A stretch of 64,000 nucleotides of DNA from Desulfuromonadales bacterium. GTDB taxonomy: Bacteria > Desulfobacterota > Desulfuromonadia > Geobacterales > Pseudopelobacteraceae. Under the pieces are notes generated by a model. The model saw only the letters and a list, made by a program, of their open reading frames with translations, made no database searches and was not told the DNA's origin. The stretch lies in NCBI GenBank assembly GCA_013349405.1, contig DUZS01000001.1, positions 124,001-188,000 on the forward strand, in the 5' to 3' direction. Position numbers and translations under genes: made by a program. Below are positions 1-64,000 of this stretch, piece by piece (the first letter of the stretch is position 1; each line of letters begins with the position of its first letter).

Positions 1-878
1 GCCCCCCTTTCCCCGCTGTACGCGGACTCTGGGGCAAACCCACAAATATCAACAACGTAGAAACGTTTGGTAACGTGCGCCACATAATCAACAAAGGTGG
101 TGACTGGTACGCTTCGCTCGGTACCGAAACGACAAAGGGCACCAAAATTTTTGCGGTAACCGGCAAAGTAAAGCATACCGGTCTCGTTGAAGTTCCTGCC
201 GGCATGAAAATCCGCGAAGTTATTTACGATGTCTGCGGCGGTATCGCCAATAATCGCAAATTCAAGGCTGTCCAGGCTGGTGGCCCATCGGGCGGCTGTA
301 TTCCTGCCGAAATTCTCGATACTCCCGTTGACTATGATTCACTGATTAAAGCCGGAGCCATGATGGGATCCGGTGGCCTGGTTGTCATGGACGAGACTAC
401 CTGTATGGTCGACGTATCGCGCTTCTTCCTGAATTTTACCCGGGACGAGTCCTGCGGCAAATGCGTTCCCTGCCGTATCGGTCTCAAGGTCATGCTTGAT
501 ATTCTTGAGCGCATCACCGAAGGTCGCGGTGAGCCGACTGACATCGCCACACTTCAGGATCTGGGCATTGCCATCAAAAAGGCGTCGTTATGCGGTCTCG
601 GGCAGACCGCCCCCAACCCGATCCTCTCCACCATAAATTATTTCCGAGATGAGTATGAAGCTCATATCAACGATAAACGCTGCCCGTCCAATTGCTGCAA
701 AGAGCTGCTGCTGTGGCAGGTGGTTGAGGATAAGTGTGTCAAGTGCGGCGCGTGCAAGAAAGCCTGTCCGGTTGATGCGATCATCTGGGAAAAAGGACAA
801 CTGGCTGTTCTTGATAAAGAAAAATGTACGAAATGTAAATCGTGCTACGACGCCTGCCGTTTTATGGCACTTGAATAG
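1..878 (+). CDS. nuoF: NADH-quinone oxidoreductase subunit F, 5'-truncated by window edge
   Basis: The reading frame is open from base 3, so the gene begins upstream; 291 residues are visible. NuoF carries FMN and the N3 [4Fe-4S] cluster and takes electrons from NADH in the peripheral arm of complex I. The N3 ligands appear as CGKCVPC followed about 40 residues later by SLCGLG. The C-terminus continues into a ferredoxin-like tail with two CxxCxxCxxxC clusters ([11 protein letters not shown] and CTKCKSC), absent from the E. coli protein but known in NuoF/HydB-type proteins of anaerobes. An internal GTG at 75 would cut the conserved NNVETF region and is not the start. nuoG follows after 45 bp. 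Confidence 0.96.
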
Positions 879-923
879 AATCAATTTCGCGCACTCGGTC
901 AAACTCACTGAACAGAGGTTGAG

Positions 924-3398
924 ATGGTAAATCTTACAATAGATGACAAGCAGGTTACTGCACCAAAAAGTGCGACTATTTACGAAGCGGCCAAGCTGAA
1001 CGGGATCAAGATTCCGATTCTGTGCCATGATAAAAAGTTGAAGCCGTTCGGCGCGTGCCGCATGTGTCTGGTTGAAGTTGAGCAGATGAAAGGTCGCCAG
1101 ATTCCGGCCTGTACAACCCCGGTAACGGAAGGCATGATTATCCGCACCTCGACAGCGGATATCGTCAAAGCCCGTAAAATGGTTCTGGAGCTGCTGCTGC
1201 TCAACCATCCGCTTGACTGTCCGGTCTGTGATAAATCGGGTGACTGCGATCTGCAGAATCTCACCTATGAATACCAGGTTAACAGCAACCGCTTTACCGA
1301 TGAAAAATTCAGCCATGAGATTGATTACAATAATCCATTGATTGAACGGGACATGAACCGTTGTGTGTTATGCGGCAAATGCGCCCGTATCTGTGACGAG
1401 ATCGTCAGCTATGGCGCATTGACATTTATCGATCGCGGTATTGAAACAAAAATCGGCTGTGAATTTGATGACGGCCTGAACTGCGAATTCTGCGGTTCTT
1501 GTATTGCCGTCTGTCCGGTCGGTTCACTGCTGGCCCGTCCATTCAAACATAAAGCCCGCTTCTGGGCGATGACCAAACATCCATCGGTTTGTGGCTATTG
1601 CGGAACCGGCTGCAATATTACGCTCGGCGTTAAAGACAACAAGGTTCTGACGACTATTTATGATGAGGAGCAGGGGTTCCATAAAGGGCAGCTCTGTGTC
1701 CGTGGGCGCTTTGGCTATCAGTTCATCAGCAGTGAAAAACGCCTCACTACACCGCTGATCAAGAAAAACGGCAGACTGATTGAATCAACCTGGGATGAGG
1801 CTCTTGAGCTTGTCGCAGGGCGCCTGAAGGGGGGCAATTCGGTTGCTGCTCTGGCAACGCCGCGTCTGACCAATGAAGAACTGGCGCTCTTTAAAAAACT
1901 GCTCGTAGAGAATGTGGGGACGAAAAATTTCGATCACGCTGCCGGCTATGCGCACACCGCACTTACCGGGGGATTTGCCCGAAGCTTCGGGACGAGCGCT
2001 TCTTCCGCTACAATTCTCGATATTCAGAAAAGTGACCTGCTGCTTGTTATAAAAACTGATGCCTATGAGACACATCCGGTCGTCGGATTTGAAATTAACA
2101 TGGGCGTAAAAAATAACGGCATTAAACTTACCATCCTTTCCGATAAACGCGGCAAGCTTTCCAAGCTTCCCGATGCCACTACCATTGTTCATCGGCCCGG
2201 AAGTGAAGTAGCCATTCTTAACGCAATAGCCAAAACTCTTCTTGACGACAAACTGGTTACCGCAACTGCAGCGACGATAGCCGGTTATGCAGAATTGGAA
2301 AAGGCACTGTCCGGATTCACTGCTGAAGCGGTTGCAGCAGAGTGCGGCATTACTGCTGCCGCTATAAAGACTCTTGCTGCTGCCTATGCGTCAGCCGAAA
2401 AAGCTTTAATCATTTTCCCGGCTGGCCAGGCGTATAGCGGGCACAATGCCGAACTGGCAACTGCTGCGGCGAATCTTGCTCTTCTGACCGGCAAGTATGA
2501 CAGGGAAGGGTGCGGTGTTCTCTGCCTTTCCGAGAAAAATAACAGCCAGGGTGCCGTAGACATGGGCTTCTTTGCTCAGGATGGCGGACTGAACGGCGTG
2601 CAGATCCTTGATGCATGTGCTGCCGGGACAGTGAAAACACTCTTTATTGCCGGCGAGAATCCTCTGATTTCCTATCCGGACCATGCCAAAGTCAAAGCTG
2701 CTCTTGAAGCGGTTGATTTCCTTGTCGTATCGGAGTTATTTCTTACGGAAACCGCTGCTATGGCTGATGTGGTGCTGCCAGTCTGTTCATATGCCGAAAA
2801 AGAGGGCACTTTTACCAGTACGGATCGTCATGTACAGTACTTTAAAGCGGCAATCCGCAAAAATATAAAGATTAAGTCAGATTACGAAGTTTTCTCGAAT
2901 CTGGTTACCCGGTTGGGCGGTGCGCTCCCACCAACACCTGCGCTCTTTTTCAGTGAAATCGCCGCAAATACACCTGGATATCAGGGGTTGAGCCATGTTT
3001 CTCTCCGAAAAGAGGGTGCTTTTGCCCCTGTTGCGACAGCCCCGAAATTTGTTGCCCCGCTGGCAGTTGCCCCTTTCGCCCCTGAAACCGGTAAGCTTGC
3101 TCTGGTGACCGGCAGCGCACTTTACCACAACGGCACTTTGTCCGAGTACGGTGAAGGACCAATGCATGTATGCCCGGAAAATTATGTTGAACTGTCACGT
3201 TCGGATGCCTCTCTCTACAAAATTGCAGAAGGTGATCTGGTTACCCTTTCTTCATCCAGCGGTAGTATAAAGCTCAAGGCTAAGATTACGCCACGTATGC
3301 CGGCTGGTGTTGTCTTTTCACCGTATCACTTTAGTGCTGCTCCGATTAATACAATCTGGAACGGATCACCGGTAACATCGGTAACAGTGTCGAAGTAG
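924..3398 (+). CDS. nuoG: NADH-quinone oxidoreductase subunit G
   Basis: An 824-residue iron-sulfur subunit of the peripheral arm of complex I. In order: an N-terminal [2Fe-2S] domain (CHDKK, GACRMC and PACTTP cysteines), a His-Cys3 cluster (HPLDCPVC...GDCDLQ), two [4Fe-4S] sites (CVLCGKCARIC and CEFCGSCIAVC), then a molybdopterin-oxidoreductase-like domain opening with CGYCGTGC plus a later GQLCVRG cysteine, matching the N7 cluster ligands. The domain from about residue 215 is not expected to bind molybdopterin in complex I. ATG 924 sits just after a GAGGTTGAG ribosome-binding region. nuoH starts 64 bp downstream. Confidence 0.96.
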   Translation: MVNLTIDDKQVTAPKSATIYEAAKLNGIKIPILCHDKKLKPFGACRMCLVEVEQMKGRQIPACTTPVTEGMIIRTSTADIVKARKMVLELLLLNHPLDCPVCDKSGDCDLQNLTYEYQVNSNRFTDEKFSHEIDYNNPLIERDMNRCVLCGKCARICDEIVSYGALTFIDRGIETKIGCEFDDGLNCEFCGSCIAVCPVGSLLARPFKHKARFWAMTKHPSVCGYCGTGCNITLGVKDNKVLTTIYDEEQGFHKGQLCVRGRFGYQFISSEKRLTTPLIKKNGRLIESTWDEALELVAGRLKGGNSVAALATPRLTNEELALFKKLLVENVGTKNFDHAAGYAHTALTGGFARSFGTSASSATILDIQKSDLLLVIKTDAYETHPVVGFEINMGVKNNGIKLTILSDKRGKLSKLPDATTIVHRPGSEVAILNAIAKTLLDDKLVTATAATIAGYAELEKALSGFTAEAVAAECGITAAAIKTLAAAYASAEKALIIFPAGQAYSGHNAELATAAANLALLTGKYDREGCGVLCLSEKNNSQGAVDMGFFAQDGGLNGVQILDACAAGTVKTLFIAGENPLISYPDHAKVKAALEAVDFLVVSELFLTETAAMADVVLPVCSYAEKEGTFTSTDRHVQYFKAAIRKNIKIKSDYEVFSNLVTRLGGALPPTPALFFSEIAANTPGYQGLSHVSLRKEGAFAPVATAPKFVAPLAVAPFAPETGKLALVTGSALYHNGTLSEYGEGPMHVCPENYVELSRSDASLYKIAEGDLVTLSSSSGSIKLKAKITPRMPAGVVFSPYHFSAAPINTIWNGSPVTSVTVSK

Positions 3399-3462
3399 TA
3401 TCCGTTCCAACAAGTAACCAGACGAAAAATAACTATCACACAACGTTTAGAAAGAGGGACAG

Positions 3463-4527
3463 ATGGGAATCGAGATATTAGGACTGCCGCTGATGTATTA
3501 CATCGCCATGGTTGCCAAGGTCCTGGTGGCTTTTGTCTTTGTGTTGCTGACCGTAGCGTATGCAACATATGCCGAGCGGAAAATAATCGGCCATATGCAG
3601 GTTCGCCTGGGACCGATGCGTACCGGTTGGCACGGTCTGTTGCAGCCGATTGCCGACGGGGTCAAGCTTTTCTTCAAGGAAGAGATCATCCCGTCACAGG
3701 CCAGCACCTTTGCTTTCCTCGTTGCACCGCTGATAGCACTGATTCCGGCGTTCATTACGTTTGCTGTTATTCCGTTCGGCGGCATCATTGAGATAGCCGG
3801 GTATAAGATTCCGCTGCAGATTGCAGCCTATTATGACACGACCGCCGGACAGGTGTTCGATGTCAATGTCGGCGTGCTTTATATCCTGGCGATGTCGTCA
3901 CTCGGTGTCTACGGTATCGTGCTCGCAGGGTGGGCTTCAAACAGTAAATATTCGCTGATGGGCGGTCTGCGTGCCTCGGCACAGATGATTTCGTATGAGC
4001 TTGCTGCCGGTTTATCTATCATTTCTGTTTTCATGCTTTCCGGCACGCTGTCACTGAGCCGGATTGTCGAACTTCAGTCAGGTTTCGGCGGTTTTGAGTG
4101 GTATCTTTTCAAGCAGCCTCTCGCCGCTTTCATGTTCTTCATCTGCTCTCTCGCCGAGATCAACCGCACCCCGTTTGACCTGCCTGAAGCAGAGACGGAG
4201 CTGGTGTCCGGTTTCTGTACGGAATATTCATCGATGAAATACGCCATGTTCTTCATGGCAGAGTATGCAAACATGGTAACCGTCTGCGCGCTCACCGTCA
4301 CACTGTTTCTCGGCGGCTGGAATGGCCCGCTGACCGGCGCAATTCCACTCCTTGGGCCAGTGTATTTTATTGCGAAAGTGTATTTCCTAATGTTTGTCTG
4401 CATGTGGATCCGTGCGACTCTCCCCCGCTACCGCTATGATCAGTTGATGCATCTCGGATGGAAGGTGTTTATTCCGGTTGCCCTTGTAAACATAATAGTA
4501 ACAGGGATTATTGGCTATTTTCTGTAA
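3463..4527 (+). CDS. nuoH: NADH-quinone oxidoreductase subunit H
   Basis: A 354-residue polytopic membrane subunit that forms the quinone chamber at the junction between the peripheral and membrane arms. Family landmarks are the early AERKIIGHMQVRLGP motif (residues about 36-50) and the INRTPFDLPEAETELVSGF loop (about 230-250), both conserved in NuoH/ND1. About eight hydrophobic segments are visible, as expected. A GAGGGA ribosome-binding site precedes ATG 3463. It lies in a same-strand series between nuoG and nuoI. Confidence 0.97.
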   Translation: MGIEILGLPLMYYIAMVAKVLVAFVFVLLTVAYATYAERKIIGHMQVRLGPMRTGWHGLLQPIADGVKLFFKEEIIPSQASTFAFLVAPLIALIPAFITFAVIPFGGIIEIAGYKIPLQIAAYYDTTAGQVFDVNVGVLYILAMSSLGVYGIVLAGWASNSKYSLMGGLRASAQMISYELAAGLSIISVFMLSGTLSLSRIVELQSGFGGFEWYLFKQPLAAFMFFICSLAEINRTPFDLPEAETELVSGFCTEYSSMKYAMFFMAEYANMVTVCALTVTLFLGGWNGPLTGAIPLLGPVYFIAKVYFLMFVCMWIRATLPRYRYDQLMHLGWKVFIPVALVNIIVTGIIGYFL

Positions 4528-4573
4528 CTGACGCAGAACAGAGTAACGTTATTTCTGAAACGAGGATGGAAAT

Positions 4574-4978
4574 ATGAATCCGATTACACCGATTATAAAC
4601 GGCATGAAAATAACATTGAAACATATGTTCATGAAGCCGGTGACATTGCAGTATCCGACAGAGCGCCCCAAAGTGGCGAAGCGTTTTCGCGGCCTGCATG
4701 CGTTGAATGTGTCGCACGACAAGGCTAAATGCGTTGCCTGTTACCTCTGCCCGACCGTCTGTCCGGCCAAGTGTATCACGGTTGAAGCCGCTGAAGATGC
4801 CAATCACGATAAATATGCCTCAGTATATGAGATCGACATGCTACGCTGCATCTTTTGCGGCTACTGTGTCGAGGCCTGTCCAGTTGACGCGGTCAAGATG
4901 ACCGAAGAGTTCGAACTGGCCAATTATAACCGTACGGACTTCATCTACTCCAAAGAACGTCTCTTAGTGAAGAAATAA
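4574..4978 (+). CDS. nuoI: NADH-quinone oxidoreductase subunit I
   Basis: A 134-residue ferredoxin-type subunit holding clusters N6a and N6b, which pass electrons toward N2. Two motifs are visible: CVACYLCPTVCP and CIFCGYCVEACP. It is compact compared with the roughly 180 residues of E. coli NuoI, with a short N-terminal amphipathic segment before the YPTERP motif. Start ATG 4574 follows ACGAGGATGG. Only 10 bp separate its stop from nuoJ. Confidence 0.96.
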   Translation: MNPITPIINGMKITLKHMFMKPVTLQYPTERPKVAKRFRGLHALNVSHDKAKCVACYLCPTVCPAKCITVEAAEDANHDKYASVYEIDMLRCIFCGYCVEACPVDAVKMTEEFELANYNRTDFIYSKERLLVKK

Positions 4979-4988
4979 GGAGCAGTAC

Positions 4989-5492
4989 ATGGAAACCCTC
5001 TTCTTTCTCATAGTATCGCTGGTGGCAGTTATATCGGCAATCCTTGTCGTTACCTGCAGGAACCCGATTAATAGTGCGCTGTCGCTCATAATGACGTTTT
5101 TCTGCCTTGCAACCTATTACGTCATGCTGGATGCGCCGTTTATGGCTGCCGTGCAGGTAATGGTGTATGCCGGTGCCATCATGGTTTTGATGGTGTTCAC
5201 CATCATGCTGCTGAATATCAGGGTTGATGCCTCGAAAAAACATTCGCATAAACTGATCTTCGGCTCAATCATCGGTTTTTTTACGGTATTAAACCTTATC
5301 GTCCTTCTGGTTAAAAGCCGCGCAGCACTCCCGACCGGTCCGTACAGTGGAGAAATAATCAGAAAAATAGGTCACACTGAGCTGATCGGTCGCGAGATGT
5401 TCACAAACTTTCTGCTGCCGTTCGAGATAACCTCGATACTGCTGTTAGTTGCAATCATCGGCGCGGTCATTCTGGCCAAGAAAAAAATATAA
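4989..5492 (+). CDS. nuoJ: NADH-quinone oxidoreductase subunit J
   Basis: A 167-residue membrane subunit of the proton-pumping arm. Five hydrophobic helices are visible, and the conserved third-helix segment [18 protein letters not shown] (about residues 53-70) identifies NuoJ/ND6, including the family pi-bulge Tyr-Ala-Gly. The start has an AAGGAGCAGT ribosome-binding site. It sits between nuoI and nuoK with very short spacers, so co-translation is likely. Confidence 0.96.
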
Positions 5493-5506
5493 GAGGGCTC
5501 TATTTC

Positions 5507-5809
5507 ATGGAAAACCTGAACAGCTATCTCATCGTAAGCGCCATACTCTTCTCCATCGGCACAATCGGCGTGCTGACCCGCAAGAATGTAATTGTAATGT
5601 TTATGTGCATCGAACTGATGCTCAATGCCGTAAACCTCACTTTTGTCGCCTTCTCCCGGTATCTCGGCAATCTGGATGGACAGGTTTTCGTCTTTTTCAT
5701 TATGACTGTTGCGGCCGCAGAAGCTGCTGTCGGGTTGGCCCTTATCATTGCGTTCTTCAATAATAAAGAGTCGATTGACGTTGACGACGTTAATCTGATG
5801 AAGTGGTAA
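5507..5809 (+). CDS. nuoK: NADH-quinone oxidoreductase subunit K
   Basis: A 100-residue, three-helix membrane subunit, exactly the usual NuoK length. Family residues include the glutamate of the [12 protein letters not shown] segment (helix 2) and the glutamate in [11 protein letters not shown] (helix 3), which are part of the charged axis of the membrane arm. The motif [14 protein letters not shown] is typical. It begins 14 bp after nuoJ. Confidence 0.97.
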
Positions 5810-5863
5810 CAGCAAACTTCGCCCTTACACCAATGATTACTGATTGTATAAAAGGAGTCTTAC

Positions 5864-7858
5864 ATGTTTGACAAGGTATGGCTAATCCCGCTTTTCCCGC
5901 TTATCGGGTTCCTGATCAACGGGTTCTTCGGGAAAAAGATCAAGAATGAAGCTGTTATCGGCGGAATCGGCACGCTGATGATTTTCCTGTCATTTCTTGT
6001 GTCATGCGGAATACTCATGCAGATGATCGGTCTCCCGCCTGAGCAGAGAGTTTTTGAAAAAGTGCTTTTTCCCTGGATCCATTCCGGCAGCTTCAAGGCT
6101 GACATGGCCTTCCTGGTTGACCCGCTTTCCGCTATCATGATTATGGTTGTCACCGGTGTCGGCTCACTGATTCACCTCTACTCCATCGGGTATATGCATG
6201 GCGAGGAAGGCTTCTACCGCTTTTTTGCCTATCTCAATCTTTTCTGCATGTCCATGCTGCTGCTGGTTCTCGGCAGCAATATGCTCGTTATGTTCATCGG
6301 CTGGGAAGGTGTTGGTCTCTGCTCATATCTGCTGATCGGCTACTACTTTCATAAGAAATCTGCCGGTGATGCCGCCAAGAAGGCGTTCGTCATGAACCGG
6401 GTCGGCGACTTCGGCTTTTTGATCGGTCTTTTTACTCTCTACTGGTGGTTTGGCAGCAACCACAATATCTGGACTATCAACTTCATGGAAATTAAGGCCG
6501 CATCACATCTGCTCCCCTACGGTGGGGTGGTTACCGCTGCTTCGTTATGCTTTTTCCTTGGTGCCACCGGTAAGTCAGCCCAGCTGCCGCTCTTTACCTG
6601 GCTGCCTGACGCCATGGAAGGTCCGACACCGGTTTCCGCACTCATCCACGCTGCCACTATGGTTACCGCCGGCGTCTACATGATCGGCAGAATGAGCTTT
6701 GTTTTTGTAAAGTCTCCTGAAACCATGATGATCATTGCCGTCGTCGGTGCTGCAACAGCAATATTTGCTGCAACTATCGGTACCGCTCAAAACGATATCA
6801 AACGGGTATTGGCTTATTCAACGGTCTCACAGCTTGGCTTCATGTTCCTGGCCATGGGCGTTGGAGCTTTCAGTGCCGGCATCTTCCACCTTATGACCCA
6901 CGCGTTCTTCAAAGCCTGCCTGTTCCTTGGTTCAGGTTCGGTCATACATGCCATGCATTACGCGCTGCATAAAATCCACTCGCATGATGATGCCCAGGAT
7001 ATGCGTAACATGGGTGGCCTGAAGTCTGCGATGCCGATTACCTTCCTGACATTTCTGGTTTCGACAATCGCAATTTCCGGAATACCCGGTTTTTCCGGAT
7101 TCTTCTCCAAAGATGAAATCCTCTGGATGGCTTTTGCCAACCCCTACCATGGCAACCTTAATATTGTCCTGTGGGGCATTGGTGCCATCGCCGCCTGCTT
7201 TACCGCCTTTTACATGTTCCGCCTTGTCTTCATGACATTTTTCGGTGAGTGCCGCATCAACCCAAAAGCCAAGGAGTATCTCCACGAGTCTCCGCTGGTT
7301 ATTACAATTCCGCTGATGGTTCTTGGTTTTCTCGCTGTTGTCGGCGGTTATCTCGGCATGCCGAAATTACTGGGAATGCTGCCCAACTACTTTGAACACT
7401 GGCTCGAGCCGGTGTTTGAACTCGCCAATGAATACGGCAGCAAATATGCTCACCACGGTGCTCACCCGAGTCACGCCGTCGAGTGGGGTCTCATGGGATT
7501 GTCAGTGGTAATTGCTCTGGTCGGCATAACGATTGCTTTTACCATGTATGTAAAGAACACCGAGCTGCCGGGCAAGTTTGTTGCCTCATTCCCGGCGCTG
7601 CATCGTGCAGTCTTCAATAAATGGTACGTTGATGAAATTTATGATTATGTATTTGTCAATCCATGCAAGGCTGCCGGCCAGTTCCTCTGGAAAGGATTTG
7701 ACGTTCTTGTCGTTGACGGAGTCGTCAACGGTGTCGCCAATGTTGTCATGGGATTCAGCGGCATTTTCCGCTATATCCAGTCCGGCTACATCTACAACTA
7801 CGCATTTTCCATGGCTCTTGGTGTTGTTGTCATGCTTGGCTACTTCATTTTTAAATAA
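5864..7858 (+). CDS. nuoL: NADH-quinone oxidoreductase subunit L
   Basis: A 664-residue antiporter-like subunit at the distal end of the membrane arm. Diagnostic motifs are GWEGVGLCSYLLIGYY (about 147-162) and the PLFTWLPDAMEGPTPVSALI lysine/glutamate region (about 241-260). The length matches NuoL with the long C-terminal lateral helix. A good ribosome-binding site (AAAGGAG) precedes ATG 5864. nuoM follows after 38 bp, whose AAAGGAGCACG is similar to the spacer before nuoL. Confidence 0.97.
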   Translation: MFDKVWLIPLFPLIGFLINGFFGKKIKNEAVIGGIGTLMIFLSFLVSCGILMQMIGLPPEQRVFEKVLFPWIHSGSFKADMAFLVDPLSAIMIMVVTGVGSLIHLYSIGYMHGEEGFYRFFAYLNLFCMSMLLLVLGSNMLVMFIGWEGVGLCSYLLIGYYFHKKSAGDAAKKAFVMNRVGDFGFLIGLFTLYWWFGSNHNIWTINFMEIKAASHLLPYGGVVTAASLCFFLGATGKSAQLPLFTWLPDAMEGPTPVSALIHAATMVTAGVYMIGRMSFVFVKSPETMMIIAVVGAATAIFAATIGTAQNDIKRVLAYSTVSQLGFMFLAMGVGAFSAGIFHLMTHAFFKACLFLGSGSVIHAMHYALHKIHSHDDAQDMRNMGGLKSAMPITFLTFLVSTIAISGIPGFSGFFSKDEILWMAFANPYHGNLNIVLWGIGAIAACFTAFYMFRLVFMTFFGECRINPKAKEYLHESPLVITIPLMVLGFLAVVGGYLGMPKLLGMLPNYFEHWLEPVFELANEYGSKYAHHGAHPSHAVEWGLMGLSVVIALVGITIAFTMYVKNTELPGKFVASFPALHRAVFNKWYVDEIYDYVFVNPCKAAGQFLWKGFDVLVVDGVVNGVANVVMGFSGIFRYIQSGYIYNYAFSMALGVVVMLGYFIFK

Positions 7859-7896
7859 CCACTTCATTAGCATTTTGTATAAAGGAGCACGAATTC

Positions 7897-9552
7897 ATGA
7901 GTAACGTACTGAGCCTGACGACATTCCTGCCGATTCTGGGTGTCCTGCTGCTGCTGTTTATCCCGAAAGACAGCAAGGGCGTGCTTCGGAATGTCACCCT
8001 CGCGGTTACAGTTGTCACTTTCCTGGTGTCGCTGATCATGCTGGCCGGTTTCCAGACCAATGCAGAGTTCCAGTTTGTTGAAAATGTACCCTGGATTGCT
8101 GCCGGTCCGTTTATCATGCGCTATAACATCGGAATTGACGGCATTAGTATCTGGCTTGTTATTTTGACGACATTCATTATGCCGATCGCTGTCCTTTCAA
8201 CTTTTACCGCCGTAGAAGAGAAGGTCAAAGAGTATATGATCTGCCTGCTGCTGCTTGAAACCGGTATGCTCGGTGCCTTCATCTCGCTCGACCTGTTCCT
8301 GTTTTACATCTTCTGGGAAGTCATGCTGATTCCGATGTATTTCATGATCGGTATCTGGGGCGGTAAAAATAAAATTTATGCAGCAGTAAAGTTCTTTATT
8401 TACACCATGGTCGGTTCGCTGCTTATGCTGGTGGCTCTTGTCTTCCTCTATTTCAAAGGGATGGAAGCAGGCATTCACGATTTCGGCCTGATCCAGTTTT
8501 ATAATCTGAAACTCGATATGGCCACGCAGATATGGCTGTTCCTGGCTTTTGCCTTTGCCTTTGCCATCAAAGTACCGATGTTCCCGCTCCATACCTGGTT
8601 ACCTGACGCACATACCGAGGCCCCGACTGCGGGCTCGGTAATATTGGCAGCGGTTCTTCTGAAGATGGGTACCTACGGATATGTGCGTTTTGCTATTCCG
8701 CTGTTTCCTGAAGCGGCTCACAAGTTTGCACCACTCATTGCAACACTGGCAGTCATCGGTATTATTTATGCCGCACTCGTCGCCATGGTACAGGAGGATG
8801 TTAAAAAACTGGTGGCCTACTCGTCAGTTGCCCACCTCGGCTTTGTCATGCTCGGAGTATTTGCCTTCAATACTGAAGGTATAACCGGCGGCATGCTGCA
8901 GATGCTTAACCATGGTATTTCAACCGGAGCACTGTTCCTTATCGTTGGCTTTATTTACGAGCGCCGCCATACCCGGTTAATAACAGATTTCGGCGGGCTT
9001 TCAAAACAGATGCCGGTATTTGCGACAATCTTCATGATTGTTACGTTTTCTTCAGTCGGTCTGCCGGGAACCAATGGTTTCGTCGGTGAATTCCTGATCC
9101 TGCTCGGTGCCTTTGAAAGCCAGCTGCGCTGGTTCACCGTTGTGGCAACGAGCGGTGTCATCCTCTCAGCGGTCTACATGCTGTGGGTGTTCCAGCGGGT
9201 CATGTTCGGAGAGCTTGATAACCCCAAAAACCAGAAGCTCCTCGACCTGAACGGACGTGAAATTGCGATCATGGTCCCTTTAGTGGTAATGATCTTTGTT
9301 ATGGGACTCTACCCCAAACCTTTCATTGATAAAATGGACCCGGCCATTAAAAAGCTTGTCGCACAGGCCCGTATTACGCCGGCTAATGCTCAGATGATGC
9401 CTGCAGTAAACCAGATGCAGATGCCGGGAGCACCGCAGGGCCAGATGCCGGCCGGTCATCAGGGTGGTGGTGAAATGCCCACCGGTCACCCCGGTATGGA
9501 GAATTCTTCACCTCAAACATCGCCAGCTGTTAATCCGCACAATGCCAAGTAA
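7897..9552 (+). CDS. nuoM: NADH-quinone oxidoreductase subunit M with Met/His-rich tail
   Basis: A 551-residue antiporter-like subunit. Conserved motifs are FYIFWEVMLIPMYFMIG (about 130-146) and FPLHTWLPDAHTEAPTAGSV (about 228-247). After the last transmembrane helix (about residue 475) comes a tail of about 60 residues rich in Met, Gln, Pro, Gly and His (for example NQMQMPGAPQGQMPAGHQG), making the protein about 40-50 residues longer than common NuoM proteins. The tail looks disordered; a metal-binding role is only a thought. It lies between nuoL and nuoN in the operon. Confidence 0.96.
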   Translation: MSNVLSLTTFLPILGVLLLLFIPKDSKGVLRNVTLAVTVVTFLVSLIMLAGFQTNAEFQFVENVPWIAAGPFIMRYNIGIDGISIWLVILTTFIMPIAVLSTFTAVEEKVKEYMICLLLLETGMLGAFISLDLFLFYIFWEVMLIPMYFMIGIWGGKNKIYAAVKFFIYTMVGSLLMLVALVFLYFKGMEAGIHDFGLIQFYNLKLDMATQIWLFLAFAFAFAIKVPMFPLHTWLPDAHTEAPTAGSVILAAVLLKMGTYGYVRFAIPLFPEAAHKFAPLIATLAVIGIIYAALVAMVQEDVKKLVAYSSVAHLGFVMLGVFAFNTEGITGGMLQMLNHGISTGALFLIVGFIYERRHTRLITDFGGLSKQMPVFATIFMIVTFSSVGLPGTNGFVGEFLILLGAFESQLRWFTVVATSGVILSAVYMLWVFQRVMFGELDNPKNQKLLDLNGREIAIMVPLVVMIFVMGLYPKPFIDKMDPAIKKLVAQARITPANAQMMPAVNQMQMPGAPQGQMPAGHQGGGEMPTGHPGMENSSPQTSPAVNPHNAK

Positions 9553-9589
9553 ACAAATAACGAGTCAATCCGACCGGAGGATATTTTAG

Positions 9590-11047
9590 ATGGACATGAT
9601 TTTAATTCCAGCCGTCAACATGACGCCGATACTACCGGAGATATTTCTCTCCGTGCTGGCCATGGCTCTTCTGCTGATTAATGTATTTAATCCCGGCGGA
9701 CAGAAGTCGTACCTTGCATACGTCAGTTTCATCGGTATTGTCGCGACAGCGATACTGGTAGGAGCGGGATGGGGCAGTCACATAGAGAGCTTTAGCGGAT
9801 CAGTGGTTCTCGACAATTTTGCGACGTTCTTCAAAATGATCTTTCTGGTTGCTGCCGGACTGGCTGTCCTGATCTCTGACAGCTATATGGAGCGGGAAGG
9901 GTGTAATCATGGCGAATTGTATCCACTGATTCTCTTTACGGTTGTCGGCATGATGCTGATGGCGTCGGGCACGGACCTCATGACGATTTTCCTTGGTCTT
10001 GAAGTCATGTCTATTGCTCTGTATGTTCTTGCCGGATTTAACCGGGCGAACAAGAAGTCCAACGAAGCCGGACTTAAATATTTCCTGCTCGGGTCTTTCT
10101 CAACCGGTTTCATGCTCTATGGCATGGCGCTCATATATGGTGCCACCGGTACGACCCGTCTCTATAAGATTGCAGCTATTGTCGGCCAGATGACGCTTCC
10201 TTCGGCAAATATCCTCCTGGTTGCCGGTATGCTGTTGATGATGACCGGCTTTGCCTTTAAAGTTGCCGCCGCACCGTTCCATATGTGGACACCCGACGTC
10301 TACGAGGGCGCTCCGACGCCAATGACCGCTTTTATGTCTGCTGGTCCAAAGGCGGCAGGATTTGCCGCGCTGCTCCGTATATTCCTCGTTGCTCTTCCGA
10401 CGCTGCAGGTTGAGTGGAGTCAGGTGCTCTGGGTATTGGCTGCTTTAACAATGACGGTCGGCAATATTACCGCGCTGCGCCAGGATAACATCAAGCGCGT
10501 TCTTGCGTATTCCTCCATCGCTCACGCAGGGTACGCACTGGTCGGTTTTACCGCCGGAAACGGTACCGGTACTGCCGGTATCCTGTTCTATATGCTCTCT
10601 TATGCATTTATGAACATTGGTGCCTTTGCAATTGTTATTCTCGTCTCTAAGAAGGGTGAAACAAACGGTAATGTTTCTGACTTTGCCGGTCTCGGCTTTA
10701 AACGCCCGATTCTTGCACTGGCTATGACGTTATTTCTCTTTTCGCTTGCAGGAGTTCCTCCGGCAGCCGGATTTATCGGAAAGTTTTATCTGTTCTCCGG
10801 CGCAATCCAGAAAGGGTATATCTGGTTGGCAGTTATCGGTGTTCTTAACAGCGCCGCATCGGTTTATTACTACCTGCGCATCATGGTGTACATGTATTTC
10901 AAAGAATCCACCGAGGATTTCGCGTGGGTACAGCTTACTGCACCGGTTGCCCTCGCACTGATCATTGCCGCTGCCGGAACACTGATCCCCGGTATTGTTC
11001 CTTCGATTATTCTTCAGTATGCCCAGATGGCAGTCAAGCTTATGTAA
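9590..11047 (+). CDS. nuoN: NADH-quinone oxidoreductase subunit N
   Basis: A 485-residue antiporter-like subunit and the last gene of the complex I operon. Motifs are GLEVMSIALYVLAGFNR (about 141-157) and APFHMWTPDVYEGAPTPMTA (about 227-246), with the proton-channel lysines and glutamates of the family. A GGAGGATATTTTAG ribosome-binding site precedes ATG 9590. A GC-rich hairpin follows 33 bp after the stop. Confidence 0.97.
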   Translation: MDMILIPAVNMTPILPEIFLSVLAMALLLINVFNPGGQKSYLAYVSFIGIVATAILVGAGWGSHIESFSGSVVLDNFATFFKMIFLVAAGLAVLISDSYMEREGCNHGELYPLILFTVVGMMLMASGTDLMTIFLGLEVMSIALYVLAGFNRANKKSNEAGLKYFLLGSFSTGFMLYGMALIYGATGTTRLYKIAAIVGQMTLPSANILLVAGMLLMMTGFAFKVAAAPFHMWTPDVYEGAPTPMTAFMSAGPKAAGFAALLRIFLVALPTLQVEWSQVLWVLAALTMTVGNITALRQDNIKRVLAYSSIAHAGYALVGFTAGNGTGTAGILFYMLSYAFMNIGAFAIVILVSKKGETNGNVSDFAGLGFKRPILALAMTLFLFSLAGVPPAAGFIGKFYLFSGAIQKGYIWLAVIGVLNSAASVYYYLRIMVYMYFKESTEDFAWVQLTAPVALALIIAAAGTLIPGIVPSIILQYAQMAVKLM

Positions 11048-11079
11048 CTTGTCTGAATATCAGGTGGCTATGGTTACAC

Positions 11080-11117
11080 AGAGGGCGGACTCAACCAGAG
11101 GCCGCCCTCTGTTGTTT
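11080..11117 (+). terminator. Rho-independent-type hairpin after nuoN
   Basis: A perfect 9-bp stem (AGAGGGCGG at 11080-11088 with CCGCCCTCT at 11102-11110) closes a 13-nt loop and is followed by the short T-rich GTTGTTT. It separates nuoN from prmC. The weak T-tract suggests partial read-through into prmC-hpt. Confidence 0.65.
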
Positions 11118-11142
11118 GGATGGAATTTAAAGTGGGGTAAAG

Positions 11143-12006
11143 ATGGTGGAGCACGAAGTCTGGACGACCCTGAAAGTCCTTGCCTGGACAAAAGAGTTTC
11201 TTCTCTCCAAGGGAGTTGCCAACGCACGCCTTGAAGCGGAATGGCTCCTCTGTGCGGTTACGGGGCTTGATCGTGTCGGTCTGTACCTGCAGTACGATAA
11301 GCCGTTGAATGAGAGTGAACTTGCTGACTACCGGGAAAAAGTGGCCCGGAGAGCCAAACGGGAGCCGCTCCAACATATCCTTGGCAGTCAGGAATTCTGC
11401 GGCCTTGAATTTGAAGTCAACGCTGATGTTCTCGTGCCCCGTTATGACACTGAAGTGCTGGTATCAGCGGCATTCGCCCGTCATCCGAATGCCGCTGCTA
11501 TTCTGGATATCGGCACCGGAAGCGGCTGTGTTGCGGTTTCTTTGCAGAAACTGTTTACAAATGCGGCGGTAACCGCTACTGATATCTCTGAAGCGGCACT
11601 GATCGTCGCCCGGCGCAATGCCGAAAAGCATGGAACAACTATTGAATTTCTGGCCGGCTCACTGTTTGCGCCGGTTTCGGGTCGTCATTTCGATCTGATT
11701 GTATCAAACCCGCCGTATATCCCTTCGGCAGACATCGAAACACTTGATCAGGAAGTACGCGACTACGATCCACGCTCTGCTCTCGATGGCGGCAAAGATG
11801 GTCTTGACGTATACCGACACCTTATACCTTCTGCCGTTACCCATTTACACCCTGGCGGATGGCTGCTTGTTGAGATTGGGGCAGGGCAGGCAGATGATGT
11901 TGTGCAGATGTTTCAAAAAACCGGCTGCTTGAGTGAACCGCACGTTTTCCCGGACCCCGCCGGTATCAACCGCGTCGTCGGAGCAGAGATAAAGGAGAAA
12001 GTATGA
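11143..12006 (+). CDS. prmC: Peptide chain release factor N5-glutamine methyltransferase
   Basis: A 287-residue SAM-dependent methyltransferase that methylates the Gln of the GGQ motif in release factors RF1 and RF2. The SAM site ILDIGTGSGCVAVSL (about 123-137) and the catalytic NPPY tetrapeptide (SNPPYIPSADI, about 188) are intact, with the PrmC-type N-terminal helical domain (PLQHILGSQEF). In many bacteria prmC follows prfA; here prfA lies about 36 kb away at 48172. The stop overlaps the hpt start (ATGA at 12003), indicating translational coupling. Confidence 0.95.
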   Translation: MVEHEVWTTLKVLAWTKEFLLSKGVANARLEAEWLLCAVTGLDRVGLYLQYDKPLNESELADYREKVARRAKREPLQHILGSQEFCGLEFEVNADVLVPRYDTEVLVSAAFARHPNAAAILDIGTGSGCVAVSLQKLFTNAAVTATDISEAALIVARRNAEKHGTTIEFLAGSLFAPVSGRHFDLIVSNPPYIPSADIETLDQEVRDYDPRSALDGGKDGLDVYRHLIPSAVTHLHPGGWLLVEIGAGQADDVVQMFQKTGCLSEPHVFPDPAGINRVVGAEIKEKV

Positions 12007-12554
12007 ACAGAGATGAAGCGAAAACTGTCCTGGCGGAAGCCGACCTGCTGGTTACACACAGCGAAGTGGAAGCTGCAATTACCCGAATGGCCGTGGAAAT
12101 TACCGGAGAGCTCAAAGATGCGGATCCTATTTTACTCTGTGTGATGAACGGGGGGCTGATCTTCACCGGCCAACTCCTGACTAAACTGGTTTTTCCACTG
12201 GAGGTCGATTATGTCCACGCCACACGTTACGGGCATGAGACGAATGGTACCAACCTCCACTGGACAGTTAAGCCGCAGTTTGACATGAAAGGGCGTACCG
12301 TGCTCCTGCTGGATGACATTCTTGATGAAGGTGTTACTCTTGCGGCAATTGCCGCCTACTGCCGTCAGCAGGGAGCCGCTGCGGTATTTATGGCGGTACT
12401 GGTAGAGAAGCTGCACCTGCGTAAAGTAACTCCGGGGATGCGGGCCGATTTTACCGGTATTGAAGTCGGTGACCGCTTTCTCTTTGGCTATGGTTTGGAT
12501 TACAAGGGGTATTGGCGCAACGCACCCGGAATTTACGCGGTTAAAGGATTATAG
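12003..12554 (+). CDS. hpt: Hypoxanthine-guanine phosphoribosyltransferase
   Basis: A 183-residue type I phosphoribosyltransferase that salvages hypoxanthine or guanine with PRPP to IMP or GMP. The PRPP-binding loop VLLLDDILDEGVTL (about 100-113) and the N-terminal CVMNGGLIF region are characteristic. The C-terminal GYGLDYKGYWRNAPGIYAV matches the HGPRT flap and base-binding region. It shares its ATGA start with the prmC stop. No clear terminator follows; the next structure is the palindromic element at 12635. Confidence 0.93.
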   Translation: MNRDEAKTVLAEADLLVTHSEVEAAITRMAVEITGELKDADPILLCVMNGGLIFTGQLLTKLVFPLEVDYVHATRYGHETNGTNLHWTVKPQFDMKGRTVLLLDDILDEGVTLAAIAAYCRQQGAAAVFMAVLVEKLHLRKVTPGMRADFTGIEVGDRFLFGYGLDYKGYWRNAPGIYAVKGL

Positions 12555-12634
12555 TTCTGCAGGTTTTTTTTCGTCAAATCCGAAACAGGTACTGATATTC
12601 TACATGTGAGTGCCTACTGTTGAGGGCTTATACC

Positions 12635-12755
12635 AATTCCAAATCAAAGCTCCATCTTCGTTGGCTCGTCTTCGGCTCCTCAGCATACTGTTTGTATGCC
12701 TTCGTCGCCTCATTCCTTGCCGCCTTGATGGCATCCTTGATTTGAAATCGGAATT
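12635..12755. repeat. MITE-like palindromic element overlapping a cytochrome gene end
   Basis: About 121 bp bounded by imperfect inverted repeats: AATTCC-AAATCAAAG at the left and CTTGATTTGAAATC-GGAATT at the right, with CTCCATC/GATGGCAT continuing the arms. Inside is a perfect 6-bp hairpin (GCATAC at 12683-12688 with GTATGC at 12694-12699). It encodes no transposase. The minus-strand cytochrome gene runs into its right arm and stops at 12710, so its last residues are encoded by the element. It looks like a small non-autonomous element or REP/BIME-type repeat; only one copy is in this window. Confidence 0.6.
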
Positions 12756-13531
12756 ACGAGCAGGGTCGTCTCCAACTCTTTCATCTCCTTCTCTGTCAGC
12801 ACGACGGGCTGCATTCGTGCCCACACCCTTATTTCACGCGGGTTTTTCAGCCAGAGGTCGAGATTCCGTACGGTCCATACCTCACCATTTTTGTACGTCT
12901 TCGGGTAAAAGGGAGAAAACAGCCCGGACAGATTGGGGCCGCTATCACCCGTTCCCAGAGCGCCAAGGCGTTCGGAGAGTATCCGGTGGCAACTGCCGCA
13001 CTTCTTGGAGAAAACGTCCTCACTCTTATTGCCGGAGTTGTTGAAATGAACCTTTGCCGGAGCCGCTTTACCCATTTCATGCCCCTGTGAACCTGCCAGT
13101 ATTATATTTACCAGCATGGCTATCCGCTCATCATCCAGCCCGAATTTCGGCATAGTCGCCACCGGCTGTCGGATAGCAAGGACAAGCTCCCCAACACTCT
13201 TGCGCACAGCTGCGTCATCAAGGTTTGCCGCAAGACCGTTCCCGCGGCCGGCACTGATATGACAGCGGCGGCAGGCGAGTTCCTCCATGAGATGCTCTCC
13301 GTCTCTTTTCAGCACCTCATCACCAAGGGTAAACCGGACATATTTGCCCGCCCGCAAGCCGCTATGGGCTATGTTCTTGCGTTCCGATAACGGATTGCCG
13401 CGATGGCAGTCACTGCATCCGGCACGCTCGGCGTAATGGGACGAGTGGCACGTCAGGCAGAGCTGCTGCTGTCCACCCCAGGCCGGTAGCGCAGCCAGGA
13501 ATATGGCACAGGCTATCAGCCGAGAGACCAA
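12710..13531 (-). CDS. Tetra-haem c-type cytochrome of a bc-type complex
   Basis: A 273-residue exported protein with signal peptide (LIACAIFLAALPAWG) and four CxxCH motifs: CLTCH, CSDCH, CRRCH and CGSCH. A methionine in MPKFGL may be an axial ligand of a mono-haem cytochrome-c-like fold. The start is TTG 13531, just after AGGGGGAT and overlapping the end of the upstream cytochrome b subunit by 16 bp; no later in-frame start keeps the signal peptide. The C-terminal VIPISNQGCHQGGKE is encoded by the palindromic repeat and probably replaced or extended the original tail. With the two b-type subunits it likely carries electrons between quinol and periplasmic carriers. Confidence 0.85.
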   Translation of the reverse strand: MVSRLIACAIFLAALPAWGGQQQLCLTCHSSHYAERAGCSDCHRGNPLSERKNIAHSGLRAGKYVRFTLGDEVLKRDGEHLMEELACRRCHISAGRGNGLAANLDDAAVRKSVGELVLAIRQPVATMPKFGLDDERIAMLVNIILAGSQGHEMGKAAPAKVHFNNSGNKSEDVFSKKCGSCHRILSERLGALGTGDSGPNLSGLFSPFYPKTYKNGEVWTVRNLDLWLKNPREIRVWARMQPVVLTEKEMKELETTLLVIPISNQGCHQGGKE

Positions 13532-13923
13532 TTTATCCCCCTGAAAAACAGCGCCACGATGGTGAGGGCAACGATTGAAGTAACCACTATGACTGTGACA
13601 GTTGAAATGCTCTTCAGTTCATATGGAAACCAGCTGGCCCGGTGAATACGGGTACCGACGGGGAGCCAGGGGAGCAGCAGAAACAAGCCTGCCAGCAGTA
13701 TGACCGGATAGATCATCAGGCGCGACCAGCTGACCAGTTCCTGAATCCAGAGCAGGAACCAGGCAGATTTAGCCGGATTGGGAGTGACGGCAGGGTTCGC
13801 CTGCTCCTGAAGCGGTGCCGGTATCAGTGCCGTAAGCAGCAGCAGTGAAGCGGCACAGGCATACATCGAACGGCTGATAAGCCTGAAAAAGAGCGGGGAG
13901 CTTTTAACAAATCCGTTTTTCAT
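13516..13923 (-). CDS. Cytochrome b C-terminal (subunit IV-like) protein
   Basis: A 135-residue membrane protein with three hydrophobic segments (about 18-36, 65-85 and 105-126). The sequence PAPLQEQANPAVTPNPAK followed by SAWFLLWIQELV is the hallmark of the cytochrome b C-terminal half/subunit IV (Qo-site side) in split bc complexes. The exact PEWY tetrad is not present. Its ATG overlaps the stop of the upstream b6-like gene (ATGA at 13923-13920), and it overlaps the downstream cytochrome c gene, so the three form one operon. Confidence 0.82.
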   Translation of the reverse strand: MKNGFVKSSPLFFRLISRSMYACAASLLLLTALIPAPLQEQANPAVTPNPAKSAWFLLWIQELVSWSRLMIYPVILLAGLFLLLPWLPVGTRIHRASWFPYELKSISTVTVIVVTSIVALTIVALFFRGINWSLG

Positions 13924-14540
13924 AGATACGGCAGCACCCCCTTGTTTTTTCTGACCCGGTAGAAATGGAGAAAGGACAGTGACAGCAGCGACAACGGAAT
14001 GATGGTGATATGCAGAGCGTAAAAGCGCAGCAGCGACAGTGACTGCCCGACGCCATCCGGCACCAGCAGGGAACGAATCAGGCTACCGAACGGCAGCGTG
14101 GTCAAAAGCTCCATACCGGTCTGAGTCGCCCAGAAGGCCAATTGGTCTAACGGGAGCAGATATCCCGTGTACGCCTCAAACAGCGCCAGAAATAACAGCA
14201 GGCAGCCGATCACCCAGTTCAGCTGCCGGGGTTTTTGATATGCCCCGGTCAGCACCACCCGCAGGGTATGCAGCAGTATCAGGACGAGCAGGGTATGGGA
14301 TGTCAGGCGGTGCAGGCTGCGCAGGTATTTTCCGCCCCGGACGGAAGCTTCAAGAAACAGGACTGAGTTGAACGCCCGTTCCGGCGTCGGTTGATAGTAC
14401 ACCAGCAGCAGCATGCCGCTGACCAGCATGATCAAAAATGCCGTGAAGGCGAGTCCGCCGAGGCAGAAGGTATAGCTGAAGCGCAGGTTTCGCTCCAGCA
14501 CGACGCGAGGAAAGAGATGTCTGAGGAAATCAGTGATCAT
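13920..14540 (-). CDS. Cytochrome b6-like di-haem subunit
   Basis: A 206-residue four-helix membrane protein equal to the N-terminal half of cytochrome b. The bis-histidine haem ligands are visible in helix B (RSLHRLTSHTLLVLILLH) and helix D (YALHITIIP...FLHFYRVR), and the GYLLPLDQLAFWA segment is typical of the Qo region. It is the first gene of a three-gene minus-strand operon (b6-like, subunit IV-like, tetra-haem c). No Rieske iron-sulfur gene lies beside it, which resembles the Cbc-type complexes of Geobacter rather than a canonical bc1. Confidence 0.87.
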   Translation of the reverse strand: MITDFLRHLFPRVVLERNLRFSYTFCLGGLAFTAFLIMLVSGMLLLVYYQPTPERAFNSVLFLEASVRGGKYLRSLHRLTSHTLLVLILLHTLRVVLTGAYQKPRQLNWVIGCLLLFLALFEAYTGYLLPLDQLAFWATQTGMELLTTLPFGSLIRSLLVPDGVGQSLSLLRFYALHITIIPLSLLSLSFLHFYRVRKNKGVLPYL

Positions 14541-14712
14541 GGTTTCAGCCTTTTACAGCAGGTGAGCGGACGTTTTTCTCTGCCATGTTTATCGGACTTC
14601 TGACGAGCCGGTAAATCCTGCCGGCAATGCGATTAGTCACCCGCAGATTGAGCAGAGTAAACTGATTGGTCTTGTCAGTGGATCAATACCGCCAGGTTGA
14701 TGGCTGATACTG

Positions 14713-15495
14713 CTATTTCGGCGCCGGATTGTTTGCGTTGGGGTTGTAACCGGGCGGTAGAACTAATCTGATCGTCGGGTCCTTCTGGGCACGTCCCCGG
14801 AATGCCTTAACTTCGCCGTGGAGCTTGTCGATCATTCCCTTGATCGCCTCCTCAAAACTGTGTGTGCGTGCCTCGCGTGCGCGCTCTGTGAAGCCTACCA
14901 TCGTCGCGGTGCCCTTGGTATTCGCAATGCCGGTCGCTCGCATCAGCAGTCGCCTGCTCTTGATGTCAAGCACTGCGGTGTCAACGGCGGTGAGCACGTC
15001 ATACTGGTCACCACTGATGACGTATGCGCCGATGCCGGTCCAGTAAAGAAACGACCATCCAGTTGCACCTGAATGCTGCACCTGGTCAAAGGACACCAGG
15101 GCGATGACATCGAAATTGAGCAGTGCGGCAATCCGGTCAAGGTTAGCGAACCCGCCGCCCGGTTCAAGGTACATCGACGGAACAGCCTGTATATCACTTA
15201 TGAACGGATAGCGCGAGAAGGCATCCCGCACCTCGCCTGCCAATTTCAAACGGTCGCTCTCGGGAAGTCGGAATTTCGGGTCAGAGCTGTCAGGCACGAA
15301 CGCTACTCCGATCCGGAACGGCACGTTGATTACCGCCACCTGGTCAGGAATCGGAGGCGACTGTTCTGATCCGGGGAACAGGTAGGAGAGTACCGATGAC
15401 ACCTGCCGCTGTTTCGTGCCGACTTCCATGGACGCGCAACCGCCAATGGCGGTCACCATCAAAACGACAATCAGTAACTCAGCTATTTTGCACAT
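14713..15495 (-). CDS. Outer-membrane-type lipoprotein, rhombotarget-lipoprotein-like
   Basis: 260 residues from ATG 15495, chosen because AAGGAGG lies about 8 bp upstream and the protein then begins with a lipoprotein signal (MCKIAELLIVVLMV...AIGGC). The frame stays open upstream to 15687, but that extension has no signal features. Conserved segments such as PFRIGVAFVPD, DVIALVSFDQ and DVLTAVDTAVLDI resemble the family called rhombotarget lipoprotein; this is from memory and no rhombosortase gene is visible nearby. The function is unknown. Confidence 0.7.
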   Translation of the reverse strand: MCKIAELLIVVLMVTAIGGCASMEVGTKQRQVSSVLSYLFPGSEQSPPIPDQVAVINVPFRIGVAFVPDSSDPKFRLPESDRLKLAGEVRDAFSRYPFISDIQAVPSMYLEPGGGFANLDRIAALLNFDVIALVSFDQVQHSGATGWSFLYWTGIGAYVISGDQYDVLTAVDTAVLDIKSRRLLMRATGIANTKGTATMVGFTERAREARTHSFEEAIKGMIDKLHGEVKAFRGRAQKDPTIRLVLPPGYNPNANNPAPK

Positions 15496-15840
15496 GATTG
15501 AGGCCTCCTTGAGGTGAGACAGTTTAGAATCGGCTATAGCAGATGGTTGTGGTGAAAGTCGAAAGAAAATGGTACACCCGTCTTCAAGCAACTGCGTAAT
15601 CAGCAGATTTTGGAGAGTGTGGCAATGCCGTTTGTATAACGGAACCGGTTCGTTATTATTCACGATGAACATGTCATTCCCTGTCATATCAATGTTTTTT
15701 CGGAAGTAAGTTTAGGGCAACGGCTGCACTGATGTCAAAGCAAAACTGGCCTTATATGTAGTTATAAAACAGCCTTTAGCAATAGTGACAATGGCGTAAA
15801 CCAAGCGGTGTTACAGCACAAACCAGAGGAGGAAATCACA
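15496..15840. other. Intergenic region, no gene seen
   Basis: This 345-bp spacer separates the minus-strand lipoprotein gene from the plus-strand PNPOx-like gene, so it must hold two divergent promoters. I see only the AAGGAGG ribosome-binding site of the left gene and the GAGGAGG (15826-15832) of the right gene. No convincing promoter pair, repeat or RNA motif stands out. Confidence 0.5.
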
Positions 15841-16212
15841 ATGATTCCGGAAAAACTGCTGGAAATTATGCAACAGGATGGAGTGGTTGCAATTGCAACC
15901 TTGGGAGAGGATGGGCCGCATATGGTCAACACCTGGAACAGTTACCTGAGAACGACGGAAGATGGTCGTCTTTTGATTCCCGCCGGTTATATGCATCGTA
16001 CAGAGGCGAACATTGCATTTAACCCCGAAGTTTTAATAACCTTGGGGAGCAGTAAGATCAAGGGCTTGTATGGACCGGGCGCAGGCTTTCTGATCAAGGG
16101 GAAGGCGCAATTTGTAACCTCTGGCCCGGATTTCGATCTGCTCAAGTCAAAATTTGAGTGGTTGCGTGCCACTGTGGCCGTTACCGTGGACTCTGCCACC
16201 CAAACCTGGTAA
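15841..16212 (+). CDS. Pyridoxamine 5'-phosphate oxidase-fold protein
   Basis: A 123-residue protein from ATG 15841, which has GAGGAGG 8 bp upstream; an in-frame GTG at 15808 is less likely. The sequence VVAIATLGEDGPHMVNTWNSYL and LLIPAGYMHRTEANIAFNPEVLITLGS is the split-barrel FMN-binding fold of the PNPOx-like superfamily. Such small members bind FMN or F420-type cofactors and act as general oxidoreductases or flavin-binding proteins; the substrate is not predictable. It stands alone and converges on the next lipoprotein gene. Confidence 0.82.
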   Translation: MIPEKLLEIMQQDGVVAIATLGEDGPHMVNTWNSYLRTTEDGRLLIPAGYMHRTEANIAFNPEVLITLGSSKIKGLYGPGAGFLIKGKAQFVTSGPDFDLLKSKFEWLRATVAVTVDSATQTW

Positions 16213-16268
16213 TTATTGAATACCAAGGGGAAAACGGTACCTTCACTCGCCATAAACAATAAAGAGTT

Positions 16269-16296
16269 GATCTGGCTCTCAGTTCAGTGCCAGATC
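16269..16296. terminator. Hairpin between convergent genes
   Basis: An 8-bp perfect stem (GATCTGGC at 16269-16276 with GCCAGATC at 16289-16296) lies across the end of the minus-strand lipoprotein gene and near the end of the plus-strand PNPOx-like gene. There is no strong T-tract on either strand, so termination would be weak. Confidence 0.35.
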
Positions 16297-17025
16297 TGAG
16301 ACGATGTGGGCTGCAATCTGTTGACTGGCGCCGGTGAACAGGGTGTCGACAAAATCGCTGCTCTCATCCAGCCAGACACGCAGGCTGTTGAAAGAGCTGA
16401 CATATTCATACACCTTCTTCTCCGGCAGCTCAGCCTGCTGTGTACCGCGCTGCTGCACAGATACCGTTACCCTGACAGTGCAGCTGATCTGCTCATCACG
16501 GGTTGATCGCAGCAGCAGATTCTGCAGCTCAATGGTTACCACTGCTGCCGACGGGTCTGTGCCGAGCTTCCAGTACTTTTGCGCCCGGTCAGTGACATTT
16601 TTCTGCAGTTCGGCTGGCAAAGAGTGAGACTGCTGTACACGCATCAGCCGGTCGCGCAGCTGAGCTGCCTTTTCATTTGAAAGCGCTCCCGTAACACCCA
16701 CCCCCGCACCCACTCCCGCACCTGCGATTGTCCCGGTAACGGCGCCGGCCGCAGCGAGCACCGGACTACAGAATACGGCGAACGGACCACACGACAGACC
16801 CCACACGGCACCGGCCACCGCACCGGCCGTCGCTCCGGTTCCGGCGCCCACCCTGGCATTGCTGCCGAGAGCTTCGTTACTGATATCAATGGCACCATCG
16901 GCGCGCGGGTTGCTTGCGAACACAAGCGCAACAGGCTCTCCCCGGCGTATTGGCGTTATCTGCGCCGTCGTGCAACCGGCAAGCAGATTAAGCGCCAGGA
17001 TGGCACCGATAGTTTGTCTGTTCAT
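16279..17025 (-). CDS. Glycine-zipper lipoprotein of unknown function
   Basis: 248 residues from ATG 17025, preceded by AGGAGGATCGCT and followed by a clear lipoprotein signal (MNRQTIGAILALNLLAGC). Residues about 60-115 are a Gly/Ala-rich stretch (GAGTGATAGAVAGAVWG... and GAVTGTIAGAGVGAGVGV) of glycine-zipper type, which often makes helical hairpins in the envelope. The C-terminal half is a polar domain with a predicted beta-rich pattern and no family I recognise. The longer open frame to 17094 lacks support. Confidence 0.72.
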   Translation of the reverse strand: MNRQTIGAILALNLLAGCTTAQITPIRRGEPVALVFASNPRADGAIDISNEALGSNARVGAGTGATAGAVAGAVWGLSCGPFAVFCSPVLAAAGAVTGTIAGAGVGAGVGVTGALSNEKAAQLRDRLMRVQQSHSLPAELQKNVTDRAQKYWKLGTDPSAAVVTIELQNLLLRSTRDEQISCTVRVTVSVQQRGTQQAELPEKKVYEYVSSFNSLRVWLDESSDFVDTLFTGASQQIAAHIVSDLALN

Positions 17026-17408
17026 AGCGATCCTCCTCTCGAATCGTGCGGACCTCTGGAAAGGTGATATGTGCGAAAATACCATGGATCCCAAGCGGCC
17101 TCAAGGCGTATTGCAAACGCCCTGTTCGGGTGAGCCGATACAGCATAGTAGTGCAGATTATCCCGCAGGGTACTAGCATTGCGCCTCTGATAGGGGAACT
17201 CAGATTTTCTCTATTTCTCAGGCTGTTCATTTTATCCACGTAGTAGCAAATTCAGCATTTTTTGCTTCCAAAAACCGGGACTATTTTTTTTCTGGGGTTA
17301 TTGCAAAACATAAAATTGATGGTATAGAGAAAAAATCTACCTTGAAACAAGTCATATTCATACCATCAACAGTGTCTTAATTGTTGAACCCACCAAGGAG
17401 GTGTATTT
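17026..17408. other. Intergenic region with a widely spaced inverted repeat
   Basis: A 383-bp spacer between divergent genes. The only clear structure is the 10-bp inverted repeat at 17316-17325 and 17360-17369 described separately. AAGGAGG at 17395-17401 serves the downstream gene. No riboswitch motif was recognised. Confidence 0.5.
17316..17369 (+). promoter_or_regulatory. Spaced inverted repeat upstream of the large secreted protein
   Basis: TTGATGGTAT (17316-17325) is the exact reverse complement of ATACCATCAA (17360-17369), with 34 bp between. The pair lies 40-93 bp before ATG 17409. It could be a two-site operator or form a stem in the 5' leader; a role in regulation is inferred only from position. 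Confidence 0.4.
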
Positions 17409-20400
17409 ATGCTGCGTACGTGTTCATCTTGTAAGCTAATGACGATTGTTGTAATGGTTTTTTCGTTCTGTGTTGCGGGTGTCGCTCAAGCAGCCTACAC
17501 GCCGCCTGCACCAGTATCACTGGCGTGCGTCGGTAATTCAGGTGCAGTGTCTATCATTAATATCCAGAATGGGGCTGTGTTGGCATCCCCTTCCATTGGC
17601 AGCTCCGCTCTTTACAGCGTTGCCATGAGTCCGGCTGGGAACTTCTGCTATGCCTCCGGTTTTGGCGGAGCGGTATCCAGAATAAATCTTGCCGATAGTA
17701 CGGTGATGAACGGCAATGGAAGCTATAATTTTCACTGGATCACTGTCAGCACCGATGGAAGCAAGCTGTATGCCGCCTCACGGGACGGTTCGACAGTGGA
17801 AGTTTTTTCTACCGCCGACTTGACACCGGTGACGACCATCAACGGATTCAGTAATCCGACCGGCGTGGCGGTCAGCCCAGATGGTGCCAAAGTGTATGTT
17901 GCCAATTACAATTCCGGTACGATTTCCGAGATCTCAACAGGTGACAATAGCGTAGCAACTGTTGCTACCGGTATCAGTACTCCGTACGGTGTTGTGGTCA
18001 GTCCTGACAGTAAAAAGGTTTATGTGGCCAGCGCCGCCGGAACTGTGACAGTCATTGACACCTCCAACAGCAATTCGATTCAGACGATCCCCTTGTCATC
18101 CATGATTGTTGGAATTGCACTGTCGCCCGACGGTCGTTTTTTGTACACAGCCAATTATGGAGCAGGAAGTGTGTCCGTTATCAGAACCTCCGATACCAGC
18201 GTCATCTCTACCGTTACAACGGGCGGATCACCGGAAGGAATCTCAGTGACACCAGACGGCACCAGGGTCTATGTAGCAATCGGTAGCGCCGTAAAAGTTA
18301 TCCGAACGACAGATTACGGGGTGGAAAGCACCCTGCCAGTTACAACCTCCCACTCGGTTGGGCAATTCACCATGCCGGCCCTGCCGGTGTATGCCGCCAA
18401 CTATGGCACTCCGGCTGTTACGGCCCATAATTCACAAAACAGCGGCAACATCGCTCCAGCGGTCAATGTCGCAGGTGCTGCTACCGGTTTTAACGGCACC
18501 AACGGCGTTTTTGCACACGGCAATGAAATTTTTGTGGCCAATCACAATGGGAATAACGTCTCTGTCTACAGTGCATACGACACTGGCAATGCAGCTCCTC
18601 TCCGTACGCTGCAAAGCGGAACAAATTCCGGTAACAATTGGCCGACCCAACTTTTTATCGACAGCGGTGAACTGTATGTGACTAATTTTAACAGCGATAC
18701 CAGAGTGTTCAATTTGACTGATAGCGGTGATGTCGCACCAAAGCGTGTGGTCAGCACCTTGACAAAGACCTACGGCATTGCGGTCTACGGCAATGAATTG
18801 TTTCTTTCCCGCCATCCAAATAGCGGAGATGGCGATACAATTTACGTATTCCCCAAGACCCAGAACAGTGGTGTTGCTGCGGTTCGCTCCATCAGTGGAG
18901 CCAATACCGGTCTCAGTTTCGTATCCGGTATTCATGTATCCAAGGATGAGATTTTTGTCAGCAGCTATTTCAATAATTCAATCAGGGTTTTTAATCTGAA
19001 TGACAGCGGTAATAGTGCTGCCAAAAGAACTATTGAGGGAACCCTCACACAACTCAATACGCCGCTTGGAATCTGGGTCAGCGATAATGAGATATTTGTC
19101 GGTAATCGCGGCGACAACAGCATTCTTGTTTTCAACGTCAGCGATAGCGGCAACGTTGCACCTAAGCGAATCATCAAGGGTTCCGCCAGTGGCTTAAGCC
19201 AGCCGATGCAGGTAATGTCGCCGGTGCTGAGGCGTTACAACCCTGATTTTGAAGTAGATCCGGTCAACACTGCGGGAGGTGGGATTACCGACTGGGAATA
19301 TCAATTCTACACCTATAATGATTTCGGTACCCGGGGTACTTCTCCGACAGCGACGCATACCCTTGAAACTACCGGTGCTCGTTCATTCTCCGGACAAAAA
19401 TCGGTATACTCAACGATCCAGAGCTTTGGTGGCACTAACAATTGGGATGCAGACTATCATTACGCTACTCATGCCATGACTACCGGATACCTGAAACAGC
19501 CCAATATAAATCTTGCTGCAATAACCATCTGGCGCAGCGACATCTCATACACCACTTCTTCCCGCTGGTTCCACTGGTTTGCAATGGATTTAAATGACGG
19601 AGTTAATAGCCAGACGGTTATGCTGGCCTGCAGGGCGTGGGGACTTAATGAAGGGTGCAGTAACAATTACGAGAATACCTCTGACCAGACTGCAACCGGA
19701 ACGGATGGTCAGACCTGGTACCGGCACCGGGTCGCAGTTCCACCGGAGTTTGACCAAAATAAACTGAAAATAACCATCCGCCATGTGCAGCGTTCGTGGG
19801 ATGGTACCAGTGCCTCAAGCAACCTTTATTACGATCTGCTCGGAGAGGAAGTGGTAGATACGACTCCTGGCGCATTCACTTTTGCGTCGATATCAAATGT
19901 ATTCACCAGTACGGCGTACGAATCGGGTGCCGTTACTGTTACCGACATAAGTGCTGCCGCTCCGATTTCAATCGTCGGCGGTCAGTATGCTGTCTCGAGA
20001 GATGGCGGCACAAATTGGGGTGGCTGGACAAGCGTAGCAGGTACGGCAAATCTGAATGATCAGATCAAGGTCATGCTGATATCATCGGTGTCTGCTGGCA
20101 CAAAAACGACGGTGACACTCTCTGTTGGTGGTATAACTGGTGATTTTGATGTGACAACATCGTCAACGCCGGTGGCCTTGCTGCTACCGGTCAGCGGGTT
20201 GGTCTCGCTCTGGCGTGCGGAGAATAATGCGCTGGACAGTTTCGGCAACAATCACGGGACGCTAAAAAATGGAGCGACTTTTGCGGCAGGCAAATATGGA
20301 CAGGCGTTAAGCCTTAATGGAGCGAACAGCTATGTCGAAGTGCCGGATTCGCCAACATTAACCATATCAGGAGATTTTTCTGTTAGCCTGTGGACCAATT

Positions 20401-21884
20401 ACACTGCAATCAGCGCCGGTTTAAATGTTTTTGTCGGCCATGATCAAGGCGGAGGAGCATTGCCAAAATGGGCATTTCTTTCACAGGACGGTAATCTTCA
20501 GCTACATATAAATGGAACCAATCCTGTCTGGGTGGGGGTGCCTTTCAGTCCACAGACCGGTAATTGGTATCACCTCTCGGTAACAAGATCCGGTCCGCTC
20601 TTTACTTTTTATGTAAATGGAATATCTGCAGGAACTGTTACCGATTCTACAGCGATCGCTGATGTAAGTGCACCGCTCACCATCGGTCAGGTAGAAGGTC
20701 TCGGATTTTTTAATGGATTGATTGATGAGGTTGCCATTTACAGCCGTGCTTTGACATCGGATGAAGTGGCCAAGACGGCCGGGATTTCCTACGCCATGGT
20801 TTACTCCGGCAATGGCAGTAACAGTGGAAGCATACCAATCGACTCCAGCAGTCCCTATCAACCGGGTGCAACCGTTACCGTTCTTGGCAATAGTGGAGGC
20901 CTGGCCAGAACCGGTTACAGCTTTTCAGTATGGAACACTGCGGCAGACGGCAGCGGCACTGATTACGCGAATACGGCGGTATTTGTCATTTCCGCTGACA
21001 CCACGCTCTACGCCAAATGGACGCTCAACAGCTATACGGTCAGCTTCAACAGCAACGGCGGCAGCGCCGTAACCAGCCAGAGCATCGACTACAACACAAC
21101 CGCCACCGCGCCGGCCGCGCCGGGCAAAACCGGTTACACCTTTGCCGGCTGGTACTCCGACGCTGCCCTGACAGCAGCCTTCACCTTCACCACGGCAATC
21201 ACCGCAGACACCACGCTCTACGCCAAATGGACGATCAACAGCTATACGGTCAGCTTCAACAGCAACGGCGGCAGCGCCGTGACCAGCCAGAGTGTTGACT
21301 ACAATGCGCTGGCCGCCGCACCGGCTGCACCGACCAAAACCGGCTCGACCTTTTCCGGCTGGTACTCCGACGTCGCTCTGACGACCGCCTTCGCCTTCAC
21401 CACGCCGATTAGCGCAGACACGACGCTCTACGCCAAATGGACGCTCAACAGCTATACCATAACCCCGACCGCTGGCACCGGCAGCAGCATCTCCCCGGCA
21501 ACGGCACAGACCATAACGAGTGGTGCAACAACAAGTTTCACCGTCGCACCGCTTGCCGGTTTCGGCATACTCTCTGTAACAGGCTGTAACGGTACATTGA
21601 ATGGCAGCAGTTACACCACCGCCGCAATTACTGCCAACTGTACGGTTTCCGTCACTGCCGTAAAGCGCAACGGCAACAGCGGCTCCGCTGCTGATCCCAC
21701 TGTTGCGGATGCCCTGAAGGCTATGCAGGCCTATGTGGGACTGCTGTCCCTGACTCCGGAACAGCATATCCTCTATGACGTTGCGCCATTAAGCACCAGT
21801 GCTGTTCCGCAGGGGAACGGTGTTGTTGATGTTGCTGATGTTATTATGATTTTAAGACGAGCAGTTGGAATCGGCAGCTGGTAA
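17409..21884 (+). CDS. Giant secreted beta-propeller/LamG/InlB-repeat protein with dockerin-like tail
   Basis: 1491 residues with an N-terminal signal peptide (about 1-29, ending GVAQAA). Residues about 35-330 are YVTN-type beta-propeller repeats (VAVSPDGAKVYVANYNSGT and similar). About 350-610 is a second repeat array of about 45 residues each (EIFVSSYFNNSIRVFN..DSGN.A.KR). About 815-915 is a beta-sandwich-like segment, about 925-1120 a LamG/concanavalin-like domain (LVSLWRAENNALDSFG...SYVEVPDS), about 1125-1350 InlB_B/Listeria-Bacteroides repeats (FAGWYSDAALT...YAKWT), and about 1430-1491 a dockerin-like Ca-binding tail (GNGVVDVADVIMILRRAVG). AAGGAGGTG precedes the ATG. It is probably surface exposed or extracellular, in adhesion or carbohydrate binding. 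The next gene is a small lipoprotein that may be its partner. Confidence 0.85.
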   Translation: MLRTCSSCKLMTIVVMVFSFCVAGVAQAAYTPPAPVSLACVGNSGAVSIINIQNGAVLASPSIGSSALYSVAMSPAGNFCYASGFGGAVSRINLADSTVMNGNGSYNFHWITVSTDGSKLYAASRDGSTVEVFSTADLTPVTTINGFSNPTGVAVSPDGAKVYVANYNSGTISEISTGDNSVATVATGISTPYGVVVSPDSKKVYVASAAGTVTVIDTSNSNSIQTIPLSSMIVGIALSPDGRFLYTANYGAGSVSVIRTSDTSVISTVTTGGSPEGISVTPDGTRVYVAIGSAVKVIRTTDYGVESTLPVTTSHSVGQFTMPALPVYAANYGTPAVTAHNSQNSGNIAPAVNVAGAATGFNGTNGVFAHGNEIFVANHNGNNVSVYSAYDTGNAAPLRTLQSGTNSGNNWPTQLFIDSGELYVTNFNSDTRVFNLTDSGDVAPKRVVSTLTKTYGIAVYGNELFLSRHPNSGDGDTIYVFPKTQNSGVAAVRSISGANTGLSFVSGIHVSKDEIFVSSYFNNSIRVFNLNDSGNSAAKRTIEGTLTQLNTPLGIWVSDNEIFVGNRGDNSILVFNVSDSGNVAPKRIIKGSASGLSQPMQVMSPVLRRYNPDFEVDPVNTAGGGITDWEYQFYTYNDFGTRGTSPTATHTLETTGARSFSGQKSVYSTIQSFGGTNNWDADYHYATHAMTTGYLKQPNINLAAITIWRSDISYTTSSRWFHWFAMDLNDGVNSQTVMLACRAWGLNEGCSNNYENTSDQTATGTDGQTWYRHRVAVPPEFDQNKLKITIRHVQRSWDGTSASSNLYYDLLGEEVVDTTPGAFTFASISNVFTSTAYESGAVTVTDISAAAPISIVGGQYAVSRDGGTNWGGWTSVAGTANLNDQIKVMLISSVSAGTKTTVTLSVGGITGDFDVTTSSTPVALLLPVSGLVSLWRAENNALDSFGNNHGTLKNGATFAAGKYGQALSLNGANSYVEVPDSPTLTISGDFSVSLWTNYTAISAGLNVFVGHDQGGGALPKWAFLSQDGNLQLHINGTNPVWVGVPFSPQTGNWYHLSVTRSGPLFTFYVNGISAGTVTDSTAIADVSAPLTIGQVEGLGFFNGLIDEVAIYSRALTSDEVAKTAGISYAMVYSGNGSNSGSIPIDSSSPYQPGATVTVLGNSGGLARTGYSFSVWNTAADGSGTDYANTAVFVISADTTLYAKWTLNSYTVSFNSNGGSAVTSQSIDYNTTATAPAAPGKTGYTFAGWYSDAALTAAFTFTTAITADTTLYAKWTINSYTVSFNSNGGSAVTSQSVDYNALAAAPAAPTKTGSTFSGWYSDVALTTAFAFTTPISADTTLYAKWTLNSYTITPTAGTGSSISPATAQTITSGATTSFTVAPLAGFGILSVTGCNGTLNGSSYTTAAITANCTVSVTAVKRNGNSGSAADPTVADALKAMQAYVGLLSLTPEQHILYDVAPLSTSAVPQGNGVVDVADVIMILRRAVGIGSW
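21001..21452 (+). repeat. 210-bp tandem repeats inside the large secreted protein gene
   Basis: The segment C[CG]ACGCTCTACGCCAAATGG recurs at 21001, 21211 and 21421, a period of exactly 210 bp (70 codons). The following bases encoding SYTVSFNSNGGSAVTSQS are nearly identical at the DNA level in the first two copies. This is an expanding InlB-type repeat array and could recombine to change repeat number. Confidence 0.8.
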
Positions 21885-21922
21885 ATAATCAAAATTTACA
21901 TTAATGATAGAGGAGGATTGTC

Positions 21923-22441
21923 ATGACTAAAAATATGTATAATTTATTGTGCGGAATACTCGCCTCAACTGTTTTTTTAACTCTCGCAGGATGCGGAGGT
22001 GGCGGTGACAGTAATTACATTCCACCTACAGTTTATACTTCGGCCGTCGCTAAGGTGAAATTAAACGGAGAGCTTGCCGGTAAAGCCATTTCCGGTGCTG
22101 AGTTCACCATGACTCTGCCGGCTAATGTCACACCTGCGTCGGCCACTGGCTTTGTTACACCGACAGGTACCTTTGCCGGTAGCACTATAGCACCGATTGT
22201 CACCTATATTCCTGCTTCCGGGCCGACTCCCGGAACAGTGCATGTGGTTGTCTCAAGCTCAGTAGAGGCCGGTGTAGCAACAGCTGGAGAGGTGGCAACA
22301 GTAATGTTGCACTTGGCCAACGGAGCAACACCAACAGCGCCGAGCTTTTCTTTCGACAGTGTCGCGACCACGGTGATTGATACTCTCGGCAATCCCATCA
22401 CGGGAATGACCGCCTCAGTAGCCGGAGTTACGCTTCAGTAA
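21923..22441 (+). CDS. Small lipoprotein, possibly cohesin-like
   Basis: 172 residues with a lipoprotein signal (LASTVFLTLAGC) followed by GGGGDS. The mature part has a beta-rich pattern (AKVKLNGELAGKAISGAEFTM, GTVHVVVSSSVEA, GEVATVMLHLANG) loosely resembling cohesin or related beta-sandwich domains, which bind dockerins. It starts 38 bp after the dockerin-like large protein and ends at a strong terminator, so the two probably form one transcript. The cohesin reading is a hypothesis; the lipoprotein call is firm. AGAGGAGG precedes ATG 21923. Confidence 0.72.
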   Translation: MTKNMYNLLCGILASTVFLTLAGCGGGGDSNYIPPTVYTSAVAKVKLNGELAGKAISGAEFTMTLPANVTPASATGFVTPTGTFAGSTIAPIVTYIPASGPTPGTVHVVVSSSVEAGVATAGEVATVMLHLANGATPTAPSFSFDSVATTVIDTLGNPITGMTASVAGVTLQ

Positions 22442-22464
22442 GCAGGCTTTAAGCGCATTGTGAC

Positions 22465-22504
22465 AAAAAACCGTTCGTCCTTTTAAAGGTCGAACGGTTT
22501 TTTT
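22465..22504. terminator. Strong bidirectional terminator
   Basis: A long hairpin with arms AAAAAACCGTTCG (22465-22477) and CGAACGGTTTTTT (from 22491), with an inner CCTTT/AAAGG pairing in the loop. T-runs exist on both strands, so it can end the secreted-protein operon and also transcripts of the minus-strand gene at 22556. Confidence 0.88.
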
Positions 22505-22555
22505 GTATGAAAAGCTGACCCGGTGGTAGTCGGGTTTATGGATATGGTATGAAAG

Positions 22556-22807
22556 CTACGCAATGATCCGCTGTATCTTCGTGATTTCTGAGACGTAGTA
22601 CTTCTGGGTATCGGTAAGTTCTGTATATTTATCTCGAATTATTTTTTCAATATCGCCCGAAAAACAGGCCATCTTTGCCTGAAAACCTCTCAAAGGCACG
22701 CTCAAACCACCTACCTGCTGCTCTATGGTCCCGAGTATCTGAACCAATTCACGTTTGTATGTATATTCTAACACGTAGACCCTCCACATAATCAGGATGC
22801 CAACCAT
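22556..22807 (-). CDS. Small hypothetical protein
   Basis: 83 residues from ATG 22807 (GAGGG upstream) or 77 from an internal ATG at 22789. It is mostly helical with KREL..ILGTIEQQ and DIEKIIRDKYTELTDTQKYY and has no recognisable family. It lies alone on the minus strand facing the strong terminator at 22465-22504, which would suit a real transcript end. It may be a genuine small gene or chance. Confidence 0.4.
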   Translation of the reverse strand: MVGILIMWRVYVLEYTYKRELVQILGTIEQQVGGLSVPLRGFQAKMACFSGDIEKIIRDKYTELTDTQKYYVSEITKIQRIIA

Positions 22808-22934
22808 AATACCCTCATCGGCTGTTTTTTAATTAATTGTAGCCGCCGGTGTATTTTTTTTCCGCGTCCAGGGATTGTTTCGCTCCAGTCTGCGTATAAT
22901 TTTCACAATGAAATGATTCCAAAGGTCTGAGATA

Positions 22935-23006
22935 TGTGATAGAAACAGCGGGTGTCCCGATTGTCCGGGGCTCAAGGCAATTCAGTAAAAGTGCGAGGCT
23001 GTCGGC
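22935..23006 (+). pseudogene. Degenerate receiver-domain remnant of a hybrid kinase
   Basis: In shifting frames the bases translate as VI..ETAGVPIV, then A-QGNSVK, then (after a TAA) KCEAVG, running directly into MNGYLAKPV of the next open frame. This order matches the receiver-domain end seen in the intact neighbour at 26805-26960 (VI...VPIIALTANAM...C..AGMDDYLSKPV) with small deletions and frameshifts. It is read as the eroded 5' part of a former hybrid histidine kinase gene. Confidence 0.55.
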
Positions 23007-23492
23007 ATGAACGGTTATCTTGCCAAGCCGGTGGCAAAAAATAAACTGCTCGAAGCCCTGCAGCGCCTCAACAGGCCGCAGGAATTATCTGTTCATCCGG
23101 AGGTGGAAATGTCTGAGTTACCTGAGTTAGCCGTACTGGAGCCGCGCCCTGTTCTTGAAAATCTTGATTACGATCTGGATACCTACCTGGAGCTGATTGA
23201 TATGTATCTGAACGACTACGTCGCAATCGGCGACCAGCTTGCCGAAAAACTCTCCGGGGATGATCTCGTTGATATCAAGGCCTGCGCTCATGGCTTGAAA
23301 GGGATTGTCGCCAGCATCGGCGGCCTGCGCCTGGCGTTCGTTGCCGACCGGATTCAGGTGATGTGCCGCGAGGGTATCAAGCCGGAGTGCCGGGAGTGGG
23401 CGCCGCGAGTTACGACTGAGGCGGCGGCACTCAAAGATGCGCTTGAACGACTTGACCGGAGCGCCCTGGAGCGGCTTGCAGCAGAACAGTAG
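23007..23492 (+). CDS. Orphan HPt protein (tail of a decayed hybrid kinase)
   Basis: 161 residues. The first 15 (MNGYLAKPVAKNKLL) are the last strand and helix of a receiver domain, including the conserved Lys-Pro. Residues about 48-155 are an HPt domain with the phospho-accepting histidine in CAHGLKGIVASIG (His95). The upstream bases look like an eroded receiver, so the gene is probably the surviving 3' part of a hybrid kinase. It could still be translated as a stand-alone HPt and pass phosphate between the nearby kinases. The next kinase starts 30 bp downstream. Confidence 0.65.
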   Translation: MNGYLAKPVAKNKLLEALQRLNRPQELSVHPEVEMSELPELAVLEPRPVLENLDYDLDTYLELIDMYLNDYVAIGDQLAEKLSGDDLVDIKACAHGLKGIVASIGGLRLAFVADRIQVMCREGIKPECREWAPRVTTEAAALKDALERLDRSALERLAAEQ

Positions 23493-23522
23493 CGTTCGAC
23501 ATCCTCCCGATGGAGAAGCGGT

Positions 23523-26500
23523 ATGAAATTCAACAGCATCAGACATAAACTGGTTCTTGCCGTGGCTCTGTTTATCACGGCCCTGCTCGCGGTGATTGCG
23601 ACGGGTACATACCTCTACTTCAGATATTCGTCCCGTGAGCTGATCCTTGGCCAGCAGTTTGCCATGGTGAGCAGAGAAGCCCACAATCTTGACGGTCACC
23701 TCAAGCAGGCTCAAGCAGTGCTGATTGCCGCCGGCAGCAGCATACCGCCCGCTCTGAAAAAGGACAGCTCCACTGTAGAGGCATGGCTCGCGACACACCT
23801 GGCCACCCGCGCCATCTTCAGCTCCAGCCTGTTTCTTCTCGACAATAGTGGCGTCATGCTCGGAGCTGTTCCGGCCAGGCCAAAAGATTACGGGGCTTCC
23901 TTTGCCGATCGTGACTATTTCAAGGAGACCACGAGCAGCGGCAGAGCACAGATCTCTTTACCGTTCATGTCGCGGGAAACAAAAAAACCGGTTATTGTCA
24001 TGACCGCTCCGCTCCTGGGTGCTGACGGTTCCATTGCGGGAGTGCTCTGCGGCCGGCTTGACCTGCTGGGGAAAGACAACCTGCTGGCATCACTCAACGA
24101 GGTAAAACTCGGCTCACACGGGTATCTCTACCTGTTCGCCCGGGATCGCACCATGATCATGCACCCCGACCCGTCCCGTATCATGAAGCAGGATGTCAAG
24201 CCGGGGATGAACAAGCTGTTCGACTGGGCGATTGAGGGTTTTGAAGGCTCCGGTGAAACGATTAACTCCCGGGGACTGCATTTTCTCGCTTCATTTAAAT
24301 ATCTGGAAAGCGTCGACTGGATTCTGGCCGCCAACTACCCCACAGCCGAGGCGTATCAACCGATCAACCAATTTCGTAACTTTTTTATTGGCGCCATGAT
24401 TGTCGCGCTACTGGCGAGCGTTGCGCTTGCCCGGAAGCTTGGCATCAGCATCAGCAGGCCGCTGACCGACTTTACCAGCCGGATTACCGCCCTGGCGCAC
24501 AGCGATTCGGATAAGAAGATGCGCCTTGATGAAAGCCGCAGTGATGAACTCGGCCTGCTGGCGCTTTCGTTTAATATGCTGCTGGATGACATGCAGCTGC
24601 GTGAGCAGGAACGGGACCGTGCCATAGAAGCGTCGAGAGAGGCGGAAGCCCGGAACGAACTGTTGCTCCAGACGACCCATCAGGGTATCTTTGGTACCGA
24701 CGAAAACGGCTGTTTTACCTACGTAAACAGTGCAGGTCTCGCTATCCTGGGATACGGGAGCGGAGAACTTTTCGGCAAACACTCTCACAGTATTATTCAC
24801 CATAGTCATGGCGATGGTTCCCCCTATCCTGCTCATGAGTGCCCCGTATACCAGGCCAACAAAGCCGGAACCGGTTCCCGTGCTGACGACGAACTGCTCT
24901 GGCGCAAAGACGGCAGCTCTTTTATCGCTGAATTATCGTCTTCCCCCGTTATTGAAAACGGTATCTTCAAAGGAACCGTTGTAACTCTCTCCGATATCAC
25001 CGAGCGGAAGCGGGCAGAAGAGGCGCGGCGCAAGTTGGCCCGCGCTGTCGAGCAGTGCCCGGTTACTATCGTGATTACCGATACCGACGGCACCATCGAA
25101 TTCGTCAACCCTCACTTTACCGAGCTTACCGGCTACAGTGCCGAAGAGGCCATCGGGAAAAACCCGCGCGTGTTGAAATCAGACAAAACGCCGCCGGAGG
25201 TATTTACCGATTTATGGTCAACCATAACGAAGGGAAAAACGTGGGAAGGGGATTTTGTCAATAAGGGTAAAGACGGCACGCTGTTCTGGGAACATGCCGT
25301 GATTTCCGCAATGCTTGATGAGAATGGAGCTATTACCCATTATCTGGCGGTCAAGGAAGATGTCACCGAAAAGAAAAAAATCCTGGAGGAGCTCACCGCC
25401 GCCAGAGACACTGCCGAAGCGGCCACCCTGGCCAAAAGTCAGTTCCTTGCCACCATGAGTCACGAAATCCGCACCCCGATGAACGGCGTCATCGGCATGA
25501 CCGGTCTGCTGCTGGAAACTGAGCTTACCGATGAACAGCGCGGCTACGCCGAGATCGTCAGTCGAAGCGGCGAGAACCTGCTCAGCCTCATCAACGACAT
25601 TCTCGATTATTCCAAGATCGAAGCGGGCAGACTGGACATGGAGATGCTGGTATTTGATCTGCGCACAACTCTCGAAGACACCGCCGAGCTGTTGACCTTC
25701 CGTGCCCAGGATGCCGGTCTGGAGCTGATCTGCCATATGGATCCTTCTGTGCCGACATATCTGAAGGGGGACCCGGGGCGGTTGCGTCAGATCATCACCA
25801 ATCTTGCCGGCAATGCCATCAAATTTACTCATGAAGGTGAAGTGGTCATCGGGGCTGAGCTTGAATCCGAGCAGGGCGAAGCGGTCACCATCCGTTTTAC
25901 GGTGCGCGATACCGGTATTGGTATTCCCCGGTCGCGGCTTGCCGCTGTCTTTGAACCGTTTACCCAGGCAGACGGTTCCACCACGAGAAAGTATGGCGGA
26001 ACCGGACTTGGTCTGGCTATCTGCAAGCAGTTGACGGCACTTATGGGTGGTGAAATCGGTATTGAGAGTGAGGAGGGTGTCGGCTCTACGTTTTGGTTTA
26101 CCGCACGCTTCGAGAAACAAACCGCTATTGAAGCGCACAGCGGTGCGCCCCTGCCGCACGTCGACCTGAAAGGGACCAGGATTCTGGTCGTCGACGATAA
26201 CGCCACCAGCCGGAAACTGCTGGCCACCCTGCTGACTCATTGGGGCTGCAGTTATGAGCTTGCCGTTGACGGCGTGAGTGCGTTGCGGCATCTTCGTGAG
26301 GCGGCAGCAGCGCACCATCCTTTCCAGGTCGCCCTGCTCGATCAGGAAATGCCGGTCATGGACGGCAGCGAGCTCGGTCGTCAGATCAAGGCGGATCCGC
26401 AGTTGCAGGCAACCTTGCTGATTATGGTGACATCGCTGGCTCAGCGTGGTGATGCCGCGGCACTGGAGAAGATCGGTTTTACCGGCTATCTGGCGAAGCC

Positions 26501-26990
26501 GGTCCGGCAGTCACAGCTCTACAGCTGTATCGCCCTTGCGCTCGACCGGGCGCACACCCCGGACGTACCCGCGCCCCTCATCACCCGGCACACCGTGGCC
26601 GAAGTTGCCAATCGCGGCTTACGCATTCTCCTGGCGGAAGATAACGTCATCAATCAGAAGGTTGCACAAAGCATGCTCGGCAAACTGGGCTACAAGGCCG
26701 ATGTCGTTGCCAATGGCCTTGAGGCGGTGTTGGCGCTGGAGATGATAGATTACGATATTGTCCTTATGGATTGCATGATGCCGGAGATGGACGGTTTCGG
26801 CGCCACTGCCGTAATTCGAGACCCCGACTCGAGCGTCCGCAATCACACGGTACCGATCATAGCGTTGACCGCCAACGCCATGCAGGGCGATCGTGAGCTC
26901 TGCCTTGCCGCAGGTATGGATGACTATCTGTCCAAGCCGGTGAAGAAGGATGAACTGGCGGCGGCTCTGGAGAAATGGGGGCAAAAATGA
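23523..26990 (+). CDS. Membrane hybrid sensor histidine kinase (Cache-HAMP-PAS-PAS-HisKA-HATPase-REC-REC)
   Basis: 1155 residues. TM1 about 10-31, a periplasmic Cache-type sensor (about 35-280, with FADRDYFKET and GYLYLFARDRTMIMHP), TM2 about 284-306, HAMP about 307-360, two PAS domains (about 378-500 and 505-630, each ending in an ITERK/VTEKK linker), HisKA with phospho-accepting His647 in [14 protein letters not shown], and an ATPase domain ([12 protein letters not shown]). Two receivers follow with aspartates at about 940 (LLDQEMPVMDG) and 1083 ([11 protein letters not shown]). It has no HPt of its own. Its stop overlaps the next gene (ATGA at 26987). Confidence 0.94.
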   Translation: MKFNSIRHKLVLAVALFITALLAVIATGTYLYFRYSSRELILGQQFAMVSREAHNLDGHLKQAQAVLIAAGSSIPPALKKDSSTVEAWLATHLATRAIFSSSLFLLDNSGVMLGAVPARPKDYGASFADRDYFKETTSSGRAQISLPFMSRETKKPVIVMTAPLLGADGSIAGVLCGRLDLLGKDNLLASLNEVKLGSHGYLYLFARDRTMIMHPDPSRIMKQDVKPGMNKLFDWAIEGFEGSGETINSRGLHFLASFKYLESVDWILAANYPTAEAYQPINQFRNFFIGAMIVALLASVALARKLGISISRPLTDFTSRITALAHSDSDKKMRLDESRSDELGLLALSFNMLLDDMQLREQERDRAIEASREAEARNELLLQTTHQGIFGTDENGCFTYVNSAGLAILGYGSGELFGKHSHSIIHHSHGDGSPYPAHECPVYQANKAGTGSRADDELLWRKDGSSFIAELSSSPVIENGIFKGTVVTLSDITERKRAEEARRKLARAVEQCPVTIVITDTDGTIEFVNPHFTELTGYSAEEAIGKNPRVLKSDKTPPEVFTDLWSTITKGKTWEGDFVNKGKDGTLFWEHAVISAMLDENGAITHYLAVKEDVTEKKKILEELTAARDTAEAATLAKSQFLATMSHEIRTPMNGVIGMTGLLLETELTDEQRGYAEIVSRSGENLLSLINDILDYSKIEAGRLDMEMLVFDLRTTLEDTAELLTFRAQDAGLELICHMDPSVPTYLKGDPGRLRQIITNLAGNAIKFTHEGEVVIGAELESEQGEAVTIRFTVRDTGIGIPRSRLAAVFEPFTQADGSTTRKYGGTGLGLAICKQLTALMGGEIGIESEEGVGSTFWFTARFEKQTAIEAHSGAPLPHVDLKGTRILVVDDNATSRKLLATLLTHWGCSYELAVDGVSALRHLREAAAAHHPFQVALLDQEMPVMDGSELGRQIKADPQLQATLLIMVTSLAQRGDAAALEKIGFTGYLAKPVRQSQLYSCIALALDRAHTPDVPAPLITRHTVAEVANRGLRILLAEDNVINQKVAQSMLGKLGYKADVVANGLEAVLALEMIDYDIVLMDCMMPEMDGFGATAVIRDPDSSVRNHTVPIIALTANAMQGDRELCLAAGMDDYLSKPVKKDELAAALEKWGQK

Positions 26991-27622
26991 AGCGTAAAAC
27001 CATACTTATTGTTGATGATGAACCGGTAAGTGTCAAGATTCTCACCCACCAGCTTGAAAAAGAATATACCATCATTCTGGCGCATAGTGGCGGCGAGGCT
27101 CTCGAAGTTATCGCCCGGACCATTCCGGATATTATTCTGCTTGATATTCTGATGCCGGAAATTGATGGCTATGAGGTGTACCGGATTATCAGAAAAAACC
27201 CGGCTTTTGATAGTATACCGGTGCTTTTCATTACGTCCCTGCCCGATGTTGAATGTGAAGCGGAGGGGCTCGAAATGGGGGCAAATGATTACATACATAA
27301 ACCCTTCAATGCCGATCTTGTGCGCCTGCGCATAAAAAACCACCTGGATTTCAGCCAGGCCCACAGTCTCCTGGTGCAGCGCAGTGCAGAACTTCAGGCG
27401 CTCAATACGAAACTTGAGGCGACGCTGGCTCAGGTTAAGCTGCTGGAAGGAATTATCCCGATCTGCTCGTATTGTCATAAAATAAGAGATGACAAGGATG
27501 TCTGGAATCAGCTGGAACGGTATCTTACCGACCATTCCGAGGCTCTCTTCAGCCATGGGATATGTCCGGAGTGTCACGCCGAGCAGAAGGATATTTTAAA
27601 AAAGATGAAACCGCAGGGATAG
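26987..27622 (+). CDS. Response regulator with CxxC-CxxC C-terminal module
   Basis: 211 residues from ATG 26987, which overlaps the preceding stop; an in-frame ATG at 26975 would add four residues. The receiver domain (about 5-122) has phospho-acceptor Asp53 in ILLDILMPEIDG and the KPF lysine. A coiled coil (about 128-153) leads to PICSYCHKIRDDKDVW...GICPECH, with cysteines 160, 163, 193 and 196, as in zinc-ribbon-like tails found after PAS or REC domains. The CxxCH strings are cytoplasmic and should not be read as haem sites. It probably takes phosphate from the kinase encoded just before. Confidence 0.9.
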   Translation: MKRKTILIVDDEPVSVKILTHQLEKEYTIILAHSGGEALEVIARTIPDIILLDILMPEIDGYEVYRIIRKNPAFDSIPVLFITSLPDVECEAEGLEMGANDYIHKPFNADLVRLRIKNHLDFSQAHSLLVQRSAELQALNTKLEATLAQVKLLEGIIPICSYCHKIRDDKDVWNQLERYLTDHSEALFSHGICPECHAEQKDILKKMKPQG

Positions 27623-27634
27623 GAGCTCTATTCA

Positions 27635-28549
27635 GTGAAAATTCTTATCGCAGAAGATGACACCATCTCCCGCCGCATGCTGGAAAAAGTATTCAACGGA
27701 CAGGGCTATGAGATTTTCAGCGCTGCTGACGGCGCTGCTGCGTGGCGGATACTGGAAGAACCGGATCATCCCCATCTGCTTGTGCTTGACTGGATGATGC
27801 CCGGCCTGACCGGTGTTGAGATCGTGCAGCGGGTGCGGGAACGGCCTGATGGTCACACCTACTACATTATTATTCTCACCAGCCTTGATACGCCCGCTGA
27901 CACGAGCTTTGCGCTTGACGGCGGCGCTGATGACTTTGTCTCGAAGCCGTATCATGCCGATTCGTTGCGCTCACGGGCCAATGTCGGAAAACGTATTGTC
28001 AGCCTCTATGAAAAATTGTCAGAAAAAATGCGCCTGCTTGAGGAAGCTCACGCAACCATTTCGCATCTGGCAGCAACTGATGAACTGACCGGACTTTACA
28101 ACCGCCGCTTTTTTAACGAACACTTTACGCAATCATTAAGCGCCGCGCGGCGTTACAGTTTTCCGCTCTCGCTTATTATGGCGGATATCGACAAGTTTAA
28201 AACCGTGAATGATACCTATGGCCATGCTGCCGGCGACAAGGTGCTGAAAGCGTTTGCCGACATCCTGCGCACTGTGGGCAGGACAGAGGATATCTGCGCC
28301 CGCTGGGGCGGTGAGGAGTTTATTATTCTGCTTGGCCATACCTCCTGCGCGGGTGCGATTATAGTGGCTGAGCGGGTGCGGAGTGTCATGGAAGCGGAAT
28401 GTCAGCGTATCACGTCGATTGCGGTAACCGTCAGCCTCGGTGTCGCTGAGCTGAACGGTGATGAAGATGCCGAAGCGCTGTTAAAGCGGGCGGACAGCGC
28501 ACTCTACCGGGCCAAGGATGAAGGGCGCAACCGGGTGGTTGTGGGGTAA
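27635..28549 (+). CDS. REC-GGDEF diguanylate cyclase
   Basis: 304 residues starting at GTG 27635 with AGGAG upstream. The receiver domain has phospho-acceptor Asp52 (VLDWMMPGLTG), followed by a helical linker and a GGDEF domain with catalytic GGEEF (about residue 224). The inhibitory I-site RxxD is present five residues before it (RTEDICARWGGEEF), so product feedback is likely. It makes c-di-GMP in response to phosphorylation, similar in layout to PleD/WspR-type regulators. The preceding response regulator ends 12 bp upstream. Confidence 0.94.
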   Translation: MKILIAEDDTISRRMLEKVFNGQGYEIFSAADGAAAWRILEEPDHPHLLVLDWMMPGLTGVEIVQRVRERPDGHTYYIIILTSLDTPADTSFALDGGADDFVSKPYHADSLRSRANVGKRIVSLYEKLSEKMRLLEEAHATISHLAATDELTGLYNRRFFNEHFTQSLSAARRYSFPLSLIMADIDKFKTVNDTYGHAAGDKVLKAFADILRTVGRTEDICARWGGEEFIILLGHTSCAGAIIVAERVRSVMEAECQRITSIAVTVSLGVAELNGDEDAEALLKRADSALYRAKDEGRNRVVVG

Positions 28550-28554
28550 ATGCT

Positions 28555-28630
28555 AACCCCTCTAAATCTCCCCTTACTTAAGGGGAGACTTCAAGGCTTC
28601 CCCCTTAGGTAAGGGGGGACTGAGGGGGGT
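28555..28630. repeat. Dispersed palindromic repeat, copy 1
   Basis: It begins AACCCCTCTAAATCTCCCCTT and ends GGGGGGACTGAGGGGGGT; the two ends are imperfect reverse complements, with an inner CTTAAGGGGAGACTTC. A second, shorter copy lies at 49285-49348. It fills the spacer between the GGDEF gene and the next gene and could fold into a strong stem acting as a terminator. Confidence 0.85.
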
Positions 28631-28685
28631 AGATTCAGATAGCACATGAATAGTAGTGCAATAAGTGGAATACCAAGGATTTCAT

Positions 28686-29015
28686 ATGTCAAAGATCGCA
28701 CTTGAAAATCTGGTGCCAGGTATGATTCTGGCCGCTGAAGTACGGGACAGAAACGGCAGGCTTCTTCTCGGTGAAGGTGCCGGGCTTGAAGCAAAGCATC
28801 TCTTTATTTTTCGCACCTGGGGGGTCGTTGAAGCCGACATTGCCGGCGTAGAGGGTGCTGACACCACCGTTTTTCCGGACAGTGTCACCGGAGAAAAAAT
28901 CGATCAGGCAAAAAACCGGCTGCTGCCCCTGTATTGCCACACAGATCTTGAACATCCCGTCATCAGCGAACTGCTGCGTCTGGCGGTGATAAGAGAGGTT
29001 CAGCATGGCCAGTAA
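28686..29015 (+). CDS. Small protein resembling the N-terminal module of HD-type regulators
   Basis: 109 residues from ATG 28686 (AAGGA upstream), preferred over GTG 28665. The sequence IALENLVPGMILAAEVRDRNGRLLLGEGAGLEAKHLFIFRTWGV matches the short beta-rich module often found before HD-GYP domains. Here it is a separate gene whose end overlaps the HDOD gene start by 11 bp, suggesting the two products work together. The function of the module is not established. Confidence 0.75.
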   Translation: MSKIALENLVPGMILAAEVRDRNGRLLLGEGAGLEAKHLFIFRTWGVVEADIAGVEGADTTVFPDSVTGEKIDQAKNRLLPLYCHTDLEHPVISELLRLAVIREVQHGQ

Positions 29016-29874
29016 CGGCTCCCGCGCTCCGACAGTTGACCGCATTGTCGAACAGACACAGACGGTCTATTCTCTGCCGCTTTTTTATGATCGGCTCAAT
29101 GAAAAAATCAATCACCCGCGCAGTTCCCTTGCCGATATCGGCCAGGTTATCAGTGAAGATCAGGGGTTGACAGTGCGGCTGTTAAAGCTGGCGAACAGCC
29201 CCCTGTTCGGCTATCACGCCAATATCGGTTCAATCACGAAAGCCCTGACGGTGATTGGCACCCGCCAGCTGCGTGATCTGGCGTTAGCCGTCTCCGTTGT
29301 CGGCTCTTTTCGCGGGATACCGAACGGGTTGGTACATATGGAAACTTTCTGGAAGCACAATATTGCGTGCGGTATTTTGTCGCGCAACATCGCCACGTAC
29401 CGGAGAGAAGTTAATCAGGAGCGCTTTTTTATTGCAGGAATGCTCCATGATATCGGATTTTTGGTGATGTGCAGCGCGATCCCTGAATCCGTTCAGGAAA
29501 TTGTTCTGGAGAGAAGAGACCGTAACGAACTCAAGTATGTTACGGAGCATCAACATCTCGGCTTTGATCATGGCGCCGTCGGGGGCGCTCTCCTGGCCAA
29601 ATGGAAAATTCCTCTCACTATCTCCGAGCCGGTCGCGTGCCATCATGCCCCTGCGGAGGCACTGCGCTATCCTCTGGAAGCGGCAACTATCCACCTCGCG
29701 GATCTCATCTGTCACACCATGGGTTACAGCATGGCCGACAGCGCCCACATCCCGCCGTTGGACCCCCGCGCATGGGACCTGCTCGAAATCCCGGTAAATC
29801 AGCTTGGTACAATCATCAAACAGTCTGAAATTCAGATAGAAGAGACCTGTGCAATAATATCGGAGGCGCTATGA
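29005..29874 (+). CDS. HDOD-domain signalling protein
   Basis: 289 residues with an HDOD domain (about 20-225): [54 protein letters not shown] and [18 protein letters not shown] proteins are HD-like, usually non-catalytic regulators in signal networks. The HD pair of MLHDIG and a histidine pair (CHHAP) are present, so catalysis cannot be excluded. Its stop overlaps the next kinase start (ATGA at 29871). Confidence 0.9.
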
Positions 29875-32033
29875 AGGCTGAAGATGGAACATACTCTGAT
29901 CTGGAACTGTCTCTGCTGGAGCGCAATTATTATCTGGAAGAGGCAAACAGGTCGTATGTCTCGCTGCTGGATACCCTGGCAACAAGCGGCGAGTTTCAAA
30001 ACGATCTCGCCAAAGCCGGGGCAGATCAAGAGGTTTTTGAAGCAACACTTGCCCAGATTAGAAGGTTGATACCGCTGCAGGCTATCGGCTGCCTTGAATG
30101 CCTGGATGACGGCTCATTCAATCTTGTTGCCTGCGCCCCGCCTGACGCCCGTGTAACTCTGGATACCCTGGTTGAACGCACTGTTCTGGACGGGACTTTT
30201 TCGTGGGCTCTGAACAGGAATCAGCCGATGATCCTCCCTGCCGGCAATGAGAGGTCAGCCATTCTTCACTCAATTGCCACCCGTAAGCGCATCCGGGGTA
30301 TGTTTGTCGGAATACTGCCGGATAATGCCGAGTATCTGGATGTCCCCCTGCAGAACGTAGTGACAATTATTCTCTATACAACTGCATACGCACTGGAGAG
30401 CCTGGCCTATCAGAATCTGCTGCGCACCAACCTCGCCACTCTTGAGGAGCGTGTCATTGAGAGGACACAGGAGCTCCAGTCCGCTATGGAACTGGCAAAT
30501 ACGGCCAATCGTGCCAAATCGGAGTTTTTGGCTACGATGAGTCATGAAATCCGCACCCCGATGAATGGTGTAATCGGCATGGCCGGCCTGCTGCTGGAAA
30601 CCGGACTGACCGCCGAGCAGCGCGAATATGCCGGAATAGTCAAAAAGAGCGGCGACAATCTGCTCGGCATCATTAATGAAATTCTCGATTTCTCCAAGAT
30701 TGAAGCGGGCAAACTGGAGTTGGAACTGCTCGATTTTGACCTGAAAACAATGCTCGAGGATACGGCAGCGCTGATGGCAGGGCAGGCGGCCAGCGCCGGG
30801 TTGCAGCTGAAATGCCAGATTGCTCCTGAAGTGCCGCGTTATCTGAAGGGAGATCCGGGGCGTGTGCGTCAGGTTCTCATCAACATGATCGGCAACGCCA
30901 TCAAGTTTACCCATGAAGGGGAAGTGGCTGTCGGCATCTCTCTGGCCTCCTTAGAGGGCGAATGTGCAGTCATCCGTTTTGAAGTGTCAGATACCGGCAT
31001 CGGCATAGCGGAAGAGCGGCGTGCGCTTGTCTTTAATCCGTTTACCCAGGCCGACGGGACCACCACCCGCAAATACGGCGGTACCGGCCTTGGGCTGGCA
31101 ATCTGCAAGCTGCTGGCCGAGTTGATGGGGGGCGAAGCAGGCTGCATCAGTGCCGTGGGGAAAGGCTCCACCTTCTGGTTTACGGCACGGCTTGAGCAAC
31201 AGGCCGCTGCAGCACATCGGGCTGCGAAGGACCCTGCTGCTGTCGGGGCGCAGAATGCCGCGTCACCGGAAGGTCTTGTGCTTCTCAACGGTATGCATAT
31301 CCTGCTCGCAGAAGACAATCTCATCAACCAGAAAGTGGCGCTGAGTATCCTCGGAAAACTGGGGGTCACTGCCGATATCGCCGCCAATGGACTTGAGGCG
31401 GTTCGGGCATTGGAGCTGACCGATTACGCTCTTGTCCTTATGGATTGCATGATGCCGGAGATGGATGGCTATATGGCAACCGGCGTAATCCGTGATCCGG
31501 CATCAAAGGTTCTCAACCACAGGGTGCCGATCATCGCCATGACCGCCAACGCCATGAAAGGTGACCGGGAGAAGTGCCTTGAGGCGGGTATGGATGATTA
31601 TCTGACCAAGCCGGTGAAGAAAAATGAACTGGCTGAGATTCTTTTGAAATGGCTGTCTGCTCAGGATCACGAAACAGCACCACTTGAGGAGATCGTCCCG
31701 ATGAACGATTTGCCGCTGTTTGACGAAGCTGACATACTCAGCCGGATGGATGACGACCGGGATTTTGTGCGCATGATTCTCGATGAATCGAGGGAGGAAC
31801 TGCCGAAACAGCTTGCAGAGCTGCGCGAACTCTGCGGGGGCAGCGACGCACAAGCCATCCGCGGCCACGCCCATACATTGAAGGGGATGGCTGCCAACAT
31901 CAGCACCGGCGCTCTCCGTGACGTTGCCGCACGAATGGAGGCCGCTGCAAAAGAGGATGATCTGGAAACGGCGCGGGGGTTGCTGCCGGAGCTGGAGCGG
32001 ACGGTTGCGCTGACAATCGAGGCGATCAGGTAG
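29871..32033 (+). CDS. Soluble hybrid histidine kinase (GAF-like-HisKA-HATPase-REC-HPt)
   Basis: 720 residues with no transmembrane helix. Residues about 1-55 form a coil, about 60-195 a GAF-like sensor domain, about 195-215 a coiled coil, then HisKA with His225 in [14 protein letters not shown], an ATPase domain (about 325-440, [12 protein letters not shown]), a receiver with Asp525 ([12 protein letters not shown]) and a C-terminal HPt with His668 ([13 protein letters not shown]). It is a complete intramolecular phosphorelay. The kinase core and REC are close in sequence to those of the 23523 kinase, suggesting duplication. It is coupled to the HDOD gene. Confidence 0.93.
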
Positions 32034-32222
32034 GAGGTTTATTCCGGCGTCATCGCCAGATTCTTCAACACGGCGGGATTATTCTTGCCGACAAAAACTG
32101 TTAATGAAAGCAAATCTTTGTTGCAATAGTACCAAGACCATGCTATTCGTTCTTAAAATGCTCAAATATTTTACCATATCTGAGCTGCAGCAAAGAACTT
32201 TTACCCCTGTGAGGGAGTGGCC

Positions 32223-34163
32223 ATGCAGCTACAGACACGATGGTCAAAACTCCGTACCAGCTTCCAATTCAAACTTTTTTGCATCTTCTCCCTGATAACC
32301 TTTCTGATTGCCGTCCAGCTGACGGCGCTCTATATCTCCAGAGAAATCAAAACAACCCGCCACGAAGTCGCTGAACAGCTCCAGTTACGGACGGAAAAAC
32401 TGGCTGAGTCTATCCGGCTCCCGCTCTATGCCCATAACCTGAATGTATTACGCACGCTGGCCGAGCAGATGGCGGAAACCCCTGAAGTCATCTCGGTGTT
32501 GATAACCGCCCCGGACGGTACGGTGCTGGCGCGGGCTCAGGGCTCTGTACAAAAAACCTCCTCATCGGCCGGGTCAATTATCCATGCAGCGGAAATCCGC
32601 AGCAACCCTCTGATCGGTTCAGTTGAAGAATGTTTAGTCGGCGCGGACAAGACCAGCGAATCCCTGCTCGGCAGGGTCGGCATCGAACGGAGCACTGATG
32701 ACTTGTCACACGAAATCCGTACGGTTGTCATCTTTGCTTCCGTTGTCGCCTTCATCTTCTGGTTGACGGTATCTCTCTTCAGCTTTCTGGTGCTGCAGAG
32801 GCTTACCAGGTCTTTCAATAATCTGATGCATGGCCTGCGGACTATGCGGGAAGGCGATTTTAGCACACGGATACCGGTTGAATCCGATGACGAACCGGCC
32901 AGGGCGGCACGCGCCGTCAACTCTCTTGCAGAAGCGCTGCAGCTCCGGGGTGAGGAAAACCTCCGTCTCCAGCGGGAGCGCCTTGAGCTTGAACGTCAGA
33001 TGCTCCACTCCCAAAAACTGGAGAGCCTGGGGGTTATGGCGGGGGGGGTTGCTCACGATTTCAACAACCTGCTGCAGGCAATGCTCGGCAATATGGAACT
33101 GGCGACTATGAGGCTTGACGCAGATTCAGCGCCGCTGAAATATATTACTACCGCCATGAACTCGGCGAAACGTGCGGCTCTTTTGACCAGCTTGATGCTG
33201 ACCTATGTCGGCAAGGGGATTGTTGCCAGAAATGAGTTGGACCTGAATGAGCTGGTACGGGAAAACGCCGATTTGCTGCAAGCAGCCACACCGGCAACAA
33301 TTGCCATGGAACTGCTTCTCTCGGAAGTGCCGTTCATCCTGGCAGATGCCGCGCAGATTCAGCAGCTGGTGATGAACCTTATTACCAACGCTGTCGAAGC
33401 GATTACGGGGCCGGCTGGAACCGTCACAATCTCGACCGGAGTTCAGGCGTGCGATCAGGGCTTTCTGAATTCCACTTTGCTGGAGGAAAAACCGGCTGCG
33501 GGACGGTATGTGTTTCTGGAGGTCAGGGACAACGGCTGCGGTATGAATGCAGAAACCCTGAAGCGCCTGTTTGACCCGTTCTTTACCACCAAATTTACCG
33601 GGCGCGGCCTCGGCATGTCGGCAGTGCTCGGAATTATGAGAACACACCACGGTGCCCTGTTTGTTGATACTCTCGAGGGTGCCGGCACGACCTTCAGGGC
33701 GCTCTTTCCGGCGTTGGATTCCCGGCGGACGCCCCCGCATGAGGCGGTCGCAGCGAACGCCCCGGTTCAGGTGGTGACCGAAGAGGCGCTGCTGTCCGGA
33801 GTGGCTCTGATTGTAGACGATGAGAAATCAGTACTCAAGGTATGTACCAAGATGGTGTCGCTCTGCGGCTTCTCGGTAATTACCGCCTGTGACGGCCTTG
33901 AAGCGCTGGCAAAGTTCCGCGAACACAGTAATGATATTACCTTTGTTTTGATGGATCTGACCATGCCGCGTATGGACGGCATAGCCGCAATGAATGAAAT
34001 TTTCGCAATCAGGCCTGAAACCAGGGTGATTATTGCCAGCGGTTTCAACGAAGATGGTCTGATGGACCGAGTCACCGAAAACCCACCTTCCGGCTTCATC
34101 CGCAAGCCCTACAATATGGCGGTGCTCGAAGCTGAAATTCGCAGAGTTTTGCCGAATGGGTGA
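32223..34163 (+). CDS. Membrane sensor histidine kinase with C-terminal receiver
   Basis: 646 residues from ATG 32223 (GAGGGAG about 7 bp upstream); a GTG at 32217 is possible. TM1 about 18-38, a periplasmic sensor, TM2 about 165-190, HAMP about 190-245, an NtrB-like kinase core with His278 (GGVAHDFNNLLQAMLGN) and GRGLGMSAVLGIM, and a receiver with Asp578 (VLMDLTMPRMDG). A run of eight G bases (33041-33048) sits only six bases before the codon for His278. It may act with the upstream cluster but has its own spacer of about 190 bp, in which I see no clear promoter. Confidence 0.92.
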   Translation: MQLQTRWSKLRTSFQFKLFCIFSLITFLIAVQLTALYISREIKTTRHEVAEQLQLRTEKLAESIRLPLYAHNLNVLRTLAEQMAETPEVISVLITAPDGTVLARAQGSVQKTSSSAGSIIHAAEIRSNPLIGSVEECLVGADKTSESLLGRVGIERSTDDLSHEIRTVVIFASVVAFIFWLTVSLFSFLVLQRLTRSFNNLMHGLRTMREGDFSTRIPVESDDEPARAARAVNSLAEALQLRGEENLRLQRERLELERQMLHSQKLESLGVMAGGVAHDFNNLLQAMLGNMELATMRLDADSAPLKYITTAMNSAKRAALLTSLMLTYVGKGIVARNELDLNELVRENADLLQAATPATIAMELLLSEVPFILADAAQIQQLVMNLITNAVEAITGPAGTVTISTGVQACDQGFLNSTLLEEKPAAGRYVFLEVRDNGCGMNAETLKRLFDPFFTTKFTGRGLGMSAVLGIMRTHHGALFVDTLEGAGTTFRALFPALDSRRTPPHEAVAANAPVQVVTEEALLSGVALIVDDEKSVLKVCTKMVSLCGFSVITACDGLEALAKFREHSNDITFVLMDLTMPRMDGIAAMNEIFAIRPETRVIIASGFNEDGLMDRVTENPPSGFIRKPYNMAVLEAEIRRVLPNG

Positions 34164-34266
34164 CTCAGTTCTTCTTTGACAATGGTCCTGATTCGTGGTA
34201 CACGAAACGCCAAGGGATTTGAGAGAAGCAGCCGTCACCACGAAGATTTATCATCACCAATGCACC

Positions 34267-34301
34267 AAAGCGCCCTGACAAATTCGGGGCGTTTTTCTTT
34301 T
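34267..34301 (+). terminator. Hairpin with T-run before hisI
   Basis: CGCCC (34271-34275) pairs with GGGCG (34287-34291), extended outward by one G-T and three A-T pairs, and is followed by TTTTTCTTTT. It ends transcription from the kinase gene ahead of hisI, or serves as a leader attenuator of hisI-hisG. Confidence 0.75.
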
Positions 34302-34325
34302 ATTCAACCAAAGAGGGAGAACGCT

Positions 34326-34706
34326 GTGATTGAGATCGATTTTGACAAAATGGGGGGGCTCATCCCCGCCATCATCCAGGACTACGAGAACGGAGAGGTT
34401 CTGATGGTGGCCTTTATGGATAAAAAAACCCTTGATTTGACCTTGAAGGACGGCAAGACCTGGTTCTTCAGCCGCACACGCAACAAATACTGGATGAAGG
34501 GCGAAGAGTCCGGCAACACCCAGGATGTCATGGAAGTTCTGACCGACTGCGATGCCGATACGGTGGTCATCAAAGTCAGGCAGAACGGCCCGGCCGCCTG
34601 CCACACCGGCAACCGGAGCTGTTTTTATGTTAAATGGGAAAACGGCGCATGGGTAGAGCATTCAAAGCCGCTGTTCGACCCGAATGAAGTCTATAAAAAA
34701 GCGTAA
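34326..34706 (+). CDS. hisI: Phosphoribosyl-AMP cyclohydrolase
   Basis: 126 residues from GTG 34326, with GAGGGAG just upstream; the longer open frame from 34176 crosses the terminator and is not coding. HisI opens the purine ring of PR-AMP in histidine biosynthesis. The metal-binding core is visible in [22 protein letters not shown]-type sequence and the GNRSCFY cysteine, with [10 protein letters not shown] and [18 protein letters not shown] as substrate-binding signatures. It is monofunctional, without a HisE domain. hisG follows after 18 bp. Confidence 0.95.
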
Positions 34707-34724
34707 CCAGGAAAGAGGTATACT

Positions 34725-35600
34725 ATGTCTCACGTATTGAATTTTGGCATTCCCAAGGGAAGCCTTGAAGACGCCACCGTCGGCCTGTTCAAAAAAGCCG
34801 GCTGGCAGATCAGCATCTCCTCGCGCAGCTATTTTCCCGGTGTTGATGATGACGAGATGCACTGCAAACTGATCCGGCCGCAGGAGATGGCCCGCTATGT
34901 TGAGCGGCAGACGATTGATGCCGGTATTGCCGGCCGCGACTGGGTGCGCGAAAATGAATCAGACGTGGTTGAAGTCTGTGAAATGGTCTATTCCAAGGTG
35001 TCACGCCGCCCTGCACGCTGGGTGCTGGTGGTCAACGGCGACTCAAAGGTGCAGAAGCCGGAAGATCTTCATGGCGCCACGATCTCCACCGAACTGGTCG
35101 GTTTCACCAGGCGTTATTTTGCCGAGCGCAATATCCCGGTCACTGTCGAGTTTTCCTGGGGCGCCACCGAGGCCAAAGTCGTTGACGGACTCTGCGACGC
35201 CATCGTCGAAGTAACCGAAACCGGATCGACCATCAAAGCGAATGGCCTGCGCATCGTTTGTGAGCTGATGGAGTCGGTGCCGGTGCTGCTCGCCAGCAAA
35301 GCGGCGTGGGCCGATCCGTGGAAACGGGCAAAGATCGATCAGATAGCCACACTGCTCAAATCATCGCTCGCTGCCGAAGGGATGGTCGGCCTGAAAATGA
35401 ATGCCCCTGCCGACAGGGTTGATGCGATCACCCGCCTGCTGCCAAGCCTCAAAAATCCTACTGTTTCCCATCTCTACAACTCCGACTGGCTCTCAGTCGA
35501 GACTGTTCTGTCGGAAAAAGAGGTGCGCCGGGTTGTTCCTGAGCTGATCAAGCTGGGTGCTGAAGGGATTATCGAGTATCCGCTGAACAAGATTATTTAG
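34725..35600 (+). CDS. hisG: ATP phosphoribosyltransferase, long form
   Basis: 291 residues, the length of the long HisG form with a C-terminal ACT-like regulatory domain (about 215-291) that mediates histidine feedback. The catalytic part shows [21 protein letters not shown] and the PRPP-binding [18 protein letters not shown] loop (about 163-180). It catalyses the first step of histidine synthesis. AAGAGGT precedes ATG 34725, and the gene is followed by a hairpin. Confidence 0.95.
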
Positions 35601-35681
35601 TTTTACGGGTTCATCTGGTTTTGTACGCATCGAAAAATTGCAATCAGAATTTGGTACTTACATCTTGATACAGTACGGATT

Positions 35682-35717
35682 ACCCGCGAAACTCTAATAC
35701 AGTTTCAGCGGGTTTTC
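35682..35717 (+). terminator. Terminator after hisG
   Basis: ACCCGC..AAACT (35682-35693) pairs with AGTTT..GCGGGT (35701-35713), followed by TTTCAATT. It lies 80 bp after hisG and just before the end of the convergent helicase gene. Confidence 0.7.
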
Positions 35718-35770
35718 AATTAACGGTTGGTAAAGAGTAACTGTGCTTGGGGTTGTTGTCCAACAGGGCG

Positions 35771-38569
35771 CTACCACCCCTTTGACAGCAATTCCCTCAT
35801 ACTCACACTATTCAACACCGAAGCACACGTTTCCCAGTTTGCATCTTCCACCTTGCTGTATTTCACATCAAAGGGATTTCTGGTCGCAGAGGTCCGGTCA
35901 ATGAGTTGCCGTGCGGCCTGTTCGTCGTTGAGGGCCACCTGTACCCAGACATCTTCCAGCGTATCCGGGATCTGACCGAATAATTCATGGATAGCCTCAA
36001 GACGGTCTGCCAGCACCCGGTGAACCCGATCTTCAACCGAATCACGGTAGCGGAGATTTGCTATCCAGATTTCGCTGCGGGCCTGGCCGATGCGCTGGAT
36101 ACGTCCCTTGCGCTGCTCAAGCCGGGTTGGGTTCCAGGGAAGGTCGATATTAATGAGCGTACCGAGGCGTTGCAGGTTCAACCCTTCCGAAGCCGCGTCA
36201 GTACCGAGCAGTAGCTTCAGTTCGCCTCTGCACACCTGATCCTTGAGAACATTCCGGTCGCACCGCTGAAACTTGCCACCGCGCCAGAAACCTGAACGGT
36301 TGCTCCCGGCGTAGAGACCAATGTCCATTCCTGCAAATTCATGACGCTTTGCCAGTTCGTCACCAATCCAGTGCACCGTGTCATAATACTGGGAAAAGAG
36401 GATACAGCCAAGATCAAGCCAACGCAGTGATGTACCCGGTTGGGTACCGAGCAGATAACCGACCACCGCTTCCAGTTTCGGGTCGTTGTTACCGCCTTGA
36501 TGCAGAAGATTCAGACAGCGGCGCAGGGACGTCAATTCAGCCTCGCTAAAGTTTTTGAAGTCACCGGCACCTTGCGGCGGTCTTCCAACCTGCGCTGACG
36601 TCTCCTCTTCGGTATCGTCGTCATCTTCATCATTGGCAATGTCCGGTTCACCGCCGAGAAGTTTGGTGATGGTACTGCGACCAGCCTCCATCGAACTGCC
36701 GAGGCGTCGGAGGAGTAGCGTTTTGAAGAAGCCAGCACCCTGCACCCGTTGCTGGAGCAGGCGGGAAAACTCTTCCGCCTCCCGATACGCTTCCAGCAGG
36801 TATCCTCCCAGGATCAGGGCGCTTTCGTCTTCCTCGCCAAAAAGCTTTACCGTCACCTTCGGCAGAAAATAGCCACCGGTCAGCGGGTTGATCATCTCCT
36901 CAAGATACCCCCGCGTACGCCGGACTATACAGCGAAGTAGCGGGTTCAGACGTTCACCATATCCAGGCAGCAAACCATTTTTCAGTTGCACCTGCTTGAA
37001 TACCGGAGGCAGCAGGTCAAGCGTTTCAGGGGTGAACTGCCAGCGGCTGTCTTCGGCATTGAGCTTATTGCGTATTTGTTTCAATGTCGGATCTTCAAAA
37101 CGGGATGGCAGGGGATCGCTGACATACTGCCACCCCTCGCGGACATCATCGGCAGGAACCATGGCATTTCCTGTCGCAATGTCAAGGCAATGGCTGGGGC
37201 GATACCAGGGGCTGGTTTGAGTCCAATGAGCACCAAGCACACCGTCATTGCCGTGGGAAAGAATATGCAGCAGGTCCCATGCTTCCACCGGATGCAACTG
37301 CACCGGAGTTGCCGTTGCCAGCAGCATACTCTTGGTACGCGGGCCGATCAGACGCAGGAATTCCATCAGCTTGTTTGGGTCAGCCTTCTCGTCAATATCG
37401 TCGGCTGGAGCATCCACCCGTGGCACCTTGCGACGGCGGGCACGATGCGCCTCATCGACAATCACACAGGTATAGCGGCGACCGAGCAGCTGGCCGACCG
37501 CTTCTGATGTGCCACGCACAACCAACCCCTGCGATACCAGACCGATCCGGCGCGGGCATTTGCCGAGCGACCGCGCTCCATCCGATGGATACTCCAGATC
37601 ATGTTCATCCACCCAGGCGCGGCCATTCCAGCGGGCGGACGGCAGCAGAAGCAGCTCCATCAGTTCATCCTGCCACTGCTGGAGTAGCGGTTTAGGCGCA
37701 AGCACGAGGATCGGCCCGCCATCGGGATCATCAAGTGCCATCAGCATTGCAGCCATAGCAAGCTGGACGGTCTTGCCCAAACCGACCTGATCCGCAAGAA
37801 CCAACCGTGCCCCACCAAGCCGGTGACGCTCCAGCGCCAGCCGGGCAAAATATTTCTGATGCGGCCAGAGCCCCTGCTCACGGCGATACACCGGAGACTC
37901 TACGGCAACAGTAGCAGCGGCATCAGCAGGATTGGCAAGAGCCTGTAGCTCATCCGGTTCAATCACCCTGCGTGCGACAATACGCTGTACATCCTGGGCA
38001 ATGAATGGGCAGCAGGCCAGATCTATCGCACGCGGATCGTTCCAGAGAGCGTCAAACTCTTCCTGTACCCAGACAATGGACTCAGGGGCATCATCCTCCC
38101 AGAGCAACTCATAGTTTATCTCCCACGCCGAGGCGCTTTCGTTGACGCTGCCGAGGAAAGCCGTGGCAGAACCATCAGACCGGCGCACGACACCGGCTTT
38201 ACCATGAATAAGGCCAAAGGCAGCGTCAGGCAGCACCCGTATTTCAATCTTCTTGTTTATGAGAGCGTTGTAGAGCGCTTGATATCGTGGGATAGCGGCA
38301 GGCGGTGCTTCTTCCGGTTTCCCGGAACACCAGCTTCGACGGAGTGCCGCTTGTGCGGCGGCTGCCGTGGCAAGATCGTGCGGGTCAATATCCGAATTGC
38401 AGATGATCCGCACCGGACCGGCAACATTATTGATGGCCTCTCCAGCCACCTCAAACAGGCTGGAGCGAAAATATCCGGCAATGCGGTCGTAGGAGACGGC
38501 ACCTTCCAGGCGCTGATTGAGCACCGTGTGATCGAGACGGTTTCTGCGGCTGGAGTGGCGCTTTAACAT
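35771..38569 (-). CDS. PLD-SNF2 helicase of a defence system
   Basis: 932 residues. The N-terminal part (about 20-160) is a phospholipase-D-like domain with LIHGKAGV (His122, Lys124) and GSVNES (140-145); the Asp of a full HxKx4D is not evident. Then comes an SNF2-type superfamily 2 helicase: motif I DQVGLGKT (260-267), motif II DEAH (372-375), motif III LATATP (about 417) and, near the C-terminus, LEQRKGRIQRIGQ. It resembles PLD-helicases that accompany DUF1156/DUF499 proteins in predicted anti-phage systems. It is the last gene of the cluster and is separated from the methyltransferase gene by an 800-bp interval holding two opposite-strand genes. No obvious Shine-Dalgarno precedes ATG 38569. 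Confidence 0.85.
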   Translation of the reverse strand: MLKRHSSRRNRLDHTVLNQRLEGAVSYDRIAGYFRSSLFEVAGEAINNVAGPVRIICNSDIDPHDLATAAAAQAALRRSWCSGKPEEAPPAAIPRYQALYNALINKKIEIRVLPDAAFGLIHGKAGVVRRSDGSATAFLGSVNESASAWEINYELLWEDDAPESIVWVQEEFDALWNDPRAIDLACCPFIAQDVQRIVARRVIEPDELQALANPADAAATVAVESPVYRREQGLWPHQKYFARLALERHRLGGARLVLADQVGLGKTVQLAMAAMLMALDDPDGGPILVLAPKPLLQQWQDELMELLLLPSARWNGRAWVDEHDLEYPSDGARSLGKCPRRIGLVSQGLVVRGTSEAVGQLLGRRYTCVIVDEAHRARRRKVPRVDAPADDIDEKADPNKLMEFLRLIGPRTKSMLLATATPVQLHPVEAWDLLHILSHGNDGVLGAHWTQTSPWYRPSHCLDIATGNAMVPADDVREGWQYVSDPLPSRFEDPTLKQIRNKLNAEDSRWQFTPETLDLLPPVFKQVQLKNGLLPGYGERLNPLLRCIVRRTRGYLEEMINPLTGGYFLPKVTVKLFGEEDESALILGGYLLEAYREAEEFSRLLQQRVQGAGFFKTLLLRRLGSSMEAGRSTITKLLGGEPDIANDEDDDDTEEETSAQVGRPPQGAGDFKNFSEAELTSLRRCLNLLHQGGNNDPKLEAVVGYLLGTQPGTSLRWLDLGCILFSQYYDTVHWIGDELAKRHEFAGMDIGLYAGSNRSGFWRGGKFQRCDRNVLKDQVCRGELKLLLGTDAASEGLNLQRLGTLINIDLPWNPTRLEQRKGRIQRIGQARSEIWIANLRYRDSVEDRVHRVLADRLEAIHELFGQIPDTLEDVWVQVALNDEQAARQLIDRTSATRNPFDVKYSKVEDANWETCASVLNSVSMRELLSKGW

Positions 38570-38667
38570 GCAGGGATGAGCGATGAATTATGAAGTATGA
38601 AATGAAAAAACATGCGGCTGCTAACTCCCAGAGAACGATACCGTGACAGAATTGTTTAAAGAGGCGG

Positions 38668-38696
38668 TTGAAATTTATGCTTATTTCCCGTATAGT
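38668..38696 (+). promoter_or_regulatory. Promoter for a leaderless toxin-antitoxin-like transcript
   Basis: TTGAAA (38668-38673), 17-bp spacer, TATAGT (38691-38696). Only six bases (GACTCC) separate the -10 box from ATG 38703, so transcription should begin at or next to the A of the start codon. No Shine-Dalgarno is present, consistent with a leaderless mRNA. Confidence 0.65.
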
Positions 38697-38702
38697 GACT
38701 CC

Positions 38703-38894
38703 ATGAAAACTCAAACAATAGAACAAGAAAGTACCGTCCACAGCTTGAACGGCAAATTCAAGCTTGGTGCCCGCCCCCCCAGAAGATTGAGTGCGGCGGC
38801 GAGAAAACAGCTTGATGAGATGGTTCCTTCCGTCAAGGCTCGTGAGATGGCCGCCAGATTCGACCGATCTCAAGTGATTCGAGTCATTGAGTGA
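38703..38894 (+). CDS. Small antitoxin-like protein
   Basis: 63 residues from ATG 38703. The same frame is open from 38643, but those bases contain the promoter, so the shorter start is preferred. The C-terminal RRLSAAARKQLDEMVPSVKAREMAARFD looks helical and DNA- or protein-binding. Its stop overlaps the start of the GNAT-like gene (GTGA at 38891), the usual arrangement of type II toxin-antitoxin pairs. I do not recognise a family; antitoxin is inferred from context. Confidence 0.6.
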   Translation: MKTQTIEQESTVHSLNGKFKLGARPPRRLSAAARKQLDEMVPSVKAREMAARFDRSQVIRVIE

Positions 38895-39358
38895 TAAAAC
38901 TGGCGACGCTTTCCAGGGCGTCAGTTTATCCAGGGTCATTATCAAAACGGTTTCAGTATGCCGATGACGGTGAACGTCAGTATGTGGTGAAAACTGCGAA
39001 ATTTTCCACCAGGCAAAAAACCCGCATTCATCTGCTTTCCGACACATCGGGTAACGATTACGGTTTCGTTGCCCTTTCCATTTCCTCGTTCGACCAGAGC
39101 TATAACAGACCATCAATCGTTATTGACTACATCTTCACGTCTCATCAGTATCGCGGCCGAAAATTTCCCGAACTGGACAACACCACGGTGTTTGAATACC
39201 TGTTTGAGTTCACACTGCGGTCGGCACTATCCCTTCAGGAAATCGTCCCATTGCGGTTTATCGCCCTGCAACCTGCGCATGACCGGCTTGCCGCCTATTA
39301 CCAGAGAATCGGATTCAGCTTTATAGATACAAGCGGCTGGATGTTTATGAAACTCTGA
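38891..39358 (+). CDS. GNAT-like acetyltransferase, possible toxin
   Basis: 155 residues from GTG 38891, coupled to the upstream small gene. The core VIDYIFTSHQYRGRKF, FEYLFEFTLRSAL, RFIALQPAHDRLAAYYQRIGFSFI is the GNAT fold: motif A with QYRGR for CoA, and a typical C-terminal YYQRIGF. GNAT toxins of TA pairs acetylate aminoacyl-tRNA, but those usually have RHH antitoxins; here the partner is unclassified. It sits inside a defence operon on the opposite strand, converging on the methyltransferase gene end with a 14-bp gap. Confidence 0.68.
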   Translation: MIKLATLSRASVYPGSLSKRFQYADDGERQYVVKTAKFSTRQKTRIHLLSDTSGNDYGFVALSISSFDQSYNRPSIVIDYIFTSHQYRGRKFPELDNTTVFEYLFEFTLRSALSLQEIVPLRFIALQPAHDRLAAYYQRIGFSFIDTSGWMFMKL

Positions 39359-39372
39359 AATTTTCTGCCGCA

Positions 39373-42300
39373 TCAGTGATCGTTACGCAGGCGTCCGGCC
39401 AGGATACGGGCTGCTTCGGAGTCGGCAACCCATTCGTCCATTCCCACAGCGTTACTCAGTGCTGCAAGCCACTCCAACAGAGCAATGAACCGCTCCCGCT
39501 GTCCCCAGTATCCCTGACCAAAGGTGTCACGCAGATACTGACGCCCCTGTTCCGGGCTGTTGTCGGCGACACAGGTTTCCCGGATGGCGAACAACAGGTG
39601 ACGGAGTGGTGATGCGGCAAATGGGTGAGGTGCGCCAACGGCTGCATGCCCACGACCGGCAGGAAGTGAATCGCTGGTGATTCCTCCAACCGGGGCAAGT
39701 CCGGTGGCAGCAAAACCGCTCGGAACATGCATGCGGGCACCGTTGGCTTTGTCGCTCTTCAGCAGCGGGCGAATGTCGTTAACACCAAAACCGCGTGCCA
39801 GTTCTTCATACATCCCCTTGCGGCGTTCACCACGACTCTCGATATCAAGCGCCCGCAGGTAGTAGCGTTCCACCAGCGACAGGTCACGCCAGGAATTGTC
39901 CAGCCCTTTTGGGATAAGCGTATCGCAGGCAATGCCAAGGGCGCGCTCGATAACAGCCTGGAAATCGCTCTTCTCATTCCTGGCCCTCACGGCAAAAACC
40001 TCATGTTCAACATCGCGGCCATCAAGGGTGGAATAGTGGGTCAGCACTTTCAGTGCTGCTGCATAGGCCGCAAGTTGGTAGTCGGCATCATTGAAGTTCG
40101 GTTCGCCATCTTCGTCCAGCTCTTGCATGGAGGCGATCTGACGGCGCACTTCATCCTCCACCAGTGGGTAAACCTCGTCAAGGAAACCGGGTTCATCGAC
40201 AATTCGCTTGCGTAGGACCAGGCAAACTGTGCCTTGGACGTAGTTGCCTTTCTTGATGCCGGCAGCTTCAGTTTCGGTGCTGATGGTCCAGGCGGCAGTG
40301 GCTTTCAGTCCAGCAGCCCAGAGGATCATACCTAAATCTGCCCACACCGATGGGTCCTGATGGGTGAACATGACCATCTGCAAACCGTTATCCGGCATGT
40401 GGTTGGCAAGGTTGCGGTAGATTTCAACCATGGATCGTCGGAAGTCGTCGCCATCGCCCCGAACTGCAAGCTCCGCGCGGGCATCAGGTGTCCACTCGGG
40501 AAAGGCTTTTACCAGTTGCTTGTCGTACCAAGCGAGAAAGAAGTCGCCGAGTTCATGATAGTTCACTGCATCAGCGTAAGGCGGGTCCGTTATCCAAAGA
40601 TCGCAAACTTCGTTGAGGTCGCGTGCATCTGACGAAGCTACAACATGATTTTGTTGAGGAATATCTAAATGTTTTAAGTATGAAAATCCAGAAAGATTTT
40701 CTAAACCCGTAATAGATCGAACTCCCCAGTTAAGTAAAGTGTTGAGCGCTTGGTTGTAAAATGTCTGAGCAAAAGCACCTATTCCCCCACTGGCTGCTAA
40801 ATGAGGAAGCCATTGACAGAGCTTGGAATTCCAGTTACTACATGCCGCAATGCTAATTGCGCTAGCAACAATTTTATGTGGACTTTGCGTATCTGGGCCT
40901 TTAGCTAATTGCAGCATCAATCCGTGGACTAACAACTGTCTGGGGGTAAAAAGATGATGCCAATGCGTCCAACCACGTTCACGAAGAGGCTGTTCCGTAT
41001 TGTAACCGCTTATAATAGCCTTGGATGGGAGGTACCCCTCACTCTGCCAGGTTGTAAACCGCTCTTGCAAAATTTTTAGCACCTTTTCTTCGCGCTCAAG
41101 GTCGTCAGCATCTGGTGCTGCATAACGACGCACCAGTTTTGTTACCACTCGCCCCTGGGTATTAACCTCTGTCACCATCTTAGACCAACGAATGCAATAC
41201 AACCGCTCCTGAAAAACATCACCAAGGCGTGGTACCACATCCTCGTTGTTCCAACGGCGCAATCCTTCAGGTCCTCGTAGAGCTTCTATCGACCAGGAAC
41301 GGTTTGGGTCAAAGGGGTCAACTACTCGACTATCTACGGCAGTTTTCCCTTTACCTTCTTTATATTGTTTGAACTCCTCTTCAGATGCTTCAAAAACTTC
41401 GGCTTTTAGCCGGTCAGAACCAGAGACCTTTTTCCAAGTAACCACAATCCGGAATTTTTCTGATATAACCCAACTGGGAGCGAGTGGAATGAAGTAGTCA
41501 CATCCTTCCGGCCTTACTTCTTCACAATATAAAAAAGCTTCTGTTCGTTCATCTTGGTCATTGTGTTCAATTTTCCAGTCAGTGATCTGTTTGTCGGCAG
41601 CGGCGAAAACTTTCTCCTGTACTTGGCGAACCTCCTTCTGGACATCTTTGCTACCACCAAGCAGATTGATTGCCGCCCAAGTGAGCAGACAAGCAACAGG
41701 GTTGAGATCTGAGCCAAAAGACTCACAACCAATACGAGCCGCCTCAAAAGGAATGGAACCACCTCCGCAAAAACAGTCACCAACCTTTGGTGAGTGTCCA
41801 AAAGTACCCTGACCAAGCTGTTCTACGAGTTCTGGCAGACTGTTGGCCGTGGTGCCAAGATGAGAATTAATTTCAACCCAGGCAACCTCGCTGGGGCCGC
41901 TAACATTCTCAGGCCGGTCGCAGTGGGTGATCCGTTCTGCATAGCTCAAATCATCAAAGTCGGTCCGACTAGGTACTGGCCGACGACGTTGATCGTCAAG
42001 CGCTTTGCGTGCAGCATCATCCAGCGCCTCCCAAATTTGGGCACATACATCCTCTTTTTCTTCATCCGTCATCCCCTGCTTGAAGCCGCGAGCACCAAAA
42101 TATTCATCTCGAATTTCCGACGTGGCAGCTTCACGCCAGGAAGCAGCCGGTATTTCCCCCTTACATCGTTGCCAGACACCATCATCATCCATGGTTAGAA
42201 TCTTGAGAAAAATCTCCCTATCCTTCTTCGGGTTATCCGAGGTGGACATCAACATTCCTAGTATGGAAGCTCGAACGAGAATCAGCGGCTTACGCCCCCA

Positions 42301-42408
42301 CCATTTGCCAATCTTTGGTAATGTTTGACTAGAGGCCGCTTTGCGTTCCTTGTATGCCTCAGCAGAAAGACGTGCGATGGGGAACTGGGTTTCTATAAAA
42401 GCAGGCAT
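39373..42408 (-). CDS. DUF1156 DNA methyltransferase of a defence system
   Basis: 1011 residues. The start FPIARLSAEAYKERK...KWWGRKPLILVRASILG is the DUF1156 signature (adenine-specific methylase COG1743 family). Motif I is VGDCFCGGGSIPFEA (about residue 205-220) and the catalytic tetrad is DPPY (608-611, ITDPPYADAVNY). It would modify host DNA, probably on adenine. AGGA lies 7 bp before ATG 42408, 11 bp after the DUF3780 stop. The middle third (about 40620-42000) is clearly more AT-rich than both ends, suggesting mosaic origin. Confidence 0.9.
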   Translation of the reverse strand: MPAFIETQFPIARLSAEAYKERKAASSQTLPKIGKWWGRKPLILVRASILGMLMSTSDNPKKDREIFLKILTMDDDGVWQRCKGEIPAASWREAATSEIRDEYFGARGFKQGMTDEEKEDVCAQIWEALDDAARKALDDQRRRPVPSRTDFDDLSYAERITHCDRPENVSGPSEVAWVEINSHLGTTANSLPELVEQLGQGTFGHSPKVGDCFCGGGSIPFEAARIGCESFGSDLNPVACLLTWAAINLLGGSKDVQKEVRQVQEKVFAAADKQITDWKIEHNDQDERTEAFLYCEEVRPEGCDYFIPLAPSWVISEKFRIVVTWKKVSGSDRLKAEVFEASEEEFKQYKEGKGKTAVDSRVVDPFDPNRSWSIEALRGPEGLRRWNNEDVVPRLGDVFQERLYCIRWSKMVTEVNTQGRVVTKLVRRYAAPDADDLEREEKVLKILQERFTTWQSEGYLPSKAIISGYNTEQPLRERGWTHWHHLFTPRQLLVHGLMLQLAKGPDTQSPHKIVASAISIAACSNWNSKLCQWLPHLAASGGIGAFAQTFYNQALNTLLNWGVRSITGLENLSGFSYLKHLDIPQQNHVVASSDARDLNEVCDLWITDPPYADAVNYHELGDFFLAWYDKQLVKAFPEWTPDARAELAVRGDGDDFRRSMVEIYRNLANHMPDNGLQMVMFTHQDPSVWADLGMILWAAGLKATAAWTISTETEAAGIKKGNYVQGTVCLVLRKRIVDEPGFLDEVYPLVEDEVRRQIASMQELDEDGEPNFNDADYQLAAYAAALKVLTHYSTLDGRDVEHEVFAVRARNEKSDFQAVIERALGIACDTLIPKGLDNSWRDLSLVERYYLRALDIESRGERRKGMYEELARGFGVNDIRPLLKSDKANGARMHVPSGFAATGLAPVGGITSDSLPAGRGHAAVGAPHPFAASPLRHLLFAIRETCVADNSPEQGRQYLRDTFGQGYWGQRERFIALLEWLAALSNAVGMDEWVADSEAARILAGRLRNDH

Positions 42409-42419
42409 ATATATCCTCG

Positions 42420-43046
42420 TTACAGTGAGAGAGTCAGCTGGGAATGCCCAAGCAGTTCACGCCTGGCCTTGGGGGAGAGACCTTCGCCTTTGACAAAGGG
42501 ATTGTCAGCAATGGCCGCCCGGAGGGCTTTGCGCCAGCCGATCCCTTTCTGCATGGCCTGGCCAGTAGTCGCGATGGTCATGGTGAAGAGCCACCAGCGC
42601 TCTTCCGGGGCCAGTGCCTCCCAGTTATGCAGGGCGTTGGGAATGTCATCAGGTGAGGCATCTTCAACCGCCCAGCAGAGAATGCAGAGCTCCTTGCCAA
42701 GCGATGGATGCACCGGTACCGGCTTGCCGGGGTTCTTCTGAAACTTGGCAGCAGTCAGGCCATTAGCCCGCAGGCGGCGATTCGCTTCCTCCCAGAATGC
42801 CGGGGCCAGGGCGAGCCAGCGGAAACGATTTATGGCAACCCGCATTGAGGGGTCATTCGGTGAAGGGGGCGATACTGTGCGGGAGCCGAGGTCGTTGAGG
42901 TCATCACCCCGGTACTCGGTAACGCAGATAATGTCGTTGCCACCGTTGCCCTTGGGCACATCAATGAGAAAACCGTGGCGGGCCTCGTCCGGCAGAAAAC
43001 CGAGGCCGATAACTTTACGGGATGGGGATGTTGTGGTGCTTGCCAT
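42420..43046 (-). CDS. DUF3780 protein of a defence system
   Basis: 208 residues. The sequence GLGFLPDEARHGFLIDVPKG, NRFRWLALAPAFWEEANRRLRANGL and EERWWLFTMTIATTGQ matches the DUF3780 family, known as a companion of DUF499 and DUF1156 proteins in anti-phage-associated clusters. No catalytic motif is evident; it may be a structural or adaptor subunit. It starts three bases after the DUF499 stop and ends 11 bp before the methyltransferase start, so it is tightly co-transcribed. Confidence 0.82.
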   Translation of the reverse strand: MASTTTSPSRKVIGLGFLPDEARHGFLIDVPKGNGGNDIICVTEYRGDDLNDLGSRTVSPPSPNDPSMRVAINRFRWLALAPAFWEEANRRLRANGLTAAKFQKNPGKPVPVHPSLGKELCILCWAVEDASPDDIPNALHNWEALAPEERWWLFTMTIATTGQAMQKGIGWRKALRAAIADNPFVKGEGLSPKARRELLGHSQLTLSL

Positions 43047-43049
43047 GGC

Positions 43050-46000
43050 CTATTGCACCACCTTGGCAGGATTGAAGGGAATATTGTTGGCCCTGAGCCA
43101 GTCAAGCAAAGCCTGGCCGGTGGTGAAACCGAGCGAACCCACCGTCATCCGCAGGCCGCCGGCGCTGACAATCTCCTGGAGCTTTTCCGCCAGCGAACCG
43201 AGCGTCAGACCATCGTAGCCGCCGACAAGAGCGCCGGAATATTCTATGTTCTGATGGCCATCGCTGCTCTCGCCATTCAGGCTGATGTCGTAGGCACGTA
43301 CACCTGCAGCTTGACCGAGGCGTTGAATAAAATCCCACACCTCGCCGGTGTCATCAAGCCTGCTCTGGTGGTTCCAGCGAGCCGGAAGTGTCGGGTCCAG
43401 GGTACGTTCTTCCTGTCCCGGTTGCGGTATTTGTATGCGAGTCGTTTCGGAGTTCAGGTTATAGGCCGGGGCAACCGCCATGGCAGAGACAACCCGGCAG
43501 GTGACCGGTACCCGGAACCGCCCATCATAGGTGGCAAAACCGGCACTGGTGGGTGATGAACCGTCGGTCGTGTAGCGGATGACGATGCCATTGGTCTTTG
43601 GCAGCGCAAGCAGTTCAACTTCGTAATGATCGCCAAGGTTATGCAACTGGTGCTTGAGGCGGGGCTTGGCAGTCCATTCTTTTATTTCACTGACCCGTGT
43701 GGTATCGGCAGGATCAAAGGCCAGGAAACGATAGCGCAGCGCACTCGCTTCAAAACGGGTCGGTGTCGGCACCGGACTGGATGCAGGAGTTGGATCGGTA
43801 TCACCGGTTTCGTAGGCAACCGCAGGAGCATGGAGCGGCTCTATCTTCAAATACGTATACCCTTCACCATCTTCCTGAACAGAGAGGGGGCGAATTTCGA
43901 CCGTTGGATCAGGAGGGGGAAACGGTCCGCGCCGGATATAGTTACCCTCTTCCCGCCAAATGCCCCTTCTGACGCAATCGGCTTTCAGATCATCCAGGGC
44001 AGACGGTTTGTGAAGCTGCCAGTTGGTCAGTACCGCAGCGGTACGTTTGAAGTCGGCCCAGAGGATTACTTTGGTTTCTGCTGATCCGAAGAGCTTGGCT
44101 TCGGCCTTCATGCGGAAGGCGTCTTCGTCAATTTTCGTCGTAAACTTCTGAGCGTCCTCAAGAGTTTTACGGATAGTGGCTTCACCGTTCTGATTTCCGG
44201 CAAAGGCAAGAACGATACCGGTTGCCCGCAGTGCGGTGTTTATGGAAGGGTAGACGATCTGATCAAAGGCTTCTTTCAGAGCAGAGGTGAACTGCAGACC
44301 GACCCGGTCACGCAAGGCGTCCAGCGCCCGCCATTGCGGATCATCTGCGGGTGTGCCCTCAGACTTCAGATCATCTTCTATGCTTTGCAGTGCGCGGGTC
44401 TGCCGAGCTGAGTCTACTACTTTCTGAAACGTATCTTTTGACCCGGTGAGAAAGAGGATGCGATTTTTGTACTGCTGCTGTCCCCACCACGCCTGCCAGT
44501 CAGCCGGTATCGGCAGTTGATTGGCCAGTCCGCCGGGGCGGACAATTACCAGTGTGGTCTTTTCCTGCTCAACCTGCACCTGATCAAGTGGCGGCAACAC
44601 TTTTACGACCTGAAAACAATCCCGCATTGAGACGGAAAAGTATTGTTCAAGATGATCCCGAAGCATTCGGTCAACGGTTTCGGGATGCAGTGATTGGGCG
44701 GTGGAACGGAGCTTGGCGGCAAGGTTCTGCTGGTTCTTGAAAAAGAGCCGTCCATCTGCCGAGCTGTGCAGATACCAGGCGCGGACCGCCAACTTATCAA
44801 GCACATTGGCCTTGAAGGTGGAGAGATCACGACCGGGGCGCTGGAGGCAGTCTACGAGCTGATACTCCCGCAGGCCATGAATAGCGCCGGGAGTCGTTGA
44901 TAGCGAAGCTACCAGTATCAGGCGCGCGGCATCCGAGGCGTCTGAATTGCCATTGGCTAGGTCGATCTGCTCAACTTCCGCATCGCCACAGTGAGCGATA
45001 TCGTGGGCGATGGCCTCGCTGAGCGATGGGTTGATTGTCCGAATCTCGGAGGCTATCTCGTCCTGGTTCAAATCGATATCGTAGGGGTGGATCAACTCCA
45101 TACCTTTTGCTTTTTCAGTACGCCACAGGCTTGATACCACCATCTGCATCAGGCGGATAACGCCTCGTGTCTGCTGGAACCCTTCATTCTCCTTGAACTT
45201 GCCCACCAACTCGCGCAGATCGGGATGGAACGGGTAGGAATCGACGATTCTTGTATAGAGGGAGTCCGGCGTTGTCGTGGTGAGGTTCATACTGTTCGCT
45301 TCACGCAGCGCGTCCCGGTATGCGGAGGCAACCCGCTGAATTTCAACGTCTGGCGCAACATGCTCAAAGAGCCGCTTGCGCAGGATGTGGTACAGCTCAT
45401 CACCGTTCGGATTGACCGGAGTGATCGGGACAGCTATGCGACGAGCTTCGCCAGTGATTCCCTGAACGGCACGGTTGAAGGCAGACTCAAGGCTTGCCTG
45501 GCCGATGCTGAAATTGGAACCGGCCAGATCGGACAGCACCAGGCAGACGTTATCCATGTCGGCAACTGCAACAAACAGATTGGCGAGCGCTGTGGTTGTT
45601 ACAATACTGAGATCACCGTTACCGACCGGAACAGCGACGGCATATTCCAGATACGGCGGCAGCTCATCAAGGAAGAGGACAAGTGGATCACCACCAAGCA
45701 GCTGCTTCCATGCTTCCGGTCCCGGTGCCTGGAGGAGTGGCGAGATGTAGCGGGCAAACTGCTCTTCCTTGCCAAGCTGCTTTGCGATTGAACCCCAGAT
45801 GCCTCCTGCTTCATCAGTACTTCTGCCGTTGAACCCGACAACCCGGCAGCGGCCAAGCCGTGGTGCCGGGTCTTGCTCACCAAGGACCAGCTTCCGCAAC
45901 TCGGGATCACGCGCCAGCAATCCCACGGCAATCATGCTGTGAGTTTTACCGCCACCCATCGCCTGCGAGAGGAGAAAAACCGAAGAACCAGCCCCGACTC

Positions 46001-46181
46001 CGCCCAACTGCCGGAAGGCCCGCTCCACCAGTGTCGACATACCGTTGGTGAAATAGTTTTCTTCAAAAAACTCAGGCCCGTTTACCTGACCTTTCAGGAA
46101 TGTATCAAGGCTGAGAACGGTGGCTCTTCTATCGGCGGCAAAGACCGACTTGCGGGCTTTGCAGTGGGTGTGGAGGCTCAT
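43050..46181 (-). CDS. DUF499 AAA+ ATPase of a defence system
   Basis: 1043 residues and first gene of the minus-strand operon. Walker A is QAMGGGKT (73-80) and Walker B lies in PLVLFLDELPPYL (about 165-177), matching DUF499 (COG1483). The C-terminal region about 855-1040 includes a beta-sandwich-like piece (NGIVIRYTTDGSSP) and a terminal LDWLRANNIPFNP. This ATPase typically pairs with DUF3780, DUF1156 and a PLD or SNF2 helicase. AAAGGAC precedes ATG 46181. The promoter region is shared with the divergent XRE gene. Confidence 0.9.
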   Translation of the reverse strand: MSLHTHCKARKSVFAADRRATVLSLDTFLKGQVNGPEFFEENYFTNGMSTLVERAFRQLGGVGAGSSVFLLSQAMGGGKTHSMIAVGLLARDPELRKLVLGEQDPAPRLGRCRVVGFNGRSTDEAGGIWGSIAKQLGKEEQFARYISPLLQAPGPEAWKQLLGGDPLVLFLDELPPYLEYAVAVPVGNGDLSIVTTTALANLFVAVADMDNVCLVLSDLAGSNFSIGQASLESAFNRAVQGITGEARRIAVPITPVNPNGDELYHILRKRLFEHVAPDVEIQRVASAYRDALREANSMNLTTTTPDSLYTRIVDSYPFHPDLRELVGKFKENEGFQQTRGVIRLMQMVVSSLWRTEKAKGMELIHPYDIDLNQDEIASEIRTINPSLSEAIAHDIAHCGDAEVEQIDLANGNSDASDAARLILVASLSTTPGAIHGLREYQLVDCLQRPGRDLSTFKANVLDKLAVRAWYLHSSADGRLFFKNQQNLAAKLRSTAQSLHPETVDRMLRDHLEQYFSVSMRDCFQVVKVLPPLDQVQVEQEKTTLVIVRPGGLANQLPIPADWQAWWGQQQYKNRILFLTGSKDTFQKVVDSARQTRALQSIEDDLKSEGTPADDPQWRALDALRDRVGLQFTSALKEAFDQIVYPSINTALRATGIVLAFAGNQNGEATIRKTLEDAQKFTTKIDEDAFRMKAEAKLFGSAETKVILWADFKRTAAVLTNWQLHKPSALDDLKADCVRRGIWREEGNYIRRGPFPPPDPTVEIRPLSVQEDGEGYTYLKIEPLHAPAVAYETGDTDPTPASSPVPTPTRFEASALRYRFLAFDPADTTRVSEIKEWTAKPRLKHQLHNLGDHYEVELLALPKTNGIVIRYTTDGSSPTSAGFATYDGRFRVPVTCRVVSAMAVAPAYNLNSETTRIQIPQPGQEERTLDPTLPARWNHQSRLDDTGEVWDFIQRLGQAAGVRAYDISLNGESSDGHQNIEYSGALVGGYDGLTLGSLAEKLQEIVSAGGLRMTVGSLGFTTGQALLDWLRANNIPFNPAKVVQ

Positions 46182-46227
46182 GGATTGTCCTTTAACTCAG
46201 AATACGATGCTGCGGATTGCTGCGCGC

Positions 46228-46261
46228 TTGAACTAATGCAAAATACACATTATAGATGTGT
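46228..46261. promoter_or_regulatory. Divergent promoter with palindromic operator
   Basis: On the plus strand TTGAAC (46228-46233), 17 bp, then TATAGA (46251-46256) faces the XRE gene. On the minus strand the same spot reads TATAAT (46254-46249) facing the DUF499 operon. Both -10 boxes lie within the palindrome ACACATTATAGATGTGT (46245-46261). A regulator bound here would block both directions. Confidence 0.6.
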
Positions 46262-46328
46262 TATACAACAGAAACAGCTATCAAATGATGAGGTATTATG
46301 AGAAGGAGTGCTTTGTTATGATGCCGTC

Positions 46329-46688
46329 ATGCCAACGGACATCATCACAACCAGAGAAATCGGTGCAGTTATCAGAAAGAGGAGGAATGAACTCGGTCTT
46401 TCGCAGGAACAGTTGTCAGAAAAAGTAGGGGTTTCGTATCAGCAGATTCAAAGGTATGAAAACGGCGGCAGTATGCTCAATGTAGAAAATGTTCAGCGTA
46501 TCGCCAAAGCCCTGGCAATTCCGGTAACCTCATTTTTTGATTCAGGCAGCGTCACCGGAGTTGCTGAAACGGGAACGGGGTATTCATCAGTTGAAGAGAA
46601 GAGACTTCTTCGATTTTTTCGGGATCTGGCTGCGCGATCTGACAGACTGTTAGCAACCAGTGTTGTTCGAAGACTTTCAAAGAAATAG
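46329..46688 (+). CDS. XRE-family transcriptional regulator
   Basis: 119 residues from ATG 46329, or 126 from GTG 46308; neither has an ideally placed Shine-Dalgarno (AAGGAG lies at 46303-46308), so the start is uncertain. Residues about 10-65 are a Cro/C1 helix-turn-helix (IRKRRNELGLSQEQLSEKVGVSYQQIQRYENGGSMLNVENVQRIA). It is divergent from the defence operon and likely binds the palindrome at 46245-46261, regulating itself and the operon. Confidence 0.88.
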   Translation: MPTDIITTREIGAVIRKRRNELGLSQEQLSEKVGVSYQQIQRYENGGSMLNVENVQRIAKALAIPVTSFFDSGSVTGVAETGTGYSSVEEKRLLRFFRDLAARSDRLLATSVVRRLSKK

Positions 46689-46800
46689 GGATTATTAAGA
46701 ATGAACATGCTTTACCCCTCCAATCAAAAACAGTATATCAACAATTTCCACGTCCCTTATAAGATCCATACCTATTTATAAACAATTATTCGACTTTATT

Positions 46801-46838
46801 AGTATACTGTCGTATACTATCGCATAAAGTAGTATACT
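46801..46838 (+). promoter_or_regulatory. Three GTATAC boxes before the AAA ATPase gene
   Basis: AGTATACT (46801-46808), GTATACT (46812-46818) and AGTATACT (46831-46838) lie within 38 bp, directly before the ribosome-binding site (CAGGTG) and ATG 46860. TATACT also fits a -10 box, so the repeats may combine promoter and operator. Confidence 0.5.
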
Positions 46839-46859
46839 TTTATATAAACAGGTGATTGC

Positions 46860-48065
46860 ATGGACAAAATCAAGAACCCTTTTTCTCCGGGAGCAGGATC
46901 ACCACCACCAGAGTTGGCAGGTCGTGACGGCATTTTAGAGCAGGCGCATGTTTTGCTCGGTCGTGTCCGCCTGAAACGGCCAGAGAAAAGCATATTGATG
47001 ACCGGGTTGCGTGGAGTCGGCAAGACGGTACTGCTTAACGAGATGGAGCGGATGGCGATTGCCGACGGGTATCGGACTATCCTTGTAGAGGCCCACGAGG
47101 ACAAGCCACTCGCATTGCTGCTTGTACCGCACGTGCGCCGGATTCTCTTTGACCTCGACAGGATTGCCGGTGCCGGAGACAAGGCTCGTCGCGGTCTTGC
47201 GGTGCTCAAAAGCTTCATTGGCGGCATTAAGATAACGGTCGGTGATGTCGAGTTCGGTCTGGATACTGATCCGGAAAAGGGTGCCGCTGATAGCGGTGAC
47301 CTGGAGATTGACCTTGCCAATCTATTTGTCGCCGTAGCAGAGGCTGCGGAAGAGCGTCACACATCCGTGGCTATTCTTATAGATGAGATTCAATATCTTA
47401 ATGCCACTGAATTGAGCGCCCTGATAATGGCCATGCATAAAATGCAACAGCGCCAGCTTCCCCTGGCGTTGATTGGAGCCGGCTTGCCGATTCTCCCCGG
47501 CTTGGCGGGTGATTCTAAATCGTATGCCGAACGTCTTTTCAGCTTTCCCGATATCGGCCCACTTGCAGAAGCGGAAGCGGCCAAGGCGCTCAAAGATCCC
47601 GTGGCTGCAGCTGGCGAACTGTTTGATGATGAGGCAATTACGGAGATTTACCGGTTGACGCAGGGATACCCTTACTTTCTTCAAGAGTGGGGGTATCAAT
47701 CATGGAACCATGCCGCGGCTTCTCCCATAACCCTCAAGATTATTGAGGAAACAACAACTCTTGTGGCACGTCGCCTCGATGAAAATTTTTTCCGGGTGCG
47801 CTTTAATCGCCTTACCCCACGAGAAAAAATGTATCTGCGAGCTATGGCAGAATTGGGTTGTGGACCGTATCGGACCTCTGATATAGCTGATTTTCTTGGC
47901 GTGAAAATTACAACCCTTGGTCCGGTACGGGCAAGTCTCATCAAAAAGGGGATGATTTACAGCCCCTCACACGGAGATATGGCTTTTACCGTGCCACTAT
48001 TCGATCAATTCATGCTGCGTGCCATACCTGAACTGGAATTCACAGTGAGTCTCCGTAACCGTTAA
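46860..48065 (+). CDS. AAA family ATPase with C-terminal winged-helix-like domain
   Basis: 401 residues. Opening NPFSPGAGSPPPELAGRD and Walker A GLRGVGKT (about 49-56), Walker B AILIDEIQYL (about 171-180) and a C-terminal HTH-like part (MYLRAMAELGCGPYRTSDIADFLGVK) resemble the archaeal-ATPase/AAA_16 type STAND-like proteins common in accessory DNA. It may be part of the defence island or a separate TA or regulatory unit. It follows the XRE gene by 171 bp of AT-rich DNA with GTATAC repeats. Its target is unknown. Confidence 0.83.
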   Translation: MDKIKNPFSPGAGSPPPELAGRDGILEQAHVLLGRVRLKRPEKSILMTGLRGVGKTVLLNEMERMAIADGYRTILVEAHEDKPLALLLVPHVRRILFDLDRIAGAGDKARRGLAVLKSFIGGIKITVGDVEFGLDTDPEKGAADSGDLEIDLANLFVAVAEAAEERHTSVAILIDEIQYLNATELSALIMAMHKMQQRQLPLALIGAGLPILPGLAGDSKSYAERLFSFPDIGPLAEAEAAKALKDPVAAAGELFDDEAITEIYRLTQGYPYFLQEWGYQSWNHAAASPITLKIIEETTTLVARRLDENFFRVRFNRLTPREKMYLRAMAELGCGPYRTSDIADFLGVKITTLGPVRASLIKKGMIYSPSHGDMAFTVPLFDQFMLRAIPELEFTVSLRNR

Positions 48066-48087
48066 AAGAATGAGCGACTTTTTTTAT

Positions 48088-48116
48088 TTGGGATGATGCA
48101 TATAATGGGGTATACT
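48088..48116 (+). promoter_or_regulatory. Putative promoter of prfA
   Basis: TTGGGA (48088-48093), 17-bp spacer, TATACT (48111-48116). A perfect TATAAT also occurs at 48101-48106 but without a good -35. Both lie 56-70 bp before the prfA start. Confidence 0.5.
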
Positions 48117-48171
48117 GCCCGGCCACATAAGGGCACAAGAAACACCGCCAACCGGCGATGGACGACAATGT

Positions 48172-49242
48172 ATGATGATGGACAAGATAGAAGAACTGGA
48201 GCGGCGCTATCAGGAACTCGAAGCGCTGCTGTCGGATCCGGTCGTTATTTCCAACCAGCCGGAGTTCCGCAAACTCTCCCGCGAACATTCCGACCTGAGT
48301 GAGCTGGTGGCTGCGTACCGCCGCTACCGGAAAGTGCTGGTCGATATTGCCGATAACCAGGAATTACTGGCTGATCCCGACATGAAAGAGATGGCTGAAG
48401 ATGAGCTGAAAGCTCTTGAGGCGGAAAAGGATCAGCTCGATGCCGATATCCGCCTGCTGCTGCTCCCCAAGGATCCAAATGACGACAAGAGTGTCATCCT
48501 GGAAATCCGCGCCGGCACCGGTGGTGACGAGTCGGCCCTGTTTGCCGGCGACCTGTTCCGCATGTATTCGCGCTACGCTGACACCAACCGCTGGAAGGTT
48601 GAAATTGTCTCGGCGTCGGAGTCGGAACGGGGCGGTTACAAGGAGATCATCGCCGCAGTTGAGGGAACCGGTGTGTTCGCGAAACTCAAATACGAATCGG
48701 GCACCCACCGCGTGCAGCGAGTGCCCGAAACCGAAGCGCAGGGGCGGATTCACACCAGTGCCTGCACGGTGGCAATCATGGCGGAAGCTGAAGATGTCGA
48801 TATCGACATCCGCCCGGATGACTTGAAGATCGATGTGTATCGCTCCTCCGGCGCCGGTGGCCAGCATGTCAATACCACCGACTCGGCGGTGCGCATCACC
48901 CACCTGCCGACCGGCACGGTAGTTGCCTGTCAGGAGGAACGGAGCCAGATAAAGAACCGCGCCACCGCTATGAAGGTTCTGAAAACGCGCATTCTCGACA
49001 CCATCCAGCAGGCGCAGGATTCAAAAATGGCCGCCGACCGCAAACAGCAGGTCGGTTCAGGCGACCGGAGCGAGCGTATCCGCACCTACAACTTCCCGCA
49101 GGGGCGCATGACCGACCATCGCATCGGCCTGACGCTGTACCGCCTTGATTCCATCATGACCGGCGATATTGCTGAAATTACCGATGCGCTGCGGGCCTAT
49201 TATCAGATGGAAGCGCTGAAGGCGCAAAGCGAAGGGAATTAA
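48172..49242 (+). CDS. prfA: Peptide chain release factor 1
   Basis: 356 residues. The catalytic GGQ is in [18 protein letters not shown], and the RF1 class is shown by [18 protein letters not shown]. It releases peptides at UAA and UAG and is the substrate of PrmC (11143). Three ATG codons (48172, 48175, 48178) are possible starts; there is no strong Shine-Dalgarno. It is isolated here, with accessory DNA on its left. Confidence 0.96.
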
Positions 49243-49284
49243 TCGTTTTTACCAGTAGCGTGTAACACTTATAATTTCGTAGCA

Positions 49285-49348
49285 AACCCCTCTAAATCTC
49301 CCCTTTTCAGGGGAGACTTCAATGACAAGGGGGGACTGAGGGGGGTTA
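49285..49348. repeat. Dispersed palindromic repeat, copy 2
   Basis: It starts AACCCCTCTAAATCTCCCCTT and ends GGGGGGACTGAGGGGGGTT, the same as the copy at 28555-28630 but with a shorter middle (64 versus 76 bp). It sits between convergent prfA and amrS and its folded stem may act as a terminator for both. Confidence 0.85.
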
Positions 49349-49368
49349 GCTTTAAAAGTTCCAGTGTA

Positions 49369-50376
49369 CTAGTGGACACCAGCTATGGCGGTACCGCACG
49401 CCGGACAAAATCCCTCCCGTATACTGTTACTGCTGATTCTGTACCCGTTGCGTTCGATCAGCAGAGCAGAACAGGACGGGCAGTATGTGCTTTCGCCTCC
49501 CTCACCCGGCCTATTCCCCTCGTAGACGTAGTGCAACCCGGCGGCAATGCCGATCTGACGGGCTTTTCGTAAGGTTTCAACCGGAGTTCCGGGACGTTCC
49601 GTCAATTGGTAGGTCGGATGGAAGCCGGATACGTGCCACGGCGTATCGACCCCCAGATTGGCCGCGATAAACTCTGCCATGCCACGCAGCTCCGCGTCCG
49701 AGTCGTTCAACCCCGGGATGATCAGCGTGGTAATCTCGATCCAGACCCCCTGCCGGCGATACTCGATGATTGAATCGAGCACTTCGGAGAGGCGGGCGTG
49801 GACGACCTCCCGATAGAAGCTCTCGGAAAATCCCTTCAGGTCGATATTGGCGGCATCAAGAAAAGTGGCGATGGCCGCCAGCGCCTCTCTGCTGATATAG
49901 CCGTTAGTGACGAAGATGTTTTTTAGTCCCGCTTCGCTGGCCAGACGCGCCGTGTCGTAGGCAAACTCGAAAAAAATAGTCGGCTCGGTGTAGGTGTAGG
50001 AGATGGAACTGCAGCCGGCAGCCACTGCCCGCTGCACGATTTCTTGCGGGCTCACCTCTGCGCCCCGGACAGGGGCGTGTTGAGCTACCTGGGAAATGCT
50101 GTAGTTCTGGCAGTGCAGGCAGTGGAAGTTGCAGCCCACCGTGGCAATCGAATACGTGCTGCTTCCCGGCAGCAGATGGAAGAGCGGTTTTTTTTCGATC
50201 GGATCGACACTTTCGGCACACACTCTGCCGTAGACCAGGCTGTAGAGCGTGCCGCCACGATTTTCACGGACGGCGCAGATGCCGCGGGCACCGTCACCGA
50301 TCAGACAGCGAAAACGACACAGCCCGCAGCGCACCCTTCCATCACCCTCCCGCTGGTAAAACATGGCTTCTTTCAT
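49369..50376 (-). CDS. amrS: AmmeMemoRadiSam-system radical SAM enzyme
   Basis: 335 residues from ATG 50376, chosen for GGAGGTG just upstream; the longer frame to 50460 is unsupported. The radical-SAM CxxxCxxC is CNFHCLHC, in TVGCNFHCLHCQNYSISQ, with a GTP/PFL-activase-like fold (SYTYTEPTIFFEFAYDTA). An extra N-terminal cysteine set (CGLCRFRC...CAV) and a C-terminal pair (YCPSC...CPACG) are typical of the AmmeMemoRadiSam type. The substrate is unknown. The companion AMMECR1 and Memo-like genes are not adjacent here. Confidence 0.9.
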   Translation of the reverse strand: MKEAMFYQREGDGRVRCGLCRFRCLIGDGARGICAVRENRGGTLYSLVYGRVCAESVDPIEKKPLFHLLPGSSTYSIATVGCNFHCLHCQNYSISQVAQHAPVRGAEVSPQEIVQRAVAAGCSSISYTYTEPTIFFEFAYDTARLASEAGLKNIFVTNGYISREALAAIATFLDAANIDLKGFSESFYREVVHARLSEVLDSIIEYRRQGVWIEITTLIIPGLNDSDAELRGMAEFIAANLGVDTPWHVSGFHPTYQLTERPGTPVETLRKARQIGIAAGLHYVYEGNRPGEGGESTYCPSCSALLIERNGYRISSNSIREGFCPACGTAIAGVH

Positions 50377-50478
50377 GTGCACCTCCGCCGAATGGCCAGC
50401 TGATCCCGACAATCGTGTGGGGATTGTACTTCGTTCACCCCGCTTGTCAAGAGCTGGCAAAGAACTATAACTTTTCCG

Positions 50479-50506
50479 TTGACAATAGTATGCAACAAAG
50501 TATGAT
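50479..50506 (+). promoter_or_regulatory. Promoter with direct repeats for the MazEF-like pair
   Basis: Consensus TTGACA (50479-50484), 16-bp spacer, TATGAT (50501-50506). AGTATG occurs twice, at 50487-50492 and 50499-50504, a 12-bp period as expected for ribbon-helix-helix autorepressor sites. Confidence 0.75.
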
Positions 50507-50536
50507 TATTCGCATTATTATTACGCGGAGGTTTTT

Positions 50537-50785
50537 ATGCAATACCGTAATGATGTTGACAGAGTAACCATTTCAATTCCCCATTCCCTTGCGCTTCTGT
50601 CTGAAACCGTGCGGAATGAGCTTAACATCTCCCGATCGGAACTGTTTCGCCTGGCTCTGGAGCGCTTCATTCAAGAGCAGAACAACTCTCGACTTGCCAT
50701 AATTGCTGCTGATATGGTAGCGGAGTACAAGAGCAACAGAGTACTGACCGCCCTTACCGATCTTGATGGCGAGGATTTCGCATGA
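50537..50785 (+). CDS. Ribbon-helix-helix antitoxin
   Basis: 82 residues. The N-terminus VDRVTISIPHSLALLSETVRNELNISRSELFRLALERFIQEQ is a typical ribbon-helix-helix DNA-binding domain. The C-terminal ALTDLDGEDFA would bind the toxin. GGAGG precedes ATG 50537, and the stop overlaps the toxin start (ATGA at 50782). It likely represses its own promoter through the AGTATG repeats. Confidence 0.88.
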   Translation: MQYRNDVDRVTISIPHSLALLSETVRNELNISRSELFRLALERFIQEQNNSRLAIIAADMVAEYKSNRVLTALTDLDGEDFA

Positions 50786-51123
50786 CACGGAATGATATCT
50801 GGCTGGTCAATCTAGACCCGACTATTGGGGCAGAAATCCGCAAAACACGCCCGTGCGTTATCGTCAGCAATATTGCGGTTGGAGTGCTGCCGCTCAAGGT
50901 GATTGCCCCGTTGACCGACTTTAAGGAACGCTATCGTGCTGTCCCCTGGATGGTTATTATTGAGCCGGATGCGGAAAACAACCTGACAAAGCCATCCGTT
51001 GTGGACCTGTTTCAGGTACGATGCGTGTCGGAAGAACGCCTGATCCGCAAAAGCGGCTCACTTTCGACCCAGTTACAAGCATCCATGCACAAAGCGCTCA
51101 AGGTCGTTTTCGCTTTGCCGTAA
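50782..51123 (+). CDS. MazF/PemK-type endoribonuclease toxin
   Basis: 113 residues. NDIWLVNLDPTIGAEIRKTRPCVIVSN is the MazF/PemK signature, with PSVVDLFQVRCVSEERL in the second half. It cleaves mRNA in the absence of the antitoxin. It overlaps the antitoxin gene by 4 bp. The mobB 5' fragment begins only 24 bp downstream. Confidence 0.92.
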   Translation: MTRNDIWLVNLDPTIGAEIRKTRPCVIVSNIAVGVLPLKVIAPLTDFKERYRAVPWMVIIEPDAENNLTKPSVVDLFQVRCVSEERLIRKSGSLSTQLQASMHKALKVVFALP

Positions 51124-51147
51124 CTTCAGAGAGAAGGAGACACGATT

Positions 51148-51204
51148 ATGGCAGTAACGGCAGTTTCATTTGTGGCAAAATCGGGCACCGGAAAAGTTCG
51201 CTGA
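51148..51204 (+). pseudogene. mobB: mobB 5' fragment, cut inside the P-loop
   Basis: GAAGGAGA lies about 8 bp before ATG 51148. It encodes MAVTAVSFVAKSGTGK then VR and stop (TGA 51202-51204). The first 16 residues match the N-terminus of the intact homologue at 51369 and end at the GTGK of the P-loop, where homology stops at about 51195. Homology resumes in the ORF starting at 53375 (GKTTLLEKV). Together they rebuild one continuous MobB, so about 2.2 kb appears inserted here. Confidence 0.75.
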
Positions 51205-51291
51205 ATACACCATGTTATCAATTGCGAGTATATTTTATGTATGACTATATGTAACTCCCTAAAAAACAATGGTTAATTCACTGCATGTTTA

Positions 51292-51338
51292 TTGTATTGT
51301 CAAGTATTGTTGACTATAATCGAGTTGACAACTGTCAA
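51292..51338 (+). promoter_or_regulatory. Putative promoter/operator for the intact mobB homologue
   Basis: A perfect TATAAT (51315-51320) with only a weak TTGTAT -35 (51292-51297, 17-bp spacer). Just downstream is TTGACAACTGTCAA (51325-51338), whose 6-bp arms are inverted repeats. The region 51205-51368 is notably AT-rich. Confidence 0.45.
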
Positions 51339-51368
51339 TTCAAATGATTATGGCTTGGAGCTATTAAA

Positions 51369-51896
51369 ATGAGCGTAAATACGGTGGCTTTTGTAGCAAA
51401 ATCGAATACTGGTAAAACTACTCTTTTAGAAAAATTAATTAGTGAATTAAAGCAACGGGGATATTTAGTGGGTGTTATTAAGAACGATGCTCATAAATTT
51501 GACATTGATCATCCAGGGAAGGATTCTTACCGACTGACAGCCGCTGGTGCTGACACTATGCTCATTACTTCTTCTGAAAAACTTGCTTTGGTAAAAAACC
51601 ACGCAGCCTCACCTTCTCTCACTTATCTGGTAGAGACATATTTCGCGGATATGGATATCGTTCTGGCAGAAGGCTTTAAAATGAGCACTCTGCCCAAAAT
51701 AGAACTCCACCGCAAAGACAGAAGCCCAACTCTTATTTGCCGTGGCGAAAACGATGACCCAACACTTATCGCTGTAGCAAGTGATGAGCCTCTAGATTTA
51801 GATGTTCCTGTTTTGGATTTGAATGATATGAATGAGGTTGCCGATTTTGTTGAACAGCGATTTCTGACAGGTAAAGCAGTCTCTGCCATCGATTGA
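51369..51896 (+). CDS. mobB: Molybdopterin-guanine dinucleotide biosynthesis adapter protein MobB
   Basis: 175 residues. The P-loop AKSNTGKTTLLEKL (about 10-23), KNDAHKFDIDHPGKDSYRLTAAGADT and DIVLAEGFKMSTLPKIELHR are MobB signatures. MobB is a GTP-binding accessory of MobA in making the bis-MGD cofactor. It is about 65% identical by eye to the split copy flanking it and its codons are much more AT-rich, so it was probably imported. It could replace the broken gene and serve the molybdoenzyme encoded at 59805. Confidence 0.9.
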   Translation: MSVNTVAFVAKSNTGKTTLLEKLISELKQRGYLVGVIKNDAHKFDIDHPGKDSYRLTAAGADTMLITSSEKLALVKNHAASPSLTYLVETYFADMDIVLAEGFKMSTLPKIELHRKDRSPTLICRGENDDPTLIAVASDEPLDLDVPVLDLNDMNEVADFVEQRFLTGKAVSAID

Positions 51897-52104
51897 GTGG
51901 TGCTACTTTATCCCGGACAAACTTTAAAACCGTGGTACATGTTCCACGTCTATAGCGTTTGTGTTTCGCACTTCACACTAAAGATCATCTTTTACAGTAG
52001 CTTTTTGAATGAGCATCACAGTGAGATGGTTGACGTTGTAAGAATGTTTTCTCTTGGTTTTTTTTCTGAACTAACATAGTCTGGAAATCAGCAAGGAGAA
52101 GCAA

Positions 52105-52482
52105 ATGCCATCACGTACTGTCAGAAACTTATCGCCGGAAGCATTAAAGCAATTCCACCCTTTCAAGATGACTCAATCTTTAGGAATTAGTTCTGCCATT
52201 CGACAAGAGTCTGCAAAGGATACTGCGTGTGCTTTGGCCAAGGCTCTGAAAGAGCGCTTTTACGCATCAAAAGTCATGCTTTTTGGATCGGTGGCCCGAG
52301 CAGACTTTGGCCAGTGGTCAGATATTGATCTGGCCGTTTGGGGTGTCTCTGCGTCTGATTATTATAAGGCAGTTGCATTCGCAAGTGGCTATAGCAGTGT
52401 TTTCAAGGTTGACCTTGTGGATGCTGAGGATTGTTCACAGTCGTTGCTTCAGCATATTACCGACAATGGGATTGAAATATGA
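52105..52482 (+). CDS. MNT-type nucleotidyltransferase antitoxin
   Basis: 125 residues. VMLFGSVARADFGQWSDIDLAVWG (about 58-81) is the minimal nucleotidyltransferase motif GSxxR...SDxD. In MntA-HepT pairs this enzyme modifies the HEPN toxin by adding AMP near its active site. AAGGAG precedes ATG 52105. It overlaps the next gene by 4 bp (ATGA at 52479). It lies inside the DNA that splits mobB. Confidence 0.88.
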   Translation: MPSRTVRNLSPEALKQFHPFKMTQSLGISSAIRQESAKDTACALAKALKERFYASKVMLFGSVARADFGQWSDIDLAVWGVSASDYYKAVAFASGYSSVFKVDLVDAEDCSQSLLQHITDNGIEI

Positions 52483-52955
52483 ATCCACAAGCAGCTATCC
52501 TGTCGGCCAGAATAGATACTGAACTGTCTGAACTAAAGCAGGTTGTAGAACGAACATTGCAGGCTTGGGACAAAGCGACAAAGCAGGGAGACGATTTTTA
52601 CCTAGATAGCGTCGCATTGAATCTTCATGCATTCTATTCCGGTTTGGAGAGGGTGTTTGAAAAACTGGCATCAACTATTGACAGGACGGTACCGAGTGCT
52701 TCTAACTGGCATCAGGAATTATTATCTCAAATGCAGACAGAGATACCATTAGTTCGCCCTGCTGTTATTTCTTCCCAGGTGAGGGAATCTTTGGAGGAGT
52801 ACAGAGGGTTCCGACATGTAGTGCGGAACGTGTATACCTATCATCTTAAGCCGGAGAAGCTGAAAATACTCGTGAGTAATCTCGAAGCCACGTTTAGGCT
52901 TGCATCTGAAGAGTTGACTGTATTTGGAGATTTTTTGAAAAATATTGACGAATAG
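52479..52955 (+). CDS. HepT-like HEPN toxin
   Basis: 158 residues, all-helical, with the HEPN catalytic motif RNVYTYH (R-x5-H) in VVRNVYTYHL (about 115-124), preceded by NLHAFYSGLERVFEKLA. HEPN toxins are RNases neutralised by partner MNT proteins. The pair arrangement matches MntA/HepT. About 420 bp without a gene separates it from the mobB 3' part. Confidence 0.86.
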   Translation: MNPQAAILSARIDTELSELKQVVERTLQAWDKATKQGDDFYLDSVALNLHAFYSGLERVFEKLASTIDRTVPSASNWHQELLSQMQTEIPLVRPAVISSQVRESLEEYRGFRHVVRNVYTYHLKPEKLKILVSNLEATFRLASEELTVFGDFLKNIDE

Positions 52956-53374
52956 AGAACATTTAGATGGAGTTTGATTATCTCAAAACTTTCACCTGAC
53001 TTTCACCAATAGGACGGATTTTGATGTTTTTTGTTGGACTGACATGGACTTTGCTCGGTGAAATAGATGCTTGAAATGGTTAAATATTAGTGAGTTACGC
53101 GTTACTTTTTGGTGTCTCCTGGTCGCTTTCGAATGTTGTTTTCCGGTTTACTTGTGTCTCCCCATTGGAAAAAATCACAATCACGCGTAAGCCGCAGGTT
53201 CTGTGCTCCCGTTCTGCCAGTGTTTGCAACTTTACAGATATAGAAACATTGCCTGAGGCCGAATAAAGGGGGAAATACTGATATAGGGTCGTAACATTGC
53301 TTCAGATTGCTGCATCACTGCATCAACGGACGCTTCGCTTGCCTTCGCCATACGGAGGGTTAGGTAAGCATATA
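52956..53374. other. Gene-free right end of the inserted DNA
   Basis: About 420 bp with no convincing ORF, hairpin terminator or transposase. Near the right end are GCTGCATCACTGCATC and GGAGGGTTAGGT (about 53354-53365), just before the open frame of the mobB 3' part. I find no clean terminal inverted repeat or direct repeat with the left junction. Confidence 0.45.
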
Positions 53375-53881
53375 ATGGTGCATTCAGCGAAAGGGAAGAC
53401 AACCCTGCTTGAAAAAGTTATCGCCCGCCTTAAAGAACTTGGCTACAGAGTAGGAGTAGTCAAGCACGACGCCCACCGCTTCGACATCGATTATCCGGGT
53501 AAGGACAGCCACCGCCTCACCGCTGCCGGGGCTGATACCACGCTGATCTGTTCACCGGAAAAGCGTGCCCTGATAAAGAAGCATGCGGTATCGCCTTCCA
53601 TTGAAGAGATGCTGGAAGAGTATTTCGGCGACGTCGATATTGTTTTAACCGAGGGATTCAAAAAAAGCTCAATGCCGAAAATCGAGCTGCACCGCCGGGA
53701 ACGGAGCCCCACTCTCCTCTGCCGTGGAGAAGAACACGATCCGACTCTTGTGGCAGTAGCGAGTGACGAACCTCTCGATCTTGACGTGCCTCTCCTTGAT
53801 CTGAATGATACCGAAATGGTGACACGGTTCATTGAAGAGCATTTTCTGAAATTAGTCATACTGGAAAGGCATGAACGCTAA
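53375..53881 (+). pseudogene. mobB: mobB 3' part, lacking the normal N-terminus
   Basis: 168 residues if read from ATG 53375; the frame is open from TTG 53297. It begins MVHSAKGKTTLLEKV, so the normal MAVTAVSFVAKSGT start (found at 51148) is replaced, while the rest (HDAHRFDIDYPGKDSHRLTAAGADT...IELHRRERSP) is a full MobB. The GKT of the P-loop is kept. Sequence identity with ordinary mobB begins near 53394. It may be a dead remnant or a newly started protein. Its end overlaps the next gene by 11 bp. Confidence 0.7.
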
Positions 53882-54518
53882 ACTCCACGCACGCGCCAAT
53901 TATCTGGCGCTGTTCACCATATTCTATAATATCGGAGAAGGACTGGTTTCCGTCTGGTTCGGAATTGCCGATGAAACTCTCTCACTGTTCGGCTTCGGCG
54001 TGGACTCGTTCATAGAAGTAATTTCTGCGGTCGGTGTCTGGCATATGCTGCGCAGGATAGCGGCAAACGACGGTGAATCGCGGGACGAATTCGAACAGCG
54101 GGCTCTCAGAATAACCGGGACTGCGTTCTATCTCCTCTCGGCAGGACTGGTGCTGACTGCAGGAATTGATCTGTACGGAGGGCACAGGCCGGAAACCACA
54201 CTCCGGGGGATCATCATCTCGCTCGCCTCCATGTCGTTCATGTGGTACCTGATCCGCCAGAAAACTATTGTCGGAAAGGCCCTCGGCTCTCAGGCAATTC
54301 TGGCAGACGCGGCCTGTTCCCGTGCCTGCCTGTCGCTCTCGCTGGTGCTGATGGTTACCAGTATCGGCTACCAGGCGACCGGCATCGGTTCGCTGGATTC
54401 GATCGGCGCAATCCTGATTTCATGGCTGACCTTCCGTGAGGGACGGGAAGCATTCGCCAAGGCGCGCGGGCTAAACTGCTCATGCAGTTGCAGTTCGAGC
54501 ACGGAGGCGAATCAATGA
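53871..54518 (+). CDS. Cation-efflux-family-like membrane protein
   Basis: 215 residues with about six hydrophobic segments (for example FTIFYNIGEGLVSVWFG, LFGFGVDSFIEVISAVGVW and FYLLSAGLVLTAG) and a C-terminal CSCSCSSS. The VDSFIEV helix resembles metal-site helices of CDF transporters, though the usual HxxxD is altered to GxxxD. The substrate is unknown. It overlaps the mobB 3' part and the next CDF gene, forming one transcript. Confidence 0.75.
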   Translation: MNAKLHARANYLALFTIFYNIGEGLVSVWFGIADETLSLFGFGVDSFIEVISAVGVWHMLRRIAANDGESRDEFEQRALRITGTAFYLLSAGLVLTAGIDLYGGHRPETTLRGIIISLASMSFMWYLIRQKTIVGKALGSQAILADAACSRACLSLSLVLMVTSIGYQATGIGSLDSIGAILISWLTFREGREAFAKARGLNCSCSCSSSTEANQ

Positions 54519-55438
54519 GTGCTATTGATGCCGGCATAACCGGGAAATTAAAGATTGCCATCACACTGACGGCGGTGACGTTGCTCGCCGAGATCGCAGG
54601 CGGCTTCTGGACCAATTCCCTGGCGCTGCTCTCGGATGCGGCGCACGTCTTCCTCGATCTGTTTGCCCTCATCCTCTCGCTGGTGGCGATCAAACTGGCC
54701 GGCCTGCCCCCGTCCGATCGTCACAGCTTCGGCTACCACCGCAGCGAGGTGTTTGCCTCCTTTATCAACGGACTGACCGTCTTCCTGATGGGAGTGGGCA
54801 TCATGTACGAGGCGGTCGTACGGTTTTCTCATCCGGAGGCGGTCAAGAGCCTCCCCATGCTGCTCATTGCCGTAGTCGGTCTGGCCATGAATCTGCTCGC
54901 CGCCGGAGCGCTGCACCGCCACTCCCACGATGATCTGAATGTCAAAAGCGCCTTTCTCCATGTTATCGGCGATGCGGTTGCCTCGGTAGGGGTCATCATC
55001 GGTGGTGCTATTATGTACTACACCGGCTGGTATCTGCTCGACAGCCTGATTTCAGCAGCCATCGGGCTGCTGATTCTGACCGGCGCCGGCCGCATCCTGC
55101 GTGAGTCAACCCATATCCTGATGGAAGGGGTGCCACGGGGAATTGATTTCAACGGCGTGGCGGATGCCATCCGATCTGTTGAGGGAGTCAGGGATCTGCA
55201 TTATCTGAACATCTGGACGGTCTGTTCACACATCCTCGCCCTTTCCGTGCATATCGACTGTCAGGTGGAGGAGGAGATCAGCAGGGCAACCATTCTGCAC
55301 CACATTGAGCATCTGCTGGCAAAACGCTTTAATATCACCCACACCACCATCCAGATGGAGTGCGCCGCCTGCGTAAACGGCACGGTGATCAAGGAGCTGA
55401 ATCATCAGGAACGACATGACTGTGGTCATGACCATTGA
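54515..55438 (+). CDS. CDF-family zinc/heavy-metal efflux protein (CzcD-like)
   Basis: 307 residues from ATG 54515, preceded by CGGAGGCG and overlapping the upstream stop (ATGA); the longer 54482 start is less likely. Six transmembrane helices with metal-site motifs SDAAHVFLDLFAL and HVIGDAVASVGV (HxxxD in both metal-binding helices), then a cytoplasmic domain ending in HERHDCGHDH-like histidines. It would export Zn, Cd or Co by proton antiport. Confidence 0.9.
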   Translation: MSAIDAGITGKLKIAITLTAVTLLAEIAGGFWTNSLALLSDAAHVFLDLFALILSLVAIKLAGLPPSDRHSFGYHRSEVFASFINGLTVFLMGVGIMYEAVVRFSHPEAVKSLPMLLIAVVGLAMNLLAAGALHRHSHDDLNVKSAFLHVIGDAVASVGVIIGGAIMYYTGWYLLDSLISAAIGLLILTGAGRILRESTHILMEGVPRGIDFNGVADAIRSVEGVRDLHYLNIWTVCSHILALSVHIDCQVEEEISRATILHHIEHLLAKRFNITHTTIQMECAACVNGTVIKELNHQERHDCGHDH

Positions 55439-55798
55439 GGGAACTACTTGCACTTTGTCACATTCCATTCGCCCCCTCCCTTGCAAAATAGCCATAATTC
55501 ATCACTATTAAACAGCTACTAAATCACTATTGCGTATTTTATATATCCAAGGCACTGTTTTAGCGAAGAAAATCATAATGCGTAAAACTTTGCCGAAGCC
55601 ATGGAATACGTGAATTCTTGAGTGATGAGGTTGTAACAGCGGTTATTTAGCCGGATTACTTCAGCTAAATCGCCTGTAATATTTTAAAATATTATTTTAT
55701 ATTTCCATGGTTATTTTTTTTTAAATTATAATTATGAGTAAAATCAAATACTTTACATGTAAATAGTATTTTACTATAGAATTATATGAATTATGGAA
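55439..55798. other. AT-rich intergenic region with a 16-bp palindrome
   Basis: About 360 bp without a gene. AATATTTTAAAATATT (55678-55693) is a perfect palindrome within a strongly AT-rich stretch. No terminator for the CDF gene is obvious. Confidence 0.5.
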
Positions 55799-55826
55799 TT
55801 GACCTTGCAGAATTTGGTGGTATATA
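55799..55826 (+). promoter_or_regulatory. Promoter of the porin operon
   Basis: TTGACC (55799-55804), 16-bp spacer, TATATA (55821-55826), 40 bp before the porin ATG 55866. This is the best sigma-70-type match in the spacer. Confidence 0.6.
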
Positions 55827-55865
55827 GACTCAATCTTATCAATCTTACTCGGAGTGGGAGGCAGT

Positions 55866-57836
55866 ATGGAAAGGAAGAGCATCAGAAAAATTGCGGTAGC
55901 AGTTACGTTGGGGCTGTTGGTGCCACTGGCGGCTCAGGCCTCGGAGGCGGATCTGCAGTTGAAGGTAGACAAGCTGACCAAAGAGGTCAACGACCTTAAG
56001 GGCTCAGTCAAGAAGGTCGAGGACAAGTCCCTCGGCAAATGGCTGACGATTGGTGGCGAGTATCGTTTCAGGGTTGACAGTTTGCGTGGGGAGACGGCGG
56101 GGTATACTGATGCAATCGGGACGATGATGAAGCTGGTGGGCGGTTTTACAGCGCCCCCAACAGCAACACCACCGGGAGTTGCCGGAACAAACATTGGCGG
56201 TTTTTATAGTCCTACTCCAGACCAATTCATCATGCAGGGTAAGGCTGGCTCTCTTTTTACTCCTGCACAATTTAATACAATTCTTACTCAGTACATGCCG
56301 CAGGCGATGTATGCCGGCATGCAGCAAATAGTTCTCACAGCAAATCCGATGCAGCAATACTTTGCTCCCGGAGCAGCGGTGCCGGCTGCAGTTTTACAGG
56401 TAACAGCTCTCACGGCACAACAGCAGCGCGTTCTTACTACCCTCTCGGCAAAAGTAATGCCTACTGTTATGGGAATGAGTGCCGCTCCTTTTGGCGCAGC
56501 AGGTATGACCGTCGGTCAGCTATTTAACAGCGGTGCTTTCAGTGCCGATCAAGCAAAATTATTGAATAATCTTTTGCTGCAGGCATTTCTCGGAGCAGGT
56601 AGCGGCAATCTTGCCACTGTCCCAGCCTACAAGCCAAAAAATGAAACCCTCTACACCAACAAATTCGGTCTGGATCTCACTGCCAAACCGATTCAGGACA
56701 TTACCGTTCATGCAAGCCTTGGTATGTACAAAACGTTCGGTTCGCAAACTGAAACTCCGACAGTCGGCAACTACTTCGCCGATCGCGTCGGCGCTTTTGA
56801 CGGAACAATCGGACATATTCCGACTGACAGCAAGCTTAATGTTGATCGTGCGTATGCTACCTGGAGCAATATTGCCGATGAACCGCTCTGGTTTTCTGTC
56901 GGTCGTCGTCCTTCAACCAACGGGGCACCAAGTAATCTGCGTATGAACGGAGAGCGACCCGGCAACGGCGGTACACCGGCGCTGCTGGTCGATTACGCCT
57001 TTGACGGTATGACAGTCGGTTATGCCCCTGATATCGATGTTCTGCCCGGCTTTTATGCCAAGGTATGTTACGGCCGTGGTTTTGAGAGCGGTTTCCAAAC
57101 AGCCGCAAACAGCATTAAAGATACCGATATGCTTGGAGTCTCAGTGATTCCGATTGACACAGATCCTCTGCGTGTCTGGCTGCAGTGGAACCGTGGCTTT
57201 AATATTTTTGACTTCCCCACAATGAACAACACGGTATTTGGTAATACCTCACCGGCTACTAATCTCGGCGAAATAGACTGGTATGGCGCCGGCGCCATGA
57301 GTACCCTCAAAAAAGTCGGTCCCGGTACGTTACAGCTCTTTACCGACCTCGGCATGAGCGTTACCCACCCAAACAGCAATGTTTCCAATAATGCCGGATT
57401 TCAGGGTTTGATGAGTGGCGAGTTTTTTGCGCAGGATTTTGCACCACAAGATCGCACCGGCTGGGCGGTATATGCCGGTGTGCGGTATGATCTCCCTTCC
57501 AAAACCAAGCTCGGCTTTGAATTTAATCATGGCTCGAAATATTGGATCACCTTCGCTCCATCAGCCGACGATATGTGGACCAGTAAAGTCGGTACACGCG
57601 GCAATGTCTATGAGCCGTATGTCATTCAGGAGTTAAACCTGAAACCGATTTCCAGCTACTTTGCCAAGGCCTTTTTCAAGCTCGGTTACCAGTATTACGA
57701 CTTTGAGTACACCGGCAGCAATAACTGGGTCGGCGCTCCTGTCAAGATTTCTGATATCAAGTCGACCGACCTGATGCTGATGGCACCGATGAAATCTGCT
57801 TACAATATCTACGGAACCTTTGAAGTACACTTCTAA
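55866..57836 (+). CDS. Outer-membrane porin-like protein, DUF3373-type
   Basis: 656 residues from ATG 55866, with GGGAGG upstream and a signal peptide ending LAAQASEA. After it a short coiled coil (LQLKVDKLTKEVNDLKGSVKKVED) as in S-layer-like or trimeric porin anchors, then beta-strand repeats alternating aromatic residues (YRFRVDS, WLQWNRGF, AVYAGVRYDL) and a final aromatic F (YGTFEVHF). The length and the Asn/Gly-rich loops fit the DUF3373 putative porins of Geobacter. It probably forms a channel for the substrate of the operon. It opens a cluster with the rhodanese protein. Confidence 0.82.
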   Translation: MERKSIRKIAVAVTLGLLVPLAAQASEADLQLKVDKLTKEVNDLKGSVKKVEDKSLGKWLTIGGEYRFRVDSLRGETAGYTDAIGTMMKLVGGFTAPPTATPPGVAGTNIGGFYSPTPDQFIMQGKAGSLFTPAQFNTILTQYMPQAMYAGMQQIVLTANPMQQYFAPGAAVPAAVLQVTALTAQQQRVLTTLSAKVMPTVMGMSAAPFGAAGMTVGQLFNSGAFSADQAKLLNNLLLQAFLGAGSGNLATVPAYKPKNETLYTNKFGLDLTAKPIQDITVHASLGMYKTFGSQTETPTVGNYFADRVGAFDGTIGHIPTDSKLNVDRAYATWSNIADEPLWFSVGRRPSTNGAPSNLRMNGERPGNGGTPALLVDYAFDGMTVGYAPDIDVLPGFYAKVCYGRGFESGFQTAANSIKDTDMLGVSVIPIDTDPLRVWLQWNRGFNIFDFPTMNNTVFGNTSPATNLGEIDWYGAGAMSTLKKVGPGTLQLFTDLGMSVTHPNSNVSNNAGFQGLMSGEFFAQDFAPQDRTGWAVYAGVRYDLPSKTKLGFEFNHGSKYWITFAPSADDMWTSKVGTRGNVYEPYVIQELNLKPISSYFAKAFFKLGYQYYDFEYTGSNNWVGAPVKISDIKSTDLMLMAPMKSAYNIYGTFEVHF

Positions 57837-57859
57837 ATGTAATAAAGGAGCACTTGACA

Positions 57860-58183
57860 ATGAGAAAAATATTTTCATTCTTTTTAATTCTGGCACTAAT
57901 GATCTTTTCTTCGCTTGCCGTCGTTACGACAGCAAGTGCAGAAGAACTGAAAATGACCGGTGTGATTTCAAAAATTGAGCTCGCTACAGATGGTAAATCG
58001 GCAACAGCTGTATTAAAGGACAGTAAAACGGAAGCATCCGTTACCATTACCGTTACTGATGAACTTACCCTCGACAAGTTCAAGGACAAGCGCATCGTCG
58101 AAGGTGATGAAATCCGCACAAAATATGAAAAATCCGGAGATACAAATACCAGTAAGATGTTTAAAAAAACGGCAGGCTGCTAA
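57860..58183 (+). CDS. Small exported protein
   Basis: 107 residues from ATG 57860 (AAAGGAG upstream), 23 bp after the porin stop. Signal peptide through VTTASAEE, then a single domain (ISKIELATDGKSATAVLKD...VEGDEIRTKYEKSGD). Its last third shares the pattern [LF]KD..[VI]..G.E[VI]...Y with residues about 95-130 of the next protein, so it looks like a stand-alone copy of that domain. The function is unknown. Confidence 0.78.
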   Translation: MRKIFSFFLILALMIFSSLAVVTTASAEELKMTGVISKIELATDGKSATAVLKDSKTEASVTITVTDELTLDKFKDKRIVEGDEIRTKYEKSGDTNTSKMFKKTAGC

Positions 58184-58211
58184 GTCGGCTCATTAAGGAG
58201 GATTCAAGAAT

Positions 58212-59615
58212 ATGATCAGCAAGACCTTTCTTCTCACCGTGACCGCCTGTATCTCAACTGCGACAGCATTCGCAGCGGAACCTGCCGCGCCCGCTGTTTC
58301 GCCTGCCAAGCCGACCATTGCCAAGATTTGCGCCAACTGTCACAAGGCAGAGCCGGGTGCGGTTCTCGGCCATTTTGACAATGTTGCCTTCAAGGCCAAG
58401 ACCATCCAGGTCAAAATCGATGATACCGTTGAATTGTTAAAGTTTGATGAAGACGATATCAAGGTCACAAATGGAGACGGAAAAACCGGTGATGGAGAAT
58501 TTCTTAAAGACAACAAGGTTAAAAAAGGCCACGAAGTCAAGGTTGAGTATGTGCTGAAAGACGGGGTTAAAACTGCGGTCAAGTTTATTGAAAAGCCGCC
58601 GGTCAAGATTTCTGCAGATATGCTTATGAAAACTGCGGATGTCGAGAAACTTGTTGCCCAGGGACCGGAGAAAGGCAAATACGTCCTCTTTGACTCTCGT
58701 CCGCTGCCGCGTTTTCAGGAAGGCTTCATTCCTACAGCGGTAAACTTCCCGTACCCTGCTTTTGACAAACTGGCTGACAAACTGCTGCCGAAGGACAAAA
58801 ACGCTCTGATCATTTTCTACTGCGCCGGTCCGACCTGTAACATGAGCCCCGGTTCAGCTGATAAGGCGAAGAAGCTCGGCTATACCAATCTGAAAGTGTA
58901 CAAGGATGGCATGCCTGCCTGGCAGGAGAAAAACTACGGCATTCTTTCCACCCAGTTTCTCAAAGAAGCGTGGATCGACAAGGATATTCCCCACGTTCTG
59001 CTGGATGTCCGTGCTGCCACGGAGACGGATAAGGGTTTTATCAAGGGTGCGGTAGCGTTTCCGGCAAAGCAGGCTGAGAAACGTATCAAGGAACTCACCA
59101 TCAAGAAAACAGCACCGGTTATGGTGTATGACGGAAATGGCGGTAAAGAGGCGACAGCTGTTGCTTCGGCACTCGTCAAAGCAGGATTCAAAAGAGTCGT
59201 AGTGGTGAACGGTGGTTTTGAGGCATGGCAAAGCGCAAAATATGAAGTTGCCAACGGCGCACCGGCCACCAAGGCTGTCTATGTTCCCAAGCCGCGTCCC
59301 GGTGAAATAAACATTGATGAATTTATAAAATATGCTGCCGAACTGCCGGCCAACGTCATGATCATAGATGTTCGCAACACCGACGAAGGTAATTCCGGCA
59401 TGCTTAAAACCGCCAAGCTGATCCCTGCAGAAGATATCAAGAACCGGTTGGCAGAAATTCCGAAAGATAAATTGATTGTTACCCAATGCACGACCGGTGT
59501 GCGTGCTGAAATGGCGTATCACACTCTTAAAGAACTCGGGTACACCAATATCAAGTTTGTCAACGTCAAGATGGAATTTGAAAAGAACGGAAACTATAAA
59601 ATATCAAAAGATTAG
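58212..59615 (+). CDS. Exported CxxCH and triple-rhodanese protein
   Basis: 467 residues with signal peptide (about 1-19, TATAFAAEP). A single CANCH haem-type motif lies at about residues 38-42, followed by a domain (about 50-135) like the preceding small protein. Three rhodanese domains follow: 1 (about 145-245) with active loop CAGPTC, 2 (about 255-350) where the loop reads YDGNGGK without cysteine and is probably inactive, and 3 (about 365-465) with CTTGVRA. It likely moves sulfur or selenium in the periplasm. AAGGAGG precedes ATG 58212. Rhodanese-porin pairs are known in Geobacter extracellular or selenite-handling loci. Confidence 0.87.
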   Translation: MISKTFLLTVTACISTATAFAAEPAAPAVSPAKPTIAKICANCHKAEPGAVLGHFDNVAFKAKTIQVKIDDTVELLKFDEDDIKVTNGDGKTGDGEFLKDNKVKKGHEVKVEYVLKDGVKTAVKFIEKPPVKISADMLMKTADVEKLVAQGPEKGKYVLFDSRPLPRFQEGFIPTAVNFPYPAFDKLADKLLPKDKNALIIFYCAGPTCNMSPGSADKAKKLGYTNLKVYKDGMPAWQEKNYGILSTQFLKEAWIDKDIPHVLLDVRAATETDKGFIKGAVAFPAKQAEKRIKELTIKKTAPVMVYDGNGGKEATAVASALVKAGFKRVVVVNGGFEAWQSAKYEVANGAPATKAVYVPKPRPGEINIDEFIKYAAELPANVMIIDVRNTDEGNSGMLKTAKLIPAEDIKNRLAEIPKDKLIVTQCTTGVRAEMAYHTLKELGYTNIKFVNVKMEFEKNGNYKISKD

Positions 59616-59627
59616 AACTTGTTTAAC

Positions 59628-59661
59628 CGGTTTATCCCCGTTGTATGGCGGGGATAAACCG
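59628..59661 (+). terminator. Strong hairpin after the rhodanese gene
   Basis: A perfect 13-bp stem (CGGTTTATCCCCG at 59628-59640 with CGGGGATAAACCG at 59649-59661) and an 8-nt loop, 12 bp after the stop. No T-run follows, so it may stabilise the mRNA end or terminate inefficiently. Confidence 0.6.
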
Positions 59662-59691
59662 TCAACATTCAGTGGTTTACAGTAACCTTTT

Positions 59692-59725
59692 TATTTTTGT
59701 ACAAAAATATGTAAATTCATATAAT
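59692..59725 (+). promoter_or_regulatory. Promoter and 18-bp palindrome of the molybdoenzyme operon
   Basis: TATTTTTGTACAAAAATA (59692-59709) is a perfect palindrome. It contains TTGTAC (59697-59702), followed after 17 bp by TATAAT (59720-59725). The site overlaps the -35 box, as for a repressor or activator binding site. Confidence 0.6.
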
Positions 59726-59804
59726 TGGAATGGTGACTATAGGTTGATGTAACAGAAGAAAACGGCATTGATGAGGATGACTAACAACGCAGGAGGAGGC
59801 GATT

Positions 59805-62003
59805 GTGACGATGAAATTTTCACGCAGAACCTTTTTTAAAGCGGCTGGTGCAGCTACGGCGGGAATCACCGCAGCCACTACCGTACCGAAGAAATTTCTT
59901 TCCTGGGCTGAAGAGGCCGCCCGGAAGGATGTAAAGCAGATTCCCACGTTCTGCGAGCTCTGTTTCTGGAATTGCGGTCTTATTGCCAAAGTTGAGAATA
60001 ACAAGGTCGTCAAAATTGACGGTAATCCGTTGAGTCTGCGCGGTCGCGGCCGGTTGTGCGGTCGTGGCAATGCCGCTCTGGGGGCTCTCTACGACCCTGA
60101 CCGCTTGAAATTTCCGATGATCAATACCGGCAAACGGGGGGAACCGGTCTGGAAACGGGCTACCTGGGATGAGGCTCTGGGACTGATAGCCGGTAAAATG
60201 CAGGGGATCAAGGAAAAACATGGTGCGGAATCGATGGCGCTCTTCTCCCACGGTACCGGCGGCGCCTTCTGGAAGCATCTGCTCAAGTCCTATGGGTGCA
60301 GCAACTATACCGCCCCCTCGTTTGCCCAGTGTCGCGGGCCGCGTGATATGGGGTTCTACCTGACATACGGAGCTGATGTCGGCTCGCCGGAATACTATGA
60401 TTTCAGCAAAAGCAAGTACATCGTCCTGCTTGGCTCACACCTCGGTGAGAATGCTCATAACAGCCAGGTGCAGGATATCGTTGGCGGCCTGGCTGATGGC
60501 GCACAGCTGACGGTGGTCGATCCGCGCCTCTCCAATATCGCGTCCAAGGCCGACCGCTGGCTGGCGATCAAGCCGGCGACTGATATGGCACTTCTTTTGG
60601 CATGGATCAGGATCATCATTGAAGAGGGGCTGTACGACAGGGAGTATATCGAGAAATATGCCTCCGGATTTGATGAACTGCGCGCTGCTGTACAGCAGTA
60701 TACCCCGCAATGGGCTGAGGCCGAAACGACAATCCCGAGTGACACTATTGTTGCCGTTGCCCGTGAGATGGGCAAGAACGCCCCGCATGTCTGCGTTGGT
60801 GCCGGCCGTTATGCGGTCTGGTATGGTGACGATACGCAGCGGAGCCGGGCAATTGCCCTACTGAACGCCCTGCTTGGCTCATGGGGCCGCGAGGGGGGCT
60901 ATTTCTTCCCGGCAAAAGGCGGCGTGCCGGAATATCCCGGTCTGCCGGCGTATCCGCCTCATGAAGACGTTCCCAAGCTGGATGCGGCGTATCCGTTTGC
61001 CGCACTCCAGACAACAACGTCAATCAAGCATGCCACGATCACCGGCACGCCGCATCCTATCAAAGCGTGGTTTATTTACGGGTGTAATTTGATGAAGACC
61101 ATGCCGGACAAGCAGGAAACCATCAAGGCGCTCCAGAACCTTGACCTCGTGGTTGCCATTGATGTGCTGCCGGCTGACATCATCAACTGGGCCGATATCG
61201 TCCTGCCGGAGTGTACCTACATGGAGCGCTATGACAATATAAACGTGGGGAAATTCAAGAATCTGGAGATATCCCTGCGCCAGCCGACGGTGGAGCCGCT
61301 GTGGGAATCGAAGCCTTCATGGTGGATAACAAAAGAGCTGGCCGGCAAGCTTGGTTTGAGCGCGTACTTTCCCTGGAAAGATGGGGAGGAGTATCTGGCG
61401 AAACGCTGTGAGGCGGGCGGTATTGATTTTGCGGAACTGAAGAAAAAAGGGGTAATTGTCAAAACTGACAAGTCGGCCCCGTATATTACTTCCGATAACC
61501 AACCGGAATTCGCGACCCCTTCGGGTAAAATTGAGCTGTATTCGAAGCAGCTCGAGGAGAAGGGCTTTGATCCGGTGCCGAAATACACCAAACACCCCGA
61601 GCCGCCGGCCGGGCACTTCCGCCTGCTGTTCGGGCGGGCAGCGCTGCACACCTTCTCCCGGACAACCAACAACTTTATGCTGACCGATCTGCAGAAAGAA
61701 AATGCCCTCTGGATTAATGCGAAAAAAGGTAAAGAGCTGGGCCTGAAAAACGGGGAATATGTCGCTCTCGTCAATCAGGACGGCTTCGCGGCGCCCGGCA
61801 GGATCAAAGTCAAGCTGACCGAGCGGATGCGCGATGATGCCGTATACATGTACCATGGCTTCGGCGTTCATTCAAAAGGGATGAAACGGGCCAACAATCA
61901 GGGGATAGCGGATGATGATCTCATTACGAAATATGTCATAGACCCGATCATGGGCGGCACCGCCATGCGCGGAACTTTTGTCAAAATTGTGAAGGGGGCC
62001 TGA
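59805..62003 (+). CDS. Tat-exported molybdopterin oxidoreductase catalytic subunit
   Basis: 732 residues. The Tat signal SRRTFFKAAG gives export with cofactor bound. A [4Fe-4S] site CELCFWNC plus GRLCGRG follows, then the bis-MGD domains. The Mo ligand may be the cysteine of SFAQCRGPRD (about residue 180), as in polysulfide/thiosulfate-reductase types. GTG 59805 is favoured because GGAGGAGG lies 6-8 bp upstream; ATG 59811 is alternative. It matches the PsrA/PhsA-like family in general layout. With the next two genes it forms a classical three-subunit membrane reductase; the substrate is uncertain (sulfur, selenium or arsenic oxyanions or polysulfide). Confidence 0.88.
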   Translation: MTMKFSRRTFFKAAGAATAGITAATTVPKKFLSWAEEAARKDVKQIPTFCELCFWNCGLIAKVENNKVVKIDGNPLSLRGRGRLCGRGNAALGALYDPDRLKFPMINTGKRGEPVWKRATWDEALGLIAGKMQGIKEKHGAESMALFSHGTGGAFWKHLLKSYGCSNYTAPSFAQCRGPRDMGFYLTYGADVGSPEYYDFSKSKYIVLLGSHLGENAHNSQVQDIVGGLADGAQLTVVDPRLSNIASKADRWLAIKPATDMALLLAWIRIIIEEGLYDREYIEKYASGFDELRAAVQQYTPQWAEAETTIPSDTIVAVAREMGKNAPHVCVGAGRYAVWYGDDTQRSRAIALLNALLGSWGREGGYFFPAKGGVPEYPGLPAYPPHEDVPKLDAAYPFAALQTTTSIKHATITGTPHPIKAWFIYGCNLMKTMPDKQETIKALQNLDLVVAIDVLPADIINWADIVLPECTYMERYDNINVGKFKNLEISLRQPTVEPLWESKPSWWITKELAGKLGLSAYFPWKDGEEYLAKRCEAGGIDFAELKKKGVIVKTDKSAPYITSDNQPEFATPSGKIELYSKQLEEKGFDPVPKYTKHPEPPAGHFRLLFGRAALHTFSRTTNNFMLTDLQKENALWINAKKGKELGLKNGEYVALVNQDGFAAPGRIKVKLTERMRDDAVYMYHGFGVHSKGMKRANNQGIADDDLITKYVIDPIMGGTAMRGTFVKIVKGA

Positions 62004-62004
62004 T

Positions 62005-63153
62005 ATGCAGATATATGGAGTTTTTATCCCGGAAAAAAACAGGCTTCTCAGCTATTTCAGTCAGTTCAAGCAAGGCAAGGGTGGGCTTATCGTGTACCTT
62101 GCACTTATCGGGCTTGTTCTTGGCGGTTTTGGCTTTGGCAGTATCTTTATCCTCGGCCATGGGCATACGATCAACACGTCCAGTCAGGTGCCGTGGGGGC
62201 TGCAAATATCGACGTATGTCTATTTTGCCCTGGTCAGCGGCGGCTGTATCTTCACAAATTTTATCGGCAATATGTTTTTCCATGAAAAATACAAGCCACT
62301 GGCATCGCGCGTTATTTTTATGGGATTGATCACCGCCATCGCGGGATTTGCCTCGCTGGCCTCCGAACTGGGGCACGTGGAGCGCATGTATATGTTCATG
62401 ATATCGCCAAATCCCACTTCGCCGATGTTCTGGATGTCTGTCTGGTATACCGCCGATATCAGTATCCTGCTGGTGGAGTACATCAACATTCAACGAAACA
62501 AACACTCGAAAGCCATGCTCTATACGTCTTTTATCATCCCGGTTATAACGTATTGTTCACTGGGCAGTCTTTTTGGGGCTGTCGGAACCATGCCCTATTA
62601 TTACAGTTCCCTGTTGCCGATCTATTTTCTGTTCAGTGGCTTTTTGAGCGGTAATGCCCTTTGTGCAATTATTGCCGCCTTTCAGTCGAAAACATCGGGA
62701 AACATGCGGCTGTTAAAGCCGTTCTTCAGGATGCAGAAGATTGCCCTTGCATCAGTCTTTGTGCTTACCTTCTGTCGTATCATTATCGGGTTATCAAGTA
62801 ATTTGACCGGTTACGAGGTGTTTCGCGAAACGTTTTTCCAGAATGTGATATTTGGTATAGGAGGAGCGCTGGTGGTTCCATTTATAATTCTGATGTATAA
62901 ACGCACCTTCGGAGGCCTGGTACTTTCGAGTCTGCTGGTGCTGTTAACCCAGTTCATGGCCCGTCTTGATCTTGTGGTAGAAGGTTTCAGGGTCCCTGTT
63001 TTCAGGGTCTATGATATGCCTGAGAGGATCAGCTATTTCCCGTCTGTTTTCGAGATTCTGGTGGTTCTTGCCTCTGTATCGCTTGTCGCTCTGGTGTATC
63101 TGATCAGCGAAAAAACAGGTCTTTTTGAAATTGCTGGAAAGGGAGGCCATTAA
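62005..63153 (+). CDS. NrfD/PsrC-type membrane subunit
   Basis: 382 residues with about nine to ten hydrophobic helices. The first half ([46 protein letters not shown]) is the NrfD/PsrC quinol-site signature. It passes electrons between menaquinol and the iron-sulfur subunit. ATG 62005 follows the catalytic gene stop by one base. It overlaps nothing else and is 1 bp from the ferredoxin subunit start. Confidence 0.88.
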
Positions 63154-63154
63154 C

Positions 63155-63871
63155 ATGAACCTGACTGAAAACAGAGATATTCTTGAAATTATGCAGTCTG
63201 ACCTGGAGCGTGCGCTTAAAAAACCACGAGCAGAACGTCGCTGGGCCATGGCGATTGACCTGAAAAAGTGTATCGGCTGCCATGCATGCACCACAGGGTG
63301 CATGTCAGAAAATCTGACACCACCTGAAATCCACTATCGTCCGGTAAAGGAAGAGGAGCTCGGCACGTTCCCCAATACCGGCATGCGTTTTTTACCCCGT
63401 CCCTGTATGCAGTGCGATGCACCAAGCTGTACCCAGGTATGCCCGGTGACGGCCACCTACAAAAGAGATGACGGGCTGGTCACAATTGACTACGAAAAGT
63501 GCATTGGCTGTCGCTACTGTCTCGTTGCCTGTCCCTACGGTGCCCGTTCGGCAGATGTCGGTCTCTATTTCACCGGGGACTTTCGCGACAAGACGTATGA
63601 AGTAGAGAATTCAGGAGAATATGGAAAAAGGTCGAAACGGACCAGCCACTGGCGTTCACCAATCGGGAATGCCCGTAAATGCCATTTTTGTATCCACCGC
63701 GTTGAAAAAGGCGAGCTGACACGTTGTACGACAACGTGTCTGTCGAGTGCTACGTACTTCGGAGATATTAATGATCCGAAGGCCCTCATTACAAAGTTGA
63801 TTTCAAAAGTCAATGTTATGAAGTACAAGGAAGAGTTCGGGACAAAGCCGATGGTTTTTTATCTGACATAA
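63155..63871 (+). CDS. Four-cluster ferredoxin subunit (PsrB/TtrB-like)
   Basis: 238 residues from ATG 63155 (GGGAGG upstream). Cysteine motifs are [37 protein letters not shown] and CHFCIHRV with RCTTTC, consistent with four [4Fe-4S] clusters of the DMSO-reductase-family electron-transfer subunits. No Tat signal is seen, so it probably hitch-hikes on the catalytic subunit. It lies between the NrfD gene and an exported protein. Confidence 0.91.
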
Positions 63872-63904
63872 TTGCCGTATTACAGTGAGTTGGGGGGAGG
63901 AATC

Positions 63905-64000
63905 ATGAAATCAAAATCAATCTGGATGATGACAGTAGTTTCTGTTTTGCTGAGCGGACTCGCGTACGGTGCAGCCATGCAAGATATCATCTATAAGGGT
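63905..64000 (+). CDS. Exported protein, 3'-truncated by window edge
   Basis: 32 residues are visible from ATG 63905 (GGGGGGAGGA upstream). They form a signal peptide (SIWMMTVVSVLLSGLAYGAA) followed by MQDIIYKG, the style of a periplasmic c-type cytochrome, but no CxxCH falls inside the window. It starts 33 bp after the ferredoxin subunit and likely belongs to that operon. Confidence 0.7.
   Translation, partial: MKSKSIWMMTVVSVLLSGLAYGAAMQDIIYKG

What the first reader, a model, noticed from the sequence alone, without database searches (positions are those of the whole stretch)
46228..46261. One palindrome holding -10 boxes for both the XRE gene and the defence operon
ACACATTATAGATGTGT contains TATAGA on the plus strand and TATAAT on the minus strand. 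A bound XRE dimer would shut both promoters. This predicts tight, switch-like control of the defence genes, possibly relieved on infection.
Basis: seen in the sequence. Interest (0 to 1): 0.55.

Follow-up and report, generated by a model that had tools for sequence, protein, structure and literature searches.

The report
Repressor switch beside a defence operon
A small DNA-binding protein gene sits back to back with a set of anti-phage genes, and comparison with relatives suggests that the protein represses those genes through this site while its own gene starts from a separate promoter further along, so the palindrome is probably a real switch but not one for both genes.

Summary
The sequence is as described: ACACATTATAGATGTGT at 46245-46261, TATAGA on +, TATAAT on -. 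As a palindrome alone it is no more than chance (27.5% of shuffles hold one as good). Sixteen XRE genes (this one included; 44-70% identity to it) change the picture. All 16 have a TACA half-site 84-87 nt upstream of the XRE start codon. Fifteen of 16 carry an extended -10 (TGnTAnnnT) 6-7 nt before the ATG and at no other gap tested. That predicts a leaderless XRE mRNA (here TATGAT 46317-46322, ATG 46329), not a start from the palindrome. On the other strand 13 of 16 have TTG 17-18 nt from a -10 that begins in the half-site, so the operator lies in the divergent promoter's spacer. Best reading: an XRE dimer represses the Type-2 BREX-related (DUF499) operon, while XRE's own promoter lies about 55 bp beyond the palindrome. 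"Shuts both" is not supported; "relieved on infection" is untested. In relatives the same cassette also heads type III, IIG-like and DrmD-like operons. It works like a restriction-modification controller protein but fails a defining feature.

The parts
46244..46260 (.).
   Evidence: TACA at 84-87 nt before the XRE ATG in 16 of 16; full site perfect in 5 of 16 and at least 8 of 10 in 12 of 16; coordinates
46240..46268 (-). Predicted promoter of the defence operon in the conserved register: -35 TTGTAT (46268-46263), 17 nt, -10 TATTTT (46245-46240); predicted start about 46233
   Evidence: Register is top of 108 on the minus strand (mean 8.19; all registers 4.4, sd 0.72); TTG at 17 or 18 nt in 13 of 16. 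Only 7 of 12 matches here
46249..46277 (-).
   Evidence: 8 of 12 matches here; register ranks 4th of 108 over the family; fits TA...T in 2 of 16
46314..46322 (+). Predicted XRE promoter: extended -10 TG-T-TATGAT, 6 nt before the ATG (leaderless start)
   Evidence: Same motif at gap 6 in 13 of 16 and gap 7 in 2 of 16; 0 of 16 at all other gaps 0-24; in controls 1 of 21 at gaps 4-9
46278..46298 (+). Conserved boxes CTATCAA (46278-46284) and GGTATTA (46292-46298, family GGTAGTT) between operator and XRE -10; function unknown (a second XRE site is possible)
   Evidence: Upstream alignment; coordinates
46329..46688 (+). XRE (HTH_3) regulator gene, 119 aa, start ATG 46329
   Evidence: Pfam HTH_3 E=1.9e-18; start set by relatives
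43050..46181 (-). DUF499 ATPase, first gene of the operon; AAAGGA lies just upstream of its ATG
   Evidence: NCBIfam 728 bits, under the 1200 cut-off
42420..43046 (-). DUF3780 protein
   Evidence: Pfam E=5.9e-39; NCBIfam under cut-off
39373..42408 (-). DUF1156 methyltransferase
   Evidence: NCBIfam 1250 bits, over cut-off
35771..38569 (-). PLD-helicase; cut off from the rest by a + strand gene pair at 38643-39358, so possibly outside the switch
   Evidence: NCBIfam 1162 bits, over cut-off

Best explanation
The palindrome is most of the operator of the XRE protein. An XRE dimer bound at 46244-46260 covers the spacer and the start of the -10 of the divergent promoter and keeps RNA polymerase off the DUF499-DUF3780-DUF1156 operon. 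The XRE gene is not transcribed from the palindrome: it uses an extended -10 (46314-46322) placed so that the mRNA starts at or next to the ATG (46329), a leaderless message. The operator lies at -85 to -69 from that start, so a dimer there does not cover the XRE promoter. The operon would stay low until XRE is titrated, absent (as on entry into a new host) or inactivated. Shown by comparison: place of the XRE start and promoter, of the half-site and of the divergent promoter. Inferred: dimer binding, repression, sign of the effect. Unknown: the inducing signal.
For: 16 XRE genes compared: TACA half-site at 84-87 nt before the ATG in 16 of 16, extended -10 at gap 6 or 7 in 15 of 16 and at no other gap 0-24, TTG at 17 or 18 nt in 13 of 16 against 0-2 of 16 at each other spacing from 8 to 30; conserved minus-strand register top of 108; the motif near the ATG in only 1 of 21 other XRE genes, the nearest relative among them; HTH fold close to DNA-bound repressors and controller proteins; divergent R-M-type operons in several relatives.
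Against: No expression or binding data. This XRE is beside a BR system only here: 13 of 277 genomes have the XRE, 3 of 277 have DUF3780, one has both. Several relatives have no defence gene opposite. Conserved boxes at 46278-46298 might be a second XRE site near its own promoter. Rows are related: G023 and L060 are near copies and L057 is close, so independent lineages are perhaps 10-12.
Confidence: 0.6

Rival explanations
1. One reading: one palindrome carries both -10 boxes and one bound dimer shuts both the XRE gene and the defence operon.
For: TTGAAC-17-TATAGA and CTGTTT-17-TATAAT are in the sequence, 8 of 12 each; the - register ranks 4th of 108 over the family; the closest relative G100 has TTGTTT and TAATAT in the - register.
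Against: XRE has its own conserved extended -10; the + register fits TA...T in 0 of 16 and ranks 14th of 139; no promoter listed there by the scan.
Confidence: 0.07
2. XRE is a two-way regulator like a C protein: it represses the operon and, from its site at -85 to -69 or through the conserved boxes at 46278-46298, activates or tunes its own gene.
For: The region from the operator to the ATG is conserved, including CTATCAA and GGTAGTT-type boxes; the -35 of the XRE promoter is poor; nearest folds are C proteins, which first activate and then repress (PMC4824078, passages).
Against: No second copy of the TACAC-N7-GTGTA site was recognised near the XRE promoter; an extended -10 needs no activator (recalled knowledge).
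Confidence: 0.15
3. XRE is an incidental neighbour and does not control the BR operon; the operator here is decaying.
For: The pairing is seen once; several relatives lie opposite unrelated or unassigned genes; the right half-site is degenerate here.
Against: XRE and its promoter are intact; the half-site at the operon's -10 is perfect (TACAC); head-to-head placement with different R-M-type operons recurs.
Confidence: 0.13

Closest known systems
Controller (C) proteins of type II restriction-modification systems (C.BclI, C.AhdI, C.Esp1396I, C.Csp231I)
   Same: Small HTH_3 protein, best fold match C.BclI; regulator gene beside a restriction-type operon; leaderless regulator mRNA, described as common for C.PvuII and C.EcoRV types (PMC4824078, passages), predicted here.
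   Different: Divergent gene; site in the target's promoter, not in its own; site TACAC-N7-GTGTA instead of GACT-type or CTAAG-N5-CTTAG C-boxes; 119 aa against 66-77 residues in the C-protein chains.
BrxR, regulator of a type I BREX system
   Same: A DNA-binding regulator gene beside a BREX-type operon (PMC9122589, abstract and outline).
   Different: BrxR is a wHTH-WYL-WCX protein that binds upstream of its own transcription start; here only an HTH_3 domain is found and the gene is divergent.
Lambda-type phage repressors (lambda CI, P22 c2, 434)
   Same: HTH sequence and fold likeness; operator over a divergent promoter; the lambda cI message from PRM is leaderless (recalled).
   Different: One recognised operator rather than a set; no peptidase-type C-terminal domain found; no second, Cro-like repressor gene opposite.
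CapH of CBASS
   Same: XRE-type defence regulator; weak hit E=4.6e-6.
   Different: The next gene downstream is an AAA_16 ATPase, not a CapP peptidase.

Membership tests
Type-2 BR (BREX-related) system | DUF499 ATPase, DUF1156-type N6-methyltransferase, HKD/PLD-helicase and standalone DUF3780 in one locus (PMC12839542) | tested here: met
   All four present; DUF499 and DUF3780 fall under the NCBIfam cut-offs but over the Pfam ones
C (controller) protein | Small HTH_3 protein of the C-protein fold | tested here: met
   C.BclI best fold match and second-best sequence-profile match; PADLOC Control_protein E=2.2e-7
C (controller) protein | C-box in the regulator's own promoter | tested here: not met
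   The site lies at -85 to -69 from the predicted start; the boxes at 46278-46298 are untested as binding sites
C (controller) protein | Regulator gene in tandem with the REase gene (typical, not universal: PMC4824078 describes separate promoters) | tested here: not met
   XRE is divergent from the operon
C (controller) protein | Leaderless regulator mRNA | tested here: inconclusive
   Predicted from the -10 position in 15 of 16; no start mapped
BrxR (WYL) | WYL domain | tested here: not met
   Only HTH families among the Pfam hits
CapH-CapP pair | CapP peptidase gene next to CapH | tested here: not met
   The next gene is an AAA_16 ATPase
Divergent HTH repressor of a neighbouring operon | Binding to the operator and repression | not testable with these tools
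   Needs gel shift and transcript measurements

The most novel reading that the evidence does not exclude
A portable control cassette, an operator set inside a divergent promoter plus a leaderless XRE gene, has been placed head to head with at least four unrelated restriction-type operons (Type-2 BR, type III, IIG-like, DrmD-like with MTase_III) in Geobacterales and kin. It would be a general-purpose delay or dose controller that makes new defence systems tolerable on arrival: a divergent counterpart of C proteins that is not tied to one enzyme type.
Probability: 0.35. Interest if true: 0.58.

Novelty: new member of a known kind. Interest (0 to 1): 0.38.

Why it matters
The one paper found on DUF499-centred (BR) systems holds neither 'XRE' nor 'repressor', so their control looks little studied. 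The comparison gives exact start sites and an operator to test, corrects the proposed two-promoter switch, and points to one repressor-promoter cassette reused with several unrelated restriction-type operons. If true, how newly acquired defence systems are kept in check could be tested with one simple two-reporter design.

Tried and rejected
Regulon search: TACAC-N7-GTGTA with up to 2 mismatches gives 567 sites per strand in the genome against 865 for the reversed control, so no sign of a wider regulon. Mobile home: relatives in plasmids, phages and viral contigs are distant; none in plasmids or phages covers 80% of the query, and the 13 viral loci have 29-48% identity. GTG 46308 as XRE start: rejected, because it overlaps the AAGGAG at 46303-46308 and stop codons lie close upstream of the ATG in several relatives. 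Excess of R-M neighbours over other XREs: not shown. Clear R-M-type genes directly opposite in 5 of 16 (G000, G100, G087, L057, G126), weaker in 2 (G161, HSDR_N under the Pfam cut-off; L060, HsdM fourth in the run). Control: 5 of 22 loci (16 have a divergent ORF, 10 of these were scanned). The divergent ORFs of 5 of the 16 (G049, G023, G052b, G054, G114) were not scanned. Paper searches (listings only) gave nothing on this regulator.

The nine other loci (32-48% identity) were left out. L009 (43% identity) also shows the architecture but missed the cut and stands among the controls. The 22 controls are loci L009-L030, weaker hits, not all of its hits; L014 had no start found and the start of L018 is doubtful. 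In one search the half-site was taken as the TACA nearest 85.5 nt within 79-95 nt, which favours a constant distance and fixes TA of the -10, with ties broken towards 85, 15 of 16 fall at 84-88 nt and G027 at 93. Alone, the best-site score beats shuffles poorly in some rows (G049 0.96, G027 0.95, G052a 0.42, G054 0.36).

Full report
What is there. The 17-mer ACACATTATAGATGTGT lies at 46245-46261, between an XRE gene (+) and a defence operon (-). The operon fits the Type-2 BR (BREX-related) systems of PMC12839542 (passages read): DUF499 ATPase, DUF3780, DUF1156 methyltransferase and PLD-helicase (DUF499 and DUF3780 under the NCBIfam cut-offs). TATAGA (+) and TATAAT (-) are present as stated. 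The palindrome alone is not unusual: 27.5% of 2000 shuffles of the 147-nt gap hold one as good. It is the only exact ACACAT-N5-ATGTGT in the assembly.

Relatives. A search of 277 genomes of the class found 14 places in 13 genomes, the own one included, at E <= 1e-25. Two more came from a contig scan. These 16 upstream regions were compared. At 44-70% protein identity (L060 62%) kept non-coding DNA is informative, though some rows are near copies and the independent lineages are perhaps 10-12.

XRE's own promoter. TGnTAnnnT ends exactly 6 nt before the ATG in 13 of 16 and 7 nt before in 2 of 16; at every other gap from 0 to 24 the count is 0 of 16. The exception is G114. Among 21 other XRE genes whose start was found, it occurs once at gaps 4-9, in L009, the next-closest relative. 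A -10 six nt before the ATG puts the start at about the A of the ATG: a leaderless message. Here this is TG-T-TATGAT, 46314-46322, and ATG 46329; the nearest SD-like AAGGAG (46303-46308) is 20 nt away. The same gap occurs at a second gene of the window (TTGAAA-17-TATAGT, ATG 38703).

Operator and divergent promoter. TACA stands 84-87 nt before the ATG in 16 of 16; it is TACAC in 13, TACAT in 2 and TACAA in 1. TACAC-N7-GTGTA is perfect in 5 of 16 and at least 8 of 10 in 12 of 16; in the other four (G049, G052a, G027, G054) the right half is weak. On the minus strand TTG stands 17 nt (10 of 16) or 18 nt (3 of 16) from a -10 that begins in the half-site (TAT in 14 of 16), and at each other spacing from 8 to 30 in 0-2 of 16. 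The operator thus lies in the spacer of the divergent promoter.

Mechanism. Most likely is plain repression: an XRE dimer occludes the operon promoter, and XRE comes from a separate leaderless promoter whose -10 lies about 55 bp beyond the palindrome. Binding, dimer state, sign and inducer are inferred. Conserved boxes at 46278-46298 could be a further XRE site, so tuning of its own gene is not excluded. The model (pLDDT 77, pTM 0.53) has a confident HTH core; its nearest solved folds are C.BclI and other controller proteins, phage repressors and further HTH regulators.

Neighbours. The gene opposite differs: DUF499 operon (G000); DrmD-like helicase in two pieces plus MTase_III (G100); methyltransferase plus REase_III-like (G087); type III Mod and Res, Mod starting some 340 nt from the XRE ATG (L057); IIG-like methyltransferase plus S (G126, L094); a weak HSDR_N protein (G161); a run with a nuclease and, fourth, HsdM (L060); a nuclease homologue (G052a; G023 by likeness to L060); GGDEF (G027); no family hit (G125, G025); and four not scanned (G049, G052b, G054, G114). 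Other XREs of these genomes are also often opposite R-M-type genes (5 of 22 loci, partly scanned), so the habit is broader than this clade and no excess is shown. XRE and DUF3780 occur together only in G000 (13 and 3 of 277 genomes). In G099, another Type-2 BR locus, a different small ORF precedes DUF499 (L091:6111-6416, no PADLOC hit).

Comparison with what is known. It works like a controller protein and shares fold and probably the leaderless message, but the site is not in its own promoter and the gene is not in tandem with the operon (PMC4824078, passages), so it is not filed as one. It is not BrxR-like (PMC9122589, abstract and outline). The paper searches showed no description of this regulator (listings; passages for PMC12839542 and PMC4824078).

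Verdict. The sequence claim is right, the palindrome alone is not significant, the operator role is supported by comparison, 'both promoters' is not supported, and relief on infection is untested. It is an ordinary kind of switch with one appealing wider reading: a portable control cassette for restriction-type operons.

Noticed in passing
38643-39358 (+): Two small + strand ORFs, by eye a toxin-antitoxin-like pair (the second GNAT-like; no family hit, the first not scanned), sit between the methyltransferase and helicase genes, so the helicase may need its own promoter.
   Followed up: partly
38668-38705 (+): TTGAAA-17-TATAGT ends 6 nt before an ATG (38703): a second likely leaderless start in the window.
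   Followed up: partly
46802-46838: About 3.7 copies of a 10-bp GTATAC-rich unit just upstream of an AAA_16 ATPase gene (46860-48065); perhaps the operator of another regulator.
   Followed up: no
L023, L025, L026, L028, L029, L030 (upstream of the XRE genes): Control XREs, most of them opposite R-M-type genes, have leaders that fold into a hairpin (-11 to -15 kcal/mol) right before the start codon; seen in 6 of 6 folded, picked by eye.
   Followed up: partly
L043:1570-4536: The DrmD-like helicase opposite the XRE in G100 is read as two separate ORFs, so it may be broken, or the assembly has an error.
   Followed up: no
46278-46298: Conserved CTATCAA and GGTAGTT-type boxes between operator and XRE -10, of unknown role.
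   Followed up: partly
L060, L046, L045: Staphylococcal-nuclease homologues lie on the divergent strand near the XRE in three relatives (hits for L060 and L045; L046 by sequence likeness).
   Followed up: partly
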